This document shows positions 1 through 64,000 of a stretch of DNA of 64,000 bases, one piece after another. This stretch comes from a virus: IMG/VR virus record IMGVR_UViG_3300033141_006329, positions 1 to 64,000 of that record. One strand, written 5' to 3'. How positions within the stretch are numbered: the stretch's first letter is position 1; the number at the start of each line of letters is the position of its first letter. Below the pieces are notes generated by a model. That model searched no databases, was not told the origin of the DNA, and saw only the letters and a list, made by a program, of their open reading frames with translations. The position numbers and the translations under genes were made by a program.

Positions 1-189
1 TAATTGGGGGTCATATCGTGCTTCATCTTCTTGATTAATATCACAATATCCGTCAGTAAATTTAGCATGTATTTTGTGTGTAGTTTCATCTGAAAACTTA
101 ATTCTAAAATCTAACATGGGAGTGAGCGATATATTATACGGATCTGTATTCAATTTGAAATATATTTCAGCGTCAATGTACTTTATCAA
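1..189 (-). CDS. Hypothetical protein, partial (continues beyond the left edge)
   Basis: An open frame runs from a TTG codon at 189 to the window edge (63 codons seen, no stop). A GGAG sequence lies 8 bases upstream of the TTG, next to the stop codon of the preceding gene, which suggests a coupled start. The visible part begins LIKYIDAEIYF and is rich in beta-type residues; I do not recognise it. The frame is also open a little further upstream inside the preceding gene, in the -1 frame relative to that gene, so a frameshift fusion with it is an alternative reading. Confidence 0.5.
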   Translation of the reverse strand, partial: MIKYIDAEIYFKLNTDPYNISLTPMLDFRIKFSDETTHKIHAKFTDGYCDINQEDEARYDPQL

Positions 190-200
190 ACTCTTTTCTC

Positions 201-548
201 CTAATTTATAAGCTGCGTTTTCGGAACCACTATCATTGAGATCTTTTTCTTTTCCCCCTTTTCCTTTCCTGATGCAGAATTACACTCACATTTCTCACCA
301 TCTTCATCGCACTTACAACCATACTGACACGCCTTTTCGAGTTTTTCTTTAACTTCTTTAGGTATTTCTATTCCCTTTTCTTCAACCATAGACGCACATT
401 CTCTCAGCGTTTCATTTGCATATGTGAGCATATCAATCATTTTATTATACGCTTCGTTGAACTTACCATCGTCCTTTAATTCTGTAAATTCCTTTAATTT
501 TTCATCGAGAATCTTTTTTCGGCTTTTCAAATCATCTATACTACTCAT
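201..548 (-). CDS. Hypothetical Cys-rich acidic/basic protein
   Basis: 115 residues of unknown function. The first 75 residues are charged and helical. A cysteine cluster follows (CQYGCKCDEDGEKCEC, about residues 75-90) that could bind metal or form disulfides. A lysine-rich stretch (GKEKGEKKK) comes before the end. The start overlaps the stop of the gp47-like nuclease gene upstream by 8 bases, so it is probably co-translated with it. The A-rich lysine codons near the end (AAG AAA AAG) resemble a slippery site, and the -1 frame is open from there to the left edge. Confidence 0.6.
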   Translation of the reverse strand: MSSIDDLKSRKKILDEKLKEFTELKDDGKFNEAYNKMIDMLTYANETLRECASMVEEKGIEIPKEVKEKLEKACQYGCKCDEDGEKCECNSASGKEKGEKKKISMIVVPKTQLIN

Positions 549-1557
549 TTATTAGTTCCTCCTTATTAATTAATTCCAAACCGACATTAATATATTCTTC
601 AATTTCTACTGATGGAATTCTCATCAATTCGAGATATTTCCTCATCTTTTCTTCTTCGTTCATACTACTATTTATACCACGAGTCTCGAATTCCTCCTCA
701 TATTCATCTACCACTTTTATATCTTTATCTTCGATCTCGGTTATTATTTCAGGTAGTTTATTCCTTATAGTTACAAAGTTCCCTTCATTCTTAAGTCTCG
801 TAGCCTCTTCTATAATAGTATCTTTATCTTCAATTTTATCTATTGTAAAATCAAAATATTTTCTATATCCTGTAGTCTCAATACTCTCTACTTCTAATGT
901 CTCATCATCCACTATAAGAAACCGTTTAATCTCACCGTGTTCAGCTCGTGTTAGAGGAATCAATGATCCCACATACCATAAATTATCCACAGTCTGAGGT
1001 TTATGATAATGACCACATAACACCAATTGCCATTTCTTTAAATCCCCAGAACTTATTGAGGATCGTAATGATCTTCCATTGGACAATTGTGCATCTGAAA
1101 CACCAAAATGAGACATCAAAATATTATTATCAGGTAGATCAGTTAAAACATCAACTAATCCTTTATGAACATAGGGTAGAAATGTGATATTACCATATGT
1201 AGTGGGCTTGTTTATTGTTATGACGTTCTTCGGTCCAGCTAATAAATCTATTGCTGTTCTTTCACCCGTTTTGGATGTCATATCATGATTACCATATATA
1301 ATATAAAATGTTATATCACTATACTTTTCCAAAATCTTTTTGAATATAGAAAATGCATCTACTGCCGCCATTTCTTTTGTATCATTAACATCGCCCAATA
1401 TTGCTACTTTCTCTATTTTATTTTTTCTACAATATTTGCACACATCCTCAAATGTATTGAGAACTTCGCTAAGTTTCAAGGGGATACCATTATCGTCATA
1501 CTCTCTATCTTCAAACATTCTTAAATGAATATCCCCAGTAACCCCCCATTTGCTCAT
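541..1557 (-). CDS. Recombination endonuclease subunit, SbcD/Mre11 (T4 gp47-like)
   Basis: 338-residue calcineurin-type metallophosphoesterase of the SbcD/Mre11/T4 gp47 family. The metal-binding motifs appear in order: GDIH (residues 8-11), GDVND (55-59), GNHD (89-92), SHF (about 149) and GHYHKP (about 182-187). In T4 the partner is the Rad50-like ATPase gp46, and the pair resects DNA ends for recombination-dependent replication. No gp46 is visible here; it may lie left of the window. The gene overlaps the upstream gene by 4 bases (ATGA). The C-terminal third is acidic and helical, as expected for a partner-binding region. Neighbouring SSB and UvsW-like genes fit a recombination module. Confidence 0.9.
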   Translation of the reverse strand: MSKWGVTGDIHLRMFEDREYDDNGIPLKLSEVLNTFEDVCKYCRKNKIEKVAILGDVNDTKEMAAVDAFSIFKKILEKYSDITFYIIYGNHDMTSKTGERTAIDLLAGPKNVITINKPTTYGNITFLPYVHKGLVDVLTDLPDNNILMSHFGVSDAQLSNGRSLRSSISSGDLKKWQLVLCGHYHKPQTVDNLWYVGSLIPLTRAEHGEIKRFLIVDDETLEVESIETTGYRKYFDFTIDKIEDKDTIIEEATRLKNEGNFVTIRNKLPEIITEIEDKDIKVVDEYEEEFETRGINSSMNEEEKMRKYLELMRIPSVEIEEYINVGLELINKEELINE

Positions 1558-2015
1558 ATATTTGTTCCTCCATTCATGAATAAATCAAATGTAATATTAG
1601 GATAAAATTCACCATTTATCATTATTGTTCCATATTTCCCCATAGTACCAATTGGCGTATTTACTGTTTTTTTATCTTTTATTTCATAATAGTTGAAGAA
1701 AAATCCATTAAATGCTAAGGCTGTGTATAAATTATCAATATGTATATTAGGATGAAACCGGGTATTATTAGTTATATCGCTAAAACCAAAATCAATATGA
1801 TCCATATCATAGCCCCTAAGTTCAAAATATTTCAATATATCACTTCTAATTACACCATATAAAAATATCAAATCAGCATCGCTTCTATATGCTCGTCCAA
1901 CCAATTCCTCCGAAGCTTTTTTTATAATCTTATCTACAGGATCTTTATACAACTTTGTCAAATATATGATTATATCTGTCCATTTAAAATCAATAAATCT
2001 ATCCTCAACACTCAC
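1554..2015 (-). CDS. Hypothetical protein, GTG start
   Basis: I start this gene at GTG 2015, which overlaps the stop codon of the small membrane-protein gene upstream as GTGA; a GGAGG lies 11 bases before it. The frame is open up to 2114, but that extension coincides with the other small gene in a different frame, so I do not favour it. The product is about 154 residues, begins (V)SVEDRFIDF, and contains no motif I know. It ends in a TGA that overlaps the start of the gp47-like gene, so this is part of a coupled string of genes. Confidence 0.6.
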   Translation of the reverse strand: MSVEDRFIDFKWTDIIIYLTKLYKDPVDKIIKKASEELVGRAYRSDADLIFLYGVIRSDILKYFELRGYDMDHIDFGFSDITNNTRFHPNIHIDNLYTALAFNGFFFNYYEIKDKKTVNTPIGTMGKYGTIMINGEFYPNITFDLFMNGGTNI

Positions 2016-2188
2016 TTCCTTTTTAACCTCCATAACCTCCATATTATTATTGGCGCAATTGGATAACAATATATACCAAGCGCGCACAACAAAACTCTTT
2101 TCGGGTAGCCACAACCCCTATCTGTAGCTATAAGCAATATTGATATACTCATAACATAAACAACGAACTCAGCTATAACCCATCCCAT
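2012..2188 (-). CDS. Small two-span membrane protein
   Basis: 58-residue ORF found by reading the apparent gap before the clamp-like gene. ATG at 2188 is preceded by AGGAG 8 bases upstream. The protein starts MGWVIAEFVVYVMSISILLI, a clear membrane segment, followed by a short basic loop with cysteines (GCGYPKR), a second hydrophobic stretch (VLLCALGIYCYPIAPIIIW) and a basic tail (RLWRLKRK). The size and shape suit a small phage membrane protein, but there is no specific evidence for a holin. Its TGA overlaps the GTG start of the next gene. Confidence 0.65.
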   Translation of the reverse strand: MGWVIAEFVVYVMSISILLIATDRGCGYPKRVLLCALGIYCYPIAPIIIWRLWRLKRK

Positions 2189-2206
2189 ATGATTATCTCC
2201 TATATT

Positions 2207-3034
2207 TTAGAAAGGCGCACCATCTCCAATATCCTCCTCATCATCCTCATCATCCTCATCATCTTTGATCATTTCGCTTATACACCAGATTGATATTGGA
2301 ATGTCTTCACTTGTTGTTGTTAAATTAAGCAATAAGTTATCACCATCATTTCTGAAATAACCCTTTATGATAACATTATCATCAGTAAGCATAAATGGTA
2401 ATATAGGAAAAACACAATCACAATTGACTTCTGTTTCTAACTCAACTGTCATCAGTTTTCCTGTAGTAACTGACGAATTGTTATCTGTAGTTGTTACTAT
2501 AAAATCAGCCTTACCACCTCTAAACTCTACCTTTAATTTACTTGCTGCTAATCCTTTTTGAAATGCAGCTAATCTATCTATTAGGAATTTTTCCAATTCA
2601 TATTCAAATATAACATCATCATCTGCTAAAGACAATTTCGTCTGAAAATCATCCTCAGTCATATAAGGATTAGACATATATTTCTCGATCGGTTTAGTTA
2701 CTTCTATCTGACTGTGTTCATCTCTAAACTTATAGGATGCGCCATTATCAATCTCGATATTTCTTTTTTGTTTCTTGAATGGCTCTAACAATCCTACCTT
2801 AGTAGCTATCCCTGTAAGATGAATAGTTTCGTTGCCCAACACCGAGCTAACATCTATTGATATCAATGAATTTTTCCTATCTGAATGCTGACAAATTTTC
2901 CCATCGACTATAGATAAATCTGTACATAGTTTAGATATAGTATCAAATACTGATAACAACTTTGAAAAATCTTCACTATCAACTTCTATAACACTTCCCT
3001 CCTCAGAGGTTAATTTCTTTAAATCCTCACTCAT
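2207..3034 (-). CDS. Putative DNA sliding-clamp-like protein with SSB-type acidic tail
   Basis: 275 residues. The body has the alternating beta-strand texture and two-part layout of PCNA/gp45 clamps, with a late strand pair (IKGYFR..LLLNL) similar to the end of clamp domains; this is a weak, by-eye call. The last 20 residues are almost all Asp/Glu, encoded by a GAT/GAG tandem run, and end in GDGAPF. An acidic tail ending in PF is the hallmark of bacterial SSB C-termini that recruit partner proteins. The gene sits two genes downstream of the SSB gene and next to recombination genes. It could instead be a T4 gp32-like or other ssDNA-binding protein. Confidence 0.45.
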   Translation of the reverse strand: MSEDLKKLTSEEGSVIEVDSEDFSKLLSVFDTISKLCTDLSIVDGKICQHSDRKNSLISIDVSSVLGNETIHLTGIATKVGLLEPFKKQKRNIEIDNGASYKFRDEHSQIEVTKPIEKYMSNPYMTEDDFQTKLSLADDDVIFEYELEKFLIDRLAAFQKGLAASKLKVEFRGGKADFIVTTTDNNSSVTTGKLMTVELETEVNCDCVFPILPFMLTDDNVIIKGYFRNDGDNLLLNLTTTSEDIPISIWCISEMIKDDEDDEDDEEDIGDGAPF

Positions 3035-3051
3035 GAACCTTTTTCCTTTCT

Positions 3052-3267
3052 CTACTTCTTCAAATCTTTCAATTGTTCTTTTACTATTTCAATTTCTTCC
3101 TTTTCAATGAAGTCTGTTACTTCTTCATTCTCATCAAAACCAAAAACTTTACAGAATTTTTTAAATTGCTCCCACTTATTGTCATCCTTAACTTCTCTAT
3201 TGAAAACATCGGCAAAATCGTCCAATCTCATTGAATTGCCTTTAATTATTTTAACCTCTTTTTTCAT
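3052..3267 (-). CDS. Hypothetical small charged protein
   Basis: 71 residues, highly charged and probably all helical (MKKEVKIIKGNSMRLDDFAD at the start, IVKEQLKDLKK at the end). It lies between the SSB gene and the clamp-like gene with short gaps, so it is probably a replication accessory factor by position only. No recognised motif. Confidence 0.6.
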   Translation of the reverse strand: MKKEVKIIKGNSMRLDDFADVFNREVKDDNKWEQFKKFCKVFGFDENEEVTDFIEKEEIEIVKEQLKDLKK

Positions 3268-3278
3268 GATTCAGATTC

Positions 3279-3698
3279 CTAATTAAAATTTCTTGCTGGG
3301 GAAGTCATGGATCGATCCATTATTGGGGCCGCACCAAATGTATTGACGGGTCTGGTTTCTATATCATGATCCTCTACCCTCACTTTTCTGTCCAATAAAG
3401 ATATAGCATCTGCAATGATTTGTATATTCTTTATTTGAACATTATCTATCATTCGATCTTCTGGATCAAGTTTGCCAACTACTATAATGCGATCCCCTTT
3501 CTTAAATTTGCGAGCAACGGTTTCTGCCAATTGCCGGAAGCATACTATTTTTATCCAACATACTTTTTTGTTACCTTCCCTATCTTTCATCGGGGAATCA
3601 TATGCCATTCCCATTGTGGTTACAGGGTTCCCTTTAGCTGCATATCTCAATTCGGGATCTCTGCCCAAATTCCCAGCTAACGTTATTTGATTTATCAT
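3279..3698 (-). CDS. ssb: Single-stranded DNA-binding protein (bacterial OB-fold type)
   Basis: 139 residues beginning MINQITLAGNLGRDPELRY, a classic start of bacterial SSB. The OB-fold signatures are present (GRDPELRYAAKGNPVTTMGMA; WIKIVCFRQLAETVARKFKKGD; IIVVGKL). It would coat ssDNA during replication and recombination. Unlike host SSBs it lacks the acidic C-terminal tip; it ends SPARNFN. Two nearby genes (2207-3034 and 21628-22338) carry acidic tails instead. It precedes the clamp-like gene in the same transcription direction. Confidence 0.92.
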   Translation of the reverse strand: MINQITLAGNLGRDPELRYAAKGNPVTTMGMAYDSPMKDREGNKKVCWIKIVCFRQLAETVARKFKKGDRIIVVGKLDPEDRMIDNVQIKNIQIIADAISLLDRKVRVEDHDIETRPVNTFGAAPIMDRSMTSPARNFN

Positions 3699-3742
3699 CA
3701 GAATACTCCTTAATTATAAAATTATCTCTTTAACCTATATAC

Positions 3743-4126
3743 TTACATTTTGTTTCCCGATTTATTGTACATTATCTGAGAATTTTTAAGCCTTTCCTCC
3801 AGATTTGAAACTGCATAAATTTCCTCCCCCTGAATATTATGTTCCAAATCTAATACTCTTATGTGCGCTTCATCGTTATTTATACTAATTGATTCTTCTC
3901 CTGCTAATTGCTTGCTCGTTACTGTTATAGTAAGAGGCATTGGCGGCAATGATAATAGTTTTATATCTATCTCTTTGAGATCTGTTCCTTTATTTTCTAC
4001 TCTTGTAACTACAGCCCATGCCATACCATTCTGTGATAATAATAAAAACATTATATCCCCGATATCAACTTCTTTCTTTGATGGTAGTATTGTATTTAAT
4101 TTTGAAATAATTTCTGAAAATTCCAT
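3743..4126 (-). CDS. Hypothetical protein
   Basis: 127 residues, mixed alpha/beta, starting MEFSEIISKLNTILPSKKEV. It has no motif I can name. It lies immediately downstream of the UvsW-like helicase gene (12-base gap) and upstream of SSB, so a recombination or replication role is possible by position only. Confidence 0.6.
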   Translation of the reverse strand: MEFSEIISKLNTILPSKKEVDIGDIMFLLLSQNGMAWAVVTRVENKGTDLKEIDIKLLSLPPMPLTITVTSKQLAGEESISINNDEAHIRVLDLEHNIQGEEIYAVSNLEERLKNSQIMYNKSGNKM

Positions 4127-4138
4127 TTTAATTTCTCC

Positions 4139-5539
4139 TCATAATTTTATAGTTTCTATCTTCCATCCATGCTTTTTATAAATTTCTATTCGTTGTTCGG
4201 ATTTCCTTATAAACCAATTCACTTTAGTATTACTCTCAATCGAGTTGGTTTTAGGCCCCTCTGTATCGATCAAATCCATAACTATGGGAATTTTCTTCCC
4301 CTCCAATTGTCTCTGTATTCTTCCGACACTTTGTAGGACATTTGTTGATGGCGTTGAATGTATTAAACAATCCAAATCTTTTCTATTGTTTCCATCCCGT
4401 GCAGCAAGATACGTTGCAAATATCACCTTTCTTTTATGAAAGGCCGTATCCAAATCATCTGTATTCGAAACAGACAATCTCTCTTCTGAAGTTGTCCCGG
4501 GTATAAATATACCTATGTCTTCTTTGGGTACTAAAGATTTCTTTGCTAATTCTAACAATGTCAATTTTCTCTCTCCTAATATGAGAGTGATCCTTCCTTT
4601 ATCGTAGCATTTTTTAACTAATTTGGATACAGTATCAATATATTTTTGAGATTTGGTTGCTTGCTTGAGATATCTACTTCGACTATATCTTCCTCCCCAA
4701 CATATATATTTTTTATATCTCCCATAAATACCAAATGAAAAGTATATCAAATATATTATTGGTTTTAATATTTCCCCCTCCCCTGGTTCTAGATAAGTAG
4801 TTTCACCTGTATGATATTTGATAATATCATCATTACCATCATTTCTGCTAGGTGTAGCACTTAAACCAAATATCCTTTTACATCTCAAACTCAAAGATGA
4901 TTTAGAAAACTCTTCGGGGCCTATGCCTATATGTACTTCATCGACAAACGCCATTCCAATTCCTGAATTATGCAAGGCTGTCATAAATTCATTATTCTCA
5001 TGCTTTATTGCATATGGTATTATATGTTCTGTGCTGAGTATTATTTTCTTCTGAAAGACCTTTTCATAATTCTTGGTAGATAATTTTCCTATATCGTCCT
5101 CAGTTAAATTTGTAAATTTTAATATCTCACTTTTCCATTGCTCTAATAGTTTCACCTTATGAGCAAATATTATTGTGCGTTTTTTGATTGCTGATATAGC
5201 TGCTATAGCTGCTACAGTTTTTCCTGATCCTGGTTCCAAACATAGTAAGCCGTTGTTATTCTCAGATAATAATTTTATGGCTTTTATCTGTCTGTCGGTA
5301 TTAGGAATTATATTACATTCTATTTCTATATCAACACCTTCATCGGTAAGATCCTTTATTTTATCTGTTACTGGATAAAATCTAGGGATTAGAATATAGT
5401 CTCCCATATCCTCATAAAATCTCATCTTATCTACTTCACCGTTATACCCATACACTATCCTATTTAGATCTCTTTCTATAACCTCAAAATTAGGATGTGA
5501 TTTGGGTAACTCTATTCCTCCACTCCTCTTTAACCTCAT
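4139..5539 (-). CDS. uvsW: SF2 DNA helicase, T4 UvsW-like
   Basis: 466-residue superfamily 2 helicase. Walker A is EPGSGKT (about residues 101-107), motif II is DEVH (about 200-203), motif III is GLSATPSR (about 226-233), and motif VI is QSVGRIQRQ near residue 410. This order and spacing match the UvsW/RadD-like helicases that unwind branched DNA and R-loops and help convert origin-dependent to recombination-dependent replication in T4. The N-terminal 95 residues probably form the small substrate-binding domain. Its place beside SSB and gp47 supports this. Confidence 0.85.
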   Translation of the reverse strand: MRLKRSGGIELPKSHPNFEVIERDLNRIVYGYNGEVDKMRFYEDMGDYILIPRFYPVTDKIKDLTDEGVDIEIECNIIPNTDRQIKAIKLLSENNNGLLCLEPGSGKTVAAIAAISAIKKRTIIFAHKVKLLEQWKSEILKFTNLTEDDIGKLSTKNYEKVFQKKIILSTEHIIPYAIKHENNEFMTALHNSGIGMAFVDEVHIGIGPEEFSKSSLSLRCKRIFGLSATPSRNDGNDDIIKYHTGETTYLEPGEGEILKPIIYLIYFSFGIYGRYKKYICWGGRYSRSRYLKQATKSQKYIDTVSKLVKKCYDKGRITLILGERKLTLLELAKKSLVPKEDIGIFIPGTTSEERLSVSNTDDLDTAFHKRKVIFATYLAARDGNNRKDLDCLIHSTPSTNVLQSVGRIQRQLEGKKIPIVMDLIDTEGPKTNSIESNTKVNWFIRKSEQRIEIYKKHGWKIETIKL

Positions 5540-5555
5540 TTATTTCTATTCCTCT

Positions 5556-6224
5556 CTACCTATTGCATAATTCCAACTCATATTCCTCTATCTCTTCTGG
5601 GCCAAATATACAACAACTACTTGGTGTCTCCCAAAAATCTATACGATGTAAACTACAATCGTCTGTAAAATCTAGGCACAATTTATCAAAAGCCCACTTT
5701 ATTATATTCTCAGAGGTAGGGTTATTTATTGTATCATTGAGTAAAGTGTGGTCCAATTTAGATATTATCTTATCCTTCACCAACTTTTTCAATACAACGA
5801 AATCAATAACCATTCCAGTCTCAGGATCTACTGGTCCCTTTATATATATTCTAATTTTTCCCCGGTGGCCATGGAGGGCACTGCAAGGACCAATATAGTC
5901 AGGGAGGAAATGTGCAAAATCAAATTCAAAATCCTTATATATTATCATTTCTGGCATTTTAATTTCTCCTTTATTTATCCTTCTTTGAAATTTATCTGTT
6001 AACAAATCACCGATCAAATTCCCCAGATCTTTTATCATATAATACACCCCATAGAAAAATGCGCCCCCAACAAGGCCCAGTTGCCATATCATATTAATAT
6101 CCATAACAAATGCAGATTCTTGGATTGTTCCATAATCTGATATAATTGCCACCATGAACCAAATATAAAATATCATAGCAGCTATTTTTCCTAAATTATT
6201 GAAAGTATTTTTTAAATCGTTCAT
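5556..6224 (-). CDS. queD: QueD-like 6-carboxytetrahydropterin synthase joined to an N-terminal membrane segment
   Basis: From residue 90 on this is a QueD/PTPS-fold enzyme: zinc-ligand FAHF, then GPCSALHGH (catalytic Cys plus two His ligands), LDHTLLND, NPTSENI and a late Glu (WETPSS). QueD converts dihydroneopterin triphosphate to 6-carboxytetrahydropterin on the 7-deazaguanine (queuosine/preQ) pathway. Upstream in the same frame, with no stop, are 89 residues with two membrane spans (about 14-29 and 46-63), starting at ATG 6224 behind an AGGAGG. A second perfect AGGAG stands 8 bases before ATG 5957 (MPEMIIYKDF), the natural QueD start. The locus may therefore make a membrane-tethered long form and a soluble short form. 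The neighbouring radical SAM gene could supply the next step. Confidence 0.85.
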   Translation of the reverse strand: MNDLKNTFNNLGKIAAMIFYIWFMVAIISDYGTIQESAFVMDINMIWQLGLVGGAFFYGVYYMIKDLGNLIGDLLTDKFQRRINKGEIKMPEMIIYKDFEFDFAHFLPDYIGPCSALHGHRGKIRIYIKGPVDPETGMVIDFVVLKKLVKDKIISKLDHTLLNDTINNPTSENIIKWAFDKLCLDFTDDCSLHRIDFWETPSSCCIFGPEEIEEYELELCNR

Positions 6225-6235
6225 ATTTTTCCTCC

Positions 6236-6865
6236 TCATAAAAATGTATTAGTTATTGAATTATCAGGCATATAGTAAATATTATAATCTCCTGCATCTA
6301 AGTAAAATAGTTGGGTATATTTATTTCTAATTTCCTCATACCGACCACTATCATCAAACCCCACTAACTGTTTTATTGTGAATTGACATTTATATTTATT
6401 TTGAAAATTCAAATATTCTTCAATCATTTCATCTGTTGTATTTGATGTAACCAGATGAGTTATTCTTACATTAGTTAGTTTTGTTAAATATTCCAAATAT
6501 TCAACATCGCCTGATAATATATCACTTGAAAACACGCATCTGTTAACGTGCTTTCTCCAAAAATTCTGATGGGTAAATTGTTCTCGCGTGTGTATATCTA
6601 CTTTCATTCCAAGGCTCTCTGTTATTTCAAAAAATCTTATCCACCACCCAACGTGTCTATCATATTTGTAAAGGCTATCACCTCCGCCAGACACAGATAC
6701 TTTTCCTTTGTCTCTGTGTTCAATTAAGAATTTTTCTAATTTCTTCCAATCCGTTTCTAATCTAATATTCTCCAGACGGTGACCCTTCCAAATACAATAC
6801 CAGCATTTGGCCCTACATCCGAAATTTGTAATTACTGAAATATTTGTGCTAATTGGCCGCAACAT
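6236..6865 (-). CDS. Small radical SAM enzyme (QueE-like by context)
   Basis: 209 residues with a CxxxCxxC cluster (GCRAKCWYCIWKGH, about residues 17-30) that would hold a 4Fe-4S cluster for S-adenosylmethionine cleavage, followed by a glycine-rich strand (VSGGGDSLYKY) in the place of the usual GGEP motif. The length is near that of QueE, the radical SAM enzyme that acts after QueD, and it sits directly upstream of queD. That assignment is inference: the GGEP motif is altered and I see no specific QueE residue. The start overlaps the RlmN-like gene by 34 bases and has GAGGAGG 7 bases upstream. Confidence 0.75.
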   Translation of the reverse strand: MLRPISTNISVITNFGCRAKCWYCIWKGHRLENIRLETDWKKLEKFLIEHRDKGKVSVSGGGDSLYKYDRHVGWWIRFFEITESLGMKVDIHTREQFTHQNFWRKHVNRCVFSSDILSGDVEYLEYLTKLTNVRITHLVTSNTTDEMIEEYLNFQNKYKCQFTIKQLVGFDDSGRYEEIRNKYTQLFYLDAGDYNIYYMPDNSITNTFL

Positions 6866-7812
6866 AATCCTGCCTCCTCACATTTTGCTATTGCATCAAT
6901 AACTGTAGGAACTCCTATTTTGTTAAAGTCATTCCCTAATTTTTCCAAAACTTCATAGTTATTATAATTAGCATATGTCTCAAGATGGTTTGTTTCAGAT
7001 CTAATTGTACTATTTAAAGGAATTAATTTCACCCTAAATCTATCACCAGTCAATCCCATTCTTTTCAACTTATTCACATCTATCTCAATGCCCTCCATAA
7101 CAATAAAATTTAGAGTAACTGTTCTATTCGTAATTTCGAATTTATTAAGATAGTTAATTATCTCTTCTATACCCAATACATCTGCCCCACCAAATAACTC
7201 TTTTCTTTTCGATTCATTTGTGGAATTAACTGATATCTGAAAATGTAAAAACCCATCATAATTATTTTCCTTAACTTCCATCACTCTATCAATAATCTCA
7301 AATCCATCCACACCTTCTATTGTTTTTCTTGGCAATATACTATTAAAACAAGGTAACCATCTATAATGTCTACTCATCGAGCGAGAAATTACGGGAAGCC
7401 TCTTAACAATCGTTAATACATTATCTATATTGTGCGCAGGTTCTCCCATTCTAGCAAACCCTATTTTAACTTTATCCGAACGTTGAACATAAGGTGAAAG
7501 ATCTAAAATTAAACGAATCTGGTTTTCTATTTCTATGTCTGTTAAATTTCCTTTAAATTCTAAACTCGGCACATCACAAAACTGACATTTGTGTGGGCAC
7601 CCTTTTTGAGTAGAAACAGTTAATAACCATTTTTCACTATAAGGTTTCAAATGTTTCCATATAATATGAGGATCTAAAGAATTTCTAACTTCGTAATTTT
7701 CTTTGCCGCCAACTGAAACATCTCTCATTTCAGTACATTCAATGAGATATCCATCACAGTCTACTAAAAATATTCTTCCACTTGGAAGATGACATACATC
7801 TTTAATTCTCAT
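6832..7812 (-). CDS. RlmN/Cfr-family radical SAM methyltransferase-like protein
   Basis: 326 residues. Family marks are seen in order: CPHKCQFC (4Fe-4S cluster, about residues 73-80), FARMGEPAHN (RlmN-type GMGEP loop), FQISVNSTNESKRKELFG (matches the SLHAPND region), LNFIVMEG, VKLIPLNS, and near the end CCGQLA. The CGQLA cysteine is the residue that carries the methyl group in RlmN and Cfr, so the methylating mechanism looks intact. Known members methylate A2503 of 23S rRNA (C2 by RlmN, C8 by Cfr) and, for RlmN, A37 of some tRNAs. A phage copy could alter host or phage RNA. It is the first of three consecutive genes with QueD and another radical SAM enzyme. Confidence 0.8.
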   Translation of the reverse strand: MRIKDVCHLPSGRIFLVDCDGYLIECTEMRDVSVGGKENYEVRNSLDPHIIWKHLKPYSEKWLLTVSTQKGCPHKCQFCDVPSLEFKGNLTDIEIENQIRLILDLSPYVQRSDKVKIGFARMGEPAHNIDNVLTIVKRLPVISRSMSRHYRWLPCFNSILPRKTIEGVDGFEIIDRVMEVKENNYDGFLHFQISVNSTNESKRKELFGGADVLGIEEIINYLNKFEITNRTVTLNFIVMEGIEIDVNKLKRMGLTGDRFRVKLIPLNSTIRSETNHLETYANYNNYEVLEKLGNDFNKIGVPTVIDAIAKCEEAGLCCGQLAQIFQ

Positions 7813-7814
7813 TT

Positions 7815-9170
7815 TTAATCCTCCTTTAAATTTGATTGTTCCAATAATTGTCCAATCTTCTGATATTTATCAATGCATAATTTTTCCGAATTATTCACTA
7901 CTTTCACAAACTTTTCTTTCTTATCTTTAAGCCCATCAATATCAAGAGACACTGAAATCAATTTTCTTATTTTATACTTACTCATAACTCTCTGAATACT
8001 AACTTTATCGCAATGTGATTTTTTTGATAGAACATTACATATTTCATCTGCCGAGGCTAAATTCTTCGTTGCGGATGATACGTGTGATCTAATCTTTTTT
8101 ATAGTTTTCAGGTCCTCTATCTCAACGTCCAGTACTTCTATAGATTTGTTTAAATAATTTTTAAAAGCATCCGAATAGCACGAATATGCCCTCAGTAACA
8201 TTTCATCAACAGATGATATTTTAACATTACCATCATCGACAACATACATATTGAAGGATATAGTATTCTTTAAAACTTCTGGTATTGCTTCACACATTCT
8301 TTCAAAAACCTTATCTTTATTTCTACTCTTCGCTACATCAAATGTCACAGTCGTACCAACATCGCCTGTGGAGTCATCATTATATCCTATATCGCCATTA
8401 GATAACAATCCCCAATCTTTATATTTATCTATCCTATTCAATAACGAAGTTTCAAATACCTGTCTTGGCGACCACCCTTTTATAATTACACATCTTTTAG
8501 CCTCATTTATAATATACTCCCCTTGTACTGAAATTTTGCCAGTTCCATCCATTAACAATTTCTCACAATCTTCATCCGATGACAGAACTTTACATCCTGT
8601 TACTTTTGGTCTTATTATTACTTTATCTCCAATACCCTTAAGATATAATAATCTAAGTATCAAATCAGATAATTCATAACAAGGGATATCTGTCTTAAAT
8701 CCAAATGCTATAGAGGACAATTCAGATAACGCCATAAGACAGAATGGTATCATGGTAGGTATTGCTACTGGTTCAGGATCAGACTCGTCTATTTCCCATT
8801 TGGCATAGTTAACATATTTAAAAGCTAATTCCTCTATAAACTTATTGGCTTTCATATAGGTATAACGAGGAGCAGCTGCACCCTCACTATCTATTCCTAT
8901 ATTAGATCCCCATTGTCCATCACCGTCTGCAAACTTATTTTGAACTGCCCAAACAGTTGTACCTATAGCTTCACTGTGAGGATGCCATCTGGCCATACAT
9001 TCGCCTAATATCTTCGCTGTCTTAACATATTTATTTTTCGCAATTGTATGAGCAGTAAGTAGTATTCTTCTTTGAACAGGAAGGAGTCCATCTATTATGG
9101 ATGGGAGCATCTTTCTGGTGTTTGAATATAAACCGTATTCCCTGTAATATTGCGGTATTAATTTTTCCAT
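7815..9170 (-). CDS. DNA topoisomerase II subunit A (GyrA/ParC, T4 gp52-like)
   Basis: 451 residues, equal to the breakage-reunion core of GyrA/ParC without the C-terminal wrapping domain, like T4 gp52. It starts LIPQYYREYGLYSNTRKMLP, continues PVQRRIL, then KILGECMARWHPHSE and GSNIG, then AAAPRYTYMK, where the Tyr (about residue 118) is the DNA-linking residue. The matching ATPase/TOPRIM subunit is at 12074-13885, and the two genes are separated by a homing endonuclease and small ORFs. The complex should relax DNA and support phage replication initiation. Confidence 0.92.
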   Translation of the reverse strand: MEKLIPQYYREYGLYSNTRKMLPSIIDGLLPVQRRILLTAHTIAKNKYVKTAKILGECMARWHPHSEAIGTTVWAVQNKFADGDGQWGSNIGIDSEGAAAPRYTYMKANKFIEELAFKYVNYAKWEIDESDPEPVAIPTMIPFCLMALSELSSIAFGFKTDIPCYELSDLILRLLYLKGIGDKVIIRPKVTGCKVLSSDEDCEKLLMDGTGKISVQGEYIINEAKRCVIIKGWSPRQVFETSLLNRIDKYKDWGLLSNGDIGYNDDSTGDVGTTVTFDVAKSRNKDKVFERMCEAIPEVLKNTISFNMYVVDDGNVKISSVDEMLLRAYSCYSDAFKNYLNKSIEVLDVEIEDLKTIKKIRSHVSSATKNLASADEICNVLSKKSHCDKVSIQRVMSKYKIRKLISVSLDIDGLKDKKEKFVKVVNNSEKLCIDKYQKIGQLLEQSNLKED

Positions 9171-9174
9171 AAAT

Positions 9175-9534
9175 CTACTCCAAATAAAGCCAAGTTCGCT
9201 GCTCTAGTATGATATTAGCAACAACCCGACCTACACTATTACCCAAATGATTTAACAATTTTTTAAGTTTCTTTTCGAGGCTATCAGAATCGACCCAAGT
9301 TATCCTATGTGTTTTAAAATAACAATCAACATCTTCTATAATTAACAAAAGACAATAACCCCCTTGTGTAGTTGTGCGATATAACCTAGCCACCTCCTCA
9401 CCGCCATATAAAACCATCTTCACAAATGTTTCTTTCTCGTCACAACTATTATCCGTTACAAATGCCAATTTTCCATTAGAATGTATAGTATTGTCTAAAT
9501 TATTCTCATATGAAAATCGTATATAATCTGTCAT
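9175..9534 (-). CDS. Hypothetical protein
   Basis: 119 residues, starting MTDYIRFSYENN and ending with an amphipathic region (LEKKLKKLLNHLGNSVGRVV). No known motif. It is directly upstream of the topoisomerase A gene (4-base gap) and appears to be part of the same transcript. Confidence 0.6.
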   Translation of the reverse strand: MTDYIRFSYENNLDNTIHSNGKLAFVTDNSCDEKETFVKMVLYGGEEVARLYRTTTQGGYCLLLIIEDVDCYFKTHRITWVDSDSLEKKLKKLLNHLGNSVGRVVANIILEQRTWLYLE

Positions 9535-9543
9535 TTTTTCTCC

Positions 9544-9915
9544 TTACCATTGTGTTGGATTACTATATTTAATACTGTCCACCATCTGTTGTACCAATCC
9601 TCCAAACATACCAGTCAATATGTCTGGTGCTATTCTTTTTATAAGAGCTTCTACAGCATCGCTCGCCATTGTTTTTCCACTTGTTGTCCAATTTTCTTGC
9701 CATTCGGGTTTCTGCATTTCTGTTTGTAATATCTTTTTAACTTCTTCTCTGGCAAGTTCATTAACCAATCGCGGTAAATCATCTTTCAAAAACCTATTTA
9801 ATTCTACTGTTATTAACTCATTCCAGGACTCTTCTGGAATAAGACTGGCAAACTGCCCTTTAATTTTATCCTTTATAACATCTCTAAAATCTCTCACTAT
9901 ATCTACTTCGTTCAT
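9544..9915 (-). CDS. Hypothetical helical protein
   Basis: I place the start at ATG 9915 (MNEVDIVRDFRDV), which overlaps the stop of the upstream gene and has GGAGG 5 bases before it; an upstream ATG at 9939 lies inside that gene. About 123 residues, mostly helical with many charged residues, ending SIKYSNPTQW. No recognised family. Confidence 0.6.
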   Translation of the reverse strand: MNEVDIVRDFRDVIKDKIKGQFASLIPEESWNELITVELNRFLKDDLPRLVNELAREEVKKILQTEMQKPEWQENWTTSGKTMASDAVEALIKRIAPDILTGMFGGLVQQMVDSIKYSNPTQW

Positions 9916-10268
9916 GTGACCTCCTTCTTTATTATACATATATTTTCATCTATCTCGACTCTATTTTCAGATCCGAGTATCATTAATCTATAAACCCTAC
10001 TCTCATACGTGATAACACCACACAAACCATCCACCTGATATACATCATCATTTATTGGTTCATGGTAAGTATAACTAAACAAACTACCAACTGAAGATAC
10101 ACCCCTGGCAACATACAAACGATTATTAAATATAGCCCAAGTATAACCATGTCTAAAATCACATAGTTTCATTTTGGGATTTTCCACAATAATTTTTCTG
10201 TCTATCCCAAACTCTTTCAATATATCATAGTGTGGAAAAAAGTGTCTATCCAACATTTCTCCTAACAT
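9912..10268 (-). CDS. Hypothetical protein, paralog of the product at 15622-16029
   Basis: Start chosen at ATG 10268 (MLGEMLDRHFFPHYDIL), which has AAAGGG 8 bases upstream. The longer frame to a GTG at 10331 would read through a terminator hairpin, so it is not used. About 118 residues of unknown function. The segment FFPHYDILKEFGI..LCDFRHGYTW..LYVARG resembles FFQPHVHILRHFNI..VLDFRKYFWGEY..YIYTG in the protein at 15622-16029, so the two are probably diverged copies. Confidence 0.6.
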   Translation of the reverse strand: MLGEMLDRHFFPHYDILKEFGIDRKIIVENPKMKLCDFRHGYTWAIFNNRLYVARGVSSVGSLFSYTYHEPINDDVYQVDGLCGVITYESRVYRLMILGSENRVEIDENICIIKKEVT

Positions 10269-10284
10269 TGTTAATTCCCTTTCT

Positions 10285-10317
10285 AAAAAATAAGGGGCCC
10301 ACATAAGACCCCTTATT
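10285..10317 (-). terminator. Rho-independent terminator after the HNH gene
   Basis: On the minus strand AATAAGGGG pairs perfectly with CCCCTTATT across an 11-base loop, and the second arm runs straight into a T tract (TTATTTTTT). It lies between the stop of the HNH gene and the ribosome binding site of the next gene, so it would limit transcription leaving the mobile element. Confidence 0.8.
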
Positions 10318-10337
10318 ACAAATTTGTTCACATATTA

Positions 10338-11324
10338 TTAAATATGATTCCAGGCTTTTCGTTTAACTATCCTGTGAACCTGTGTATACGACACAACAGG
10401 ATATTTTGCATGGATCTTGGATACCTTAATTCCTTCCAGATATAAACGTCGAATTCGTTTAACTTGTCGGGTCTTAAGCCGAGCATTAGGATTATGAATA
10501 CCATTCTGATCCTTATCTATGGTTCTTGTCGTAGCAATAGTTCTTGGTACATTTTTCCAAGTAACGCCAGTTGCAACCTTTCGTAAAGCACTGGCTGTGA
10601 GATTGGCATATTCCTCTTGGATATCTGTGTATCGGTATCCTCTGTTTCTTAATGTGGTTACGGTGATTACATCTTCCTCAGTAATTTTCGCCGATGTCAC
10701 ACGGTTAGAAGCATTTCTATATGATCCTACAATACAATCCTTCAAAGAATGTCGTCGGATGGCTTCAGGAATTCTGTGAAACATATCTGGAGAAACACGA
10801 TTGTTCATAAACGCTATCCATTCGGGGTATCCATCCAAATGTTTCCAGGTATTCCAATTTATAACATTATAGATAGTTTCTGGACAGACTTCATGTTCTT
10901 CCGCTACTTCCTTCCTATTGAAATTAACATCTGTTAAGTATCTCTTGCGAATATTCAATACTTTCTCATCTGTTAATATGGAACTTGGGTTTCTTTGGCC
11001 CATTAAAGACCTTCCCTTCTGTACCATATCAGTACTGTTTTTAAATGGGGTTGTTGCAAATAAATGTGCAGGATTAACACACAATGTATTATCACAGAAA
11101 TGAATAATAATATGACCTGTGGGTATGCTACCATGTATATAACGGTATATATAACGTGTAGCAGAGATAGATGTTTTTAATGATCTAACGTAGAAAACAC
11201 CATACTCAGTACCATCTTGCTTGGTTGTAGATCCTTTCCAAATCCACTCACCATTTGCTCGTTTGTCTACTTTGCTCATAAATCGTTCAAATTCTCTTTC
11301 ATCTGTATCAAAATCTTCGTACAT
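10338..11324 (-). CDS. HNH homing endonuclease with C-terminal HTH repeats
   Basis: 328 residues. The N-terminal half has an HNH nuclease pattern: the GHIIIHFCDNTLCVNPAHLF region (about residues 75-94) holds the HxxxC..C.NP.HL signature. Three similar helix-turn-helix segments follow, each ending in a W-K motif (NTWKHL near 155, VTWKNV near 245, KAWNHI at the end), as in DNA-recognition modules of free-standing phage HNH enzymes. It stands between the two topoisomerase subunit genes and is followed by a terminator. This suggests a self-contained mobile gene; its likely target is an intronless topoisomerase region in related phages. Confidence 0.9.
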   Translation of the reverse strand: MYEDFDTDEREFERFMSKVDKRANGEWIWKGSTTKQDGTEYGVFYVRSLKTSISATRYIYRYIHGSIPTGHIIIHFCDNTLCVNPAHLFATTPFKNSTDMVQKGRSLMGQRNPSSILTDEKVLNIRKRYLTDVNFNRKEVAEEHEVCPETIYNVINWNTWKHLDGYPEWIAFMNNRVSPDMFHRIPEAIRRHSLKDCIVGSYRNASNRVTSAKITEEDVITVTTLRNRGYRYTDIQEEYANLTASALRKVATGVTWKNVPRTIATTRTIDKDQNGIHNPNARLKTRQVKRIRRLYLEGIKVSKIHAKYPVVSYTQVHRIVKRKAWNHI

Positions 11325-11412
11325 AATTTCTCCTTAATATTTTTTAAAATTAAATAAAATTATAAATATATACTATCGCACGAACCACTAATTTAAGATT
11401 TATTTTGATTTT

Positions 11413-11565
11413 TCATCCCCTCTTTTTGAAGATTGTTGTTATAAAATATATTATAAACGCATCTGCAATAGCTGCCGGCATAAACATTATGAATACATCT
11501 CCAGGCAAACTCACTCCGTATTTCATTGCGGATGATAAAACTAAAGCTAAAGCTAAACTACACAT
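11413..11565 (-). CDS. Small membrane protein
   Basis: 50-residue ORF behind a perfect AGGAGG 8 bases upstream of ATG 11565. The sequence starts MCSLALALVLSSAMKYGVSL, continues PGDVFIMFMPAAIADAFIIY, and ends in a hydrophobic run closed by KKRG. It looks like a one- or two-span membrane protein. Function unknown. It is the last of three tiny ORFs in the stretch between HNH and topoisomerase genes. Confidence 0.65.
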   Translation of the reverse strand: MCSLALALVLSSAMKYGVSLPGDVFIMFMPAAIADAFIIYFITTIFKKRG

Positions 11566-11583
11566 TTTTTAGTCCTCCTATTT

Positions 11584-11706
11584 TTATCTGAGTGATATGG
11601 CACACTGTATCGATATTGCTGTGTCCAAAAACATGGCAAGCAACAACATCCAATAATAAATGCCAAGTCCATGTGTGTGCCCATAAACTAATGCCCAAGT
11701 TAACAT
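11584..11706 (-). CDS. Small hydrophobic protein
   Basis: 40-residue ORF with AAAAGGAG 8 bases upstream of ATG 11706. It begins MLTWALVYGHTHGLGIYYWM and has a hydrophobic core (MLLLAMFLDTAISI) that could be one membrane span. Function unknown. Confidence 0.6.
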   Translation of the reverse strand: MLTWALVYGHTHGLGIYYWMLLLAMFLDTAISIQCAISLR

Positions 11707-11729
11707 AATAATACTCCTTTTAGAAAATA

Positions 11730-11825
11730 TTAGTCAACACAATCACTATAATTGTCACAGGTACAACTATATGCGTTATCGAAAAACCTATCACTCCTAA
11801 CGTTTTTACCTATGAAATTTCTCAT
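11730..11825 (-). CDS. Tiny ORF overlapping the end of the preceding gene
   Basis: 31-residue ORF starting at ATG 11825, inside the end of the upstream gene, with GGAGG 7 bases before it. The peptide starts MRNFIGKNVRSDRFFDNAYS and ends with three spaced cysteines (CTCDNYSDC) that could bind metal. No hydrophobic span. Supported mainly by its ribosome binding site and position in a run of small ORFs. Confidence 0.45.
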   Translation of the reverse strand: MRNFIGKNVRSDRFFDNAYSCTCDNYSDCVD

Positions 11826-12069
11826 TTTTCAATCCTCCAATTTCTTTAAATTTAAAACATTTGGTACCTTCAGGTAACTCCAAATCAAAATAAGGACCGC
11901 GTGTAACAATAAATCTCTTCTTTGGATCAATTTCAGGAACAGTTATAATTGCATTAAGAGGCAATTGATGTTCATATTTAACTTTATCGGAATTATCTCC
12001 TCTGTTTACGAATATCTCACATCTACCATCGGATGTGTATATTCCTGTTTCTTCATTAAATTCGATCAT
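11806..12069 (-). CDS. Hypothetical protein
   Basis: 87 residues, starting MIEFNEETGIYTSDGRCEIF, mostly beta-type (YEHQLPLNAIITVPEIDPKK). No recognised family. It follows the topoisomerase B gene by 4 bases and so should be co-translated with it. Confidence 0.6.
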   Translation of the reverse strand: MIEFNEETGIYTSDGRCEIFVNRGDNSDKVKYEHQLPLNAIITVPEIDPKKRFIVTRGPYFDLELPEGTKCFKFKEIGGLKNEKFHR

Positions 12070-12073
12070 ATTT

Positions 12074-13885
12074 CTAATCCTCCAGCTCCCATTCTCCTAA
12101 TACCAGTTTTCTTCGTTCGCTGGCAGTTGACATGAGTTTAAATAATTGTTTATATTTATCTGACCAATTCACCTTTATCAATTTTCTTGTGGATTCATCT
12201 AATGTAAATACTTTCAGATCTTTAGGTGAAAATTCACCAAGTCCTTTAAATCTTTTAATAGACTCATTATTTGATCTGGCATCATCTACATCTTCTTTCG
12301 TCCATAATGGCACAAGTTTACCATTTCTTCTGGTTCCAAACAAAGGTGTTTTACATACATACAATTTACCTGCCTTAATTATAGCTGGTGTCAGTTTGGC
12401 AAATATAGCTATCAATAAAGATGTTATAAATGCTCCTGCAGGATCAGCATCAGCACTCAGTATTATTTTGGAGTATCTGAGTTTTGACACTTTGCAATCA
12501 GGTTCTATTCCCGTCCCTACTGCCTCTATTATTCCTCTCACTTCATTATTTTCGAGTGGATACTTCTTAGTCAGTACATTTGAAATGACACCCCTCAGGG
12601 GCAAAATAGCGTGTTTCTTAGGATTTCTAACATGGAGCAATCCTCCAACTGCTGACTCTCCCTCACCAATTAATAGTTCACCACTCGTACTTTTACAATC
12701 TCTAAGTTTTGTAAATTTAGATGATAGTCTCCTTGTCTTAGTAGTTTTACTTAATTTCTTTGATGATAAATCCTGTCTATACGATTGAAATCTTCCCAAT
12801 AATTCTATAAGCATCTCTTTATTTTTTTCCAGATATTTCTTTATATTATCTTCTAGAGGTTCCATTACAGAAAGATCGGATTTAGATTCCAGCCTAACTT
12901 TAACTTGAGCTTCAAATGATGTTTTGATTATTTTAAGATTTATATAACATCTCAGAAATGACAAACAATCATCTACATTAAAATCATACTTATACTTCTT
13001 ACCTAACTGTGCAAATACATTTTTCAGTGCATTGAATAAGTGATTAATATGAACCCCGGTATGAACTCTTGCTAAATTTACACAGCTAAAAACTTTATTG
13101 GAGACTGGTGATTCTGTATCCCAGGCCAGCATTACATGACAACTTTCTGGTCCTTTCTTAGTATCAAATTGCATCCAGCTCAATTCACTTTTTGTGATAT
13201 ATGATAATATAAGATCCTTTTCAGTACTCTTTCTTATTACCATATCCTCTCCATCAACTCTGAGGATTGCCTTTAGATTTCTAAAATTAGCACAAGCTAT
13301 CCTTATGCGTTCTTCAATTATTCCCAAATCTATATGTGTACTATTGAAAAATCTTTTGGATGGTTTCACAGAAATTTTAGTGGCGAATGGTTTTCCTTTA
13401 TTTAATTTTATAACTTCTTGCTTCCTTGTTATATCTGAAGCATCATTAAAGTTATAAAATCCATGCAAATCATTTTTATAAATTTCTATCTTCATCCAAT
13501 CGGACAATGCATTAACCACAACCATCCCACAACCATGTAGACCTACAGATATTTTGTAGGCGGAATTCTTTTTATCTTTTTTAAACTTACCAGATGAAAA
13601 TAATTTGGTGGCGGTCATTATGGGAGGATCTTGATCAGGAGGTAAATCTTGATTAAAAGGTAGACCTCTACCATAATCTAAAACACTAAATGTTCCTTCC
13701 TTAGTATCAATAAACACTCCTATAATATCACAATGTCCTGCTTGTACTTCATCTAATGCATTATCCAAAAGCTCTTCCAATAATCTTGTAGCATTCTCAG
13801 TTGAACCTATATACATTCCTGTAGAAGTTCTTATATGATCAATCTCTTCCATCACATATATATCATCTGTTGTGTATTCGCTCAT
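12074..13885 (-). CDS. DNA topoisomerase II ATPase/TOPRIM subunit (GyrB/ParE, T4 gp39-like)
   Basis: 603 residues. GHKL ATPase motifs: ELLDNALDEV (about residues 38-47), DYGRGLPF (about 75-82), GLHGCGMVVVNAL (about 113-125). TOPRIM motifs: GEGESAVGG (about 400, the catalytic Glu), LSADADPAGAFI (about 475-486), RFKGLGEF (about 540). The DxDxDG signature reads DADPAG, so its third acidic residue is Ala while the first two remain. It is a one-piece subunit, unlike T4, where it is split into gp39 and gp60. It pairs with the A subunit at 7815-9170. Confidence 0.92.
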   Translation of the reverse strand: MSEYTTDDIYVMEEIDHIRTSTGMYIGSTENATRLLEELLDNALDEVQAGHCDIIGVFIDTKEGTFSVLDYGRGLPFNQDLPPDQDPPIMTATKLFSSGKFKKDKKNSAYKISVGLHGCGMVVVNALSDWMKIEIYKNDLHGFYNFNDASDITRKQEVIKLNKGKPFATKISVKPSKRFFNSTHIDLGIIEERIRIACANFRNLKAILRVDGEDMVIRKSTEKDLILSYITKSELSWMQFDTKKGPESCHVMLAWDTESPVSNKVFSCVNLARVHTGVHINHLFNALKNVFAQLGKKYKYDFNVDDCLSFLRCYINLKIIKTSFEAQVKVRLESKSDLSVMEPLEDNIKKYLEKNKEMLIELLGRFQSYRQDLSSKKLSKTTKTRRLSSKFTKLRDCKSTSGELLIGEGESAVGGLLHVRNPKKHAILPLRGVISNVLTKKYPLENNEVRGIIEAVGTGIEPDCKVSKLRYSKIILSADADPAGAFITSLLIAIFAKLTPAIIKAGKLYVCKTPLFGTRRNGKLVPLWTKEDVDDARSNNESIKRFKGLGEFSPKDLKVFTLDESTRKLIKVNWSDKYKQLFKLMSTASERRKLVLGEWELED

Positions 13886-13907
13886 ATTTTAAACCTTTTC
13901 TTTTTGT

Positions 13908-14198
13908 TCAATCCTCCTGTGGCGGGGCGGGATCATCTTTCACTTTTTTAACACATGAATCACGTATTGCTCTCTCTACATCATTAATTCTACTACACAC
14001 AGCATTAGCAGAATTTCCTAATGTTCCATTAATTTCATATAACTTATTAACAATCCGACACAACTCATCTCTAGAATTATTATGATTTATTACAAAAATC
14101 ATAAACGCAATCAATCCCATTAATGCTACCAGTGTGGAAAATATTATTAAGCTTATAAATTGTACTGTTGTAAATGTTAATATAATTGGTGCTTCCAT
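13908..14198 (-). CDS. Membrane-anchored protein with periplasmic or cytoplasmic helical domain
   Basis: 96 residues. A long hydrophobic segment covers about residues 10-37 (IILTFTTVQFISLIIFSTLV and onwards), followed by a charged helical region with two cysteines (DELCRIVNKLYEI..NAVCSRI) and a proline-rich end (DPAPPQED). This single-anchor layout is seen in spanins and other phage membrane proteins; no specific family is evident. Confidence 0.6.
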   Translation of the reverse strand: MEAPIILTFTTVQFISLIIFSTLVALMGLIAFMIFVINHNNSRDELCRIVNKLYEINGTLGNSANAVCSRINDVERAIRDSCVKKVKDDPAPPQED

Positions 14199-14209
14199 TA
14201 TTTTTCTCC

Positions 14210-14590
14210 CTATATTTCTCTAATTTTCCTATTGTTTTTAAGCAGTATCTCTTTTACGATATTTACAAATTTCAATAAGTTAAAAGGTTTCTTTATAAAA
14301 GCTTCTGCACCTTCAGCCTTATCTACATTTGATGAACCAGACATTGCTATTACAGGTGTATTAAATTGAGTATCATTTATCCACTTTATTAATTGATCTC
14401 CTTGCATATCAGGTAATCTCAAATCCGTTATTACCAGATCAAACAAATTATAATCCATTTTGTCTTTGGCCTCTTCTGCCGATCCAACAATATCGACATC
14501 TGCATTTATAAATTTCAGCTTGATAACATCTGAGCAACACTTTGCAATACTCTCATTATCATCTACTATTAAAATTCTAATACGTTTCAT
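14210..14590 (-). CDS. Response regulator receiver protein (CheY-like)
   Basis: 126 residues forming a single receiver domain: RILIVDDNES (acidic pair at residues 10-11), DLVITDLRLPDMQGD (phospho-acceptor Asp at about 56), VIAMSGSS (conserved Ser) and FIKKPF (Lys at about 101). There is no output domain, and no histidine kinase is in the window. It may be phosphorylated by a host kinase or act as a decoy. Ribosome binding site AAAGGAG precedes ATG. The gene follows a structured intergenic region. Confidence 0.9.
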   Translation of the reverse strand: MKRIRILIVDDNESIAKCCSDVIKLKFINADVDIVGSAEEAKDKMDYNLFDLVITDLRLPDMQGDQLIKWINDTQFNTPVIAMSGSSNVDKAEGAEAFIKKPFNLLKFVNIVKEILLKNNRKIREI

Positions 14591-14773
14591 TACATCTCCT
14601 TTCTAATGTTATATTGATTTTTGAAATAGGACACCCTACAATGTACTGGTAAACACATAACTACGTCACTATGTGGATTATCAATCTTTATAGTTTATGA
14701 CGGGTTATGAGAGTAGAATGTCCTACTACAACTATATATATTAAATGTTACTCTAACCGGAACGGTCCGTCTT
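14591..14773 (-). other. Structured intergenic region, candidate RNA element
   Basis: 183 bases without a gene. An imperfect inverted repeat (TAGGACA..CTAC at 14627-14639 and GTAG..TGTCCTA at 14713-14725) encloses about 75 bases that include a hairpin CACATA/TATGTG (around 14656-14677). The element at 16051-16126 has the same plan: outer stem, central CACAC/GTGTG hairpin, then a TATAAGTTT-GACG-like string. An 18-base AT-rich block at 14729-14746 is the reverse complement of the core of the promoter-like motif at 26997. Function unknown: terminator, ncRNA or leader. Confidence 0.4.
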
Positions 14774-15151
14774 TTAGTGGATTGACGGATTTCCCTTATT
14801 TTCCATTATTACAGGCTGCTGGCTTGGGGGTTGCGCTTCAAAATACTTATCAATGTCCTCACCCCAGATCATCTCCCCATCTTCTGTTAGACAAAAATCC
14901 TCATATATATCAACATCCTTCAACTCATTAATCTTGACTAATCCCTTTGTTAATAACGCAACTAAAGGTAAAGGTGTATCAATATTGAAATCGATCTGTA
15001 AAGTGCTATCCTCAGTCAGCCGTCCTATCATATAATAACTGCTATAATAATAACAATTATCGGTTTTGTCTAAATCTGCACTTCCTTTTGTCAACTCAAG
15101 TTCTTCAAGTATTTTGTCAATTTTTCTTAATATCTTTTTTCTTTTGTTCAT
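14774..15151 (-). CDS. Hypothetical protein
   Basis: Start placed at ATG 15151 (MNKRKKILRKIDKIL) behind GGAGGGG; the frame extends 5 codons further to 15166 but without a better site. About 125 residues: a basic helical start, a tyrosine-rich middle (NCYYYSSYYMIG), an acidic part and a proline-rich end. No family recognised. Confidence 0.6.
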   Translation of the reverse strand: MNKRKKILRKIDKILEELELTKGSADLDKTDNCYYYSSYYMIGRLTEDSTLQIDFNIDTPLPLVALLTKGLVKINELKDVDIYEDFCLTEDGEMIWGEDIDKYFEAQPPSQQPVIMENKGNPSIH

Positions 15152-15176
15152 GACTTTCCCCTCCAATTTTTAATAT

Positions 15177-15593
15177 TTACATCCCTAGCTGAATATAATC
15201 AAATGCCCCGTCTATCATAGTAAAAAACTCTGTAGAATGATATTTAATCCATACATCCTTCCTAAAATATTCTCTAGGATCAATCACGTAGACAGGAATA
15301 TTATGTTCATATGCAAACAGAATTTCCATAATAGTGCCAGCCGTGTATTTTACCATATAGACTACCATACAATCACACGTAAGAATTGCTTCTTTGTCTA
15401 TCTCTACTATTTTCTTTATTACATCGTCACTCAATTCTGTCTTTTTTTCTGCCCATTTAACAACATCAATGTCGTGTATCCTTGGTTCAATTTCTTTAAG
15501 TGGGTCAAGTATATCAAATTTATCCGTATAATGTTTATGGACATAGGTTCTATAATTAACCTCTTCTACTGCGCCTGCTATATATATTCTCAT
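15177..15593 (-). CDS. Nucleoside 2-deoxyribosyltransferase-like protein
   Basis: 138 residues. The start MRIYIAGAVEE and the later string LTCDCMVVYMVKYTAGTIMEILFA, then YVIDP, match the nucleoside deoxyribosyltransferase fold (first-strand glycine loop, the D-x-M/V strand and the GT-x-x-E active-site helix whose Glu is the nucleophile). Members exchange bases on deoxyribonucleosides or hydrolyse dNMPs in nucleotide salvage. The substrate cannot be told. It may feed nucleotide pools together with the diphosphohydrolase at 20710 and NrdJ at 55238. Confidence 0.75.
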   Translation of the reverse strand: MRIYIAGAVEEVNYRTYVHKHYTDKFDILDPLKEIEPRIHDIDVVKWAEKKTELSDDVIKKIVEIDKEAILTCDCMVVYMVKYTAGTIMEILFAYEHNIPVYVIDPREYFRKDVWIKYHSTEFFTMIDGAFDYIQLGM

Positions 15594-15621
15594 TTTTCTC
15601 CTTTTTTAATTAATTCTTCAA

Positions 15622-16029
15622 TTAGTCACTATTACCGTAAAATTCAACGTCTTCCCAAAGGCCGAATAATCTCTTAGTCACTTTCTTCTTGGTCAGTTCT
15701 TTATTTTTATCAAAAAGTAAAAATGTATCACATGAAAGGTTTCCATGATGCCCTATACCCCAGTCACACAAAACAATTCTTATATTACCACAACTTGAAT
15801 CTCCACCAGCAAATTCTCTCTTCCGTCTTGGATGACGATTACTTAAAATATTATCTTTCAAAGATCCAGTATAAATATATGATTTATACTCACCCCAAAA
15901 ATATTTTCTAAAATCTAGGACTTTGTGATAATATAAATTATCTGGTATGTTAAAATGCCTTAATATATGAACATGTGGTTGAAAAAACTCATCTATTTCA
16001 TCATTTAATTTTTTATCTATATCTAACAT
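15622..16029 (-). CDS. Hypothetical protein, paralog of the product at 9912-10268
   Basis: 135 residues, starting MLDIDKKLNDEIDEFF. The FFQPHVHILRHFNI and VLDFRKYFWGEY segments resemble the protein at 9912-10268. The centre has a Cys/His-containing stretch (SSCGNIRIVLCDWGIGHHGN). Function unknown. Preceded by the structured element at 16051-16126 and an AGGAG site. Confidence 0.6.
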   Translation of the reverse strand: MLDIDKKLNDEIDEFFQPHVHILRHFNIPDNLYYHKVLDFRKYFWGEYKSYIYTGSLKDNILSNRHPRRKREFAGGDSSCGNIRIVLCDWGIGHHGNLSCDTFLLFDKNKELTKKKVTKRLFGLWEDVEFYGNSD

Positions 16030-16050
16030 TTTTCATCTCCTAAAATTAGA

Positions 16051-16126
16051 TTAGAGAGGAGACCACACTGGCAGGATATAGTCTCGTGTGTATGGCCGGT
16101 CACTATAAGTTTGGACGTCCCTCTAA
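16051..16126 (-). ncRNA. Candidate structured RNA element between genes
   Basis: TTAGAGAGGA at 16051-16060 pairs with TCCCTCTAA at 16118-16126, with one unpaired A. Inside are a CACAC/GTGTG hairpin and a TATAGT/ACTATA complementarity that would cross or extend it. GC content is higher than around it. It lies just upstream of the ribosome binding site of the 15622-16029 gene and has no T tract, so it is not a plain terminator. It resembles the element at 14627-14725 in plan. Confidence 0.35.
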
Positions 16127-16136
16127 TTATTTTATT

Positions 16137-16649
16137 TTAAATTTTTTGAATTACCAATCCGGTTTGTGTCCATGATTTATACTTTTTTAAATCATCAGGC
16201 TTAGGATTTCCTCCAAATCCCCATTCGAGTCCTATAGGTTCTTTAATATGAAACCTATAATTACAATTGATTCTGCTTGATATATTTTCAAGAAGAGGAA
16301 TTGATTCAAGATATGTTTCATCTAACAAAATGTAAGATTCTTTAGAAAAATCCATAAATCGTTGTAAATCATCCACATTGCGTTCTCTTATCACATTCTT
16401 AATATCTTCCAAACAATTCTCAAATCGTTCACATAATTCATGTCCACATTTTTCTATAAAAGAATTAATATCACACTCTTCTATGGATCGTGTAGGAAAG
16501 ATTTCAGAACAATCGTTTTGTTCTGCACATTCTATCGCACTATTACCATCACATCCATCATTAATATCTTTATGAACATTTATTCCACGATTCTTAATAT
16601 AGTCATATATACTATCTCTTATATCATCTCTTCTTATATTTCCATTCAT
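16137..16649 (-). CDS. Hypothetical Cys-containing protein
   Basis: 170 residues, starting MNGNIRRDDIRDSIYDYIKN. Several cysteines lie in the middle (GCDGN, ECAEQNDC, EECDIN, KCGHELC, NCLED), which may bind metal. It ends in a Gly/Pro segment (WGFGGNPKPDDLKKYKSW) and TQTGLVIQKI. AAGGAG precedes the start. No family recognised. Confidence 0.6.
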   Translation of the reverse strand: MNGNIRRDDIRDSIYDYIKNRGINVHKDINDGCDGNSAIECAEQNDCSEIFPTRSIEECDINSFIEKCGHELCERFENCLEDIKNVIRERNVDDLQRFMDFSKESYILLDETYLESIPLLENISSRINCNYRFHIKEPIGLEWGFGGNPKPDDLKKYKSWTQTGLVIQKI

Positions 16650-16772
16650 AATAGATCTCCTTCTTTTAGTTGTTTTTCTGTTTTCGTTTAATTCCTTAAT
16701 TTAATGTTTTATCTTTCAAAATCCCTAACTACTATATCAATAATCGCAATCTTTCACAAATGGTTCATATCT

Positions 16773-17009
16773 TTATTCATATATCAGTAATGTTGGCTCT
16801 TGTGGTTCAACGGAATTCGTATCGCGACGACTTATTCTGCTCGGTAGATATGTTTTTTCGCCACCAACTCGTCTGAAATTACAATTACCTTTTCCACTAA
16901 ACGGGCAGAATTTACTATGGTGATCATTTGAGCAAGTATCTCGAACTTTAAAATAATCACAGATATGTGTAGATTGTTCTTCTTTTATTCTCATATTATA
17001 TTCTTTCAT
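16773..17009 (-). CDS. Hypothetical small Cys/His-rich protein
   Basis: 78 residues with a Cys/His cluster (HICDYFKVRDTCSNDHHSKF, then CPFSGKGNC) in the first half, likely a small metal-binding fold. The second half is basic (YLPSRISRRD). It follows the large nuclease-methyltransferase gene by 14 bases and could be regulated with it. No further assignment. Confidence 0.55.
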   Translation of the reverse strand: MKEYNMRIKEEQSTHICDYFKVRDTCSNDHHSKFCPFSGKGNCNFRRVGGEKTYLPSRISRRDTNSVEPQEPTLLIYE

Positions 17010-17023
17010 TTTTTAAACCTTCC

Positions 17024-19534
17024 TTAACTTAATGGTTCACCTTTCAAAAACCCTAACTGATAAACTAATGGTCTTAATCTATTTTCAAATTCTATATATC
17101 TATTTCTAAATTCCTTAAACTCTTCAGGGAATAATTCTCCCCACAATTTTTTCAATTGATAATATCCACAATCAAAACAAAATAAATTACCCCCATAATT
17201 TTTACGATAAGGTAAAGATTTAACAAATAATCCTGTACCTCTATTTAATATATCATAAGCATCGGCACTCAATCGGTTTAATAACATTATCCCATCATCA
17301 TTTTTCTCAAAAAGTATTTTAGCAATATATCGTTCTTCGGATTTAATAATATCTCTATACATTTTTTCATAAGGATATTTTTCAAGAAGTTCTATAATAT
17401 AATATTTTGGGAGAAAGAAAAACTCATTCTTAACATCCCATCTTTTACCCTGGCATTTATAATTCCTCATAGAATATGTCTCACATCTATCATTGAAAAT
17501 GGAGTAAACTATTGAATCTGTATTCCATTGCTCGTATTCTTGAAGGGATTCGTTTGGTTTTGATAATTGGAATCGTTGAGTTATATATTCATTTTCTTTA
17601 TCCGATGATGCTATTATTTTTGCCGAGAATCCTGATAATATTCTCATAATATTTTCAGATGTTATAGATCTATTGGACCCGTTTTTATAATAAGGCACAG
17701 CGCATAATTTCGGAATGTCGAAATTTCTTCCTACCCCATTTCCTAACTTATACCCTATTCCTAAAAAATCTTTAGAGATTTTTTGATATTCCTTTTCTTT
17801 TAGAATCCCATTTGTAGTCATTCTAGGAAAATTCACCCTTCCATTTATAATTTCTGTTGATTTCATCCAGTCTCTATATGATATATTACAATCATCACAA
17901 TGCCAATAATCAAAAACCCGAATTGTATCAAATTGATCATAATCCAACTTTCTATCTTCAAATTCGAAAACATCTTTAACAACTTTTTTCTTTTTACAAC
18001 TTTTCCAAATTGTAAATCCAACACCCCAAGTATCTTCAGTACATGAAAACTGTCCAGCATTATAATGCATACCTTTTATATAATCAAAATGCAACAAAAA
18101 CCATGATCTAAATCCATCAAACCGATCACCAGTTAAAAATCCTAAAGGTGAAAAAAATGCTAAATATAAATTAGTTAACTTATATTGTTCTTTAAATCGC
18201 AATAATCTAAAAAGAAATTGCACATATAATTCATTTGTATCATCTTTATATTTTTCATCAACTCCGATGATATATGATTTAAGTTCTGTGTTTAGATGAT
18301 TTTTTGTCTTTTCTTTTTTCTTTCCTAAACAACCAATCGCTCTACCGCCAAATGGAGGATTCATATAAATAATAATTTTTTCATTGTTTTCAATGGCAGT
18401 GGCAACTTTATCAGGCAAATAATTGTGCAATCTATCCTGATCAAAAGCATGTAATAATATACCATCATTCAAAAAATCAAATTTGACAGCATCTTCAGCA
18501 CCATTAATATCTAACTCTTTAGCTTTATCAATATCAGCTTGGTGTAATGTCATTGGTTGTAAATTCTCTATATCACAATCTCTTGTAAGATTTCCTCTTC
18601 CCCATGCAGGATCTATAACCAAATAATCCTTTTTCCAATCTCCTTCTATATACTCACCCATAATCGAGTGCGTATCGTTTACCAAAAGTATTGGCGTAGG
18701 ATATTCACCACTTGCTCGTCTGTCGCAATCAGATAAAAGAATATTATAATTTGTCTCTATTTTTAATTTGTCATCTGGATGCATTTCCTTTATTTTATTT
18801 TTAAAAATAATACACTCTCGTTTATTAACAATCATATTTCCATAATCTGTCCATAATTTATTTTTAACCAATGCGACATTATCAGGATCATCAATCAAAC
18901 TCATGAATATATTAGCAAGTTTACTACTATCCAATTCCCCATCTTTCTGTTTTTTCCATATCTTAGTAACAAAATACTCAAATTCTTGAACTATATTATT
19001 TAAACAGATTTTCTTTTTAAAATTCACACCTTCTGCATTTGCTTCAATCATCAATTTAATATCTCTAAAGTCATCATTTTCCATATTTATTACATAAGAA
19101 TTTAAACTACTATCATTTACCATAGCTTTTATCAAATCTGGATTCTTGCTATATGCTGTTGACGCTGGTAGAGACCAATCCAAATCCCATTGCAAATATT
19201 TAACTAATTTAAAAACACTTACTACAAAACATTCATTCTTATCACCTACAAATATAACATTGGGTAATTCTTCACCATTAATTTCAAATTTCTTTAAATA
19301 ATAAATTACTTGACATAATACTTTACATCGTTCGTTAATATTCAAAAAATCCATATCCTTTTTAAATTCCATCAAACATTTTACTTTTTTATCATCACTA
19401 TATAACACACCGTCTGTATTATTAGGTGAATTTATATTAGATTTTTTAAATTTCTTCCTTAATGTCTCCCTATATAGATCTTGCACATCAATCTCGGTTT
19501 GGCATTCTTGCAAATTCTCGTATAATCTATTCAT
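17024..19534 (-). CDS. Fused restriction nuclease-adenine methyltransferase (type IIG/Eco57I-like)
   Basis: 836 residues. The N-terminal region (about 35-60) has a PD-(D/E)XK-like pattern: NTDGVLYSDD then CLMEFKK, giving D..E-x-K. In the middle are gamma-class N6-adenine methyltransferase motifs: a YPTP turn (about 275), VIDPAWGRGNL (SAM-binding motif I, about 304-314) and MNPPFGGR (catalytic motif IV, about 393-400). The C-terminal 400 residues would hold target recognition. This nuclease-methylase-specificity order is that of type IIG enzymes. It could protect phage DNA while attacking other DNA, or act only as a methylase if the nuclease motif is inactive. No separate restriction or specificity gene is nearby. 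Confidence 0.8.
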   Translation of the reverse strand: MNRLYENLQECQTEIDVQDLYRETLRKKFKKSNINSPNNTDGVLYSDDKKVKCLMEFKKDMDFLNINERCKVLCQVIYYLKKFEINGEELPNVIFVGDKNECFVVSVFKLVKYLQWDLDWSLPASTAYSKNPDLIKAMVNDSSLNSYVINMENDDFRDIKLMIEANAEGVNFKKKICLNNIVQEFEYFVTKIWKKQKDGELDSSKLANIFMSLIDDPDNVALVKNKLWTDYGNMIVNKRECIIFKNKIKEMHPDDKLKIETNYNILLSDCDRRASGEYPTPILLVNDTHSIMGEYIEGDWKKDYLVIDPAWGRGNLTRDCDIENLQPMTLHQADIDKAKELDINGAEDAVKFDFLNDGILLHAFDQDRLHNYLPDKVATAIENNEKIIIYMNPPFGGRAIGCLGKKKEKTKNHLNTELKSYIIGVDEKYKDDTNELYVQFLFRLLRFKEQYKLTNLYLAFFSPLGFLTGDRFDGFRSWFLLHFDYIKGMHYNAGQFSCTEDTWGVGFTIWKSCKKKKVVKDVFEFEDRKLDYDQFDTIRVFDYWHCDDCNISYRDWMKSTEIINGRVNFPRMTTNGILKEKEYQKISKDFLGIGYKLGNGVGRNFDIPKLCAVPYYKNGSNRSITSENIMRILSGFSAKIIASSDKENEYITQRFQLSKPNESLQEYEQWNTDSIVYSIFNDRCETYSMRNYKCQGKRWDVKNEFFFLPKYYIIELLEKYPYEKMYRDIIKSEERYIAKILFEKNDDGIMLLNRLSADAYDILNRGTGLFVKSLPYRKNYGGNLFCFDCGYYQLKKLWGELFPEEFKEFRNRYIEFENRLRPLVYQLGFLKGEPLS

Positions 19535-19555
19535 CCTTAATTTTTCCTCTTCTCT

Positions 19556-19924
19556 CTAATTATTCCCACCCATAATCAATGCACCCAATACCTCATCAAT
19601 ATTCACCCTAATACGCATATAAGGATTTTCTGCTAAATAGTCTTCATGTTCCAAAAATTGATATAATAGATCCTCCAAACTATGTGCGACAATGAATTCT
19701 GAAATCAATTTTTTTAGAAATTTTCCAAATCTATATCCTGATTTTTCAAAGGAGCAATAGACATAGAGATTCCTGCGACTTTCATGTTTTATCTCCAATG
19801 TGCAAAGCAGTGTATAACATCTTATCTCTACTGTATATTCACCTATTTCCTTAGAATAGCTAAACATCACACCACACCACTCATATCTTTCTTCCGTCCA
19901 ATCTACGTCCATATTTTCCTCCAC
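19556..19924 (-). CDS. Hypothetical protein
   Basis: 122 residues, starting MEENMDVDWTEERYEWCGVM, beta-rich in the first half (EYTVEIRCYTLLCTLEIK) and helical in the second. No motif recognised. It follows the 32-residue membrane ORF directly. Confidence 0.6.
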   Translation of the reverse strand: MEENMDVDWTEERYEWCGVMFSYSKEIGEYTVEIRCYTLLCTLEIKHESRRNLYVYCSFEKSGYRFGKFLKKLISEFIVAHSLEDLLYQFLEHEDYLAENPYMRIRVNIDEVLGALIMGGNN

Positions 19925-20023
19925 TTATCTACAATTAATTCCGTTGCATATCATATACACAAAAAATCCATATACCGCCACTACAAAGAAAATCCAGAAA
20001 TATCTCTTGAGAAAATTAATCAT
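19925..20023 (-). CDS. Small single-span membrane protein
   Basis: 32-residue ORF in the gap before the 19556-19924 gene. MINFLKRYFWIFFVVAVYGF and FVYMICNGINCR show a basic N-terminal edge and one clear membrane span. The ribosome binding site is weak (GGAA 13 bases upstream), so support is from composition and position only. Confidence 0.45.
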   Translation of the reverse strand: MINFLKRYFWIFFVVAVYGFFVYMICNGINCR

Positions 20024-20027
20024 GTCC

Positions 20028-20561
20028 TTATTCACTATTCCGTTTCAAATAATATCGCCAATTAGATTTAATTTTGAGATTAGCATCATCAGGATTTGGC
20101 ATATCTTCTTTAATCCAATCATGATCACTAACACATATATTATAATTATAATTAAGTTGTAACTGAAGTTTAGGATCATTATCATCAGTTCTAGCATATA
20201 CAAAATCTCTCAAAACTATTTTGGAATCCTTTAAGATATCTTCCTTTAAAATTTCATTTTCTAATGGTTGTCCTTTAATACCACAAATCGCTGAGTTGAT
20301 ACTAGTCATTAATCTTGTTACAATTGTATTTCCACAGAATTTCCCTTCTGCTTCTAATTCATATTCTTGAGGATTCTCTGCATATTGTTTAGATATAATT
20401 CTCTCTGCACATCCTACAGAATGTCTCTTAACCCAATCATATTCATACTCAAGAGGCTCTTCTTCCAACTTTAATTTAATGTGTTCGAACCCTTGCTCCT
20501 TTAATTCAGTTACAATTCCCTCATTTACTCCCTTTAAAAATACTTTTTTCTCGTTTTCCAT
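20028..20561 (-). CDS. Hypothetical protein
   Basis: Start set at ATG 20561 (MENEKKVFLKGVNEG) with AAAGG 9 bases upstream. The frame extends to 20627, but that part overlaps the long inverted repeat at 20587-20703. About 177 residues, alpha/beta, with a Cys in VGCAERIISK and another in KFCGNTIV. No known family. Confidence 0.6.
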   Translation of the reverse strand: MENEKKVFLKGVNEGIVTELKEQGFEHIKLKLEEEPLEYEYDWVKRHSVGCAERIISKQYAENPQEYELEAEGKFCGNTIVTRLMTSINSAICGIKGQPLENEILKEDILKDSKIVLRDFVYARTDDNDPKLQLQLNYNYNICVSDHDWIKEDMPNPDDANLKIKSNWRYYLKRNSE

Positions 20562-20586
20562 TTTCTTTAACCTTTCTTTTATTAAA

Positions 20587-20703
20587 AAGGAGTTTGTTGA
20601 TGACGATGTATTTCTAGAATCCATCATTTTTCTGGGGCGATTTTAGTTCCTAATAGAGCACGTTGTGGTGCAGCGCCCTCTAAACCCGATCAACAAACTC
20701 CTT
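20587..20703 (-). repeat. 15-bp perfect inverted repeat enclosing a structured spacer
   Basis: AAGGAGTTTGTTGAT at 20587-20601 and its exact reverse complement at 20689-20703 enclose 87 bases. Inside are a GCAC/GTGC hairpin and a GGGCG/CGCCC pairing. Read on the minus strand, the last arm ends in CTTTTT, so the whole could fold and act as a terminator or RNA end-protector after the diphosphohydrolase gene. The arm also contains an AGGAG sequence that the fold would hide. Confidence 0.55.
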
Positions 20704-20709
20704 ATTCTT

Positions 20710-21333
20710 TCAAAAACTTAATTTGCTCCACAGTCTTTTAATCAAAATATCAGCATCCTTATAGAGATGCCCTGACACACTATTGCTTTGAGTATTCTTA
20801 TCGACATACTCCTTTGTAACTTCCTCACCTTCAAGAATTTCCTTCACCGCATTTGGATATAATATAGTTTCACCAGTCTCTCTGTTTGTAACTTTAATAT
20901 CTTTAGTATATCCTTCCTCTAATCTCTCATTTGACCTATAAGAATTTACAATAGCATCATCCTTGGCTCTTTCCTTAATAACCTCATCATTCTCATCCAG
21001 GCACATATTAAAATCTACTTTTATTCTATCATCAAATTCTCGTTTATGTTTGGCATAACTCATAAGGGTAAAACATCCCCACGCAGCATGTGACATGTGT
21101 GGTAACCCACTTTCAGGATCAATATCTTCACCCATATACCACGCCCAAGTATGTCTCATTATAGCACCAAATATACGAGACCATTTCATACCTTTTCGCC
21201 AGTTATTGTCCTCATATTTTGCTGCACCAAAAGTATAGATTTTAGCCAATTCTATTAGAGCCTCACCAGGAATTAAATCGAATCTAAGTTTACCCCCATC
21301 GTATTTAACCCCTTCTTTTAACTTATCTTTCAT
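20710..21333 (-). CDS. dATP/dGTP diphosphohydrolase (MazG/MazZ-like)
   Basis: 207 residues. The first 115 residues match the phage dATP/dGTP diphosphohydrolase family: GVKYDGGKLRFDLIPGEAL, then YTFGAAKYEDNNWRKGM, then IMRHTWAWYMGEDIDPESGL and HMSHAAWGCFTLM. The Asp/Glu/His residues are those of an all-helical NTP pyrophosphatase site. Members hydrolyse purine dNTPs to dNMPs. In phages with 2,6-diaminopurine DNA a related enzyme (MazZ) provides dGMP for PurZ. No purZ or matching polymerase is visible here, so general pool control is equally possible. The C-terminal 90 residues are not part of the core family. Confidence 0.8.
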   Translation of the reverse strand: MKDKLKEGVKYDGGKLRFDLIPGEALIELAKIYTFGAAKYEDNNWRKGMKWSRIFGAIMRHTWAWYMGEDIDPESGLPHMSHAAWGCFTLMSYAKHKREFDDRIKVDFNMCLDENDEVIKERAKDDAIVNSYRSNERLEEGYTKDIKVTNRETGETILYPNAVKEILEGEEVTKEYVDKNTQSNSVSGHLYKDADILIKRLWSKLSF

Positions 21334-21355
21334 ATTCTTCCTCTCAAAAACCCTA

Positions 21356-21610
21356 TCACATTACTGATCTATATTTTCCTCTCTCTTCTAAAGTCCAATC
21401 AGTCACTATTGTTTTAGCAATTAATTCAAATTCTTTGCCCTCAAAAATTCTGAATACTACATTGCTACATCCTTCACACATACAATTATCAAAGTCCTTC
21501 TTGAATTTTATGACTTCTTCCTGTGTATTGCACTTTTTCATATTATACATAGGCACTTCGCTCGCATCATAATGATCAGGGTTAGTATACCCATAATATA
21601 TAAAAAACAT
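21356..21610 (-). CDS. Hypothetical protein
   Basis: 84 residues, starting MFFIYYGYTNPDHYDASEVP. It contains NCMCEGCSNVV (a possible metal site) and ends IVTDWTLEERGKYRSVM. It lies between the SSB-tail protein and the diphosphohydrolase. Function unknown. Confidence 0.55.
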   Translation of the reverse strand: MFFIYYGYTNPDHYDASEVPMYNMKKCNTQEEVIKFKKDFDNCMCEGCSNVVFRIFEGKEFELIAKTIVTDWTLEERGKYRSVM

Positions 21611-21627
21611 AATATTTTCCTCCTAAG

Positions 21628-22338
21628 CTACCAATTTATCGGAGCATCGAATGCATCACCACCAAACCCGGCATCACCACCTGCTCCTGAATCTGGGGTA
21701 TGTGTAGATTCCTCCGGTTTATTATAATTTGATTGCGCTCCTTTATTATAAGAAGACCCTTGTGATTTGTCATAACTACCACTATTATAAGAGGATTTTC
21801 TATCACCATCAGATTTATTGCGTTTGGCATATTCCACTCTTGAAATAGCCTCATATAAATCCTTATGATAATCTAAATTCTTAGCGCCATTCTCAATATA
21901 AAATCTAAACTGAAGCATCTCATTGTGGCGAAACGCATAAGTTATAGGTGAGCCGTCATTCTTTGGCGGTAAGATAGTCATAATAATAGAACCTGTAGCA
22001 TTTCCTTGTTGATCTTTAGATCTATCTATCAGTAGTCTTGAGGGTTGACTATCACGATAATGAGTAAGCGAAAAGATCCTTTTAAACTTTTCATTTTTCT
22101 CTTGTGTATTTACATATGATCCATCTAAAATGGCCTTCAAATTTTCCAGTACATTCAAGCACTCACCCGCTGACAAAGAAAAATATGCTGTGTTATCCCA
22201 ATCATAAACCTTCTGTCCTTTTACAGGACGTCCAGAAAAATTAGGATCTAATGTTTTTGCCATAGATACTTGTACGGTACCTTTTGCTACTGATACTCCA
22301 AGTGTAATCATTGCTAATCTTGGGTTATAAAATCTCAT
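21628..22338 (-). CDS. Possible ssDNA-binding or recombination accessory protein with acidic aromatic tail
   Basis: 236 residues. The first 170 residues are a mixed alpha/beta domain. They are followed by a low-complexity Ser/Tyr/Asn/Lys linker (SSYNSGSYDKSQGSSYNKG and onward) and a Gly/Asp tail ending GGDAFDAPINW. A globular DNA-binding domain, flexible linker and short acidic tip with hydrophobic end is the layout of SSB-type proteins, but I see no OB-fold signature, so function is inferred from architecture only. Confidence 0.5.
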   Translation of the reverse strand: MRFYNPRLAMITLGVSVAKGTVQVSMAKTLDPNFSGRPVKGQKVYDWDNTAYFSLSAGECLNVLENLKAILDGSYVNTQEKNEKFKRIFSLTHYRDSQPSRLLIDRSKDQQGNATGSIIMTILPPKNDGSPITYAFRHNEMLQFRFYIENGAKNLDYHKDLYEAISRVEYAKRNKSDGDRKSSYNSGSYDKSQGSSYNKGAQSNYNKPEESTHTPDSGAGGDAGFGGDAFDAPINW

Positions 22339-22369
22339 ATACTTTCTCCTCTAACCTTTTTAAATTTTA

Positions 22370-22669
22370 TTATACTTTAATTTTGATTTTAAGTGTTTTT
22401 ACTTCATTTGGAATACTTGCAACATCTATTTCTATTCCTTGTTCAAATGCCTCTGCATATTCTCTACTAGGGATCGTTACAAGAACTTTATAATCATCAT
22501 CTGAATTAGGAACCCATCCAGACGGTACACCTAATTTATCAAAATATTCCTCTACCTCTTCTGTTCGTGGGAGTCCTAACTTTTTGTGATTATTCACAAT
22601 GTCTGTCATTGTTTTTAATTTATCATCCTCAAAATCTAAAACTCCATTAACTTCTGTTGTTATTTTCAT
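22370..22669 (-). CDS. Hypothetical protein
   Basis: 99 residues, starting MKITTEVNGVLDFEDDKLKT and ending in a basic strand (NEVKTLKIKIKV). The middle holds LPRTEEVEEYFDKLG, likely helical. Unrecognised. Its neighbours upstream are another small gene and the RNA ligase group. Confidence 0.55.
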   Translation of the reverse strand: MKITTEVNGVLDFEDDKLKTMTDIVNNHKKLGLPRTEEVEEYFDKLGVPSGWVPNSDDDYKVLVTIPSREYAEAFEQGIEIDVASIPNEVKTLKIKIKV

Positions 22670-22693
22670 TTTTTTTCCTTTTATTGTTATTAT

Positions 22694-23020
22694 CTACTTA
22701 ATATCTAATGCCTCTTTCATGAGGTCTTCTGAACTGAAATCTTTTAATGCTTCTTTGTCTCCCCTCTCTATTAAATCGTAAGCTTCCATAACTTTGTTAA
22801 TTCCTATAGCATCTACAATTTCTTCTGTACTATAATGATTTACTACATCGTCTACGGGAAAATATTCCGCAATTTCTTCATATCCCATAGTATCCAATAA
22901 ATGACTTACGCCGACCTCGTTTACTATATCTGCTTCGGACACACCTTCTAACTCCACTATTGTACTATATGTATCATTGGGTTTAATTTCTACGCTACTA
23001 CAATATAGTGTTATTCTCAT
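22694..23020 (-). CDS. Hypothetical acidic protein
   Basis: 108 residues, acidic, with several similar short units: EADIVNEVGVSHLLDTMGYE, VDDVVNHYSTEEIVDAIG and KVMEAYDLIE. This looks like a small helical repeat. The start overlaps the upstream zinc-finger gene by 4 bases. Function unknown. Confidence 0.55.
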   Translation of the reverse strand: MRITLYCSSVEIKPNDTYSTIVELEGVSEADIVNEVGVSHLLDTMGYEEIAEYFPVDDVVNHYSTEEIVDAIGINKVMEAYDLIERGDKEALKDFSSEDLMKEALDIK

Positions 23021-23208
23021 TTATCAAATCTCTTACAAGAACTATGATCAACTGTTAATATGTGACCATAATGATCACACTCGGTATCTTTACATGTACC
23101 TACAGGTAGAATTGGGGTAATCTCATTATCAGCACATATGATCTTCAAAATATATCTTTCAAACTTCTTACATCTACCACAAATATCTTTATAATGTTTT
23201 ATGGACAT
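23017..23208 (-). CDS. Small zinc-finger-like protein
   Basis: Start set at ATG 23208 (MSIKHYKDICGRCKKFERYI) with GGAG 9 bases upstream; the frame extends to 23295 inside the RNA ligase gene without a good site. 63 residues with four paired cysteines and histidines (CGRC, CKDTECDHYGH, HSSCKRF). Probably a metal-binding protein; its partner is unknown. Confidence 0.6.
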   Translation of the reverse strand: MSIKHYKDICGRCKKFERYILKIICADNEITPILPVGTCKDTECDHYGHILTVDHSSCKRFDK

Positions 23209-23209
23209 T

Positions 23210-24229
23210 TTAGTGTCGCTCCTTTTTATTTTTCCTAGCCAGATATTCAAAACTAAGACATTTGGCCATACGCTCAGGTCGATCTGCTGATACAAGAACG
23301 ATCCCTTCCCTTAAATGAGAATTAGTATATACCGATGACATACTTGATAATTCACGAACTTGTTCTACAGACTCAAATCTTAGTAGTTTAAAATCGACTA
23401 CTGATACCCCTGTCTTCTCGCATAATATATTAAGAGCTGAAGGATTCATATAATAACCATTCCTGCTTGCTGCAAATACTCGTATGTCTGGTTCTCTTCT
23501 ATCGTAATGAAGATCCTGTACACCTCTACCAAATATCTCAGCAAAATATTCTATATTATCCACAAGCTTATCGGCCATATGTTCTCTTACCATTTTCCAA
23601 TATATATTAGTATCTGATTCCTTAAGGACTGTCTTATGTGAACCAACATATAGGGTAGACTCCTCTGTTTCTGGATGTGGTAATCTTCCAAATCTAAGAT
23701 TTGTTCCATGTATTTTTTCAGAATAATATATCTTTTCACCCACTTCAAATGTATCAGGTTCATTTAATATATTAGGCATCTTATAGAAAGTATGAAAATG
23801 TGGAGATACGAGTGATAATGACAACCCATCTCCTTGCATATGGAGTGTGGGTTTATCTTCCCACTTCATAATATGCGGTACCCATTTCTCTATAATATCT
23901 GGTCTTACTATTAATCCTTCAGATCTATTACCTCTAAACTTCGCAACTCTAACTCTTCCTTTAGATAAATATTTTGTAATATCTAACTCTTCACTTAGGT
24001 CTGCTGGTAATACTGATTCTGCTGGTATGAACATAACTTTACTACCTTCTTCATGTAGACCTTTCTGTGATATTGCATTCCAACCTAACTCTTCAAACTC
24101 TATCTTATCCAACCTATCTGAATTTGCCGCTGGTGATATTTTCTTTATGGTTACCATCCTCACATAGGGGCTGGGGTCACAATGATCTATATCACGAGCG
24201 TATCTAACACCGTTCCTTTCAAACTCCAT
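23210..24229 (-). CDS. RNA ligase, DRB0094/Rnl5-type
   Basis: 339 residues. The N-terminal part (about 1-150) has an OB-like domain (VRMVTIKKISPAANSDRLDK and GSKVMFIPAESVLP). The nucleotidyltransferase core has motif I EKIHGTNLR (about 172-180, Lys adenylated), motif Ia/III AEIFGRGVQDLHY (about 235-247), motif IV REGIVLV (about 312-318) and motif V AKCLSFEYL (about 325-333). An N-terminal OB domain before the ligase core is the order seen in the Deinococcus DraRnl/Rnl5 family, which seals nicks in RNA or RNA-DNA hybrids. In a phage this would repair tRNAs or other RNA cut by host defences. Confidence 0.85.
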   Translation of the reverse strand: MEFERNGVRYARDIDHCDPSPYVRMVTIKKISPAANSDRLDKIEFEELGWNAISQKGLHEEGSKVMFIPAESVLPADLSEELDITKYLSKGRVRVAKFRGNRSEGLIVRPDIIEKWVPHIMKWEDKPTLHMQGDGLSLSLVSPHFHTFYKMPNILNEPDTFEVGEKIYYSEKIHGTNLRFGRLPHPETEESTLYVGSHKTVLKESDTNIYWKMVREHMADKLVDNIEYFAEIFGRGVQDLHYDRREPDIRVFAASRNGYYMNPSALNILCEKTGVSVVDFKLLRFESVEQVRELSSMSSVYTNSHLREGIVLVSADRPERMAKCLSFEYLARKNKKERH

Positions 24230-24244
24230 ACTTTCTCTTCCTCC

Positions 24245-24448
24245 TTAATCTTTTAATATTTTTCCTACTTCTTCTTCCATTGAAACGTCAAAACGATTTT
24301 TAAGGATATTGCTATCTTCTTTGTTCCAAGTTATCTCGACGCCATTTATATCTTTTGTAACTACATGACTTACCTCTTCTCCTCCATCTTTCACTTTCTT
24401 TTTGTAAACAGTTCCATCATAATTTTCTTGTATATCTTCTGGTGTCAT
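24245..24448 (-). CDS. Hypothetical small protein
   Basis: 67 residues, acidic and basic mixed, starting MTPEDIQENYDGTVYKKKVK. No motif. It overlaps the upstream gene by 4 bases and precedes the RNA ligase gene. Confidence 0.5.
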   Translation of the reverse strand: MTPEDIQENYDGTVYKKKVKDGGEEVSHVVTKDINGVEITWNKEDSNILKNRFDVSMEEEVGKILKD

Positions 24449-24750
24449 TTTTTATTCCTCCTTAATTTTGCTAGTTCTTTCTCTTGCTTAATCAACAGCA
24501 TTACCATCTTTGGGACCATCCAAATCAATCCACCCGAAAGTTCATCCAGGAACGTATCGTAATCGTATTTGTCTCCCGGCCACTCATATTCGACATCGAT
24601 ACCTTCACCTTTATCAATGATAAGTAGTATTAATTTATCTCCCACTTCTCGTAATTTGAATCCTGAATTTAGCTCATCACTATAATAATCTGATTCTAAG
24701 GGTTTGATCTTACAAATATGAGATACTTTCTTCAATATTTTATCTAACAT
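24445..24750 (-). CDS. Hypothetical protein, paralog of 25346-25663
   Basis: 101 residues. YEWPGDKYDYDTFLDELSGG and MLLIKQ resemble YVWPGNENDFNIFVEALKEN and LQLMNK in the protein at 25346-25663, so the two are diverged copies flanking the YqeY-like gene. The end is basic (LAKLRRNKK). Function unknown. Confidence 0.6.
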   Translation of the reverse strand: MLDKILKKVSHICKIKPLESDYYSDELNSGFKLREVGDKLILLIIDKGEGIDVEYEWPGDKYDYDTFLDELSGGLIWMVPKMVMLLIKQEKELAKLRRNKK

Positions 24751-24751
24751 A

Positions 24752-25143
24752 CTATATCCTTTCTAAAATAGCCTTAACAGTATTCCCATCCGTCAGTCCA
24801 CCAAAATGTTTTAATATAGGACCTATAGCTTTCAGTCTACTCTTATATTTTGAGAAGTCTATATTCTCTCGTATCCATTTTTCCACTTCTTCCTTAGAAA
24901 TTGGTGTAGGCAAATATCTTTGTAATATCTCTAAATAATCTGATGTAGCCATTTCTGCAAAAGTTAGAACTTCGATTTCTAACTTCTCAAGTCTTTTCAA
25001 TATCTTGATAACCTCTGGATCTGTTAGAATTTTCTTAGGGTGTCTTTGAATTTCCCAAGAATGACCGTTAGGGAAGAATATTCTATCTTCTCCCTTTTCA
25101 TTGCCTCTCGCAAATCCTTCGTAATTTGTTCTTGTAGTGTCAT
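24752..25143 (-). CDS. YqeY/GatB C-terminal-like protein, coded in two frames
   Basis: The frame from ATG 25143 (GGGAGG upstream) gives MTLQEQITKDLREAMKREKI, then EYSSLTVILGKFKDTLRKF and a stop at 25024. This is the N-terminus of a YqeY protein. The -1 frame continues it without a gap: ILTDPEVIKIL, FAEMATSDYLEILQRYLPTP, SKEEVEKWIRENI, and LKHFGGLTDGNTVKAIL, which is the rest of the YqeY family through to 24752. The shift must occur near CTA AGA AAA TTC (about 25027-25038). Either a programmed -1 shift on the A run, a real single-base deletion, or a sequencing error. YqeY resembles the tRNA-binding tail of GatB. In the second frame alone the ORF begins with an unrelated N-terminus. Confidence 0.75.
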
Positions 25144-25349
25144 TTGTCCTCCCTTTCACATGGCCACTCACCTTGAATTTGACCGCACTCTAAACACCAT
25201 TCGAATTCGATATAATCACCACCACCAATTCCTATATCATCAGGAACATATCCATCAAAATCTACACCTTCAATATATCCATTATTACAATCTGAAGTCT
25301 TTCCTGTTATACTAGCTAATTTTTTACTACCACAATTTTGACAACTCAT
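25140..25349 (-). CDS. Small zinc-ribbon-like protein
   Basis: 69 residues with two CxxC pairs: CQNCGSKK at residues 3-10 and CLECGQIQGEWPC near the end. This layout fits a zinc ribbon, with a Gly/Asp-rich segment between. It overlaps the YqeY-like start by 4 bases and the upstream gene by 4 bases. Function unknown. Confidence 0.65.
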   Translation of the reverse strand: MSCQNCGSKKLASITGKTSDCNNGYIEGVDFDGYVPDDIGIGGGDYIEFEWCLECGQIQGEWPCEREDK

Positions 25350-25663
25350 AAGCAGTCCTGACTCTTATTCATAAGCTGTAATATAATCCTATGAATACTA
25401 TCAAATTTATTTTCCTTCAAAGCTTCAACAAAAATATTGAAGTCATTTTCATTACCTGGCCAAACATATTCTTCTGTAGATCCGCCCTTACATTCTTCAT
25501 CAACTCGGAGACAAGGAATCCCGCTATGTTCGACTAGACTATAAGTTAGGCCCAATGTATCGTCATAATACGTTGCCAATGGTTTATTTAATAATTCAGT
25601 TCTTTCTGTTTTTCTTAAGGGTATGGTTTCCCTTTCAATATCATTCAAAATTTCTTTTAACAT
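25346..25663 (-). CDS. Hypothetical protein, paralog of 24445-24750
   Basis: 105 residues. The EEYVWPGNENDFNIFVEAL block is shared in outline with the protein at 24445-24750. An N-terminal helical part (MLKEILNDIERETIPLRKTE) precedes it. Function unknown. Confidence 0.6.
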   Translation of the reverse strand: MLKEILNDIERETIPLRKTERTELLNKPLATYYDDTLGLTYSLVEHSGIPCLRVDEECKGGSTEEYVWPGNENDFNIFVEALKENKFDSIHRIILQLMNKSQDCL

Positions 25664-25666
25664 TTT

Positions 25667-26599
25667 TTATCCCCTTTGTTTTGAATTGTTTGATCTGGGT
25701 CTTCTTGGAACCTTCGACCGTTCTTTTACCTCCTTCTTCTTAGAATACTGATTTGTCTCTATGTTAATCCATCTCTTATATGCGCCACCACACTTCTTCA
25801 TTATAGTATCAGCATCTTCAGCATCGAGTTGTTCTTTCCATCTACATACATGCGCTCGCTTTTTGGATATATGTCTAATGTATTTAGTTAATGTTTTTGG
25901 TGTATAACTCAGCCCTGTAAAATTCAATATTCTTCTAATATACAGCGTTGGATTATTTACTATCCTCTCGATGCTATAAATCATATAATTAGATCTCGGT
26001 ACATCAACATAACTATTCCAAGCTTTAATCATATTATCATTATAATAGTTAATGAATCCCTTTAAATTATTTGGACCCCACGTCTGACAAAGCATAGAAC
26101 AATAAACATCTCTAGGATCTCTTATAATGTGCATATACCTAATATTAGGAAAGGTGCGATATAAAAAATCAGCCATTATATTTGTATGTGGAGTTTTTTC
26201 CAAAAGAACATTTCCTCTAAAATTTCCCATACCATACTCATACATACATCTTACAAAAATACTAGCGCAATCCTCAGATATTTCAGGTGACACGAAACAT
26301 GTATCGAATATCCTCTTAACCTTCTTTTCAATAAAAAGATTTCTAGTATTATATCCTTGATGTCTTAAGGATTCTATCATCCTCGATCTAAGGGTGCATA
26401 ATATCTTTTTCTCGAATATATCTTTTCCGACATAATCATTTATAGCATCATACACCCCTCCGCCATCTATGAGAAATCTAGATTCACCAAAATATATAAT
26501 ATCCGGATGCTCAGATAATAACTTTCCCAATACAGATGTTCCTGACCTACCTGTTCCCCCTATAAAGATAGGGCTATTGTATTTAGTCTTATTATTCAA
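25667..26599 (-). CDS. Sulfotransferase-family protein
   Basis: 310 residues. The PAPS 5'-phosphosulfate loop is near the start (FIGGTGRSGTSVLGKLL, residues 12-28), and the 3'-phosphate-binding motif is IIRDPRDVYCSM (about 157-168), followed by a helix with conserved Trp and Asn (WGPNN..WNSYV). This is the P-loop fold of PAPS-dependent sulfotransferases. It would transfer sulfate to a carbohydrate, lipid or protein; the acceptor is unknown, possibly a host surface glycan. The last 30 residues are a basic tail (KKEVKERSKVPRRPRSN), unusual for the family. Sulfotransferases are uncommon in phages. Confidence 0.8.
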   Translation of the reverse strand: MNNKTKYNSPIFIGGTGRSGTSVLGKLLSEHPDIIYFGESRFLIDGGGVYDAINDYVGKDIFEKKILCTLRSRMIESLRHQGYNTRNLFIEKKVKRIFDTCFVSPEISEDCASIFVRCMYEYGMGNFRGNVLLEKTPHTNIMADFLYRTFPNIRYMHIIRDPRDVYCSMLCQTWGPNNLKGFINYYNDNMIKAWNSYVDVPRSNYMIYSIERIVNNPTLYIRRILNFTGLSYTPKTLTKYIRHISKKRAHVCRWKEQLDAEDADTIMKKCGGAYKRWINIETNQYSKKKEVKERSKVPRRPRSNNSKQRG

Positions 26600-26603
26600 A
26601 AAC

Positions 26604-26900
26604 TTAGACTACAAATGAAGTGGCAATGGGACTACCCTCATATGTCGGTTGAGTATCATCCTTATCGAGTATCTCTATCGATCCTCTATTGAAATCCAAT
26701 ACTGAACTTCGAAGTTTTACTAATCCTATAGCGTTCATACTCACTCTCATTTTTGTGAATATATTAGGATCTGATTCCGCTCGTAGTGGAATTAGTATTT
26801 TTAAACCCCTATCCAATTCAATTTCAAATTCATTATTGCCAGGACTATAACCCATTAAATAACCTACTACTTCTGTTTTGCCATATTTAATTTTAACCAT
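26604..26900 (-). CDS. Hypothetical beta-rich protein
   Basis: 98 residues, mostly beta (KYGKTEVVGYLMGYSPG, ILIPLRAESD), no motif. Preceded by a 130-base leader with a promoter-like motif and a terminator-like hairpin, so it may begin a transcription unit. Function unknown. Confidence 0.55.
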   Translation of the reverse strand: MVKIKYGKTEVVGYLMGYSPGNNEFEIELDRGLKILIPLRAESDPNIFTKMRVSMNAIGLVKLRSSVLDFNRGSIEILDKDDTQPTYEGSPIATSFVV

Positions 26901-26929
26901 CTTAATACCCCTCTCAAAAAACTTGTTAA

Positions 26930-26961
26930 TAAAAATTTCGGATTATCCGAATTGTCTCATA
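26930..26961 (-). terminator. Terminator-like hairpin in the leader of the 26604 gene
   Basis: On the minus strand ATTCGGATAATCCGAAAT forms a short stem (TTCGG/CCGAA) followed by ATTTTTATT. It lies after the promoter-like motif at 26997-27020 and before the 26604-26900 gene, so it could terminate readthrough from the RNA polymerase operon or attenuate the leader. The stem is short. Confidence 0.45.
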
Positions 26962-26996
26962 ACTGCTGTTTGTATTTTAAACAACAATTTCTTGCA

Positions 26997-27020
26997 TTCA
27001 TAATTTAATATATATAGTTG
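26997..27020 (-). promoter_or_regulatory. Promoter-like AT-rich motif (copy 1)
   Basis: The minus strand reads AACTATATATATTAAATTAT then GAA. The copy at 44147-44170 differs at one base in 22. Both are directly after a gene and 97-104 bases before the next start codon, on the same strand. The position and conservation suggest a phage promoter. It differs from T4 late promoters (TATAAATA). Confidence 0.45.
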
Positions 27021-27030
27021 AACCGCACTT

Positions 27031-27555
27031 TTAGTCCTTGTATTCCTTTTTCGATTCCTTCACAACAGTAGATAAAAATGCTTTAAAGCTTTCATTGTCA
27101 ATATACATCATGGCCTTCTTCATAAGGAAAGGCACAATTGAAACAACTTCAGCATCATTAAATACACCCTCTAATGTTCTTCTGTTTGAATTCTCATCAA
27201 TATCACCATTGTCTATCAGTGTCATCATTAGACTTTTTATAAATATCAATAATTTTATAGTCTCTGATCTAATATCAAATACTTCAAACCCCTCTGATAG
27301 ATAAGGTTTAAGACTATTTAACGAATATGTTTTTATTATACTTCTAAGAAGCAAAGCCCAAAACTCATCATTACTATCTTTTATTTCTTTTAATAAAAAT
27401 TTAAGTTCATATTTCGATATTCTTTTATTCAACGATCCTAATACTTGTGATTGATTATATTGAAATAAACTTCTCTCATTTACTTCCGAAGCAGACTCGT
27501 CTGCATCTATTTCATCTGAAAGCTGGCCTAATATATAACTATCCTCTAATCCCAT
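27031..27555 (-). CDS. Hypothetical helical protein downstream of rpoB
   Basis: 174 residues, acidic at the N-terminus (SDEIDADESASEVNE) and helical after that. It follows the phage beta-subunit gene by 9 bases and would be made with it, so a role as an RNA polymerase accessory protein is possible but not shown by sequence. No sigma-like motif. Confidence 0.6.
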   Translation of the reverse strand: MGLEDSYILGQLSDEIDADESASEVNERSLFQYNQSQVLGSLNKRISKYELKFLLKEIKDSNDEFWALLLRSIIKTYSLNSLKPYLSEGFEVFDIRSETIKLLIFIKSLMMTLIDNGDIDENSNRRTLEGVFNDAEVVSIVPFLMKKAMMYIDNESFKAFLSTVVKESKKEYKD

Positions 27556-27564
27556 CTATATCTC

Positions 27565-30500
27565 CTATTCAGACTCCAAATGACATGCAATTATCATATT
27601 GTCTAACAACTCTTTTTCTGGATTTATCTTACCTTGCCTAAATTCTGTTTTACCTTGTTGTATTATTTCTGAAATCATTTCATTTTTGGAAGCATGATCC
27701 GAAGATAATGAACCAAACATTTCATCTATTATAATAGGACAATCCCAAGCTAATAATCCATACAAATCCGACTCTCCAAATTTCTGACCACCGCCCCTTT
27801 TCTTTCCTGCTGTTGGTGCTAATGTCTTGGATACATAAGGCCCTACTCCCCTTGATGCCAGTTTCTTAGCTGATAATTGTTCCAACTTCTGTATAAGAAT
27901 AAATCCTATTGTAACGGGATCCGTCGTCATATTAAATTCCGGTAATTTCAGTTTATAACTAGGTTTCAATCCCAATATAGCAAGTGCCTCCAATATATTT
28001 GTTCTACTTGGGCCTTTGAACGGTGGAACTATAATAGACATATACCCCTTTTTCACTACTTGATTTTTCAAATCATTGAAACCTTTATCAGACATCGATT
28101 TTAATTTAGATATAACATTCTTACTATATTCTTTATTATCAGTACCGTCAAGTAATTCTAAAACTGTTCGAAGTAGAGATATAAATCTAGCTTTAGGTAA
28201 ATCTTTAATTCTACTAGCTAACTCTTTAGCTATCAACCCAACATGTGCTTCAGCCGTCTGACCCGTATTCATCCTATTTACAACCCCCAATGGGTTTAAA
28301 ATAATATCAACCTTTTCTCCCCAGGGTGTTATTGGCATGTTTTCATCTTTCTCTATTATAGAAACAACTCCTTTATTCCCATGTCTATTATTCATCTTAT
28401 CGCCTTTTTCCATTTTCAGATGTTGCTCCATAGTGAACTTTATCATTATACCATCAAATCTCTCATTTTTTTCTTTGAATGATCCTAAAGGATATTTACC
28501 ATTTATCTTAGTAAAATGTCCTCTAAATTCTTCATATACCGATTGTAATTTCTCAGGTATATCTTTAACATTTGCATATACTTCTATATTAGAAACTATT
28601 CCTCCTTCAGTTCTAAGATGTTTATATGCCTCAACATCATATGCTGCTTTTGAATGAGTTATGAGTATACCACCCTTATCTATTGTATCTCCAACATTGA
28701 CTATAGATAAAACATCATCATCTGGTTCTAAATATACTTTTTCTTCTTCTACGTGTACTGATATATATTTCTTGGCAGCACTTTCGGATATAACAATCCC
28801 GTCTTCAAAATTGTAACCTTTCCAGGCCATAAACGCGCATAATAAATTAACACCATTTGCTATACATCCTTCAGATATATTCGCACCTTCAGCCAATATT
28901 TGATCTCTCTTGACTGTTTGTCCTATCGCTACAGTGGGTTTAAATTTGCTTAAACCATTCTTACCTGATCCTGATTTGAGAACTACAGAACGAGTATCTA
29001 TGGGTACTTCTTTGCCTGTATCCTTATCTTTAACTATTATCATATCTGGTTTAATCGAAATAATAACGCCATTCACAGGACTCTTTTTTATAAAATTCTC
29101 ACTAAGTAAGTTCGTAAGTAAGGATTCATATCCAGTTTGAACTGCTGGTGGTTCTGCCCCCTCCGTTGGTATTACTTGTCTCGATTGGCCTGTACCCATC
29201 ATTACTCTACACCCATCATCACTTTCAACAAACGGAACCATTGCGGGACCCACACTCAATATTTCTGATGGTTTTACCAAGCTGGGATCTTTCATTGCAA
29301 ATGTGCCTCTAGCATTAGATATAGTTGCCCCCACAGTTAGATGCTGTTGTATTCCAACCATAGGACTATCTGGTGTTTCTAGTGGATCTATATTACCATA
29401 ATATGTATAATGTATATTTAATGCCTTGTGTGGAACTGCTGCTTTATCTGGTATACCTCCTATACCAACTGGCGTGATCCTCGTCATCATAGATAGTTCT
29501 TCCATAGGATTTGAGGTTTCAAGTAATTGACAATTTGGAGAATTTGTTACCTCAGAAAAAACCTTTGTCGGTGATAATGATAATCTAGCTGTTTCATCCC
29601 CTCCTAATTTTTTAGATAAATATTCATTATATGCCGATAATACTTGTTTCTGTATCTGGTTTGTAAACACTTCGGATGTTCTAACCCTTTGTTTATCCAT
29701 AGAGTTTCTATCATCTACTGTGCCTTTGACTACTTCTTCGCATATATATTTTATTACTGTAGGTAGTGTTGTTGGATCACCTTTGGATAATAATACTTCT
29801 CTAGCTACGGGCGTGAGTATAAACTTCCATGATTGGTCTATCCTATATATACAATTCCTTGTTCCTATTTCTTTTATTAATACCCTTTCCCAAAAACCTT
29901 TTTCTTCTATTTCAAAATGGTTTACAGGAAATGATACTACAGATCGTTTAAAAGATGAAATAACTTCTTCTCCTACTATTGAGCTGGTAGTAAATGTTAT
30001 AAATCTATCGTCTAACAATTTTATAGAATCGGGTTTCTTTTCTATACCTATTTCATATTTAATTTTGAATAGTTCCATAGTTTCTTTGAATCCATAATTA
30101 TATCCCAGAAACATCATTATAGGTAATTTGTAACCTGACATATATGCCATCAGATAAGGAGACTTTGTTTGTTGACTATAGATAGTTAGTTTGGCATATG
30201 ACGTTTCTAATCTTCCATGATATGGTTTATAGAAAAATATGGGATGAGTTATTAATTGATTTACCAAAACTTTGGGTTGACCATTTATAACAAATGTACC
30301 ATTCTCTGTTAGGTGTGGTATATCCAATTCTACCGTGTGTACTTCTCCTTCAGGGCCAGATAATTGTATTGTATATCTATCTTTCAATGTCTTCTTTAAT
30401 TCACCCGCAGGACTCTTTATGGGATTTATTTTAACACTTTTAACTTTGAGTGGTAAGTTTTCAGTTTCAAGAGGTTTAAATACATTTGTCAAATCTTTCA

Positions 30501-31617
30501 CGAGTAGTTCGGAAAAATCCTTTTTTCTTTTCTCCATTATATGGGTAGGAACTTGATTATCCACTAATTCTGCTGGTCTGGATATTCTAACTATCTCATT
30601 TCTAGATGTGCTTTTAACTTTGGGTCTGGTTAGAATGGTTTCCGAATATTGTTTCACCATCTTATCTGCTACTTTTTTCTTCTCCTCCTTAGTTTTACCC
30701 TTCATTCTTTTTGCTACAGTTACTGCTTTATCGGGATCACCTGTTACATGATAAACTATTGCAGATGTTACAACTTCATCTGTATCCAATTCATCTATAT
30801 TGACATTTCTATATTCGGGTACTGAATCCATCATATTTTTTATTATTGACTTTACTGCTACTTGAGTTTTTTCGGACCCATATTTCAGTGTATCTGTATT
30901 ATTAACAACTAATTTGGATACTACATCAGTCTCGGCATTCTCAACATCTTTGGGATCTGAACTTTCTAACATAGATAACATCGATCTAATTCTGGCAACA
31001 TTTACTGGTTTATCTTTATCATACAACAAAACAAATCTACCCCCAGAATGATCATAAAAGAATAATAATAATTTATCAAATGGTATATCAGTCCCCTCCT
31101 TCAACATGTTATATATTGGATATATTTTTCTACGTCTTAAACTTTTCATTATAGGTGCATCGAGATTAACTGAATAAACCAATACCCTCTGAAATAGATC
31201 TTCAGGCACACTTCCTACTGCCTCTATAATCTTACTTATAATCATAGCACCTCTACCTGTATTAAACCTCGTCAGTTTAAATTTCTTGGTACTATAATTT
31301 ATCAAATTACTCAAATCCAAATAAAAATTCTTACCTATAACATTTTTATAATCGCCTATAAATCCTTTTACTGGGCGCAATTTATGTTCTATTAATAATT
31401 TCTTATATTGGGGAGTCAGAAGAGTTCGAGGTTTCTTTGTAATTGGAACAAACACATGTCTAACTTGTGTCACCTTTATTCTCATGGCTGTAAATGCTTC
31501 TAAGAATTTATGATTTTCTGTAAGCATAGTAAGACTTATATTTTTTCCATCTATTCCAGCAGGAGGAATAATTAGACTATCTACGGGTCTATATGGTTTG
31601 ATATTTTTAAATTGCAT
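27565..31617 (-). CDS. rpoB: RNA polymerase beta subunit, single polypeptide
   Basis: 1350 residues, close to the length of bacterial beta, in one piece. Signatures include RNIPCL-type region II (ITPVGIGGIPDKAAVPHKAL), GYNFEDGIVISE (about residue 930-941, bacterial beta motif), GDKMNNRHGNKGVVS (about 1075-1089; its Lys/Arg/His contact the nascent RNA and initiating nucleotide) and a C-terminal clamp part (GGQKFGESDLYGLLAWDC). Phages of the phiKZ group have beta split in two; this one is unsplit and closer to host beta. Its ATG overlaps the beta' stop as TAATG, so both are translationally coupled. Confidence 0.95.
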   Translation of the reverse strand: MQFKNIKPYRPVDSLIIPPAGIDGKNISLTMLTENHKFLEAFTAMRIKVTQVRHVFVPITKKPRTLLTPQYKKLLIEHKLRPVKGFIGDYKNVIGKNFYLDLSNLINYSTKKFKLTRFNTGRGAMIISKIIEAVGSVPEDLFQRVLVYSVNLDAPIMKSLRRRKIYPIYNMLKEGTDIPFDKLLLFFYDHSGGRFVLLYDKDKPVNVARIRSMLSMLESSDPKDVENAETDVVSKLVVNNTDTLKYGSEKTQVAVKSIIKNMMDSVPEYRNVNIDELDTDEVVTSAIVYHVTGDPDKAVTVAKRMKGKTKEEKKKVADKMVKQYSETILTRPKVKSTSRNEIVRISRPAELVDNQVPTHIMEKRKKDFSELLVKDLTNVFKPLETENLPLKVKSVKINPIKSPAGELKKTLKDRYTIQLSGPEGEVHTVELDIPHLTENGTFVINGQPKVLVNQLITHPIFFYKPYHGRLETSYAKLTIYSQQTKSPYLMAYMSGYKLPIMMFLGYNYGFKETMELFKIKYEIGIEKKPDSIKLLDDRFITFTTSSIVGEEVISSFKRSVVSFPVNHFEIEEKGFWERVLIKEIGTRNCIYRIDQSWKFILTPVAREVLLSKGDPTTLPTVIKYICEEVVKGTVDDRNSMDKQRVRTSEVFTNQIQKQVLSAYNEYLSKKLGGDETARLSLSPTKVFSEVTNSPNCQLLETSNPMEELSMMTRITPVGIGGIPDKAAVPHKALNIHYTYYGNIDPLETPDSPMVGIQQHLTVGATISNARGTFAMKDPSLVKPSEILSVGPAMVPFVESDDGCRVMMGTGQSRQVIPTEGAEPPAVQTGYESLLTNLLSENFIKKSPVNGVIISIKPDMIIVKDKDTGKEVPIDTRSVVLKSGSGKNGLSKFKPTVAIGQTVKRDQILAEGANISEGCIANGVNLLCAFMAWKGYNFEDGIVISESAAKKYISVHVEEEKVYLEPDDDVLSIVNVGDTIDKGGILITHSKAAYDVEAYKHLRTEGGIVSNIEVYANVKDIPEKLQSVYEEFRGHFTKINGKYPLGSFKEKNERFDGIMIKFTMEQHLKMEKGDKMNNRHGNKGVVSIIEKDENMPITPWGEKVDIILNPLGVVNRMNTGQTAEAHVGLIAKELASRIKDLPKARFISLLRTVLELLDGTDNKEYSKNVISKLKSMSDKGFNDLKNQVVKKGYMSIIVPPFKGPSRTNILEALAILGLKPSYKLKLPEFNMTTDPVTIGFILIQKLEQLSAKKLASRGVGPYVSKTLAPTAGKKRGGGQKFGESDLYGLLAWDCPIIIDEMFGSLSSDHASKNEMISEIIQQGKTEFRQGKINPEKELLDNMIIACHLESE

Positions 31618-34600
31618 TATTTTTGCCTCTCCTCCGTTAGAGGTATTCCCATTAACACTTTCTCTATGGGGCTTTCTGGTGCCCTATCACTTATCATACC
31701 ATATTGAATTGCTTTCCCGAAGTTTTCGAACGAAAATCCCAATGGCCATGATATTATACTAGGTAATGTTTTTATAGAGTACATTTCTGGATTAAATGGT
31801 TCTATTAATCTGGCGGGTTGTTGTGGATCTTTTTTTGCTCTCAATATATTAGATATAATCACCTCCAAATGAGATGAATCCCATCCCCCAGTAGCAGCCA
31901 ATGCTTTATAAAACTTATTATATATTGTCGATACATCTTGCCAGGGATATTTTCCACCAACCAGTTTATCTAATTCTCTTGCAAGTTCTGTAAAGTTTTC
32001 TTGTGTCGGTTCCGCATATAATATCTTATCACCTTTAGTATACATATATGATATATAGGAATCGTCTTCCTCTACTTCTTCTGGGGTATAGATTTTAATA
32101 GGCTTTTCTATAGCTACAGGTATCTCTAAATCACCAAACGTAAGTGTAAAGTGACCTACCTTCATATCCAGATATTCTTTTTCTTTAACAATTGGAGAAT
32201 GTTCATATATAGATTTATTTATCCTAAGCATAACAAATTCAGAATTGCTAAATAGATCATCATCTTCTTGTTTAAAAGATTCTCTGATTTTAGGTTCAAT
32301 ATAATCATCTACTTTAGTCATAAGCTCTTTTATTATATCTAGTTTATTCAATATTAAAACTCCACCAAGATGAAATGAATTGTGGTTCTGCACTGCCCCT
32401 AACATAAATTCATTGGTCTCTGTTTTTATATCATATACAGGATCAATCCAAGTATATATCTCTTTTGCTACCATTATTGGATCGAATCCCTTTATAGGAT
32501 TATCATTCTTTTTAAATGACATAGGTTTAAATTCAAGGTCTTCTGTTACCTTTTCGCAAGGTATCATTTCTTTCTGTGCTGGTATGCAAATCTTTACAAC
32601 AAATTCTACCAATCCTCTCGCATCTCTATCCTTACAATGGAAACGATTACTGAGAGCAGAAATTGTAGTATGATATCCTAATTTTAAAGATATCATTTTA
32701 AACTGTTGTGTTAGATTATAACTTCGTATATATGTGCTAAACCTAGTGCAACCATGTTCGGGCATCGCACCTATAGTATCCAGATACCCTGCCAAAAAAC
32801 TTTTCAACCAATCTTTATTATAACTTAAAAAATCAGGTGCCAATCTCACATCCCCTACACCAATACCCAAAACTATACCTTCAACAATATCTTTATTATA
32901 AGTAAACACTACGTATGTTGCAGATTCTACTGTTGATCTTTTTTCAATTTCCTTGAGTTTAAAATCTAAGCGTTCGCTTTCTCTTATTAATCTATCTATT
33001 TGGTCTTCATTTTCTATACGTATATCAATTGTGTCTGGAGATTTTTTCCCTACACTACCTCTAGCACAATATGCCCCTATAACATAACCTGCTGTCTTGG
33101 GTCTAATTCTATCTTTATTTATAATGAATGGTTCATTGTCTATCCATATGGCATCACCCTTGACTACATCCCCTGCAAGTTTTTCCACCACCTCATTATC
33201 TTCGGCTATTAAATATTTGGTATGCCATGATGTATATGTCTCTTTACCGACTAATCTAAATTCTGAATTCTTGTGCCATTTACATATTGGATTTTTCTTA
33301 ATCCATAAGGGATGATCAGCTTGACATACTAAAATGTGTCCTGTGTTAGTTCCAATGACAATCATTTTATCTTTGGGTGGATGTTTTTGCATTACAGATG
33401 TTTTAACCATTCCATCTTTTCCCTGGATACTACTCACAAATTCTTTTGTTTCTAGATCGCCTTCTATCACTGGTTCTACATCTATATTATCCCAAAGGTC
33501 ATCCATAGTAATCCATCTGTCATTATGGTATACTAAACCTTTAGATGACTTCATTATTTTCTCACTGAGCGAGGCTACTTGTTGTACTGCAACCATTCCC
33601 ACATTTTCTGTTTTTAACTGGGCTAACAATTTACCATAACATGTTCTACAAATTTTCTTACTTTTGCAAAATATAGGACTCCTTAGATTAATAACTCTGC
33701 CTATCATATCTTTAGTTAGTGGTTTCAACACACCTTTCTCGTCGTGAACAAATCTACCTGTCATCCTTTTGAATAGATCCTCTGTAAGTTTAAGTTGTAG
33801 TGTCTGTCTCGTACCACAATTGCCATTATTTACATCTGCTTGAACATTACCAACAACATATATCATCTTTCTATAGCCATATCCACCTGCCCCTGTATTT
33901 AAGGATCTATCTATAGTTCCTTTCCTTGATCCAGCGGCAGCTTCAAAATATTCTTTCGGTGTATATCCTTCATTTATAGACTTGGTTATGGGCGGCAAAA
34001 CATTTCCCATAGGATCTTGAACTAGTCCTTTACATACCATCATTTGTCTTATTTGATTCATTCCTTTAGATCCACCAGATGCCACAATATAATATAAATC
34101 TGAATTCGTATCTTTAAAATGTTTCAATAATGCTACTTCTATTTTATCAAGTATGTCTGATTGTTCTGAAACAATTTTAGTGGCACTTAATTCATCCTTC
34201 ATTTTTATTAAGTGTGGCGGGATTTTGAGTTGTTCCAAATTCAAAGTTTTTGGATATATTGTATTATATTTAAATCCTAATCTCATCAGTCTATCTGTTG
34301 TATTTGCAAAATCTACATCGCTCTTTTCTATGATCTCTTTTAATATATTTGTAATTGTTTTCTTACTTACATCAGCATCTACGAAAGGATACCACTGCGG
34401 CAAAACATTATTAAATATTATTCTGCCTGCTGTTGTTTTTATTTTCTTTCCCTTGTAGGTCATTTCAACTTTATGAGCTATATGTAATTTTTCTGCATCA
34501 GCTATAGAAGAGATGGATTTAACTTTAGGATCTTTTTGGGTGGCAGCAGTAAGTGTGAATATTCCTACGATTACATCTTTAGTTAATTCGAATATGGGAT

Positions 34601-36461
34601 CATTAATAGAATCCTTACTATGTACTGTTATCATTTTATCCTTAACTTCTTGTTGGGCTTCTTCGGACATTGGAGCGTAGAGAGCCATTGTATCATATAA
34701 AAATATACCCGTGTCTGTGGTAAATGTTTTATAATCCTCAACTGTAAAATCGTAACCAATTGTCTTATTCGGATCATGTTGTATATTCAGACAAGTTGCG
34801 GGTATAATTTCTATTTCCTTAGCATTTTGTTTGTGTAACAAATTTTTAAATGATTCTGATATATTGGATTCTTCTATAATGTGAGAAGGGATTGTGATCG
34901 ATTTTTGAGTATAATTTTTATTCCTGATACAATATCTAACATCATTCGTAACATCATCTGTATTAGTAAAATCTGGATGTTTTAATAACTTCTTGGGACA
35001 CCAAACAATCCTCCCTCTTTTTAAGGGAGGGGTAGATTTTACAATCTCAATATATTCTCTTAATTTTCTTTTTTTCTCAGGGTGGTTTAAAAGAGTTTGT
35101 AGACGTATGAGAAATTCAGAATATTCTTTTCGTATTGGAATGTATAAAACATAATAATGACGATATTCAGCTGGATCTATTATAGGTATTTTCTGTCCAT
35201 CTATCCCTAATGTATAGTTTTTAATATCTACTGAAATCGAACTCTCTATACCTAAACGATAATAAAGAACATATCGAACATCTTCAATGAGTTTTTTAGA
35301 TTTGGATGTAGCGGAAACTCCTCTGGGTCTAACCATACCATCTGTATCAATATATCCTGCAAATAATCCCATCACAAAATCGTCTGTGGAATTTAAAACC
35401 CAATCGGGAAGATGCTTATCAGAACAGGTATTTCCAAATTGATTTATATTAAATGGTACTTTTCTATTATATCCCCATCTTGTTGCCGGTTTATAACCAT
35501 TTCCATTTTTATCCTTTAAATTATAGGGATGATCATATTCTCGTAATTGATTTCTAAGTGGGGGTACTCCTATAAAATCTTCCAATAGCTCTTGAGCTAT
35601 ATTTGTCCACCCATTTCCAATGTCAGTATTTGAAGAATGTAATAATGAGATCCTTTGAGAAATATCACCATCACCTAATAATGCACCTATATAATAACCA
35701 AACTTTTCTTCGGTTATATTATTTTGGATTTCTTCATTTAATATAAATGATCTAGCATCTTTTGATGTCTTGGGTCTGCTCATAGATCTAATTAAATAAT
35801 ATCTTTTAGGGTCTTCAATAATTTCTTCGGGCGTGACTTTTCTGATTTCATCCTGATTATAATCAATAGCAACGACAGAATGATTATTAGATATCCATAA
35901 TTCCTTAACATCGCCTATAAGAGTATTTTTCTTCCTCCTATTGACAGAAAACATTTTGATATTTTCATGAATCGACCAATGGCTTATTTTTTTATATTCA
36001 ATTTTTCCATCATTGTTAATAGCTTGACAAAAAATTTCATCTAAAACGCTATAATTTTTAACAACTCTACCACCATTCTTACGTTTTTCATATTCTAATT
36101 CACATCTAAATTGTTTGCAAAAATCTGAAATATGAATTCGCATTGGAATATAATTTTCATTTTCACGTCTGTAAAGTCTTAAAAAACAATAACTTGAGTC
36201 ACCATCGAAATCAAATCCGTACTTTACCGATGCTGCGGGATGTACTTCCATTGTACTTCCTTCCACAATTTTAACATAAGCCCCTTGAGATCTAGCACTA
36301 TGAACATTAGGATCTCGTTTGTATATTACAACTTTCCCAGCATCCTCTATCTCTCGTTTAGCAACATCAAAAATTACATCATGTATAGCTTTGGGAACTT
36401 TATACCCCCGACTTATCATTTTTAAAATAAGTCTTATCTCTTCTGTTGTAGCTTGCTCCAC
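31617..36461 (-). CDS. rpoC: RNA polymerase beta' subunit, C-terminal part, with two inteins
   Basis: 1614 codons. After removal of two inteins about 722 residues remain. Extein pieces: residues 1-88 end in VKYGFDFDGD, the catalytic Mg-binding loop (NADFDGD in bacteria); next TMALYAPMSEEA follows after intein 1. Then NTGAGGYGYRKM, the zinc-site CKSKKICRTCYG and ENVGMVAVQQVASLSEKIMK, which corresponds to the bacterial [22 protein letters not shown] stretch, and after intein 2 SFHLGGVL (bacterial TFHTGG). The GEPGTQL part is not conserved. The N-terminal part of beta' is a separate gene at 37058-37981. A small membrane-type gene lies between them. Confidence 0.93.
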   Translation of the reverse strand: MEQATTEEIRLILKMISRGYKVPKAIHDVIFDVAKREIEDAGKVVIYKRDPNVHSARSQGAYVKIVEGSTMEVHPAASVKYGFDFDGDSSYCFLRLYRRENENYIPMRIHISDFCKQFRCELEYEKRKNGGRVVKNYSVLDEIFCQAINNDGKIEYKKISHWSIHENIKMFSVNRRKKNTLIGDVKELWISNNHSVVAIDYNQDEIRKVTPEEIIEDPKRYYLIRSMSRPKTSKDARSFILNEEIQNNITEEKFGYYIGALLGDGDISQRISLLHSSNTDIGNGWTNIAQELLEDFIGVPPLRNQLREYDHPYNLKDKNGNGYKPATRWGYNRKVPFNINQFGNTCSDKHLPDWVLNSTDDFVMGLFAGYIDTDGMVRPRGVSATSKSKKLIEDVRYVLYYRLGIESSISVDIKNYTLGIDGQKIPIIDPAEYRHYYVLYIPIRKEYSEFLIRLQTLLNHPEKKRKLREYIEIVKSTPPLKRGRIVWCPKKLLKHPDFTNTDDVTNDVRYCIRNKNYTQKSITIPSHIIEESNISESFKNLLHKQNAKEIEIIPATCLNIQHDPNKTIGYDFTVEDYKTFTTDTGIFLYDTMALYAPMSEEAQQEVKDKMITVHSKDSINDPIFELTKDVIVGIFTLTAATQKDPKVKSISSIADAEKLHIAHKVEMTYKGKKIKTTAGRIIFNNVLPQWYPFVDADVSKKTITNILKEIIEKSDVDFANTTDRLMRLGFKYNTIYPKTLNLEQLKIPPHLIKMKDELSATKIVSEQSDILDKIEVALLKHFKDTNSDLYYIVASGGSKGMNQIRQMMVCKGLVQDPMGNVLPPITKSINEGYTPKEYFEAAAGSRKGTIDRSLNTGAGGYGYRKMIYVVGNVQADVNNGNCGTRQTLQLKLTEDLFKRMTGRFVHDEKGVLKPLTKDMIGRVINLRSPIFCKSKKICRTCYGKLLAQLKTENVGMVAVQQVASLSEKIMKSSKGLVYHNDRWITMDDLWDNIDVEPVIEGDLETKEFVSSIQGKDGMVKTSVMQKHPPKDKMIVIGTNTGHILVCQADHPLWIKKNPICKWHKNSEFRLVGKETYTSWHTKYLIAEDNEVVEKLAGDVVKGDAIWIDNEPFIINKDRIRPKTAGYVIGAYCARGSVGKKSPDTIDIRIENEDQIDRLIRESERLDFKLKEIEKRSTVESATYVVFTYNKDIVEGIVLGIGVGDVRLAPDFLSYNKDWLKSFLAGYLDTIGAMPEHGCTRFSTYIRSYNLTQQFKMISLKLGYHTTISALSNRFHCKDRDARGLVEFVVKICIPAQKEMIPCEKVTEDLEFKPMSFKKNDNPIKGFDPIMVAKEIYTWIDPVYDIKTETNEFMLGAVQNHNSFHLGGVLILNKLDIIKELMTKVDDYIEPKIRESFKQEDDDLFSNSEFVMLRINKSIYEHSPIVKEKEYLDMKVGHFTLTFGDLEIPVAIEKPIKIYTPEEVEEDDSYISYMYTKGDKILYAEPTQENFTELARELDKLVGGKYPWQDVSTIYNKFYKALAATGGWDSSHLEVIISNILRAKKDPQQPARLIEPFNPEMYSIKTLPSIISWPLGFSFENFGKAIQYGMISDRAPESPIEKVLMGIPLTEERQK
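32379..33548 (-). other. Intein 2 in beta' with degenerate LAGLIDADG endonuclease
   Basis: 390 codons. It starts SSKGLVYHNDRWITMDDL (block A-like, Ser1) and ends VYDIKTETNEFMLGAVQNHN followed by Ser+1, with the normal His-Asn end. Removing it joins SLSEKIMK to SFHLGG, aligning with TMRTFHTGG of host beta'. The two dodecapeptides read GYVIGAYCARGS (about residue 1130 of the ORF) and FLAGYLDTIGAM (about 1226). Arg and Ile replace the acidic residue before the final Gly, so endonuclease activity is probably lost while splicing is kept. Confidence 0.88.
34692..36197 (-). other. Intein 1 in beta' with intact LAGLIDADG endonuclease
   Basis: 502 codons inserted directly after the catalytic FDFDGD loop. 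It begins SSYCFLRLYRRENENYI (Ser1) and ends GYDFTVEDYKTFTTDTGIFL, then YD, followed by Thr+1. Removal restores FDFDGD-TMALYAPMS, in register with DFDGDQMAVHVPLS of host beta'. The dodecapeptides IGALLGDGDIS (about ORF residue 261) and LFAGYIDTDGMV (about 370) keep both catalytic acids. The last residue is Asp rather than Asn and no His precedes it, an uncommon variant of the splice junction. Confidence 0.88.
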
Positions 36462-37045
36462 TATAATTTCCTCATAATTTTCTTTTTCTGAAGCTCCAAT
36501 TTTTGAATAGCCTTTAGTATCTTAAATTTACACAAATCAGGATTATCTGATTCATCACAATTCTTCAATTGATCTATTAATATTGCTTTATAATCATCTA
36601 AGGATTTAATTCTACATACTATCCTATCTTCACCTTTCAAATTTTTACACGGTCCATACAATTTTGTATTATAATAATCAAAAGCTTTTTTGACAATAAA
36701 AATACCAAGAATTGCAGCAGGTATACCTATAGCTAATTTTTTAGCTAAGGGGATATTACTCTTCAATTTATCAATACCTTTAGTTATATCATCACTAATG
36801 TTTCTCGCATTTTTAGATGCAGTAGAAATATCTTTAGATGTGCCTGATATTTTCTTAAATATATCTTTGAATCCCTCCGTATAATATAATAAGAATTTCT
36901 TATATTCGTATAATCTATCAGACATATTGGAATCAGATATCATTACTTGCTCCAAAATATCTTCCAATAGCTCATCGTTAGAAGAATTTATATCTTTAAT
37001 TATATCCTTTATTTTACTCGTGTAATATTCTTCGCTCAAATGCAT
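36461..37045 (-). CDS. Hypothetical membrane-associated protein inside the beta' locus
   Basis: 194 residues. The first 100 are helical and Ser/Asp/Lys-rich, then a hydrophobic segment (about 104-121, KLAIGIPAAILGIFIVKKAF). The last 60 have spaced cysteines (GPCKNLKGEDRIVCRIKSLD, LKNCDESDNPDLCKFKIL) in a coiled-coil setting. It lies between the two beta' genes: 12 bases after the N-part and 1-base overlap with the C-part. It has no resemblance to RNA polymerase. I do not know its function; it may be a virion protein that travels with the operon. Confidence 0.7.
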   Translation of the reverse strand: MHLSEEYYTSKIKDIIKDINSSNDELLEDILEQVMISDSNMSDRLYEYKKFLLYYTEGFKDIFKKISGTSKDISTASKNARNISDDITKGIDKLKSNIPLAKKLAIGIPAAILGIFIVKKAFDYYNTKLYGPCKNLKGEDRIVCRIKSLDDYKAILIDQLKNCDESDNPDLCKFKILKAIQKLELQKKKIMRKL

Positions 37046-37057
37046 AGCGTTTCTCCT

Positions 37058-37981
37058 CTACATTAATAGATCTGGGTCTAATTCTTTCCCTAAAACTTCT
37101 TTAACAGCTATATGAAATTCTTCGGGTATATTTTTTGATTGGGGTGAATTAACCAAACCGTATATTATAATAGGTTCAAATATACTACATGCCACCTTGA
37201 ATGGTAATCCAACTGTTCCTAAATTTAATTCTGGATTAGGTGTAATTACTGCCCTCGCTGAGAAATCCACACGTTTGCCCAATAATAAATTTCTAACTAT
37301 TCCATGTTTTTTAGATACCGATACTCTAATTAATTCATACAATTCCTTAATCAAGTTTTGCATCTTATAACTCAATATATCGAATATCGGCCCAGACACA
37401 CCTTTCAACTGATTAGATTGTATAATTATTTTTCTATAGAGAGCATTCAATTCACCTATTTCTGGTTTCTCTCCAGGGCTTTCAGGGATTGATATCTCTC
37501 GATACCTGGGAGGAATAACTATAAGTTTAGACATAAAGAACAGATCTTTTTTTATATTGCTATATATCATCTTTATAAGTTTATTCCTATCGCCACCCTT
37601 TTCATCTTCTCTAAATTTTATTTTTTGAATATTATCAATAAAAGAAGAAAACCCATCCAACTCCCCTTCAGGATCTTCAACCAATAATCCATCATCACCT
37701 ATAGAATATATTTTCTCGCTTGATATTAATGGTTGTATCTTTCTTTCTATCCTTTTATTTAAAATATCAAATAGTGATGGATGTATGACATTACAATTCA
37801 ATTCTATCCAGGAATAACTCTTTGCTCTATCAGGGGAAGCATCTAATCCAAATGTATCCTCTGACATCAATCCTTGTGGATGATATGCATAATTTCTGCC
37901 CATAAATATCTGGGGTGTAGATATAGGACCAATGCTATTATTTTTCCTTATAAAATCATCAGGACTAAGGATCTTAATCAT
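37058..37981 (-). CDS. RNA polymerase beta' subunit, N-terminal part
   Basis: 307 residues starting at ATG 37981 (MIKILSPDDFIRK); the frame extends 9 bases to a GTG that I do not use. The signature KKHGIVRNLLLGKRVDFSAR, then AVITPNPELNLGTVGLPFKV, matches the bacterial [20 protein letters not shown] and VITVGP..CGLPKKMA regions that form the lid/rudder and switch area. SKLIVIPPRYREI matches the PPDLRPM area of host beta'. Together with 31617-36461 it makes a two-piece beta' split just before the catalytic loop region. It overlaps the upstream gene by 8 bases. Confidence 0.9.
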   Translation of the reverse strand: MIKILSPDDFIRKNNSIGPISTPQIFMGRNYAYHPQGLMSEDTFGLDASPDRAKSYSWIELNCNVIHPSLFDILNKRIERKIQPLISSEKIYSIGDDGLLVEDPEGELDGFSSFIDNIQKIKFREDEKGGDRNKLIKMIYSNIKKDLFFMSKLIVIPPRYREISIPESPGEKPEIGELNALYRKIIIQSNQLKGVSGPIFDILSYKMQNLIKELYELIRVSVSKKHGIVRNLLLGKRVDFSARAVITPNPELNLGTVGLPFKVACSIFEPIIIYGLVNSPQSKNIPEEFHIAVKEVLGKELDPDLLM

Positions 37982-38378
37982 CCAACCCACCCAGATTAGA
38001 TAGACTACCCAAGTCTCTAGTTTTCTTCAATATCTTTTCCAAATTACCATTCACTTTGTATGATCTAGGAAATATCAAAGCTTTACGCTCCAAAGCCTTC
38101 ATATAGAATTCTATTTTATTTACAAATCCCTTATATTTTTTATCCTTTGTCTTATTGTATAGTCTCTTAGCACTAGACAAACTGCGTTTCAACACCGAAA
38201 TAGATACACCACCATATTGATTTTTAACTGCGAATACTGGGGTTCCATTTTTACCAACTGAAAGAAATGATTTGGAATCTGATTTGTATAACTTTTTCCT
38301 GTTGTTTCTACTTTTGAAAAACTCTGCGTCAGGTATAAATCCTGCTTCATGTACTATGTCTCGTATATAATCTATCAT
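37974..38378 (-). CDS. Hypothetical basic protein
   Basis: 134 residues, Lys/Arg-rich (KSRNNRKKLYKSDSKSF, KRSLSSAKRLYNKTKDKKYK) and probably nucleic-acid binding by charge. It ends LSNLGGLDD and overlaps the beta' N-part gene. No family recognised. Confidence 0.6.
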   Translation of the reverse strand: MIDYIRDIVHEAGFIPDAEFFKSRNNRKKLYKSDSKSFLSVGKNGTPVFAVKNQYGGVSISVLKRSLSSAKRLYNKTKDKKYKGFVNKIEFYMKALERKALIFPRSYKVNGNLEKILKKTRDLGSLSNLGGLDD

Positions 38379-38411
38379 GGAATCTCCTCACTATAGTTTT
38401 ATAGTTTGTCC

Positions 38412-39449
38412 TCATCCGTGAGTATTAATATCATCATCTTCTTCAATTAGGGACATAATTTGACATGTGTGTGTACAACCGCCTTTACATAATGACTCTT
38501 TATCTGCTTCTATAGCCTCTTCTATATTTGCTTTTTCTACCCCATCTGATCCATGCTTATCCAATAAATCTATAGCTTTAAACTCTGGTGTATATCTGCC
38601 CCTTATCCGCCCACAACACCGCATGGTCCCGTCACATTCAATCGTGACATTATGCAGATTATCTTTACCTAATTTGCAATCTAAATTAGCAGGTAGTATG
38701 TTATATATCTTCATCAGCAAAGTATCCTTCATATGTATTTTATAATCACTGTCTCTCAATCTTTCAAATATAGCCTTAACTTCAGAATTCTTTGGAACTA
38801 ATAATTCGGGGTTGGTTACAGATGAGAAATCATAATAATTATTCTTTGCAATATCCAATACTGTTATATCTGAATATATTTCATTGGCCGACAATTTTTC
38901 TACTGTTTCTTCTAAATATTTTATATTATCCTTATCCACAGTAATTTCTGCTACAGGGTCATCTACTAAACCATCATATATCAATCTAACCAACATATTA
39001 AATCCGGCATTAGATTTATACATCTCATCATCATCTATACTATCATGCAACCAAAAACCTGGATCTACAGATGCAGTGAATCCTTTTATTCTACCCACCT
39101 TATCAAACATATCTCCTATGAGTGGTCTTATTGTGTCACTACAATTTGATATTATTGTATAATTTGCATCTATGTTTTTAAGATGTTTTAAAACAGTTGG
39201 TAATTCTTTATACAGGAAAGGTTCTCCCCCAAATAATATAAAGAATATATCTTTATTATGCTTGACCATTCTATCTATCATGTCTATCCAAAACTCTGGA
39301 GATTGCTCATTCTGGAAATAATATTTACCATTTGGATATTCTTTTGGTTGAAGAATATAATCTATATCTCCGCTAAATCTACAATAATCACAATGCAGGT
39401 TACACCGTCTAGTTAATACCAATGTTGCTATTTTAATTTTGTTTTCCAT
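38412..39449 (-). CDS. Radical SAM/SPASM-type enzyme
   Basis: 345 residues. The 4Fe-4S motif is CNLHCDYC (about 16-23), followed by LFGGEPFLYKEL (GGEP). The C-terminal part has clustered cysteines (LDCKLG, ECDGTMRCCGRIRG, LCKGGCTHTC), typical of SPASM or twitch domains that hold auxiliary clusters. Relatives modify peptides or proteins, so a post-translational role is a fair guess; no substrate peptide is recognised nearby. It stands upstream of the RNA polymerase operon and overlaps the next gene upstream by 17 bases. Confidence 0.85.
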   Translation of the reverse strand: MENKIKIATLVLTRRCNLHCDYCRFSGDIDYILQPKEYPNGKYYFQNEQSPEFWIDMIDRMVKHNKDIFFILFGGEPFLYKELPTVLKHLKNIDANYTIISNCSDTIRPLIGDMFDKVGRIKGFTASVDPGFWLHDSIDDDEMYKSNAGFNMLVRLIYDGLVDDPVAEITVDKDNIKYLEETVEKLSANEIYSDITVLDIAKNNYYDFSSVTNPELLVPKNSEVKAIFERLRDSDYKIHMKDTLLMKIYNILPANLDCKLGKDNLHNVTIECDGTMRCCGRIRGRYTPEFKAIDLLDKHGSDGVEKANIEEAIEADKESLCKGGCTHTCQIMSLIEEDDDINTHG

Positions 39450-39819
39450 TTCGCCCCTTCTTTTTTAAACATTCATTAGCTATTTTTGAACTAATCGAGA
39501 GTTCTACTAATCTGAGCGATGCCAAATCCGATATGAATTCTTTCGCAAATGTAGTGCTATAATTTTCATAACAAACCGCGAGCGTCGCCAAAGTCAAGTC
39601 ATGAGAAAATCTCTCACCTGATTTGAACTCAGAGAAAAGCTTATGAACATATTCTCCGACCAGTTCATCTGTGACTATCCCCTGTTCAATATCTTTCCTA
39701 ATATTTTTACATTCTTGAGTACTCAAAATTACTTCCCGCATTGCTTTTGGTGGCAATTCTGGACCCAAAGAAAATAGATAATTCTCTGAACTGATTTTAT
39801 CTAAAGAATTTATTTGCAT
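39433..39819 (-). CDS. Hypothetical protein
   Basis: 128 residues, alpha-helical (YVHKLFSEFKSGERFSHDLT, IASKIANECLKKKGRN-like end), no motif. Followed directly by the radical SAM gene with overlap. Confidence 0.55.
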   Translation of the reverse strand: MQINSLDKISSENYLFSLGPELPPKAMREVILSTQECKNIRKDIEQGIVTDELVGEYVHKLFSEFKSGERFSHDLTLATLAVCYENYSTTFAKEFISDLASLRLVELSISSKIANECLKKKGRNGKQN

Positions 39820-39840
39820 TTTTTGCCCCTTCTTTTTTAA

Positions 39841-40182
39841 TTATTTAGTCACGGGTGACTGTTCCCAATCTTTACCTTCTAACTTTCTCCATACTACAAA
39901 TTTTTTAATATTCATCAATATCATGTTCATATACTGATACTGATTTCTATCCTCTTTGGGAATATAAGAAAAAAATAAATCTGATCCAAAGTCTGTGGCT
40001 AAGGCTAATGATCTGGTCATGTAGCCTTCGAGCGTTTCTTGCTCCTTATAAAATGATATATATCGAACCTTATTATTTTTTAATACGATCATAGATATAG
40101 GATCGGTTGATAAATTATTATCCTCTATATATTTAGAAAATTCTTGTAAATGTCTCTTCTGTAAATTTGTTACTGTTATCAT
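39841..40182 (-). CDS. Hypothetical protein, member of a three-gene tandem family
   Basis: 113 residues. LEGYMTRSLALATDFGSDLF lies in the same position as LEEFMDRAHGLRKDFNPDIS (40184-40546) and TFKNRCRNIIELIDPNLILT (40549-40866), each after a short beta-hairpin. This suggests three diverged copies in a row. Function unknown. Confidence 0.55.
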   Translation of the reverse strand: MITVTNLQKRHLQEFSKYIEDNNLSTDPISMIVLKNNKVRYISFYKEQETLEGYMTRSLALATDFGSDLFFSYIPKEDRNQYQYMNMILMNIKKFVVWRKLEGKDWEQSPVTK

Positions 40183-40183
40183 A

Positions 40184-40546
40184 TCATACCTCGAAATTTT
40201 CTTCCCATCCTTCCATTATGTTATCAAGATCTTTTTGTTTGATAAACATTCTGAATTTTCTGGATTCATGATGAGCGACAGTTATTCTACCATCGCCCAC
40301 CTCTTTTTCATTTCTATTAACGACTATGGATATATCAGGATTAAAATCTTTTCTAAGTCCATGTGCTCTATCCATAAACTCTTCAAGACTTTCTTTGCTT
40401 CCAGGATATATACATATTGGATTTTCTGGATCTCCTTTTTTCATAAATAACACTAATGTATTATTCTTGGGAACTTTATCCTCTTTTAATAAATTGAGAC
40501 ATATCTCAAAATGTTTGTCGATTTCACCCATAGCCTTTCGATTCAT
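40184..40546 (-). CDS. Hypothetical protein, tandem family member
   Basis: Start set at ATG 40546 (MNRKAMGEIDKHFE) with AAGGAG upstream; an ATG at 40564 lies inside the previous gene. 120 residues. CIYPGSKESLEEFMDRAHGL is the shared helix region, followed by VVNRNEKEVG and HHESRKFRMFIK. Similar to its two neighbours; function unknown. Confidence 0.55.
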   Translation of the reverse strand: MNRKAMGEIDKHFEICLNLLKEDKVPKNNTLVLFMKKGDPENPICIYPGSKESLEEFMDRAHGLRKDFNPDISIVVNRNEKEVGDGRITVAHHESRKFRMFIKQKDLDNIMEGWEENFEV

Positions 40547-40548
40547 AA

Positions 40549-40866
40549 TTATTGCTCCTTCCAATCCTTATTAAACTCATGCCCTCTTAAATGATTAAGT
40601 GTTCTATAAGAGTTTGTCCTGTAATGATAAAGGATTATTTTCAAATCATATTCAGGATCTATTTTAGGAGAACATGTGAGGATTAGATTGGGATCAATTA
40701 ATTCGATTATATTTCTACATCTGTTTTTAAATGTATCTGTATCTTCATGTGGATAAGGGGCAGTTATCAATGTACCATGCTCATTAGAACATCTGAATAT
40801 AACTGTAGGCTCAACATAGCTTTTTGATTTCACATATCTTAGGAACTCTTGTAATAATTCTTCCAT
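40549..40866 (-). CDS. Hypothetical protein, tandem family member
   Basis: 105 residues, first of the three similar genes. TAPYPHEDTDTFKNRCRNII is the region shared with the next two. Function unknown. Confidence 0.55.
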   Translation of the reverse strand: MEELLQEFLRYVKSKSYVEPTVIFRCSNEHGTLITAPYPHEDTDTFKNRCRNIIELIDPNLILTCSPKIDPEYDLKIILYHYRTNSYRTLNHLRGHEFNKDWKEQ

Positions 40867-40881
40867 ACTTCTCCTCTCTAA

Positions 40882-41223
40882 CTATTCCGTCCTACTTCGT
40901 TCGGCCTTTTTCAGAATCTTACACATATACTTTTCTTTTCTTTTCACTGAAGATTGATCCAAATCTATCTCAATCATATATTTAAAACAACCTTGAAAAT
41001 CCGAAATAGACCTTCTGAAAATTTTATCAAGGTCTTCTGGTGTAATTCGCACTCCCTCATCTGTTCGTTCCTTCACTACACTCCAAAGACATTTATCCTG
41101 TGCCAATACTCTTATTAAATATTCATCCGCTTTGTTTTTACAAAGTATAGAAATCAAATTTCCCAAAATATTCCAACAACATACAATTGCACATATACCA
41201 ATTCCAAATTTAAAAATCATCAT
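40882..41223 (-). CDS. Hypothetical membrane-anchored protein
   Basis: 113 residues. An N-terminal hydrophobic segment with cysteines (MIFKFGIGICAIVCCWNILG) could be a signal anchor; the rest is charged (DEYLIRVLAQDK..RTDEGVRITPEDLD..KRKEKYMCKILKK). No known family. Confidence 0.55.
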   Translation of the reverse strand: MMIFKFGIGICAIVCCWNILGNLISILCKNKADEYLIRVLAQDKCLWSVVKERTDEGVRITPEDLDKIFRRSISDFQGCFKYMIEIDLDQSSVKRKEKYMCKILKKAERSRTE

Positions 41224-41247
41224 TTTTTATCTCCTTCTTTTTAGATT

Positions 41248-41475
41248 TTATTTATACCATGAGCCGGGATAAATTTCCTTTGGTTGTATCTCGATTTTTT
41301 TATTTTTTCCTTTTTTAACTATCCCAGATACAATCTCTCGATTTTGTTTCACTTCTTTTACTGCCCAAGTTAAAAGGAGTAGTGCTTCATGAGTAACTTC
41401 AGCAGCATTTTTTAATCCTAATGTTTTTTTGAGATCTCCCATAAAGGAATCATTAACTTTGAATCTTATTTCCAT
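41248..41475 (-). CDS. Possible ribbon-helix-helix-type DNA-binding protein
   Basis: 75 residues. A short beta strand (MEIRFKVNDSF) followed by two helices (LKKTLGLKNAAEVTHEALL, LTWAVKEVKQNREIV) fits a ribbon-helix-helix layout. It lies next to a solo HicB gene (18-base gap). The DNA-binding call is by pattern only. Confidence 0.45.
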   Translation of the reverse strand: MEIRFKVNDSFMGDLKKTLGLKNAAEVTHEALLLLTWAVKEVKQNREIVSGIVKKGKNKKIEIQPKEIYPGSWYK

Positions 41476-41493
41476 GTGATTGAATCCCCTTTC

Positions 41494-41760
41494 TTAATTT
41501 AAATCTACCACTATTGTTTTGTCTTCATCATCAGTTGGTTCTGGAATTTGAATCTCTTTGCTTAAGTATTCCTGAAAAAGATGTTTTTTGACTTTTTCTA
41601 AGTCATTCAAAGATTCTTCTACCGTTTCGCCATCTCCTAAGAATGCATATTTTCCTAACATAGGAATTCGTGCTTGAAATCCACCGCCCTCTTCTTCTTT
41701 AATTTTTATTATCTCTATTGGATAAAATAGATTCATATAATAGTTTAAATTTTTATTCAC
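41494..41760 (-). CDS. HicB-like antitoxin-type protein
   Basis: 88 residues. GGGFQARIPMLGKYAFLGDG, ETVEESLNDLEKVKKHLFQE and IQIPEP match the HicB partial RNase H-like domain. HicB normally neutralises the HicA mRNA interferase and represses the operon. No HicA is present next to it, so it may be a solo antitoxin that counters a host HicA, or have another role. Confidence 0.7.
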   Translation of the reverse strand: MNKNLNYYMNLFYPIEIIKIKEEEGGGFQARIPMLGKYAFLGDGETVEESLNDLEKVKKHLFQEYLSKEIQIPEPTDDEDKTIVVDLN

Positions 41761-41762
41761 AA

Positions 41763-42026
41763 TTAATCTCCTTCTTCAATCATTATTGTCAATATGTCTC
41801 TTTTTAATTTTATATAGGAGAATTCTTTAAATACCCTCCTCATATGACTGAAACCATATTTTTCTACAGCATCCAAAATAATTATTTTCAAGTCTTCTCT
41901 ACGCAATGGATTTTTAGAAAATTTAATTACTATTTCTCCCCTATCCATAGAAATATAAACATTACTATCAAAAATGTGTGTACGAAATTGTTCTTTTTCA
42001 TCTCTATAATATGTATCCATTATCAT
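41763..42026 (-). CDS. Hypothetical protein
   Basis: 87 residues, starting MIMDTYYRDEKEQFRTHIFD, ending KLKRDILTIMIEEGD. Alternating strands and helices; no motif. Adjacent to the HicB gene (2-base gap), but it does not look like HicA (no GSH-type motif). Confidence 0.55.
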   Translation of the reverse strand: MIMDTYYRDEKEQFRTHIFDSNVYISMDRGEIVIKFSKNPLRREDLKIIILDAVEKYGFSHMRRVFKEFSYIKLKRDILTIMIEEGD

Positions 42027-42088
42027 GAATCAACTCCTTCTCAAATATCTAAGTGAAAAAAGATAAGGCATATCTTTAAAAATTAGAT

Positions 42089-42394
42089 TTAACTAACTAT
42101 TTTATCTATTGTTTTTCCTTCATCATTACATAAATAACATGTACAAGATTCCAAAAACATAAAAACTTCTTTATCATATTTAGTTCTAGTAATTAATTTT
42201 AAATATCTATCCGGTAGTTCCTTACTATCAGGTGTTAAATTTATAAAACTATCCGTTTTAATATCTTGAATTATTTTTTCCCATACATTTGAATCTTCAG
42301 TATTCAAGTTTCTTTCTATATAACTATAATGAATTTTTTCTAACTCACTATAGATCCACCATTCTCCGTTAAAATCTTTTATTTTTAATATCAT
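42089..42394 (-). CDS. Hypothetical protein
   Basis: 101 residues, starting MILKIKDFNGEWWIYSELEK, with two cysteines near the end (SCTCYLCNDEG). No recognised family. AAAGGAAG precedes the start. Confidence 0.55.
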   Translation of the reverse strand: MILKIKDFNGEWWIYSELEKIHYSYIERNLNTEDSNVWEKIIQDIKTDSFINLTPDSKELPDRYLKLITRTKYDKEVFMFLESCTCYLCNDEGKTIDKIVS

Positions 42395-42446
42395 TTCTTA
42401 CTTCCTTTCTTTCTATAAATATGTCTATTTGTCTCTTTCCTGGAAT

Positions 42447-42611
42447 TTATTCCGTTATATGCCTTATCTTTTTCATATTTTGAATTTTTTCTTGTTTTCG
42501 ATCATATCCCTTCTTCCCTTTCTTAGAAGTCATTGGTCCACCTTTTTGAGGAAGAGGTTTTCGAATTGACTCAAATACTGATTTTTCTTTTTTCTTTTTA
42601 GAAGTACGCAT
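42447..42611 (-). CDS. Small basic protein
   Basis: 54-residue ORF starting at ATG 42611, overlapping the end of the upstream 481-residue gene by 14 bases, with AAGGA 8 bases before it. Very Lys/Arg-rich: MRTSKKKKEKSVFESIRKPL, PQKGGPMTSKKGKKGYDRKQ. Short basic ORFs with a KPLPxKGG and a KKGYxRK segment occur in many phages; the role is unknown, perhaps nucleic-acid binding. Confidence 0.65.
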   Translation of the reverse strand: MRTSKKKKEKSVFESIRKPLPQKGGPMTSKKGKKGYDRKQEKIQNMKKIRHITE

Positions 42612-44043
42612 CCGCCAATTCCTTCATTTTTTCAAATTTTTTCTCATACCCATTAGAATATAAATCTGTAAAGAAATTTATTACATCCTGCTCTAAATCA
42701 TAATATGTAATTTTATTCAATTGCTTGCCATTCACCACAGATACCAAGCTCTTCTTACTAGCAGATAAAACACCACATATACTATTCATTATTTCCCATT
42801 TTAATGTCTTCACTGCAAATCCAAATACTGGAGTTGCATTATTTATAATAAACTGAATATTTCTTATTTTGTATGCGCTCCTAGTAGAAGAAAACTTTAG
42901 CTCGTTTGGATAGGAAATTAAAAACTCGTGGATGATTGGATAGTCTTTACTTAATATACCTTTAGAAATATAATGTAAAAATACTCCAATGAGAAGTACA
43001 TGTTTGGGAGGACATGTCAACAAATATTTATAGGGAACTTCCAACACTTTGCTTGCTATGGGTAATATCAATAATTTCATTGGTGGTGTAAGCATATCTA
43101 CAATATCTATCCTATCTCTGGCATCATCAAATTGTGCACCATCTTTGACATACTCATTCTCCAATAGGGACATACCGGCCTTAGCTGCTTTTCCTACGAT
43201 GTCATTACAACAATATACATAGAATGACTCTTTGGATATAGAGCTACCATATATGTCCTCTGATCCGCCAAATACTTCACCATATAATATCCTATTTTTG
43301 TATACATTTTTCATAAGCCACCGTATACTATCATCCACTAACGACACTACATATGGGACAGGATTTCTTTGAGGTGATAAGGTGCTTATCATATTGGTCA
43401 TAACAAAATTAAATACATTCATTATATAGGATTCTGGTGTCTCTGATATGGCCATCTTTATGAGATCCCACATATATTTATCGGTTATACTTGATCTGTA
43501 TATTCTGGATCTAATTAGTTGAAATATCTTTGTGGGTGTACCATTATCAATACATGGTCTCAATATCTTTTCAAATATCTGTCGATGGATATTATCGGTA
43601 GGTTTTAATTTTAGATCATATTGAAACATGGAATATAATTTTAGACATGTGGCGGCTACAGCTATGGATTTGGTATCAGATTCATCAAATATTATAGATG
43701 TCTTTGTAGCTTTTTTTGTATTTGTAAAAGAAGAAAAATCAATATCAAGTGTGTCAATATATCTCTCAGACACTTCTGCAAATTCATGTATCCTCTCTAA
43801 CAATAGTTCGGAATTGTAACTATCTGTTACATAATCCTCTATGAATGAAGAAAACCAATCAGAGAAATCTGGCAACTTATCACACATATCCTCTATCATT
43901 GTTGCAACCATTCCATACTTATTAGTGATTGATGCTGGCTTAAAATCCAATCTTAATAATATCTTCTCAAAATTACCTTCGCTATCAACCTTTGTTATCG
44001 TCCAAGATCTCTTTTTACCTTCTACGTTTTTAACTATAAGCAT
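42598..44043 (-). CDS. Hypothetical large phage protein
   Basis: 481 residues, helical, no catalytic motif seen. It lies downstream of a promoter-like motif and next to lysis and baseplate genes, so a virion or assembly role is possible. It begins MLIVKNVEGKKRSWTITKVD and has hydrophobic stretches (LLTCPPKHVLLIGVFLHYI) that are not long enough to call membrane spans with certainty. Confidence 0.6.
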   Translation of the reverse strand: MLIVKNVEGKKRSWTITKVDSEGNFEKILLRLDFKPASITNKYGMVATMIEDMCDKLPDFSDWFSSFIEDYVTDSYNSELLLERIHEFAEVSERYIDTLDIDFSSFTNTKKATKTSIIFDESDTKSIAVAATCLKLYSMFQYDLKLKPTDNIHRQIFEKILRPCIDNGTPTKIFQLIRSRIYRSSITDKYMWDLIKMAISETPESYIMNVFNFVMTNMISTLSPQRNPVPYVVSLVDDSIRWLMKNVYKNRILYGEVFGGSEDIYGSSISKESFYVYCCNDIVGKAAKAGMSLLENEYVKDGAQFDDARDRIDIVDMLTPPMKLLILPIASKVLEVPYKYLLTCPPKHVLLIGVFLHYISKGILSKDYPIIHEFLISYPNELKFSSTRSAYKIRNIQFIINNATPVFGFAVKTLKWEIMNSICGVLSASKKSLVSVVNGKQLNKITYYDLEQDVINFFTDLYSNGYEKKFEKMKELADAYF

Positions 44044-44146
44044 ATTTTCCCCTCGTTTAGTTTGAGTTTTTAACTCTGGTTTTGGTTAAATATTTTATTT
44101 TTATGATTTTTAAATTTTTTAAAAAAATAAGTAATAATATTATCTG

Positions 44147-44170
44147 TTCATAATTTAATATGTATAGTTC
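44147..44170 (-). promoter_or_regulatory. Promoter-like AT-rich motif (copy 2)
   Basis: The minus strand reads GAACTATACATATTAAATTA and then TGAA. It is nearly identical to the motif at 26997-27020. It starts 4 bases after the stop of the 44174 gene and about 104 bases before ATG 44043. Confidence 0.45.
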
Positions 44171-44173
44171 CAG

Positions 44174-44413
44174 CTACCTTAGGGCTTTCCTCGCATGTTG
44201 CATTCCGCGTCTGCCATATTTCCTTTTAATAGCATTTTTGGCATCCAAATATAATTTTCTATATTTTGTATATTTCGCGTATAGAGGATCTCTTCTTCTC
44301 TTAGCCATATTGATAGCAGACTTTCCAGCTACTTGTCGCATTTTCTTTTTTCTTGTTACTCTTATAGTACTAGTTCCAGCTTCATCTAAAAAATCTTGTA
44401 TAGGTGTACCCAT
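44174..44413 (-). CDS. Small very basic protein
   Basis: 79 residues with about one third Arg/Lys: VTRKKKMRQVAGKSAINMAK, RRRDPLYAKYTKYRKLYLDA, KYGRRGMQHARKALR. This pattern suggests nucleic-acid binding or virion packaging. It follows the amidase gene by 1 base. No family recognised. Confidence 0.65.
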   Translation of the reverse strand: MGTPIQDFLDEAGTSTIRVTRKKKMRQVAGKSAINMAKRRRDPLYAKYTKYRKLYLDAKNAIKRKYGRRGMQHARKALR

Positions 44414-44414
44414 G

Positions 44415-44945
44415 TTATTTTCTCCTCGTTAAAGCTCTTCTCCGGATTACACTTCGAAGATTCATTTTTAGTTTTTCCATGTCAACGAATTCTCCTGGGC
44501 AAGTTACACTATCATCCGTCGATAAAGCAGAATGTAAAAATATATCAGATTCACTTAATAGAAACAATCTCATTACAGGAGCCAATAGTCTATATCCTAA
44601 TACCTTATATAGTCTAGTCATTGGTATATCTTTATTATAATTTCCCATTAGTGCGATGTGTATAGCTCTCCAATATTTCTCCTCGATATCCTCATATACA
44701 CACAATGTCATTAAAGGTTGAGACACCACTATCTGAAAATCACCTTCAACTCTATCCACTATAAAATGGAATCCTGTCTCTGCTCTATTAATTCTATAAC
44801 TTTGATTGTGAAATTTCTGTGTTTGAAAATTGGCTTTATCTATAGATAGTTCTGGTTTATCTACTTTACAGGCCGTGTGATGTAAAACTATAGCGGGTGG
44901 CCAACTCTCGGCTAATTTAACATTTGTCATTCGTAATGGTATCAT
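44415..44945 (-). CDS. N-acetylmuramoyl-L-alanine amidase (T7 lysozyme/PGRP-like endolysin)
   Basis: 176 residues. The amidase-2 zinc ligands are seen as IVLHHTACK (first His, residues 19-27), LHSALSTDDSVTCPG (second His and Cys, about 137-151). The RAETGFHFIVD and IHIALMGNYN segments match the conserved strands of the fold. It would cleave the bond between the peptide stem and N-acetylmuramate at lysis, or locally at entry. The last 25 residues are a basic tail (MNLRSVIRRRALTRRK). No signal peptide. It is placed between the baseplate genes and a small basic protein. Confidence 0.85.
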   Translation of the reverse strand: MIPLRMTNVKLAESWPPAIVLHHTACKVDKPELSIDKANFQTQKFHNQSYRINRAETGFHFIVDRVEGDFQIVVSQPLMTLCVYEDIEEKYWRAIHIALMGNYNKDIPMTRLYKVLGYRLLAPVMRLFLLSESDIFLHSALSTDDSVTCPGEFVDMEKLKMNLRSVIRRRALTRRK

Positions 44946-44954
44946 TTCATCTCC

Positions 44955-46418
44955 TTATAACAGCTGACCTATTATGTCTTCAGCAGTATATTCTTTCATA
45001 GCATTGGTCATAGCTTCTTTTATGACCTTAGCCAAATGTTTTCGTATAAACGATTTTTGTGTATCATTACAAGCATTCAAACCAAAGGTGGTATATTTAA
45101 AACAATCTCCACATATAGGTGTTCCTACGGCTATCTCAGCTTCACTAGATTTCAATAAAGATATTTTAACTCCGAATTCATCCCCTGATCCATCATCGGG
45201 ACCAACGAAGGTAAAAGTATCTTCATCAACTACAGTTATTTCATGATCCACAGTGATATAGTTGTCATTCGTACTATCCGAAATTGATATAATTTGCCCG
45301 CTAGACATACCATGATTATAATGTTTTACAGTCACAGGATCACCTGCTGTTATTTTGAAACTTTCTCTAAACCCTATTATTACATTTACCAAAACTTCAT
45401 ATACAGCATAGCAATTAACTTTTGGATCGGGTATTTCTGTCAAACTACATGCTGCTATTTCAACAATAACATCTAAATCACCTTTCTTAGTTGTTACACC
45501 TGTAGGTTCTTCTAGTTCATTCCATGTTTCTAAAAATTCATCTTCATATTCTAGTTCTGGATCTATTTCATCGTAATCTAAGGATGTTGATACAAATGAA
45601 GGATCATTTAAATGTGTTAATACTTCTGTTTCAGGGAAGGGTTTAGGATCACCTTTTGCCACTGCAACTACATTTGCATGAGCTTCTTTGAATGCATCTT
45701 GAACTTTGGTTACTGCTGCCATTGATTTGCTCATTCCAAACTTTTTTTCAGTTGTTAGTCCCGCATTATCAAAAACTTTTTCAACATCAAGATTGCCTTC
45801 AGTTGTAGTGCGAGTATCGTTAAATGCTTTGGTTAGATTATTTTTCTTTGTGGCAACATCATCAACTATTTCTTGTATGGGATTATCTGCTTCATCTAAT
45901 GCACATATAGCCTCAATACATTTTAATATATCCTGTAAATCCTTTGATTTTTCTGGAAATTTGAAATCCAATAGTTTCTGAATGTAATCATTCATTTTAC
46001 TTGCCATACCTATCTCTGGTAGATCCAAATCTTCCTGCATATCCGTTAAAAACTTTTTGCCTTTATCTATATATTCATTGTACATCGTTGCGCTTTTCAT
46101 TAGATCATATACTTTTTTATATCTGGGATGATCCTCTAAATATGAACAAGCAGAAATAAAATCCATTATAGCTTTTATAGAATCCATATCAGATAAATCT
46201 GGTACACCATCACCCAGTGCGCCCAACATATTATTTAGACCACCGAGTAGATCGTCTAAAGGATTTGTTAGCGCATCCAGTAGAGAATCTTCTATACCTT
46301 GTATATCAGACTGCAATGCTTTTAAGAATCCATCTACAGATGCTTTTAGTTTTTTATATTCAGCTTCTAAAGCACCGCATATCATAAATCTTACAGGTTC
46401 TGGTAAAAATGATGGCAT
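44955..46418 (-). CDS. Putative baseplate/tail structural protein
   Basis: 487 residues. The N-terminal half is helical with coiled-coil character and a Leu/Gly-rich segment (ALTNPLDDLLGGLNNMLGAL). The C-terminal half is beta-type with an SH3-like or OB-like texture (ITAGDPVTVKHYNHGMSSGQ). It overlaps the spike gene by 1 base. The last part is again helical. A structural role is inferred from position; no named family. Confidence 0.6.
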   Translation of the reverse strand: MPSFLPEPVRFMICGALEAEYKKLKASVDGFLKALQSDIQGIEDSLLDALTNPLDDLLGGLNNMLGALGDGVPDLSDMDSIKAIMDFISACSYLEDHPRYKKVYDLMKSATMYNEYIDKGKKFLTDMQEDLDLPEIGMASKMNDYIQKLLDFKFPEKSKDLQDILKCIEAICALDEADNPIQEIVDDVATKKNNLTKAFNDTRTTTEGNLDVEKVFDNAGLTTEKKFGMSKSMAAVTKVQDAFKEAHANVVAVAKGDPKPFPETEVLTHLNDPSFVSTSLDYDEIDPELEYEDEFLETWNELEEPTGVTTKKGDLDVIVEIAACSLTEIPDPKVNCYAVYEVLVNVIIGFRESFKITAGDPVTVKHYNHGMSSGQIISISDSTNDNYITVDHEITVVDEDTFTFVGPDDGSGDEFGVKISLLKSSEAEIAVGTPICGDCFKYTTFGLNACNDTQKSFIRKHLAKVIKEAMTNAMKEYTAEDIIGQLL

Positions 46419-47614
46419 TATGTATCTCTATCCCCCTCTGGATCTATTGGTGTAGGAGGCGTCATTGGTGTGGCTGGTGTAGGAGCTGCTGGTGCTGCTG
46501 GAGTTGGGACTGCGGGCGGAGGTGGGGATGTTTGATCCATTCTTCGTGCACCCATAGTTATAATATCAGCAGCAGCATTCAAACCATAAGCTGCACCCAC
46601 ATCAATATTAAAATCAGTCCCAGTTTTAATATCTAACTTGGCTCCAACATCTATACCCAATTTTGCACCCACTTTTTCACTTTTATCGGCTCCAATATTC
46701 TGATCTAGTTTTCCTCCCACATCAACTCCTTTATTTCCTGATATTGCCTCACTAAGATTTCCACCAACTAACTCATCTTGGTTGCCTGTTACATTATTTA
46801 AAACATTACCGCTAACTGTAGTGTGTATATCTGTATCGGTTTGAACATAATAAGATCCCCCTATCTTAGAATGTCTTTCCTCTATTACTTCCTCGTATAC
46901 ATTTCCAGTTACTTTATAATGAACATCTCCAGCTACTTGTATGTGCAAATTGGCATCTGTTTTTATGGTTATATCTTCTGCAAAATATGCTTGTAATTTC
47001 TGTTCATCAATATCTATATGTAGAAAGTCACCTTTATGTGTTCTTATTAATACCTTCTCTTTTCCTGTACGTTCGTCAAACAATATAGTAGTTTGATTAT
47101 CATCGATAGTGTACGGATCGGTACTATCCCCATTTTCATCTGTAGCTGGACCAGATTGATATTTTCCAGATATTTCAATTCTCTGTATATCAGGAGAATC
47201 TGCAACAACTATACTTCTTCCCTGATGTGTTTTTATTATTGTGTATACTGTGTGTGGTTCATCTGGAAGAACACCCTCTTGATTTAATCTGTGTTCTGGT
47301 GGCAATTTAGAATTTTTAATATTTAAAGCCGCAAAATAAAAAGGTTTTGATGGATCACCTGCTTCAAAAAATACCCAGATCCAATCACCAGGTCTAGGCA
47401 CCATTATAGTACCCCAACCATAAGAACCTTTCTCTGTATTATTTCTTCCGCCTACTGGATTATTTCCAGGTAATGCTATTAAGCCTGTAGTCTCAGGTGC
47501 ATCTGGGTCCAAATCTGTATGAAGATCAGGTACCCAAATTCTAATGGCCCCGTAATCATTATTGTCAATATTTGCTTCCAAGCACTTGGCTCTATAAAAA
47601 CCGTTGAGACCCAA
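46418..47614 (-). CDS. Baseplate central spike protein (gp5/VgrG-like)
   Basis: 398 residues. The first 110 form an OB domain like that of T4 gp5/VgrG: KCLEANIDNNDYGAIRIWVP, then VPRPGDWIWVFFEAGDPSKP, then FYFAAL. After a linker, residues about 200-350 hold many short repeats of the triple-stranded beta-helix type (VAGDVHYKVTGNVYEEV, VSGNVLNNVTGNQDEL, VGGKLDQNIGADKSEK). The last 40 residues are a Pro/Ala-rich tail ending PEGDRDT, where a tip would normally be docked by a PAAR protein. No lysozyme domain is present, unlike T4 gp5. This establishes a contractile tail. Confidence 0.88.
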   Translation of the reverse strand: MGLNGFYRAKCLEANIDNNDYGAIRIWVPDLHTDLDPDAPETTGLIALPGNNPVGGRNNTEKGSYGWGTIMVPRPGDWIWVFFEAGDPSKPFYFAALNIKNSKLPPEHRLNQEGVLPDEPHTVYTIIKTHQGRSIVVADSPDIQRIEISGKYQSGPATDENGDSTDPYTIDDNQTTILFDERTGKEKVLIRTHKGDFLHIDIDEQKLQAYFAEDITIKTDANLHIQVAGDVHYKVTGNVYEEVIEERHSKIGGSYYVQTDTDIHTTVSGNVLNNVTGNQDELVGGNLSEAISGNKGVDVGGKLDQNIGADKSEKVGAKLGIDVGAKLDIKTGTDFNIDVGAAYGLNAAADIITMGARRMDQTSPPPPAVPTPAAPAAPTPATPMTPPTPIDPEGDRDT

Positions 47615-47626
47615 TATTATCTCCTT

Positions 47627-48502
47627 TTATATTATTCTAGATAACATACGTGTACTAATATCCACCAACTTACCATAAAGATTAGGATTTATTTTAACCC
47701 ATGTTGGAGGAAACTGCGAATTTGGTATACCACATGCCATAAGGGTAGCAAAAAATCTACTGGTATCTTCAAACATTGGGAGAGAAGCAATACCACCCAT
47801 GTTAATTATTGTGGTTGAAAATTTATTCTCACTCATAGGTATTATATTATTATTATTTATCGATTTTAAAAATTCACTAGTAGATTTGAAATCGTAGTTC
47901 AGATCTAAATCATCCTTATCAGTATACGTTATAGACGCTATCTTCTTTTTGGTAGACTCATTTTGAGGTAATCCCATCATAGCAACACTAACATATAAAT
48001 ATATAAGATATTGTAACTTAGGTATCAGATATCCATATGATCCTATAAGTCCAGATTTCTTTCCAAACAATTTCATAAATATAGAAAATATCATACCTGA
48101 AATATTTGCTTCTGTACCTGCTTTAAATGGCTTCTTGTTTACAAAATTCTTTAATGCTATAGTATATAAGAATAATGAAAACATATCCGATGGCATATAA
48201 TCTGTAATCATTTTTACGGGAAATACACTCAGATTCACAACACCCTGTCCTCTATTTGTAACAAAACCTGGGAGAGGATACGAATCCATTTTAACTAATA
48301 CCAAAGAATTTAACTCCTTAGATACTATATTGCTGGCTGGGTGTCTCTTAGCTTTACTAAATGAATTTACCATCATTCTTAAATGATCGTATTCATCTTT
48401 CTCCAGTTCATATGCTTTCAGTGTACTACTCGCAAGCGGTGCTACATTATACACATCTCCAGAAGTTTTATATACTAACTCAAACTTATCTTTTACAATC
48501 AT
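47627..48502 (-). CDS. Putative baseplate/tail protein
   Basis: 291 residues, no catalytic motif, alpha/beta with hydrophobic patches (GYLIPKLQYLIYLYVSVAM). Overlaps the upstream gene by 1 base. Located between the spike gene and a gp53-like gene, so a baseplate or hub role is inferred. Confidence 0.55.
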   Translation of the reverse strand: MIVKDKFELVYKTSGDVYNVAPLASSTLKAYELEKDEYDHLRMMVNSFSKAKRHPASNIVSKELNSLVLVKMDSYPLPGFVTNRGQGVVNLSVFPVKMITDYMPSDMFSLFLYTIALKNFVNKKPFKAGTEANISGMIFSIFMKLFGKKSGLIGSYGYLIPKLQYLIYLYVSVAMMGLPQNESTKKKIASITYTDKDDLDLNYDFKSTSEFLKSINNNNIIPMSENKFSTTIINMGGIASLPMFEDTSRFFATLMACGIPNSQFPPTWVKINPNLYGKLVDISTRMLSRII

Positions 48503-49029
48503 TAATACACGCTCCCGTTGATTACGTATGTCCCATCGACAGTAACATTAGACAATCTCTCTTTAGCTTTTATTATATTTTTCTCCCTATCATCTAGTGG
48601 AAATATTTTATAATATCGTGCCTCTGAATATGTTACTGTTTCAACTATAGATACGGGCTCATCTGTAACTCTATCTTTAACAACTTGTAATATAGAGGAA
48701 AACGGTGGTATTAATACTTCATCCATATTTCTAAAATCTTCAGTGCTCGCAACTCTGTTAACAAATAATATCATTGGCCAAAATATTGTGTTGTTATAAT
48801 AATCGTAACTACAATAATCAGGTCTCTGGTGCCATCTTGGTATAAATTTCACTTTCTCTGCGTTGGACAACAATAAGAAAAAATTCTTCTCAAATGAAAA
48901 TATTTCACTAGATGGAAATATAACTGTTATATCACCATCGTCTGTGATGTCTAAATATCTGGAACGAAAGTTGTCAATATCTACAGCTAATTCGGCATTC
49001 CTTTTAGCTTCTCCTCTGATACTTTCCAT
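48502..49029 (-). CDS. Possible baseplate wedge protein (gp53-like)
   Basis: 175 residues. The central stretch RPDYCSYDYYNNTIFWPMIL, then FVNRVASTEDF, then IPPFSSILQVV resembles the RPD..SY..YG...LWWIIL..N.I..P.DF pattern of phage baseplate wedge proteins of the gp53 type. The call is by pattern, not by a full domain. Its neighbours on both sides are tail genes in overlap. Confidence 0.5.
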   Translation of the reverse strand: MESIRGEAKRNAELAVDIDNFRSRYLDITDDGDITVIFPSSEIFSFEKNFFLLLSNAEKVKFIPRWHQRPDYCSYDYYNNTIFWPMILFVNRVASTEDFRNMDEVLIPPFSSILQVVKDRVTDEPVSIVETVTYSEARYYKIFPLDDREKNIIKAKERLSNVTVDGTYVINGSVY

Positions 49030-49697
49030 TATTCAAGCTCCCCTTTTATATCTTGCGGTATATAATGATCACTAGTCCAATAACCTTCAAATCCACAATT
49101 ATCATTACCTATCGATAATTTACTATTAATAACCTCTAACTCAGAATCTTCTAAATAACCACAATAATTATCTATAAAATATTTATAATCACCGTGTACT
49201 AACTGCATGGGTAATTGCAAAAATCCATTATGCGTTTTTTCATGCAAGGATTTTATTAAGCTAATAAATCCTATCCTATTCTGGAAATGTAATTCTAAAA
49301 CCTTAACAGCAATATCAGCAGAGCAGAATGGTTCATTTTTCTCAATACTCTCTACTATCACACCTTTTACTATAGTATATAGTGTAACGGGGTGGTGATG
49401 TATATCACAACGACATTCATTATGTGCCTCTTTAGTAACATCACACGATACTACTCCTAACACATCTCTAATATAATTGGTCCATAATCTATACTCTGGA
49501 CTCTTTCTTATTATTAATTCGCATGATTTTATAAACCGCTTCATTTCCTTCTCATCATCGAACCCATTTTGTCTCAAGGATAAAGTGTGAGTATCTGCAT
49601 CTGAACCTAACTCAAATTTATCAACATCTGCCGATATACCAATGGTTCTATCTTTTATCAGTTCAGAAAGATCATCACTATACTCAAGACTATCCAT
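49029..49697 (-). CDS. Putative tail/baseplate protein
   Basis: 222 residues, with a Cys/His cluster in the middle (ECRCDIHHHPVTLYTIV) that might bind metal, and an acidic tail. It overlaps neighbours on both sides and so belongs to the structural operon. Function unknown. Confidence 0.55.
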   Translation of the reverse strand: MDSLEYSDDLSELIKDRTIGISADVDKFELGSDADTHTLSLRQNGFDDEKEMKRFIKSCELIIRKSPEYRLWTNYIRDVLGVVSCDVTKEAHNECRCDIHHHPVTLYTIVKGVIVESIEKNEPFCSADIAVKVLELHFQNRIGFISLIKSLHEKTHNGFLQLPMQLVHGDYKYFIDNYCGYLEDSELEVINSKLSIGNDNCGFEGYWTSDHYIPQDIKGELE

Positions 49698-50751
49698 TAA
49701 TTATCTCTAATATTCTTGCATGTAACTCATCTATCGTATCATCCATTTCAACACTATCTCTTAATGCTTTTCCAACAGTAGAAATATGCAATGGTCTACT
49801 CCATCTGGATACTTCAGAATAATCCAGTACATTAGATAAATTCAATAATTGTTTAAGATAACTAAAACCTATCTCATAACATGCATTAATCTTCATCATA
49901 CAAAAATGGACTGATTCATTGGGCTCATTTACAACTATCATATCGCCCCATCCTCTTTTAACCAATTCTTTATAATCAGAAAGAGAGGATCTCAAATCAC
50001 CTTCTTTAAAATCATACGTAGACAACATAGTTAAAACAGACCACACCGAAGATTTTCCTGTTGACATCATATTCTTTACAAATCTAGGATCAGCTAATTC
50101 TTCACCAGTTGGAGCCAAAAGAATATCTGTAGGATCTTGCTTAAGAGATGATGTTGATAGTATTTTCCTTTTAATCAATCCCATCTTAGATAAAAAACTT
50201 CTTTTGACAAATTTTTTATTTCTAAGATCTTTCATCATGCTTATAATATCACCAACACCTTTTACAGTATATGGTACACATTTTACACCTATTCTTATAA
50301 CTCTCGTACCAGTACCACCTAGTATAGTGGCCTTTATACTAATAGGTATCTCCAATATTGTAGGTTCTAATCCTATAGTAGTAAAAAATTGAATTCCTTT
50401 GGGTATCTCGATTTTTTCTGGTTCAGTGAATGTTGATCTAGCAGTAGGGTCTTCATCTGGTTTAGTAACCATACCTGTTGCTATTTTATATAAATCTCCA
50501 GCAGCTTGTCTTTTCTCTTTTGTAGTAATTGGCACAGATGGTTTTGGACCAGCCTCCGATACAATATTCATAGATTCGGATCTAGCTGTTTTAAATAGTC
50601 CGCTATATTTTTTTAAAACCGCTGCTCTAAAAGTGGCACTGTTTATTAAAAGGATATTTCTTTCTACCATCTTAGCCAGAGCAGGAACCAATCGTGGGTT
50701 AACATTTGGGCTAACCATAGTAGGAACAACAAACAATGCTTCCATATTCAA
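49690..50751 (-). CDS. Putative baseplate/tail protein
   Basis: 353 residues. A helical N-terminus is followed by a beta-rich middle (QFFTTIGLEPTILEIPISIK, GTRVIRIGVKCVPYTVKG) and a helical C-terminus. No named family; located in the tail operon. Confidence 0.55.
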   Translation of the reverse strand: MNMEALFVVPTMVSPNVNPRLVPALAKMVERNILLINSATFRAAVLKKYSGLFKTARSESMNIVSEAGPKPSVPITTKEKRQAAGDLYKIATGMVTKPDEDPTARSTFTEPEKIEIPKGIQFFTTIGLEPTILEIPISIKATILGGTGTRVIRIGVKCVPYTVKGVGDIISMMKDLRNKKFVKRSFLSKMGLIKRKILSTSSLKQDPTDILLAPTGEELADPRFVKNMMSTGKSSVWSVLTMLSTYDFKEGDLRSSLSDYKELVKRGWGDMIVVNEPNESVHFCMMKINACYEIGFSYLKQLLNLSNVLDYSEVSRWSRPLHISTVGKALRDSVEMDDTIDELHARILEIING

Positions 50752-50760
50752 ACTCCTTAT

Positions 50761-50937
50761 CTAGAGCCAGGGTATATCTGACCCTGGTTCTTTAATATCT
50801 ATTTTCTTATTAGTTTTATTTTTAACCTCAGATCTTTTAACCGTTGGTAGTTTCCTAACTTTTTTAGATGAATTTTGTTTACTTATCATATCATCAATAA
50901 GTTGTAAGTTTACTACTTTAGGTTTCTTTTCAAACAC
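50761..50937 (-). CDS. Hypothetical small basic protein (GTG start)
   Basis: 58-residue open frame in the 190-base gap before the next gene, from GTG 50937 to TAG at 50761: (V)FEKKPKVVNLQLIDDMISKQ, then basic, ending IKEPGSDIPWL. No good ribosome binding site is visible. The last codons form a hairpin (CCAGGGT/ACCCTGG). The ATT just upstream could also be used as a start. It may be part of the structural operon. Confidence 0.45.
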   Translation of the reverse strand: MFEKKPKVVNLQLIDDMISKQNSSKKVRKLPTVKRSEVKNKTNKKIDIKEPGSDIPWL

Positions 50938-50941
50938 AATT

Positions 50942-51460
50942 CTATTGTAATGCCATGTCTATTAGGGAGTCTCTTAATGATTTGGAAGCATCTATTAATA
51001 CTTTACCTTTCCAGTCGTCTAATTGCTTTTTGTTCTCTTTGCTCAATACAGATTCAAACATCATAGAATCCAATGCTACAGCATTTCGTCTCTTCATTAC
51101 AACATATCTAGCAACCAAATCCTCTTCTAAATCCTCAACATTGCCCATCTCTTTTATTTCTTCTTTGACCATCTTTAATACAGAAGCTTTTTCTAAAAGA
51201 TCTTTAGCTCTTGCTTTAGCTTTTTTTGCAGATTCATTTGCAGATACGGCCATCTCAGCAACATTTTTAAATTTTATATCTGAAGAAAAATTAACCTTCT
51301 TATAAATTTCAAATAGATTGCTAAGGAATGCACCTTTTGCTGTAAGGAATTTATTTAAATCTTCTTGTTCCTCAATAGCTTCTCTGGCAGGTTTTCCGAA
51401 TAATACAGCATCAATACCAAACCAGTGTTTTAATACCTCTGTTTTTACATTCTTGTCCAT
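50942..51460 (-). CDS. Hypothetical helical protein
   Basis: 172 residues, almost fully helical, Lys/Glu/Ala-rich (VNFSSDIKFKNVAEMAVSAN, KKAKARAKDLLEKASVLKMV). No motif. It is next to the UvsX gene and tail genes, so no role can be assigned. Confidence 0.55.
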   Translation of the reverse strand: MDKNVKTEVLKHWFGIDAVLFGKPAREAIEEQEDLNKFLTAKGAFLSNLFEIYKKVNFSSDIKFKNVAEMAVSANESAKKAKARAKDLLEKASVLKMVKEEIKEMGNVEDLEEDLVARYVVMKRRNAVALDSMMFESVLSKENKKQLDDWKGKVLIDASKSLRDSLIDMALQ

Positions 51461-51549
51461 CTAATAACTCCTTTTTCTATAGTTAAACATATGTGGATTT
51501 TCGAGTAAATATCCACTAAAACATTCGTCTATCTTTGTAGTTTGTCCTG

Positions 51550-52767
51550 TTAGATTTCAGTGGGATCATCCATATCAAAATCTGCATTGTACTTATCTAA
51601 ATATTCTGTCTTTAATACATCTTGAACTTCCTCTAAAAAGGCTTTTTTTAATTCTGGGGATTTTCTACAGATTCTTGGAAGTGTAACTTGTTGGAATTTT
51701 GGGCCTGGACAAGATGTCAATTTATACCATCCTTTACTATGATGAACTATTCTTTTTGCATCCTTCAATAATTCATAGTTTGTATACGTATTATTAAATC
51801 CTCGTTCAAAATTAAAAACTAGATTTATGGGGATATTGGGTGAAAATAATTTATTCTTAATTGCCTTGCATAATACTTTAGATCCATGAAATCCGTACTC
51901 ACCACCTATGTCACCAATTGCCCTAAGATATAATAATTGTATACTATTAAATAATATAGATCTACCTCCAGGAATATCATCATTTGGTAGATATCGAAGG
52001 GTGGCTGGTTTTTTATTGAATATAGAAATATCTATTTTAGATCTCAATTGGTTTATAGCCAATAAAGTTATATTGTATTTCACCAATTTTGGAACATATC
52101 GGGGCAACATATATGATAATATTCTAGCCTTTAATCCCATAAGTTTATTAAGATCCTCTTCATTTTCTGCTTTCTTAGGGTTTGTATTTGCTATACTATC
52201 CCATACTATAACAGATGGTATGTCTACAATTTTCTGATCTTCTTTAAATTTACACATTCCTTCTATCATCTGAAATACAGATTCTACAAAGATTCGCGGT
52301 GTTGGTCTTAAATCTTCTACGCCTAATTGTCTCAAGCGTCTTTCAGTAGTTATATCTTCAGAATCCATATATGCACAAGTAAATTTTTTCCCCCATCTTT
52401 TCTGACCAGATGCTAAAATATTACCGGCCAATGCACTCTTACCAGATCCTGGCATGCCTACAACCATTACTAAACCAGAACCTATACCACCGCCTAATAT
52501 AGTATCTAATAAATCAATACCTGTTGGTATAATTGATCTGGGTTTTGTTTCTACTTCTATATCATAACTATCTTTAAGATGTGTTTCAAATAATTTAGAT
52601 AAATCTTCAACAGATTCACTTTCCTCGGCTGTTAATTCTTTAGACTTATCTAATGTTTCTTCTTCAAGTACTACTTTCTTCTCTATCTCCTTCTTTGTTT
52701 GTTTAATCGCAGGAGTTAGTTTCTCCTTTGTTGTCTGTTTTGTTTCCTGTTTTGCTCTCGCTACCAT
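51550..52767 (-). CDS. uvsX: RecA/UvsX-like recombinase
   Basis: Start placed at ATG 52767 (MVARAKQETKQTTKEKL) behind GAAGGGG; the frame runs on to 52842. 405 residues: a long basic/acidic N-terminal extension (about 75 residues), then a RecA-type ATPase: GIDLLDTILGGGIGSG, Walker A GMPGSGKSAL (about 103-112), DSEDITTERRLRQLG, Walker B IPSVIVWDSIA (about 183-193), LLAINQLRSKID (about 245). The PNDDIPGGRSILFNS region lies where the DNA-binding loops are. It would carry out strand exchange with gp47/gp46 and UvsW-like proteins. C-terminal end is acidic. Confidence 0.88.
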   Translation of the reverse strand: MVARAKQETKQTTKEKLTPAIKQTKKEIEKKVVLEEETLDKSKELTAEESESVEDLSKLFETHLKDSYDIEVETKPRSIIPTGIDLLDTILGGGIGSGLVMVVGMPGSGKSALAGNILASGQKRWGKKFTCAYMDSEDITTERRLRQLGVEDLRPTPRIFVESVFQMIEGMCKFKEDQKIVDIPSVIVWDSIANTNPKKAENEEDLNKLMGLKARILSYMLPRYVPKLVKYNITLLAINQLRSKIDISIFNKKPATLRYLPNDDIPGGRSILFNSIQLLYLRAIGDIGGEYGFHGSKVLCKAIKNKLFSPNIPINLVFNFERGFNNTYTNYELLKDAKRIVHHSKGWYKLTSCPGPKFQQVTLPRICRKSPELKKAFLEEVQDVLKTEYLDKYNADFDMDDPTEI

Positions 52768-53137
52768 CTTTTTTTGCCCCTTCTTTTTTTGATTTTTCTC
52801 TGAGTACCATCTCCATAGCCTTAGCATATGCGCGTATGGCATCTGGTTGGTCAGAACTTTCTTCTTCTGTAGTTTTTCTTCTCATATCTGTTTCCAATTT
52901 TATAGATGAGTCTATCTGTCCTCTAACAGCAAGCTCACTCTTTATAATCTCTGTAACAGTTTTCATACGTTCTGCTATAAGAAACTTTTTTCTATAGTCA
53001 GTTGTTTTTGGCAATATAGCATCTAGATTACCCCGAAAATCTGTTATATCACCTAACATATCATGTAAACTACTTCTATTTTCTTTAAGCTCTTTTAATA
53101 GTTTCTGTATCTCATCAGCAGTGCTAATATCACTCAT
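52703..53137 (-). CDS. Hypothetical helical protein upstream of uvsX
   Basis: 144 residues: coiled-coil-like helices (IQKLLKELKENRSSLHDML) and a Lys/Asp/Gly tail (KKEGAKKDGSESKTGNKTDN). It overlaps the uvsX start by 65 bases. Function unknown. Confidence 0.6.
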   Translation of the reverse strand: MSDISTADEIQKLLKELKENRSSLHDMLGDITDFRGNLDAILPKTTDYRKKFLIAERMKTVTEIIKSELAVRGQIDSSIKLETDMRRKTTEEESSDQPDAIRAYAKAMEMVLREKSKKEGAKKDGSESKTGNKTDNKGETNSCD

Positions 53138-53139
53138 TC

Positions 53140-53238
53140 TTAACCCTGTAGTATCTTTAAGTTTGGATTACTGGTCAATATATCTGGCACATTTTCGAGT
53201 ACCTCTATCGGCTGTGATGACTTATTTTGGTCCTTCAT
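53140..53238 (-). CDS. Tiny ORF overlapping the actin-like gene
   Basis: 32 residues, MKDQNKSSQPIEVLENVPDI then LTSNPNLKILQG. ATG 53238 has AAGGA 7 bases upstream and lies within the end of the actin-like gene. A longer frame to 53334 exists but is lysine-rich out-of-frame reading of that gene. Confidence rests on the binding site and the tight fit to the next gene (2-base gap). Confidence 0.5.
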   Translation of the reverse strand: MKDQNKSSQPIEVLENVPDILTSNPNLKILQG

Positions 53239-54319
53239 TTTTTGATCCTTCTTTTTTTTCTTCTGGTTTTTGTCCATCTTTTTTCTCCTTTTTTGATTGT
53301 TGTGATGTTGCATATAATAAACAACCTTCTGCAACTGCTGTTAACGGATCCTCTGCTTGTCTTATTTCAGATATAGCATATGGAAAATTTTTAGTATTAT
53401 CAAATATGGATTTAAACATATCTAAAAATCCTTTAGGCTTACTAGTGCCACCACTGACTATTATAGGAATCTTTTCATCTATACTTAGACCTTCGGCATT
53501 CTGATTAAACTTTGCTATTATAACTTTCAATACATATTCTATGAGTGATTTATAATAAAAACTCACAGCCCCTCGAATTCTTCTTTCCCTTTTATCTGCA
53601 CACATAGGATTCATAAGATCGAAATCAGGTTTTTCTTTTATAGCCGTAACTCTATTTGGTATTATATTCAGAGATAAAGCTGCATTAGCATCAATCCAAT
53701 CCCCGGCTCTACTTACTGCAAATGTTAGTGTTGGTATACCTTTATATGAACATGCTATATTAGTTAGTCCTGCACCAAAACTACAGGCTATGCCACTATA
53801 TTTTTCTTTCTTACATTGAGAATAAATAATAGCCATTGCTTCATTCAATGGTTTAGATTTATAACCTAAAGTTGAAAAAATTGAATTGAATACTCGCTCA
53901 TGATATAATACTGGGGGTATCTCTAAATCGATGGCTGCTTCGGGTATCGAATATACACAATAACCATCATCCACTTTTCCGCCTATTAATCTTTCCATCA
54001 TCAATGTCAATACATCTAGGGCATCTATTTCTTCTGGTGATATGACCCCCTGCGCCATAGGTCTTTTAACCTTATAATTAAACATATTGGCAAACCTATA
54101 GGCATCTTCCCCTATTATATATAATGATTTAGAATCATTCATTCCGTCATCATATTCCACATAATCTATTCCTGTATCAGTTAAATCAGATAGATTAGAA
54201 AAATCATCTGTTACTGGTACAAACATATTTCTCATCGAAGAAATTTTAGCCTTTCCTCCCTGTATTTGCTTGGCGCACACGCAGAACATGGTCCCTATAT
54301 CACATCCTATGATTTGCAT
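53222..54319 (-). CDS. Actin-like ATPase (ParM/MreB/FtsA-fold)
   Basis: 365 residues. IIGCDIGTMFCV (residues 3-14) is a phosphate 1 loop, FGAGLTNIACSYKGI (about 183-197) a phosphate 2 loop, and IIVSGGTSKPKGFLDMF (about 290-306) the adenosine motif of the actin/hexokinase/Hsp70 superfamily. The C-terminal 30 residues are a Lys/Glu tail. Phage actin-like proteins may build filaments for DNA segregation or positioning. The overall length fits the ParM-like branch, but the branch is not certain. The gene sits in the recombination/packaging group, with a coiled-coil gene directly upstream. Confidence 0.8.
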   Translation of the reverse strand: MQIIGCDIGTMFCVCAKQIQGGKAKISSMRNMFVPVTDDFSNLSDLTDTGIDYVEYDDGMNDSKSLYIIGEDAYRFANMFNYKVKRPMAQGVISPEEIDALDVLTLMMERLIGGKVDDGYCVYSIPEAAIDLEIPPVLYHERVFNSIFSTLGYKSKPLNEAMAIIYSQCKKEKYSGIACSFGAGLTNIACSYKGIPTLTFAVSRAGDWIDANAALSLNIIPNRVTAIKEKPDFDLMNPMCADKRERRIRGAVSFYYKSLIEYVLKVIIAKFNQNAEGLSIDEKIPIIVSGGTSKPKGFLDMFKSIFDNTKNFPYAISEIRQAEDPLTAVAEGCLLYATSQQSKKEKKDGQKPEEKKEGSKNEGPK

Positions 54320-54660
54320 TACCTATCCTCCTTATCAAAATCAAGAAAATCTACTAGATCGGATTCTAAATCCAATTCTTTAACCGTCGATTTATCTTCT
54401 TTCATATTTGTTTTAAACTCAGAAACATTTATTTCTGGAATAAATATATCACTGTTATCTGTAATTTTTAGTTTGTCCGTCTGAGTGTGTGGGTTTTCAG
54501 ATATTACATTATTTAAGGATATATTAGAAACTGCATCCAATACTCTATCTATTTTTAATTCTAATGTATCTATTCTATCCTCTAATCTAGCTAAATTATT
54601 ATCATACTCTTTAACTTTTTTCTGGAATTTCTCATTTGCTTCTTGTGCCTTCATGCTCAT
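54319..54660 (-). CDS. Coiled-coil protein
   Basis: 113 residues. An N-terminal coiled coil (KVKEYDNNLARLEDRIDTLE and onward) is followed by an acidic, disordered part ending DLVDFLDFDKEDR. It overlaps the actin-like gene by one base and could be a partner of the filament or adaptor; this is by position only. Confidence 0.6.
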   Translation of the reverse strand: MSMKAQEANEKFQKKVKEYDNNLARLEDRIDTLELKIDRVLDAVSNISLNNVISENPHTQTDKLKITDNSDIFIPEINVSEFKTNMKEDKSTVKELDLESDLVDFLDFDKEDR

Positions 54661-55247
54661 AGCATATACTCCTCTTGAAGTGTGGTACCTGAATACATAA
54701 ATGGTTCTATTAAGTTACACCAATTGTACGGAGAATGAGGCACTATTTCAAAATTTAATTTATAGATACAACTATTCTTAAATTTAGACGTTACAACATT
54801 ACCACAATTCCCACAAAAATTAAGATCCGTATTCCTTTTTAGTAGTATATGAAATTCATTAAGACTTAGAAACTGATCTGACCACATTTCAATATTATCT
54901 GCTCTGTAATAAATATTCTCATCAAATCTACCATTCATATAAACCCAAGAATAATCATCAACAAATAAGTTTCTAATAGCGCATCCTCTTAGTCCATGTT
55001 GTATTATATTCGGAGCGTGTACTACATTTTTAATAGGATTTTTTAAATTATCTATATGCAATTCAAATATATTATTAATGTTTATAAAATTATTATAAAT
55101 ATGTCGTTTATCAGATCCTGGTAAAGGAGATGATACAATCAACCATGTTCCGAATGGATCTTTCTTATAACTCTCTAGAAAATGTTTATAACAAATTGTA
55201 GTTTTACCTGACTGTCTCGGTGCAATATTTAATGTTCTCATCCGCAT
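54657..55247 (-). CDS. P-loop ATPase, terminase/helicase-like
   Basis: 196 residues. IAPRQSGKTTICYKHFLES (residues 8-26) is a Walker A, IVSSPLPGSD a following strand, and IRNLFVDDYSWV (about 92-103) a Walker B-like strand. This resembles the N-terminal ATPase half of large terminases but there is no nuclease domain, and a pair of cysteines (CGNCGNV) lies after it. It is much shorter than a terminase, so it may be a separate small ATPase. It overlaps the NrdJ end by 10 bases. Confidence 0.6.
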   Translation of the reverse strand: MRMRTLNIAPRQSGKTTICYKHFLESYKKDPFGTWLIVSSPLPGSDKRHIYNNFININNIFELHIDNLKNPIKNVVHAPNIIQHGLRGCAIRNLFVDDYSWVYMNGRFDENIYYRADNIEMWSDQFLSLNEFHILLKRNTDLNFCGNCGNVVTSKFKNSCIYKLNFEIVPHSPYNWCNLIEPFMYSGTTLQEEYML

Positions 55248-57943
55248 GCTCCCGAATTTGCACCACAGTTATTACAATTAAAACAAGATCCTACTCTCTG
55301 CATAAGTTCTCCACATACGTCACATATTGGGGTAGAGTCATCAGAAGATGCTTTGTTTGTCTCTATCTTACTTTCTTGTTTCTCTTCCTTTATCTCTTTT
55401 ATTAATCCTAATGATAATTTATCATTTTCTGATAAAAATTTATTACCCAGATATCTTGCTAAATAGTCCACTATAGAAGTTGCAAATCTTATATCTTCAT
55501 TTCTCGTTATACCAGCTGGTTCAAATCTAGAATACATTAGTTTGGATACTATATCTCTAAGTGGTACTCCATATTGTAAACACGTACTAACCATTATAGC
55601 AAGTGAATCTAATAATCCTGATAGTGTACTGCCTTGTTTAGAAACAGTAAGAAATATTTCTCCTATTTTTCCTGTAGGGTATTTGCCTATTGTTAAATAA
55701 CCCTCAACTGCTCCTATAGAAAATTTATGAATAAATGCATCTCTTTCTTCGGGTAGCTTTGATCTGAACGGTTCACATTCTTCACATTTCTTACATTCGT
55801 TTCTAATATTCTGTTTAACATCTTTTTCATTTCTTAATGGTTGATATACCTTTGAACCATCTCTGTAGACAGTTACTCCTTTTAAACCTCTTCGCCACGC
55901 TTCTAGATATAATTTATATATATCATCTACAGTTACATAAGAAGGAAGATTAATTGTTTTTGATATTGCGCCGGATAAAAATGGTTGTACTGATTCCAAC
56001 ATTTTTATATGACCCATATAATCTATACACCGCTTACCATTGTTTGGAATACTTGCAGTATCAAATATAGAAATATGATTTTTATTCAAAACATTACTAT
56101 TTTCTAAATGTCCTTCAGAACATAGTTCTTCTATAATTCTTCCTGTATCATATTCCGAATATTGTAAATTCTCCAAAGCTTCTCTTACTGAATTGTTTAC
56201 AGTTTTTATTATTGCTCCTTTATTACCCGATAATGTCTTATATTTAATAAGAGAATAATCTGGCTCTACTCCGAATGTATCACAATCCATCATAAAAGAC
56301 GTTGTTCCTGTAGGGGCTAATAGTGTTGCCTGAGAATTTCTAAACCCTCTATTATCATCTATCTTACTTTTAATATCATCCCAAATCTTAATAACATCTT
56401 TACTTAACTGATTTATAATATTTTTTTTGTCAGATATTATAGTAGATGTATTATCTATTAATTTTTTTTGATTATCATAATGCTGATTCAATACTTTATA
56501 AAAAGGTTTTTTATTTTCTTCAAATTTTTCAAATGACCCCTGCTTATCTGCTAATATATTACTCGTATCATATGCAATTCCCGTTAATAAAGCTGTTATC
56601 AAACCTGCAATATTTCTACCATCATCACTATCATAAGATAATCCTAACCACATTAACAATGCTCCGAGATTAGAATATCCCAATCCTAATGGTCTAAACA
56701 TATGTGAATTCTTAGTTATTTTTCTTGATGGGTATGAAGAGTTATCTACTATTATATCCTGAGCAGTTATAATTGTCCGAACTATATCCTTAAATCTTTT
56801 TGTATCGAATATTATATCTCCTTTATTATTTTTATAAAAACACTTTCGTAGATTTATAGATGCGAGATTACATGAAAGGTTTCCTGGCGCTGCTAGAAAT
56901 TCGCTACAAGGATTACTTGTCTTTATTTCTCCGCTATTAGCACATGTATTCCATCTATTTATATTTCCCGAAAATTGAACTCCAGGATCGGCAGTTTTCC
57001 AAGCAATCTCAGATATTTCTTTTAGTAAATTTCTTGCCTTAAATTTCTCACATCTTTCACCTGTAAGAACATATTTAGTCCACCATTCACCATCCTTCTC
57101 AACTTGTTCCATAAACTCATCAGATAATCTAACCGATATATTTGTATTTTGAAAAAAGACCTCATCCGACATCTCGTACCCATCACTATTAACAAATCCT
57201 GATTCTTTCAACATATGTAATTTGAGTTCTTCATTTTCCTTACAATGTATAAATTTTTGAATATCAGGATAAATATCGTCAATGCAAACCAACTTGGCAG
57301 ATCTTCTTAACGTTCCACCGGATCGAATTATTCCAGCCGATGTGTCAGCTGCTTTTAAAAAGGATACAGCTCCACTCGCAAATCCCCCGCCTCTAACTCT
57401 CTCTTTAGAACTCCTCAATGAAGATAAGTTTGAACCACTTCCACTTCCTCCTTTAAATATAGCTGCCTCAAGCTTAATATTATCATAAATACTTTCCATA
57501 TTATCTTCCACATCTAAGAGGAAACAAGCTGAACATTGGGGTTTATCTACAATACCAACATTGAAATATATAGGTGAATTAAATGTAAAATACTGATTTA
57601 TTTGATAGTATTTAAGCTTATATTTAAAATCTTCATACTCATCATCAACAAAATATCCATCCTTTTTACCCCAGTCAGATATTGTGTTTGCTACCCTATC
57701 AATCATTTGTCTTATTGAATTTTCTTTTACCTTAGCATTATTGCATAAATATTTACTACTGACTATCTTAACAGCAGCATCACTAAATGTATCTGGAAAT
57801 TCGACCTCTTCATCAAAAATTATATTACCATCCTTATCTTCTATCTTAGCTTGTCTTTTAACAAATTTTATTTCCTTGTATGGATCTTTTTTATCGTTTG
57901 TAGAACGCATTGTATCCTTTTGTTTTTCTTCGGGCTTTCCCAT
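55238..57943 (-). CDS. nrdJ: Class II (B12-dependent) ribonucleotide reductase
   Basis: 901 residues. FNVGIVDKPQCSACFLLDVE (about 127-146) is the start of the catalytic core, NPCSEFLAAPGNLSCNLASI (about 332-351) the NPCSE active-site loop, and LLAPTGTTSFMMDCDTFGVEP the late loop. Near the C-terminus are CDVCGELMQRVGSCFNCNNC and GACG, a zinc ribbon and redox cysteine region common in NrdJ. It reduces ribonucleoside di- or triphosphates with adenosylcobalamin, needs no oxygen and no small subunit. It provides dNTPs for phage replication, along with the 20710 and 15177 genes. No NrdB-like gene is present, which fits class II. Confidence 0.93.
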   Translation of the reverse strand: MGKPEEKQKDTMRSTNDKKDPYKEIKFVKRQAKIEDKDGNIIFDEEVEFPDTFSDAAVKIVSSKYLCNNAKVKENSIRQMIDRVANTISDWGKKDGYFVDDEYEDFKYKLKYYQINQYFTFNSPIYFNVGIVDKPQCSACFLLDVEDNMESIYDNIKLEAAIFKGGSGSGSNLSSLRSSKERVRGGGFASGAVSFLKAADTSAGIIRSGGTLRRSAKLVCIDDIYPDIQKFIHCKENEELKLHMLKESGFVNSDGYEMSDEVFFQNTNISVRLSDEFMEQVEKDGEWWTKYVLTGERCEKFKARNLLKEISEIAWKTADPGVQFSGNINRWNTCANSGEIKTSNPCSEFLAAPGNLSCNLASINLRKCFYKNNKGDIIFDTKRFKDIVRTIITAQDIIVDNSSYPSRKITKNSHMFRPLGLGYSNLGALLMWLGLSYDSDDGRNIAGLITALLTGIAYDTSNILADKQGSFEKFEENKKPFYKVLNQHYDNQKKLIDNTSTIISDKKNIINQLSKDVIKIWDDIKSKIDDNRGFRNSQATLLAPTGTTSFMMDCDTFGVEPDYSLIKYKTLSGNKGAIIKTVNNSVREALENLQYSEYDTGRIIEELCSEGHLENSNVLNKNHISIFDTASIPNNGKRCIDYMGHIKMLESVQPFLSGAISKTINLPSYVTVDDIYKLYLEAWRRGLKGVTVYRDGSKVYQPLRNEKDVKQNIRNECKKCEECEPFRSKLPEERDAFIHKFSIGAVEGYLTIGKYPTGKIGEIFLTVSKQGSTLSGLLDSLAIMVSTCLQYGVPLRDIVSKLMYSRFEPAGITRNEDIRFATSIVDYLARYLGNKFLSENDKLSLGLIKEIKEEKQESKIETNKASSDDSTPICDVCGELMQRVGSCFNCNNCGANSGACG

Positions 57944-57964
57944 TAACTACTCTCCTTTTCTAAC

Positions 57965-58375
57965 TTAATCTTGATCTTTTGATTTTACCAATAACCAACT
58001 GTTTTCTTTGCTATTAGTCCCTTTAAATTTTATTAATGCATAATTTCCATGCATTGGTGATCCTGTAACTTTAAATTTTATAACTTTATTATGATGCCAA
58101 CCTAAAATCTCTGCACTTCCTTTCTGCTCTATTTTAACATTCCCTGCACCATACGATCCTCCAGGTATATCTCCTTGGAATCTAAGCCATGATTTATCAT
58201 GGTCTTGTGTTTTTATAGCCAAAACTTTGTCCCCAATCTTCTTAGGTAAATTTGCTTTGGGTATTGCCCAGGAAGCTAATTTATTTCCATATGGGAGTTG
58301 TAGTCTTAGGTCATAATGTTTACCTGCTCTTTTAGCCTGATGTAATTGTAATATAAATGGTACTGATTTAGACAT
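57965..58375 (-). CDS. Stand-alone LigD 3'-phosphoesterase (PE) domain
   Basis: 136 residues. FILQLHQAKRAGKHYDLRLQ (residues 7-26; His and Asp of the active site), SWAIPKANLPKKIGDKVLAI, KTQDH and FQGDIPGGSYGAGNVKI match the PE domain of bacterial DNA ligase D. PE removes 3'-phosphates or terminal ribonucleotides to leave clean 3'-OH ends in DNA repair. Here it is a separate protein without polymerase or ligase domains. The next gene downstream is nrdJ and the one upstream is a PD-(D/E)XK nuclease. Confidence 0.88.
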   Translation of the reverse strand: MSKSVPFILQLHQAKRAGKHYDLRLQLPYGNKLASWAIPKANLPKKIGDKVLAIKTQDHDKSWLRFQGDIPGGSYGAGNVKIEQKGSAEILGWHHNKVIKFKVTGSPMHGNYALIKFKGTNSKENSWLLVKSKDQD

Positions 58376-58943
58376 GTGTGTCAGACTCCTCTCCTAAATG
58401 TCTATCTAACATTTTCTCGATTGACTCTGTTTCTATTTTTAAAATATCTTCTAATTTCCAAACGAACAAAGTATTATCTAAAACATTCACTTTCATATCA
58501 TAATTCAATCCAAAATAATCATGAAATAAACCATATACATAAGCTGTTGATATAAAAAGTGCAGGCTTATAATTTTCCTTTGCTATTAGGACTGGTTCTT
58601 TATATACGCTATCTGCTTGTACTACTGCCTCATTCCAAAAACTTAATATACCAGTCTTCTTCCCTGTAATTAATCCCCACAAATTTATATTCTTATAAAA
58701 TTTTATTTCTATAGAAAAGAATCTCCTAAATTTATCTGAGATACCTCGACACGTAGAAGAAATATCTCCATCTTGTCCTTCTGTTCTGATATTCTTTTTT
58801 ACTCGTGTAGTATGCCTAGAACCTGATCCATGAGTCCTCCAAAATAGATCATCTCTTTCACCTTTAGACAGCCAGATAGATAATTGCTTTGCTATATTTC
58901 TTTCGTACTCAGCTCCTTTGCTATGACCATTGATCTTACTCAT
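58368..58943 (-). CDS. PD-(D/E)XK nuclease-like protein
   Basis: 191 residues. GAEYERNIAKQLSIWL (residues 10-25, Glu first), then GQDGDISSTCRG (about 76-87; Asp) and FFSIEIKFYK (about 95-104; ExK) give the E..GD..E-x-K order of PD-(D/E)XK nucleases such as Holliday junction resolvases. A SRHTTRVKK segment could contact DNA. It overlaps the PE domain gene by 8 bases, so they may act together on DNA ends. The exact activity is unknown. Confidence 0.75.
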   Translation of the reverse strand: MSKINGHSKGAEYERNIAKQLSIWLSKGERDDLFWRTHGSGSRHTTRVKKNIRTEGQDGDISSTCRGISDKFRRFFSIEIKFYKNINLWGLITGKKTGILSFWNEAVVQADSVYKEPVLIAKENYKPALFISTAYVYGLFHDYFGLNYDMKVNVLDNTLFVWKLEDILKIETESIEKMLDRHLGEESDTHV

Positions 58944-58992
58944 GTTGTCCCTCCGTTGACGTTTTTAATTTGTCCAGTTTATATACTGGATT

Positions 58993-59370
58993 TTAACGAT
59001 GAAATCTATCGAATTCGCTCTTTAATTCCTCATATTTATTATTCAAGTGATCATATTGCATTCTCAAATCTTTATTCTCTCTATCCAGATAATTACATCT
59101 TTCTTCAAAATCACACTTGCTATCAACAACTTGTATATCAAGTCTCTTGGCATAATGCTTACTATTATGTATACCAAAATAATCTGTTAATCTCCAAAAC
59201 AGATCGACCAACGAATCAGACATTGCCTCAAAATCATCATCATCACTATAACAATCTTCTTTATCCTGAAATACTTCCCCTCCCCATTCAGTTGTCTCTT
59301 CTTCTTGTGTTGAAGTATTCCTTAATATAAACCCATTGTCAACTCTTTCTATTTCACAAGCCCACTTCAT
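58993..59370 (-). CDS. Hypothetical protein
   Basis: 125 residues, beginning with a WACEIERV beta part, then acidic (QDKEDCYSDDDDFEAMSD), then a coiled-coil-like C-terminus (YLDRENKDLRMQYDHLNNKY). No motif. It ends 49 bases before the nuclease gene. Confidence 0.55.
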   Translation of the reverse strand: MKWACEIERVDNGFILRNTSTQEEETTEWGGEVFQDKEDCYSDDDDFEAMSDSLVDLFWRLTDYFGIHNSKHYAKRLDIQVVDSKCDFEERCNYLDRENKDLRMQYDHLNNKYEELKSEFDRFHR

Positions 59371-59381
59371 TTTTACCCCTC

Positions 59382-60101
59382 CTAGCCTATATCTATTACT
59401 ATTGGTGGAAGTGAATTTTCTTCCAATTTTTCCATCACTTCTCGTCTTAATTCCTGTCCTTCACTCTTAAGAGTGTCTCCTTCTAATGGTATTTCACCAA
59501 ATGGTGTTGTTAATCTACCGCCGCCATAATGTGTTCTTATACCACCTATCCATAACATTATATCTGCCAAACATAAATCCATAAACAATCTTTTCATAAC
59601 AGGTGGAATCTTCCTTAAATCATGAGGTTGTTCTCTTTCATAATTCACAACAAAATTATCACGAGATCCTTCAGGCAATACTCTAACTATATTAGGATGG
59701 AAAAATCTATATGTTTTATTCCATTGCGAAAAAGGTTTAAATAATTTAGATTTAAATACCTCTAATGACCAACATCTCAATGAATCGAATGAAAATGCCC
59801 CCATTATTGGATGTCCTGTAAGTAAATCATCGCCTAAATTAAAATAGCATTCCTTTATACCATATATAGTACAACCTTCTTCATCAAAAAATCTATAATG
59901 ATAAGTCTTTCCGGGTACTAAATAATTTGCATTGTTTGTTATTACTGATGTATATTCTTCATCTGGAAAATAATTACTAAACTCTGGTATAGTAACATTT
60001 TTTATCCACTCCCTTATTTCGGCATCACCTTTCTCTATGAAGGTACTTGGTAGCGATAATCTACCCTTTATATATACTAATACGTTGTTCCAATTTAACA
60101 T
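59382..60101 (-). CDS. Putative tail or neck structural protein
   Basis: 239 residues. It begins MLNWNNVLVYIKGRLSLPST, has EWIKNVTIPEFSNYFPDEEY, and a Pro-rich C-terminus (IPPVMKRLFMDLCLADIMLW). The opening pattern resembles phage neck/connector proteins that start with helical I-K-RL and FS.YFPD segments. Weak inference; function otherwise unknown. It follows the exonuclease gene by 1 base. Confidence 0.5.
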   Translation of the reverse strand: MLNWNNVLVYIKGRLSLPSTFIEKGDAEIREWIKNVTIPEFSNYFPDEEYTSVITNNANYLVPGKTYHYRFFDEEGCTIYGIKECYFNLGDDLLTGHPIMGAFSFDSLRCWSLEVFKSKLFKPFSQWNKTYRFFHPNIVRVLPEGSRDNFVVNYEREQPHDLRKIPPVMKRLFMDLCLADIMLWIGGIRTHYGGGRLTTPFGEIPLEGDTLKSEGQELRREVMEKLEENSLPPIVIDIG

Positions 60102-60102
60102 T

Positions 60103-61275
60103 TTAATCTCCTATAAATATATCTTCTACAGCCCTCCGACTGAGATTGAAATCTTCTATGTTGTCCAATGCCGCAACAAAACTTTTCAATGAAGGAACTT
60201 GTTGAATTCCATCTTTATCTAATAGTTTGTCCATATATTTTATAATCTCCCTCTTACTTAAGGTATCCCCTTTTTCTAACCATCTACATAGAATTTCAAA
60301 TGATATTAATTTATAAGCTCTAGTAACTAGATCATTATTATCTATAGCCTTTTTCCATGTTTTATTTAATAGACCATCGTAATTCTCTTCCAAAAATTTA
60401 CCTCCTGCCATTATCCTATCCCAAACAGATTCTGGCGTCCCTATAATTTTATCTGATGTCTCTTTTTGACATATTGTTTTTGCTGCTGTTTTTCGACCAA
60501 CTCCATGTAATCCTGGCACATCATCGCCAGCATCCCCACATAGTGCCATTATAGAAACTACATGGTTAGGATCTAGAGATGACATATTTCCTTTTATCTG
60601 TGTCTTAATGTTACTATCCTGAAATCTTACAAATGCTGATAACATAGTACTATCTCTAAGAACAACATAATCGCCTTTAGATTTGTATATCTGAACTATA
60701 TTGGGTTTCGTTACACATTGATATAAATCTTTATCGTTAGAAAATACAATATGCAACGTGTCATCATCATCAAACTTTCTATTTATTAAATAATATGGTA
60801 AAAAATCTGACTCCAAAAATTTCAGACATAAAAAATATATATTTGGTAATTTGTTACATATCTTCTCACAAATGATAAAGTTCCTATCTCTTATATATTT
60901 TATTTTATCCCCACAAATTTCGGAAGTAGTACTCGTAATTTTTCTAGATTTTTTATAATTTTTATCTATCGTAGTATGATATGTAGACTCTCCAATATCT
61001 GAACATATATAAATATTTGCTTCTAATCCTCTCTTGAATGCATATCTCTTCCAGTATGAACATATATTAATAACTGATTGGAATATTGAACTGTCTACTT
61101 TTCCCATCATATTGCTATTGTGGATCATTTCTTTGACAACATCTTCTATAAATAATGCTCTCATAACATTCTTCAAATCGATGTATACATGTAATTTTTT
61201 AGGTTCTAACTCTTTAATAATATTATCTACTTCTGGTGTTGAAAATGCACTTATTAAACATACCGGATCTGGCAT
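60103..61275 (-). CDS. 5'-3' exonuclease / flap nuclease (T4 RNase H-like)
   Basis: 390 residues. LHVYIDLKNVMRALFI (start of the PIN-like domain, Asp ligand), SDIGESTYHTTIDKNYKKSR (about 90-109), IVFSNDKDLYQCV (about 181-193, acidic ligands) and GDAGDDVPGLHGVGRKTAAK (about 246-265; H3TH helix-hairpin) are the FEN/5'-3' exonuclease signatures. In T4 the enzyme removes RNA primers and flaps. It starts with a ribosome binding site GGGG and lies after a terminator. Confidence 0.87.
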   Translation of the reverse strand: MPDPVCLISAFSTPEVDNIIKELEPKKLHVYIDLKNVMRALFIEDVVKEMIHNSNMMGKVDSSIFQSVINICSYWKRYAFKRGLEANIYICSDIGESTYHTTIDKNYKKSRKITSTTSEICGDKIKYIRDRNFIICEKICNKLPNIYFLCLKFLESDFLPYYLINRKFDDDDTLHIVFSNDKDLYQCVTKPNIVQIYKSKGDYVVLRDSTMLSAFVRFQDSNIKTQIKGNMSSLDPNHVVSIMALCGDAGDDVPGLHGVGRKTAAKTICQKETSDKIIGTPESVWDRIMAGGKFLEENYDGLLNKTWKKAIDNNDLVTRAYKLISFEILCRWLEKGDTLSKREIIKYMDKLLDKDGIQQVPSLKSFVAALDNIEDFNLSRRAVEDIFIGD

Positions 61276-61348
61276 TTATTTCCCCTTTTTTTAAACTTGT
61301 TTCTATTCTTTTTAATTTGTCCAGTAGCACGTGTGGATTTTTGATTTT

Positions 61349-61381
61349 AAAAAGTGCGGGAAGCTTGGCGTCTTCCCACAC
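61349..61381 (-). terminator. Rho-independent terminator
   Basis: On the minus strand GTGTGGGAAG pairs with CTTCCCGCAC (10 bp including one G-T) over an 8-base loop and runs into TTTTTAAAA. It lies after the small UGA-containing gene of the tail fibre group and before the exonuclease gene, and so separates the structural and replication units. Confidence 0.85.
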
Positions 61382-61412
61382 GTATTATTCTTGGCAACAT
61401 ATATTCAAAGAT

Positions 61413-61586
61413 TTACTTCAATCGCTTTTCTTTGAATTTCTCTAAATATTTATTAATACTTTTCTCGGACTTCGGGACATAAGACTTTGCTATATCTACA
61501 AGTACGCTAGAATCCTCACGGGGTTCTTCTCCAACTGGACATCAGCCTCCGTATCCCTTCTTATATTTAATATTCGTAATCCCCAT
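61413..61586 (-). pseudogene. Small ORF interrupted by an in-frame UGA
   Basis: From ATG 61586 (AGGAG about 7 bases upstream) the frame reads MGITNIKYKKGYGG, then UGA at 61542-61544, then CPVGEEPREDSSVLVDIAKS, YVPKSEKSINKYLEKFKEKR and LK before TAA at 61413. No ATG, GTG or TTG lies between the UGA and the last codons, so the second part has no separate start. Possibilities: nonsense mutation (TGG to TGA would give Trp), suppressed or recoded stop, or sequencing error. The small gene sits between the tail fibre genes and the terminator. Confidence 0.55.
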
Positions 61587-61596
61587 ATACTATCTC

Positions 61597-61800
61597 CTAT
61601 GTCAAAACACCGCCATCAATCGTGTCAACATGAACCTCTACATCACCGGTACCTGCATCAGTTCCGGTCGAGTAAATAGTCACATTGTTCCCTGCTACTA
61701 CCTTAGTTATAACAGCATCTCCAGATGTGGTTGTGTTTAGATCAACTCTTTTCACATCACCATCTTTTAGTTGATTGCTTCTAACTTGTGTTCTTGGCAC
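61597..61800 (-). CDS. Small tail-fibre-type protein
   Basis: 67 residues: MPRTQVRSNQLKDGDVKRVD, then TTTSGDAVITKVVAGNNVTI and TGTDAGTGDVEVHVD. The RVDL..TSGDAVITKVVAG..I..STG-DAGTGDV run is a common tail fibre module. Its end (TIDGGVLT) resembles the end of the large fibre protein (TEIDGGTL), so the small gene may be a duplicated tip or a partner subunit. Confidence 0.7.
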   Translation of the reverse strand: MPRTQVRSNQLKDGDVKRVDLNTTTSGDAVITKVVAGNNVTIYSTGTDAGTGDVEVHVDTIDGGVLT

Positions 61801-61836
61801 TCTTATCTACCTCCCTTTCTCAGACTCTCATTTCTT

Positions 61837-64000
61837 TTATAAAGTTCCACCATCTATTTCAGTTATAGTAACATCACCGGATGATACTGTGAAATTTGCA
61901 GTGTTGAATGTTGCTATACCTTTATTACTATCACTTGCATCTTCACCTGCTATAGTGATATCCGCACCTGCTCCAGATGTATTAATGCCTTCTCCACCTT
62001 TGATTCCAAAACCATGAGTCGAAGGTGTAGCGGCAGAACCATCAGAATCAACAGTCTTAACAACCGTATCCTCTAAACTAACTGCACCTGAAGAAACATC
62101 AAAGTCAGCCGTTGCAAACGAAGCAACGCCCTTCTGTGAATCTGTAGCATCCTTAGCTGTAATTGTAACTGTAGTACCAGTGGCTGATGTATCAATACCT
62201 TGTGCATCAGTACCTGCTATAGTTGCTTGATGTGATGAAAATGTAGCGGTTCCACTATCGCTAGCAATTGATTTGGCTACACTATTATCAAGACTAATAA
62301 TACCAGTAGTATCATCAAAATCCTGAGATACAAATGTAGCAACACCCTTTGTAGAACCATCGGCTGCTGCATTATCGCCGGCAATACTAATATTATTATC
62401 AGAAACTGTAGTTGTAATACCAGTTCCACCCGCAACAACAAGCGTTTCACCAAGAGAAACAGTATCATCATCACCGCTATCGCAATCTATTGTTATAACA
62501 CTATTTGCAAGATTATCATTGGTAACACCACTAGATTTTATTCTAATGCCATCAGATCCATTAAACTCCAATCCATCAGCCGCATCTAATTTAACTTGTA
62601 AATCATTACCATTTAAAGTAAGACCAGCATCTGCATCATAGTCGGCTTTAAATACATCACCGTCTCTCTGAACACCGTGACTACCAGATAAATCATCTAT
62701 AGTATCTGTAGCAGCAATTGTTATCGTATCTGTATTAGGATCTGTTGTAATCACAATGTCATTACCTGCTGCAAATGTAAGTGTATCGGTTTCACCATCT
62801 GCAACTACATTACTTTGTCCAGACACGGCAACGGTTTTAAATACATCTTTAGTAGCCTGAGTATCATAAATTTCCTCAAGGGCACCTTCCACTGTCGTAG
62901 CAGTAAATTTAGCACTTGAATCTAATATTGGTATATCTTCAGCATTAACTTGATTTGCTCCTTCTCCCCAGTCGATTAAAGTATCATCAATACCATTTGC
63001 AACTAAAGAAACATTACCTGTAGTAACGGAGAAATGATTAGAATCAAACTTAGCAATACCTTTATTGCTATCACTTGCATCTTCACCTGCTATAGTAATA
63101 TCTGCACCAGCACCTGATGTGTCAATACCTTCTCCACCCTTAACACCAAAACCATGAGTTGAAGGTGTCGCAGCAGATCCGTCAGAAGCAACAGTTTTAA
63201 CAACCGTATCTTCTAAAGTTACTGCACCGGCTGCAACATCAAAATCACCACTATCAAATTGAGCTATACCCTTAACAGCAGTACTTGCATCAGAAGCTGT
63301 AATCGTAATTTTACCCGAAGAAGTTGTAGTTGCTATACCAGTTCCACCCTCTATATCAAGAGTTTCACCCAAACTTATATCATCTGTCCCTGCATCATCA
63401 GAAGTAACTGTGATGTGATCATTTGCCAATTCAGCATTAGCAACACCATCATCTTTTATAGTTACTACACCACCAGCAACACCAAAGTTATCACCGCTAA
63501 AACTAGCAATACCTTTATTAGATGTTGAAGCAGCTTCTCCCGAAACTGTGAGTGTATTTGCTTCATCGTCATAAGATATGTCTACACCATCACCTTCAAC
63601 CAATAATGATGATACTCTATCATCACATAACTCATCACTAAAGAATTTCTTAGTTCCTTCAGTTATGTCATCGGTTGTAGCATCGGCAGATATAACACCA
63701 GCAGTAACTTTAACAACACCAGTTCCTGATCCAATTGTAGCACCTGCAAATGTAGGACTCGATCCAGTAGCAATTGTTTGATCTAATCCATCCAGATTTC
63801 CAAATTCAGTAGTAGTAAGAGCATTTGCACCTATTGTAAATCCCGTAGCGGTCAAAACCTGTCCAGCATTCCAAGCTCCACTCAATCCTCTTGTACCATC
63901 TGCTCGTAAATATTGAGCATGATCATCATCAGCTAGTCCTTGTAATGAACCATGATCCTGCGTAGATCCAATATTAACCCAAGCTGTACCATTAAACTGA
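61837..64000 (-). CDS. Large tail fibre protein with repeated modules, partial (N-terminus outside)
   Basis: The frame is open to the right edge and includes [20 protein letters not shown] (near 63910-63970), a known phage tail fibre head-region motif, so the gene continues beyond 64000. About 720 residues seen, very rich in Gly, Ala, Ser, Thr and Asp and nearly free of Cys. Six copies of an NKGIA-x-F-x-x-x-x-F-x-V-x-x-G-x-V unit recur. It ends TEIDGGTL. It would serve in host recognition. Confidence 0.85.
61913..62092 (-). repeat. Direct repeat in the tail fibre gene, copy A
   Basis: About 180 bases that match 63053-63232 closely, exactly 1140 bases (380 codons) apart and in the same frame. 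The coded segments share [20 protein letters not shown] and [19 protein letters not shown]. Confidence 0.8.
63053..63232 (-). repeat. Direct repeat in the tail fibre gene, copy B
   Basis: Second copy of the unit at 61913-62092. Differences are mostly silent third-base changes, so the repeated peptide is held by selection or by recent gene conversion. Confidence 0.8.

Follow-up and report, generated by a model that had tools for sequence, protein, structure and literature searches.

At one locus of a large phage, two independent systems probably meet, namely a 7-deazaguanine pathway that is dispersed over the phage record and a mobile two-gene module of an RlmN-like and a small radical SAM protein that would carry out a radical methylation. 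QueD, encoded at the locus, belongs to the former. The gene pair recurs among phages that are not related and suggests a radical modification that has yet to be described. The most defensible description of the module is that of a variant with a changed catalytic cysteine set, lying beside a gene of a separate pathway by chance or local convenience.

Gene layout of the locus

The window (the whole stretch of DNA analysed) covers the initial 64 kb of a virus record of 223,370 bases. Among the products encoded on this record are a class II ribonucleotide reductase, a family B DNA polymerase and proteins resembling RNA polymerase beta and beta-prime. Three ORFs on the minus strand of the window overlap (Table 1), as an earlier model reading of the sequence, here called the sequence-only reading, had described. 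The RlmN-like and small radical SAM ORFs share 34 nt, and the small radical SAM and QueD ORFs share 4 nt (ATGA). The Shine-Dalgarno sequence and ATG of the small partner fall within the part of the RlmN-like gene that codes for the carrier segment KCEEAGLCCGQ. Because the cluster is part of an extended series of genes on the minus strand, where a topoisomerase II subunit and a helicase border it, such overlap is a weak sign of a functional unit; overlapping genes are frequent along the whole compact minus strand. A promoter scan gave a result no better than shuffled sequences. No tRNA genes were detected in the whole record, hence no phage tRNA substrate was found.

Table 1. Location of the features discussed (window numbering, or record numbering where indicated)
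Feature	Position	Strand	Characteristics
RlmN-like radical SAM protein (326 aa)	6832..7812	-	CxxxCxxC at C72/C76/C79, RMGEP, C-terminal CCGQL (C318)
Small partner radical SAM protein (209 aa)	6236..6865	-	CRAKCWYC, SGGGDSL, C-terminal DYNIYYMPDNS; phrog_17662
QueD ORF, full in-frame length	5556..6239	-	ORF reading
QueD (6-carboxytetrahydropterin synthase) domain	5556..5957	-	Own Shine-Dalgarno/ATG; C(x3)HGH, LDH, Glu of WETP
In-frame N-terminal extension of the QueD ORF	5958..6239	-	Hydrophobic membrane-like segments; alternative ATG near 6224 after GAGGAGG
Topoisomerase II subunit	7815-9170		
Helicase	4139-5539		
QueE	117845-118639 (record)		ESIQGEG, CxxxCxxC, SGGEP; phrog_2076 1.6e-37
QueC-like protein	109505-110290 (record)		PF06508 above Pfam cut-off; zinc-type SC...CxxCxxC
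DpdA2-like ORF (461 aa), probable transglycosylase	118649-120034 (record)		Motifs and QueE neighbourhood
RNA polymerase beta-prime-like ORF (1614 aa)	31617-36461		LAGLIDADG and intein-splicing matches
UDG-superfamily domain fused ahead of family B DNA polymerase	115049-117577 (record)		Ends soon after YGDTDS
PfkB + cytidylyltransferase fusion near a heptosyltransferase-family protein	110780-112261 and 107373-108635 (record)		HldE-like, ADP-heptose synthesis
Further radical SAM protein	38412-39449		SPASM-like; weak PapB and viperin matches
Further radical SAM protein	91744-92883 (record)		

Several other features of the record are included in Table 1. The second half of the family B DNA polymerase was not found in the record. 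Of the two additional radical SAM proteins, the SPASM-like one at 38412-39449 weakly resembles a protein encoded close to FolE in contig 3300018080_000009 (hereafter G005).

Genes of a probable 7-deazaguanine pathway dispersed over the record

The QueD protein matches Pfam PTPS (5e-32) and scores just above the cut-off of the curated QueD model TIGR03367 (89.6 versus 89.25 bits). Reading of the residues shows that the zinc-binding His and the catalytic C...HGH, DH and E are kept, which upholds its earlier naming as QueD. The QueD domain (132 aa) is provided with an AAAGGAG and an ATG at about 5957, and the in-frame stretch upstream is stop-free, hydrophobic and membrane-protein-like. The true QueD gene may comprise only the domain (about 5556-5957), and the extension could be either fused to it or a small protein in its own right. 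The separate Shine-Dalgarno/ATG of both parts would fit a fusion, a dual start or a lost stop codon.

QueD had been tied to the 7-deazaguanine pathway by the sequence-only reading, and further pathway genes indeed occur in the same record, namely QueE, a QueC-like and a DpdA-like gene. The lack of every other pathway gene, which that reading had named as refuting, does not apply. QueD, QueE and QueC, which the phage pathway requires, are all present. FolE (PF01227) gave no match in the record; it could be supplied by the host, and the record may be incomplete. The record's QueE matches the QueE of 277 phage records, and no relatives of it were found in the scan of viral contigs. The QueC-like protein is divergent, with a SAGIDS P-loop, and is similar to the SGGPDS-bearing QueC of G005.

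The 461-aa ORF directly follows QueE, and in phage Moby the DpdA2 gene likewise adjoins QueE. All motifs of the DpdA2 pattern (DSxGxQ, FDxxP, HxLG and YDSTT) occur in order, and the corresponding DSAGFQ, FDPVP, HVLG and TYDSTT are collinear with invariant positions of seven DpdA2 proteins. Profile comparison with DpdA (hhalign) yielded an E-value of 0.012 with a probability of 3.6%. No match was obtained to the TGT family in Pfam, to the PDB with phmmer or to phages with tblastn, and scans of viral contigs with the whole protein and with the motif region returned no relatives. Judged by its motifs and context, this ORF probably encodes a DpdA2-like transglycosylase.

Judging from published phages, the combination of QueD, QueE, QueC and DpdA predicts DNA modified with a preQ0-type base, for which the FolE product comes from the host (PMC6884629). 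The QueD of the window is part of such a 7-deazaguanine route, scattered over one phage record, from which a modified base would be expected. From dihydroneopterin triphosphate delivered by the host's FolE, preQ0 or a related base would be produced by QueD, QueE and QueC, and DpdA would exchange this base into the phage DNA, against restriction.

The small radical SAM partner

The small partner matches phrog_17662 (1.4e-15) and, weakly, Radical_SAM. Its candidacy as the QueE of the pathway was ruled out: no QueE model matches at an E-value of 0.001, SGGGD takes the place of GGEP, and the true QueE is encoded elsewhere in the record (Table 1). The earlier suggestion that this protein, without a clear GGEP, has a reaction different from that of QueE is in line with these results. 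The phrog_17662 family is common in Clostridia prophages (L043-L050, L059-L066), in which SGGGD and DYNxY are invariant; no RlmN-like gene was found in the 6-kb flanks examined there.

The structural model of the small partner (pLDDT 86.8) shows a bare radical SAM core. Its nearest structures, at a TM-score of about 0.6, are SuiB, EpeE, MoaA and viperin-like enzymes; these matches are generic and do not tell the substrate. The resemblance to the peptide maturases SuiB and EpeE and to viperin-like enzymes, together with EpmB as weak best NCBIfam match, could be taken to mean that the substrate of the pair is a peptide or protein, be it RiPP-like or from the host, and not a nucleic acid. We give this a slim chance, as the matches reflect the generic core, no ORF resembling a precursor is found repeatedly next to the module, and the RlmN-like half matches RNA methylases.

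A mobile module independent of QueD

The RlmN-like and small radical SAM genes lie next to each other in the window and on five further phage contigs, and both gene orders occur. The RlmN-like gene comes first in the window record, 3300037297_000078, 3300005077_000712 and G005, and the small radical SAM gene comes first in 3300042991_000725 and 3300029305_007680. On a seventh contig (3300035701_000194), another kind of radical-SAM-type gene comes after the RlmN-like gene. All six module phages, that of the window included, have a phrog_17662 match, and the 14 control genomes have none. The RlmN-like proteins of the module contigs are 53-65% identical to that of the window and the small radical SAM proteins 30-70%. 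Since the module proteins are this similar and the module phages have a total of only 3-10 ORFs in common with the window record, the pair moves horizontally.

This distribution bears on the earlier proposal that the three genes form one unit coupling 7-deazaguanine synthesis with RNA methylation. The overlaps themselves stand, other deazaguanine genes are present in the record, and QueE and QueC also occur in two other phages with an RlmN-like gene (G005 and Vibrio phage D479). A functional unit of the three genes is not supported: the true QueE, adjoining the DpdA-like gene, lies 111 kb from QueD, and QueD lies beside the RlmN-like gene in none of the six other contigs. In G005, QueC, QueD, QueE and FolE are present at a distance of at least 18 kb to the module, and the four remaining module contigs, which are partial genomes, have no homologue of QueD, QueE, QueC or DpdA. 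With gene overlap as frequent as it is on this strand, we regard such coupling as very unlikely and retain the reading of two independent systems.

The RlmN-like protein and its probable chemistry

The RlmN-like protein matches phrog_24834 (5e-29) and the RlmN model TIGR00048 (1.6e-15), the latter with 57 bits against a curated cut-off of 290. For its AF2 model, built from seven sequences (pLDDT 82.8), the first ten PDB matches in Foldseek are RlmN-type (E down to 1e-11, TM-score 0.66). C72, C76 and C79 as well as C318 align with Klebsiella RlmN, so that the cluster ligands and the methyl-carrying cysteine, recognized before in the CGQLA motif, are retained. The second catalytic cysteine (C118 in RlmN, C105 in Cfr) is replaced by Thr65, and Thr occupies this position in all seven module-type members, window included. 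The N-terminal helical domain of RlmN is absent, both in the alignment and in the model. Additionally, C155, C311 and C317 are invariant in seven close relatives (window included).

In RlmN and Cfr (class A), the carrier cysteine is methylated, a radical is made on the methyl group and a covalent adduct with adenine forms (PMC9692996). C118 of RlmN and C105 of Cfr are indispensable for adduct resolution, and the RlmN variant C118A traps the covalent adduct (PMC9692996). With the carrier cysteine kept and C118 absent, the carrier half of this mechanism is plausible, and resolution must differ.

A plain phage RlmN that forms m2A or m8A at 23S A2503 or tRNA A37, with the small radical SAM protein doing a separate job, would explain why RlmN and Cfr are the best structural and HMM relatives and why the carrier cysteine is kept. 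We consider it unlikely, given the missing helical domain, the Thr in place of C118, a score far under the RlmN equivalog cut-off and a second radical SAM gene that stays adjacent in both gene orders. Methylation of 23S A2503, put forward by the sequence-only reading, is doubtful with both the N-terminal helical domain and the essential C118 missing.

Most likely, the module is a class-A-type radical methylase that works with a second radical SAM enzyme on one substrate. The RlmN-like enzyme would methylate its own C318 from one SAM, and a second SAM would yield a 5'-dA radical that converts S-methyl-Cys318 into a CH2 radical. This radical would add to an sp2 carbon of the substrate, most likely an adenine of RNA, and the adduct would be resolved by a residue other than C118, with the invariant C155 or C317 as candidates. 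The small partner may act on the same substrate in a further step driven by a 5'-dA radical, or assist in adduct resolution or processing. Should this scheme hold, phages carry a radical methylation system that moves horizontally and whose set of catalytic cysteines has changed.

Split relatives with a separate carrier peptide

A family scan was seeded with the RlmN-like proteins of four named phages in which the C-terminal Cys segment is encoded on a separate ORF. In viral contigs, 218 stretches encode RlmN-like relatives, and 80 loci were read. A separate carrier peptide ORF starts within 400 nt of the core stop in 48 of the 73 loci with a readable core, usually 8-20 nt past it, in any of the three frames and in several cases with a Shine-Dalgarno sequence. 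In most remaining readable loci the carrier lies 0.5-1.9 kb off; one carrier is located upstream and one locus is fused. Split enzymes, with a carrier ORF of about 40 aa (AACGQL) just downstream of the radical SAM core, were seen at L014:5851-6813, L015:4833-5758, L011:5830-6910 and L012:4827-6170 and among L079-L158. The carrier peptide has a consensus of about M..IKKQLEE.GYDYAVAIATQSEIENGAACGQLSIITE, and in Vibrio phage D479 its ORF is tandemly duplicated (two CGQM). Because the carrier-peptide profile matches RlmN weakly (E 0.038), homology of the carrier rests on the alignment of CGQL and on the core ending where the C-terminal segment of RlmN starts.

Among 56 distinct split cores, cysteine is conserved only at the three cluster ligands. 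The C118 position is Gly in 56/56, a count biased by the search motif MIGVS, which contains that Gly. A second radical SAM ORF was present in the flanks of 20 of 66 distinct loci, compared with a background of about 3 non-module radical SAM ORFs in 499 kb, drawn from four contigs only. This second gene is MoaA-, viperin- or SPASM-like and is often located between the core and the carrier peptide (L084, L095, L108, L113, L120, L123, L127, L135 and L144, among others). Being paired with another radical SAM enzyme may be a general trait of RlmN-like proteins in phages. Most phage relatives in our sample are split, with the carrier on a gene for a peptide of about 40 aa, and we believe that this arrangement is undescribed; no report of a phage split RlmN was found in the open-licence papers searched.

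In the absence of Cys118, the carrier might also stay covalently bound, such that the protein or, in split relatives, the 40-aa peptide is joined to a nucleic-acid base via a Cys-CH2 bridge. Exactly such an adduct is trapped by RlmN C118A (PMC9692996), the module has Thr at this position and the split cores, where only the cluster-ligand cysteines are conserved, have Gly, and the carrier of split relatives is a small, cheap, separate peptide, in tandem in phage D479. The carrier of the window, however, is fused and would make a single-turnover enzyme, the invariant C155 or C317 could resolve the adduct, and the Gly count carries the bias of the MIGVS pattern. We therefore rate this conjugate as rather improbable. 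A broader proposal is that RlmN-derived phage enzymes that lack the resolving cysteine, paired with a second radical SAM enzyme and often with a split carrier, install a novel modification, either a base that is carbon-methylated or processed further, or a stable conjugate in which Cys-CH2 is joined to the base (peptidylated nucleic acid); its probability is low as well.

The split family would provide a natural methyl-carrier peptide in trans, by which methyl transfer, adduct formation and adduct resolution of RlmN/Cfr would become separable across proteins. Culturable phages with the split form, namely Moorella phage MTATph1, Kehishuvirus tikkala and Pectobacterium phage Wc4, make the modified host or phage molecule and the defence countered testable.

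Comparison with known systems

Like phages with 7-deazaguanine DNA modification of the phage 9g, CAjan and nt-1 type, the phage studied here combines QueD, QueE, a QueC-like and a probable DpdA2-like protein. It differs from them in that these genes are scattered over 115 kb and no FolE was found, in the strong divergence of its QueC-like and putative DpdA proteins, and in the radical SAM module beside QueD. The small partner belongs to the same family as the phrog_17662 proteins of Clostridia prophages, with invariant CxxxCxYC, SGGGD and DYNxY, but is about 25-30% identical to them. With RlmN and Cfr, the RlmN-like protein shares the radical SAM core, MGEP, the C-terminal carrier cysteine in CGQL and the fold (Foldseek E 1e-11). 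Unlike these enzymes, it has no N-terminal helical domain, carries Thr for C118, stops right after CGQL, adjoins a second radical SAM gene and scores far under the curated cut-off. It is a member of phrog_24834, the family of phage RlmN-like proteins, many of which have the carrier cysteine split off onto an ORF of about 40 aa, whereas the protein of the window is fused.

Follow-up and report, generated by a model that had tools for sequence, protein, structure and literature searches.

Multisubunit RNA polymerases (RNAPs) of the phiKZ/AR9 group of phages have a beta' subunit whose break follows the double-psi-barrel (DPBB), as in cyanobacteria, and their beta subunit is split too (PMC7598289). 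Bacterial-like beta and beta' of tailed phages (mReC) have been surveyed in IMG/VR, where only chains of at least 800 aa carrying NADxDGD were retained (Weinheimer & Aylward 2020, PMC7481178). RNAP inteins are known from archaeal A' and A'' subunits (Mja rPol A', Mja rPol A'', Nph rPol A'') and from eukaryotic second-largest subunits (PMC1635734). Split inteins combined with free-standing endonucleases have been reported as "fractured genes" (Dassa 2009); a split PolB intein with an HNH gene was reported in phage MIJ3 (PMC6892783), and the atypically split intein of PolB16 OarG has an IntN of 15 aa (PMC10189870).

The window analysed here, a 64,000-nucleotide part (positions 1 to 64,000) of the IMG/VR virus record IMGVR_UViG_3300033141_006329 (223,370 bases), very probably encodes a bacterial-like phage RNAP whose beta' consists of two polypeptides broken inside the DPBB, the C-terminal one being made as a precursor that contains two class 1 inteins, which are predicted to splice. 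Like the phiKZ/AR9 group, it has a phage multisubunit RNAP with beta' as two polypeptides, but its break lies inside the DPBB domain before DFDGD, its beta is unsplit, and inteins are present. With the mReC phages it shares bacterial-like beta and beta' in tailed phages from IMG/VR, although a beta' of this type would fail the survey filter because of its 310-aa N-terminal piece and its motif GFDFDGD; phage RNAP surveys that filter by chain length and motif will overlook enzymes of this kind.

Like the archaeal and eukaryotic RNAP inteins, those of the phages sit at conserved sites of large-subunit genes, several of them with LAGLIDADG endonucleases (PMC1635734). Unlike the archaeal ones, compared here at the level of the gene, they interrupt phage beta', directly after DFDGD (site 1) and at several trigger-loop points, and the site-1 elements have a C-terminal Asp and mostly split alleles. 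Each of these parts belongs to a kind already known. What appears to be new is where the inteins sit, how the parts are combined, and a family that is Asp-terminated and mostly split. The literature searched contained no inteins in phage beta' or at these trigger-loop sites, no such Asp-terminated family and no DPBB-internal break, a silence that is weak evidence of absence at partial coverage.

Organization of the RNAP locus

The genes are transcribed from the minus strand in the order beta'N, a 194-aa gene, beta'C and beta. The beta'N gene (37058–37981) encodes the N-terminal piece of beta', which ends inside the DPBB domain according to the Rpb1_2 match, phrog_2986 and the alignment of homologues; its first GTG would give 37058–37990, while the ATG at 37981 agrees with the homologue starts. 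The beta'C gene (31617–36461) is a stop-free frame of 1614 aa, comprising 722 aa of extein and two inteins. Extein part 1 (36198–36461) ends with the catalytic DFDGD and is followed by intein 1 (34692–36197; 502 aa, aa 89–590 of beta'C); extein part 2 (33549–34691) runs from TMALYAPMS through the bridge helix to EKIMK; intein 2 (32379–33548; 390 aa, aa 972–1361) comes next, and extein part 3 (31617–32378) extends from SFHLGG to the C-terminus. These features all lie on the minus strand, as do the 194-aa gene (36461–37045) and beta (27565–31617).

A preliminary description made from the letters alone had already placed beta' in two genes, separated by an unrelated membrane-type gene, and had called beta a single bacterial-like chain. 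The ORFs and the Rpb1_2 matches agree with the two-gene arrangement; the intervening 194-aa gene has one putative transmembrane helix, is not an RNAP gene, matched no family in a Pfam search and is replaced by other genes in sister phages. Beta is indeed one chain of 1350 aa, matching bacterial rpoB (PRK00405) at 3.9e-101, and no insert was found in it. Searches with PF14890 and PF14528, of which PF14890 itself matched weakly, detected no further inteins in the whole record, and no second RNAP was found in this record, which is linear and perhaps incomplete.

Relatives were collected with beta and beta'. A beta search led to loci L001 (contig G001) and L002 (contig G002), 51–52% identical, and a beta profile additionally to L011 (contig G003) and L012; a beta' profile gave 78 loci, in each of which the intein sites were mapped. 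The interpretation rests on about 45 related phage loci.

The break in beta'

The Rpb1_2 profile covers positions 1–42 in beta'N and picks up at 90–149 in beta'C, so that the break falls inside the DPBB-bearing domain, upstream of DFDGD. The AR9 beta' chain (426 aa) aligns to beta'N over residues 27–305 and then extends beyond the break of the window. In a tree of 50 beta' exteins, the window, G001, G002, L028 and L051 form one clade (support 100), and the DPBB break is present in all five members. The genes between the two halves vary across the clade (194 aa; 106 aa; several small genes; 120 aa), and the beta' of deeper relatives is unbroken, at about 1000 aa, which indicates that the break is derived and common to the clade rather than an assembly fault.

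Joining of beta'N and beta'C by trans-splicing was considered and rejected, as nothing resembling an intein end, whether tail or head, is seen at the break in the aligned clade members. Since no such tail is seen, we infer that the two chains assemble non-covalently. An RNAP large subunit broken within its catalytic double-psi-barrel makes the assembly of this barrel from separate chains testable.

Other breaks were observed among the relatives. In L035, L036, L046, L049 and L074, an ORF of its own encodes the beta' C-terminus past the trigger loop, so that beta' has an additional break that is independent of inteins; in L012 (L012:9914-14212), beta occupies two ORFs (902 and 521 aa), reflecting a true split or a sequencing error.

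Two inteins in the catalytic loops

Excising the two insertions from beta'C restores FDFDGD/TMALYAPMS and EKIMK/SFHLGG, as the preliminary description had proposed; in an alignment with PDB sequences, the restored motifs fall in register on DFDGDQMAVHLPLS and LTMRTFHTGG of cellular beta'. The 722-aa beta'C without inserts can be aligned with cellular beta' across both DFDGD and the trigger loop, and its catalytic residues are intact in the homologue alignment. Both insertions occupy the two most conserved catalytic elements, as was claimed, the DFDGD loop and the trigger loop, and they are not due to chance, since precisely these codons lack an insert in homologues. After splicing, the expected junction peptides are FDFDGDTMALYAP for intein 1 and EKIMKSFHLGG for intein 2. 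Both inteins of the window are contiguous, with IntN and IntC on the same polypeptide.

Intein 1 lies right behind the last Asp of DFDGD. It begins with Ser1, contains NNHS (block B His) and YDFTVED (block F Asp), and ends in FLYD followed by Thr+1, so that the canonical His-Asn of block G is absent; class 1 is accepted to include inteins with a C-terminal Asp and inteins that lack the penultimate His (PMC4031507), though the variant Asp-cyclisation steps can be slow. The Asp at both ends (GD/S...YD/T) leaves the junction ambiguous by one residue from the sequence, and the boundary given is the sole reading with nucleophiles at both 1 and +1. A start at Cys4 (SSY/C) was rejected, for it would leave three residues after DFDGD that occur in no intein-free allele, and an assignment to class 3 was rejected as F:4 is Asp, not Cys, judged by eye. 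A LAGLIDADG_3 match (6.8e-13; 35226–35381, minus strand) includes the second motif, and both acids are kept (GALLGDGD, AGYIDTDG), suggesting an intact-looking endonuclease. The predicted structure is of low confidence as a whole (pLDDT 53), with the splicing part mostly at 65–86; the best Foldseek matches of this low-confidence model are all inteins, the top one at 3e-4 and only two below 0.001, and the intein 1 profile found no match among PDB sequences.

Intein 2 separates IMK from SFHLGG inside the trigger loop, just ahead of the conserved His. It carries Ser1, ADHP, VYDIKTETNEF, a terminal His-Asn and Ser+1, as required of class 1, and it matches Intein_splicing at 6.2e-6, which is under Pfam's curated cut-off. 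Its AF2 model (pLDDT 76, pTM 0.82) is matched by Foldseek to the TliVMA, PhoVMA and PI-SceI inteins, with E values down to 6.9e-19 (TliVMA), and the predicted structure has the Hint fold. Both catalytic acids of its LAGLIDADG motifs are lost (CARG, LDTIG, versus CAEG, IDGDG in L043 and L044), from which we judge the endonuclease to be dead. Judged by motifs, both inserts are inteins, intein 2 also by its good predicted fold. Of the intein blocks expected earlier, those of intein 2 are found, including His-Asn, and the nucleophiles and blocks B and F of intein 1 as well, but not the block G His-Asn of intein 1. A stretch of the site-2 intein profile, GKDGxVKxxxIQKHxP (profile positions 35–63), also matched SUMO2/3 in the PDB at 4.9e-5, probably by chance.

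Introns are known in the RNAP genes of AR9-type phages. A reading of the inserts as RNA introns, for which a 2026 jumbo-phage review that ties introns to these phages could also be invoked, or as assembly artefacts, is hardly conceivable: the Rfam search of 27–39 kb found no intron, the inserts keep the reading frame open and show the motifs and folds of inteins, and the same sites are occupied in independent contigs.

As inteins, the inserts would most likely take the following course. Translation would yield beta'N and the 1614-aa beta'C precursor; intein 1 (Ser1, Asp C-terminus, Thr+1) would excise itself and ligate DFDGD to TMALY, intein 2 (Ser1, Asn C-terminus, Ser+1) would likewise ligate IMK to SFHLGG, and the 722-aa product would then bind beta'N and beta non-covalently. 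In the established structure of RNAP, the Mg-binding loop is a catalytic element, and so is the trigger loop. Because the inserts are located in both of them, there is a strong case that the unspliced precursor would be inactive as long as these loops stay interrupted, and the polymerase very probably must shed its inteins before working.

Intein alleles in related phages

Intein-free alleles, proposed earlier as a check, are present in related phages at the same codons and are the rule among the mapped loci. At site 1, DFDGD is then followed directly by Q, T, A, M, V or other residues, and at site 2 (the position of intein 2) the sequence reads M[RK][TS]FH[TL]GG or a close variant, with no extra residue in either case. 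Within the clade, G001 is empty at site 1, reading ADFDGDTLAIYAPIS, and G002 is empty at site 2, reading LSERIMKAFHLGG; most of the family is empty at each site as well. All five clade members have at least one active-site intein.

Site 1 carries a mini-intein of 203 aa in G002 and a split intein in G003, with an IntN of 129 aa and an IntC of 45 aa about 77 kb apart. The G003 halves (L015:1120-2643 and L011:7890-9923) lie on opposite strands of one 118-kb contig. In L063 and L096 the intein is also split, and the gap holds a DUF7487-bearing, nuclease- or HNH-like gene. Further site-1 inteins occur in L108, L109, L110 and L111, the last three split; in L108 the IntC alone is visible, and in L110 the C-extein is broken. 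L096, L109 and L111 belong to a second, paralogous type of phage RNAP. The first residue is Ser in six alleles, Thr in one and Cys in one. The C-terminus is Asp in all nine visible cases, followed by T, S or C. One of the two site-1 scan patterns demanded a C-terminal Asp, but the window, G002, G003 and L063 were recovered without that pattern.

G001 has a second complete RNAP (L010:1110-6878), whose beta' is unsplit and intein-free, and other relatives also have two.

At site 2, L028 has a contiguous intein whose endonuclease acids are likewise lost (by eye), and L043 and L044 have contiguous inteins with intact acids. The intein is split in G001 and L051, where an IntN of 25 and 23 aa, respectively, ends in a stop, followed by a gene of 689 or 572 aa, which contains DUF7487 repeats and weakly matches the MTES_1575 nuclease, and then by IntC. 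Given the clade's DPBB break and the split site-2 intein, the beta' of G001 comes from three separately encoded pieces, and trans-splicing presumably joins two of these. The very short IntN resembles that of PolB16 OarG (PMC10189870), but the host gene is an RNAP gene and the IntC is long; that of G001 can still be aligned with intein 2 of the window in its LAGLIDADG region. The trigger loop has two other intein sites: H/TGG (site 3), occupied in L028, L048 and L074, in L028 only three residues (SFH) downstream of its site-2 intein, and a point one residue beyond it in L109 (TFHE/S...HN/SGVV). L028 (L028:9414-11780) holds two different inteins in one trigger loop, with these three extein residues between them.

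One or both inserts might have ceased to splice, remaining as domain insertions or cleaving only, so that beta'C, if working, would be a set of non-covalently held fragments. Pointing that way are the Asp for Asn and the missing penultimate His of intein 1, the decayed endonuclease of intein 2, and the tolerance of this polymerase family for beta' chain breaks elsewhere. We consider this unlikely: every allele seen retains the nucleophiles at 1 and +1, the block B His and the block F Asp, at about 30–55% intein identity, the Asp is the common state of the site-1 family rather than a single decay, and the insert positions leave an active enzyme no room. Both inteins of the window are thus probably active in splicing.

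The arrangement of a gene half with IntN, a nuclease or HNH-type gene, and IntC with the other gene half, seen in G001, L051, L063, L096, L109 and L110, is like that of fractured genes (Dassa 2009); compared with these and with MIJ3, the target here is RNAP beta', and the window's inteins are contiguous. At two fixed codons of a single enzyme, almost the whole course of intein evolution can be seen: empty sites, mini-inteins, inteins with an endonuclease, inteins whose endonuclease is dead, and split inteins. The set also supplies candidates for natural split inteins, some with an Asp C-terminus and some with N-fragments of 23–25 aa, which could be put to practical use if they are active.

The clade has many DUF7487-repeat nuclease genes, with 23 DUF7487 matches in G001, and in G002 one such gene (L009:7647-9989) lies immediately downstream of beta'C.

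Mobility and origin of the inteins

The same inserts are empty, mini or split in related phages, suggesting that they are mobile elements. In the tree of 50 beta' exteins, the intein label shows at least six gains or losses over well-supported branches. Between distant hosts, inteins are more similar than the genes that carry them, with identities of 55% versus 31% for G003/L096, 51% versus 38% for L043/L044, 45% versus 36% for L044/G001 and 43% versus 36% for window/L044, which argues for lateral movement; inside the window's clade the trend is opposite (window/G002, intein 31%, host 56%). The pattern fits lateral movement, including between paralogous polymerases, and homing of the inteins would be in line with it. 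The inteins would thus occupy near-invariant codons as mobile elements, which in sister phages may have given rise to mini-inteins or to split inteins with separate endonuclease genes.

The preliminary description had further suggested that the need for splicing may provide timing control. In a switch of this kind, whether temporal or environmental, delayed or conditional splicing would keep the enzyme inactive up to a certain point of the infection. Splicing of inserts in catalytic loops would gate activity, every member of the window's clade is affected at one loop or more, and conditional splicing is known for other inteins (PMC6195587). Nevertheless, which sites are occupied varies from member to member of the clade, relatives are mostly empty, and endonuclease genes together with lateral transfer account for persistence without benefit. 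A switch is therefore very unlikely, and the suggestion was not borne out: sporadic gain and loss, endonuclease genes within or beside the inteins, and movement between hosts form a selfish pattern. The earlier observation stands as made and its interpretation stands as regards the inteins and the split beta'; it missed that intein 1 ends in Asp and that the endonuclease of intein 2 is dead, and it did not include relatives with split inteins or a DPBB break unlike that of the phiKZ group.

A bolder picture, which we regard as improbable when taken as a whole, would make the site-1 elements a separate Asp-terminated, mainly split family of phage-RNAP inteins jumping between paralogous polymerases, and the clade polymerase an enzyme of two-gene half-barrels with obligatory cis- or trans-splicing in both catalytic loops, where splicing speed would set the time of activation.

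A cellular source of the inteins was set aside, as the scan of a bacterial and archaeal genome collection found no relative of either intein at that sensitivity. Among isolated phages, no close relatives were found; the L043 intein and the L063 IntN had no match, and the matches to intein 1 were confined to regions of LAGLIDADG type within genes for terminase, helicase and thymidylate synthase.

Other genes of the window and its relatives

Several otherwise unrelated proteins have a common N-terminal motif, [ILV]SE[EQV][YC][ILV]xE (e.g., MYISEQYLNE). It is carried by L001:4622-4942, L002:4295-6259, L002:8725-9252, L009:2278-2958, L009:3771-4274 and L009:4292-4657, and in a looser version by the window gene 36461–37045, with 0 internal occurrences in 73,469 residues. 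The motif resembles the T4-type capsid-targeting sequence with (I/L)xE cleavage; if it is such a sequence, the genes between beta'N and beta'C would encode virion cargo. The window also encodes an actin-like protein (53222–54319) with a Volactin family match at 1.2e-61, and a class II (B12-dependent) ribonucleotide reductase (55238–57943).
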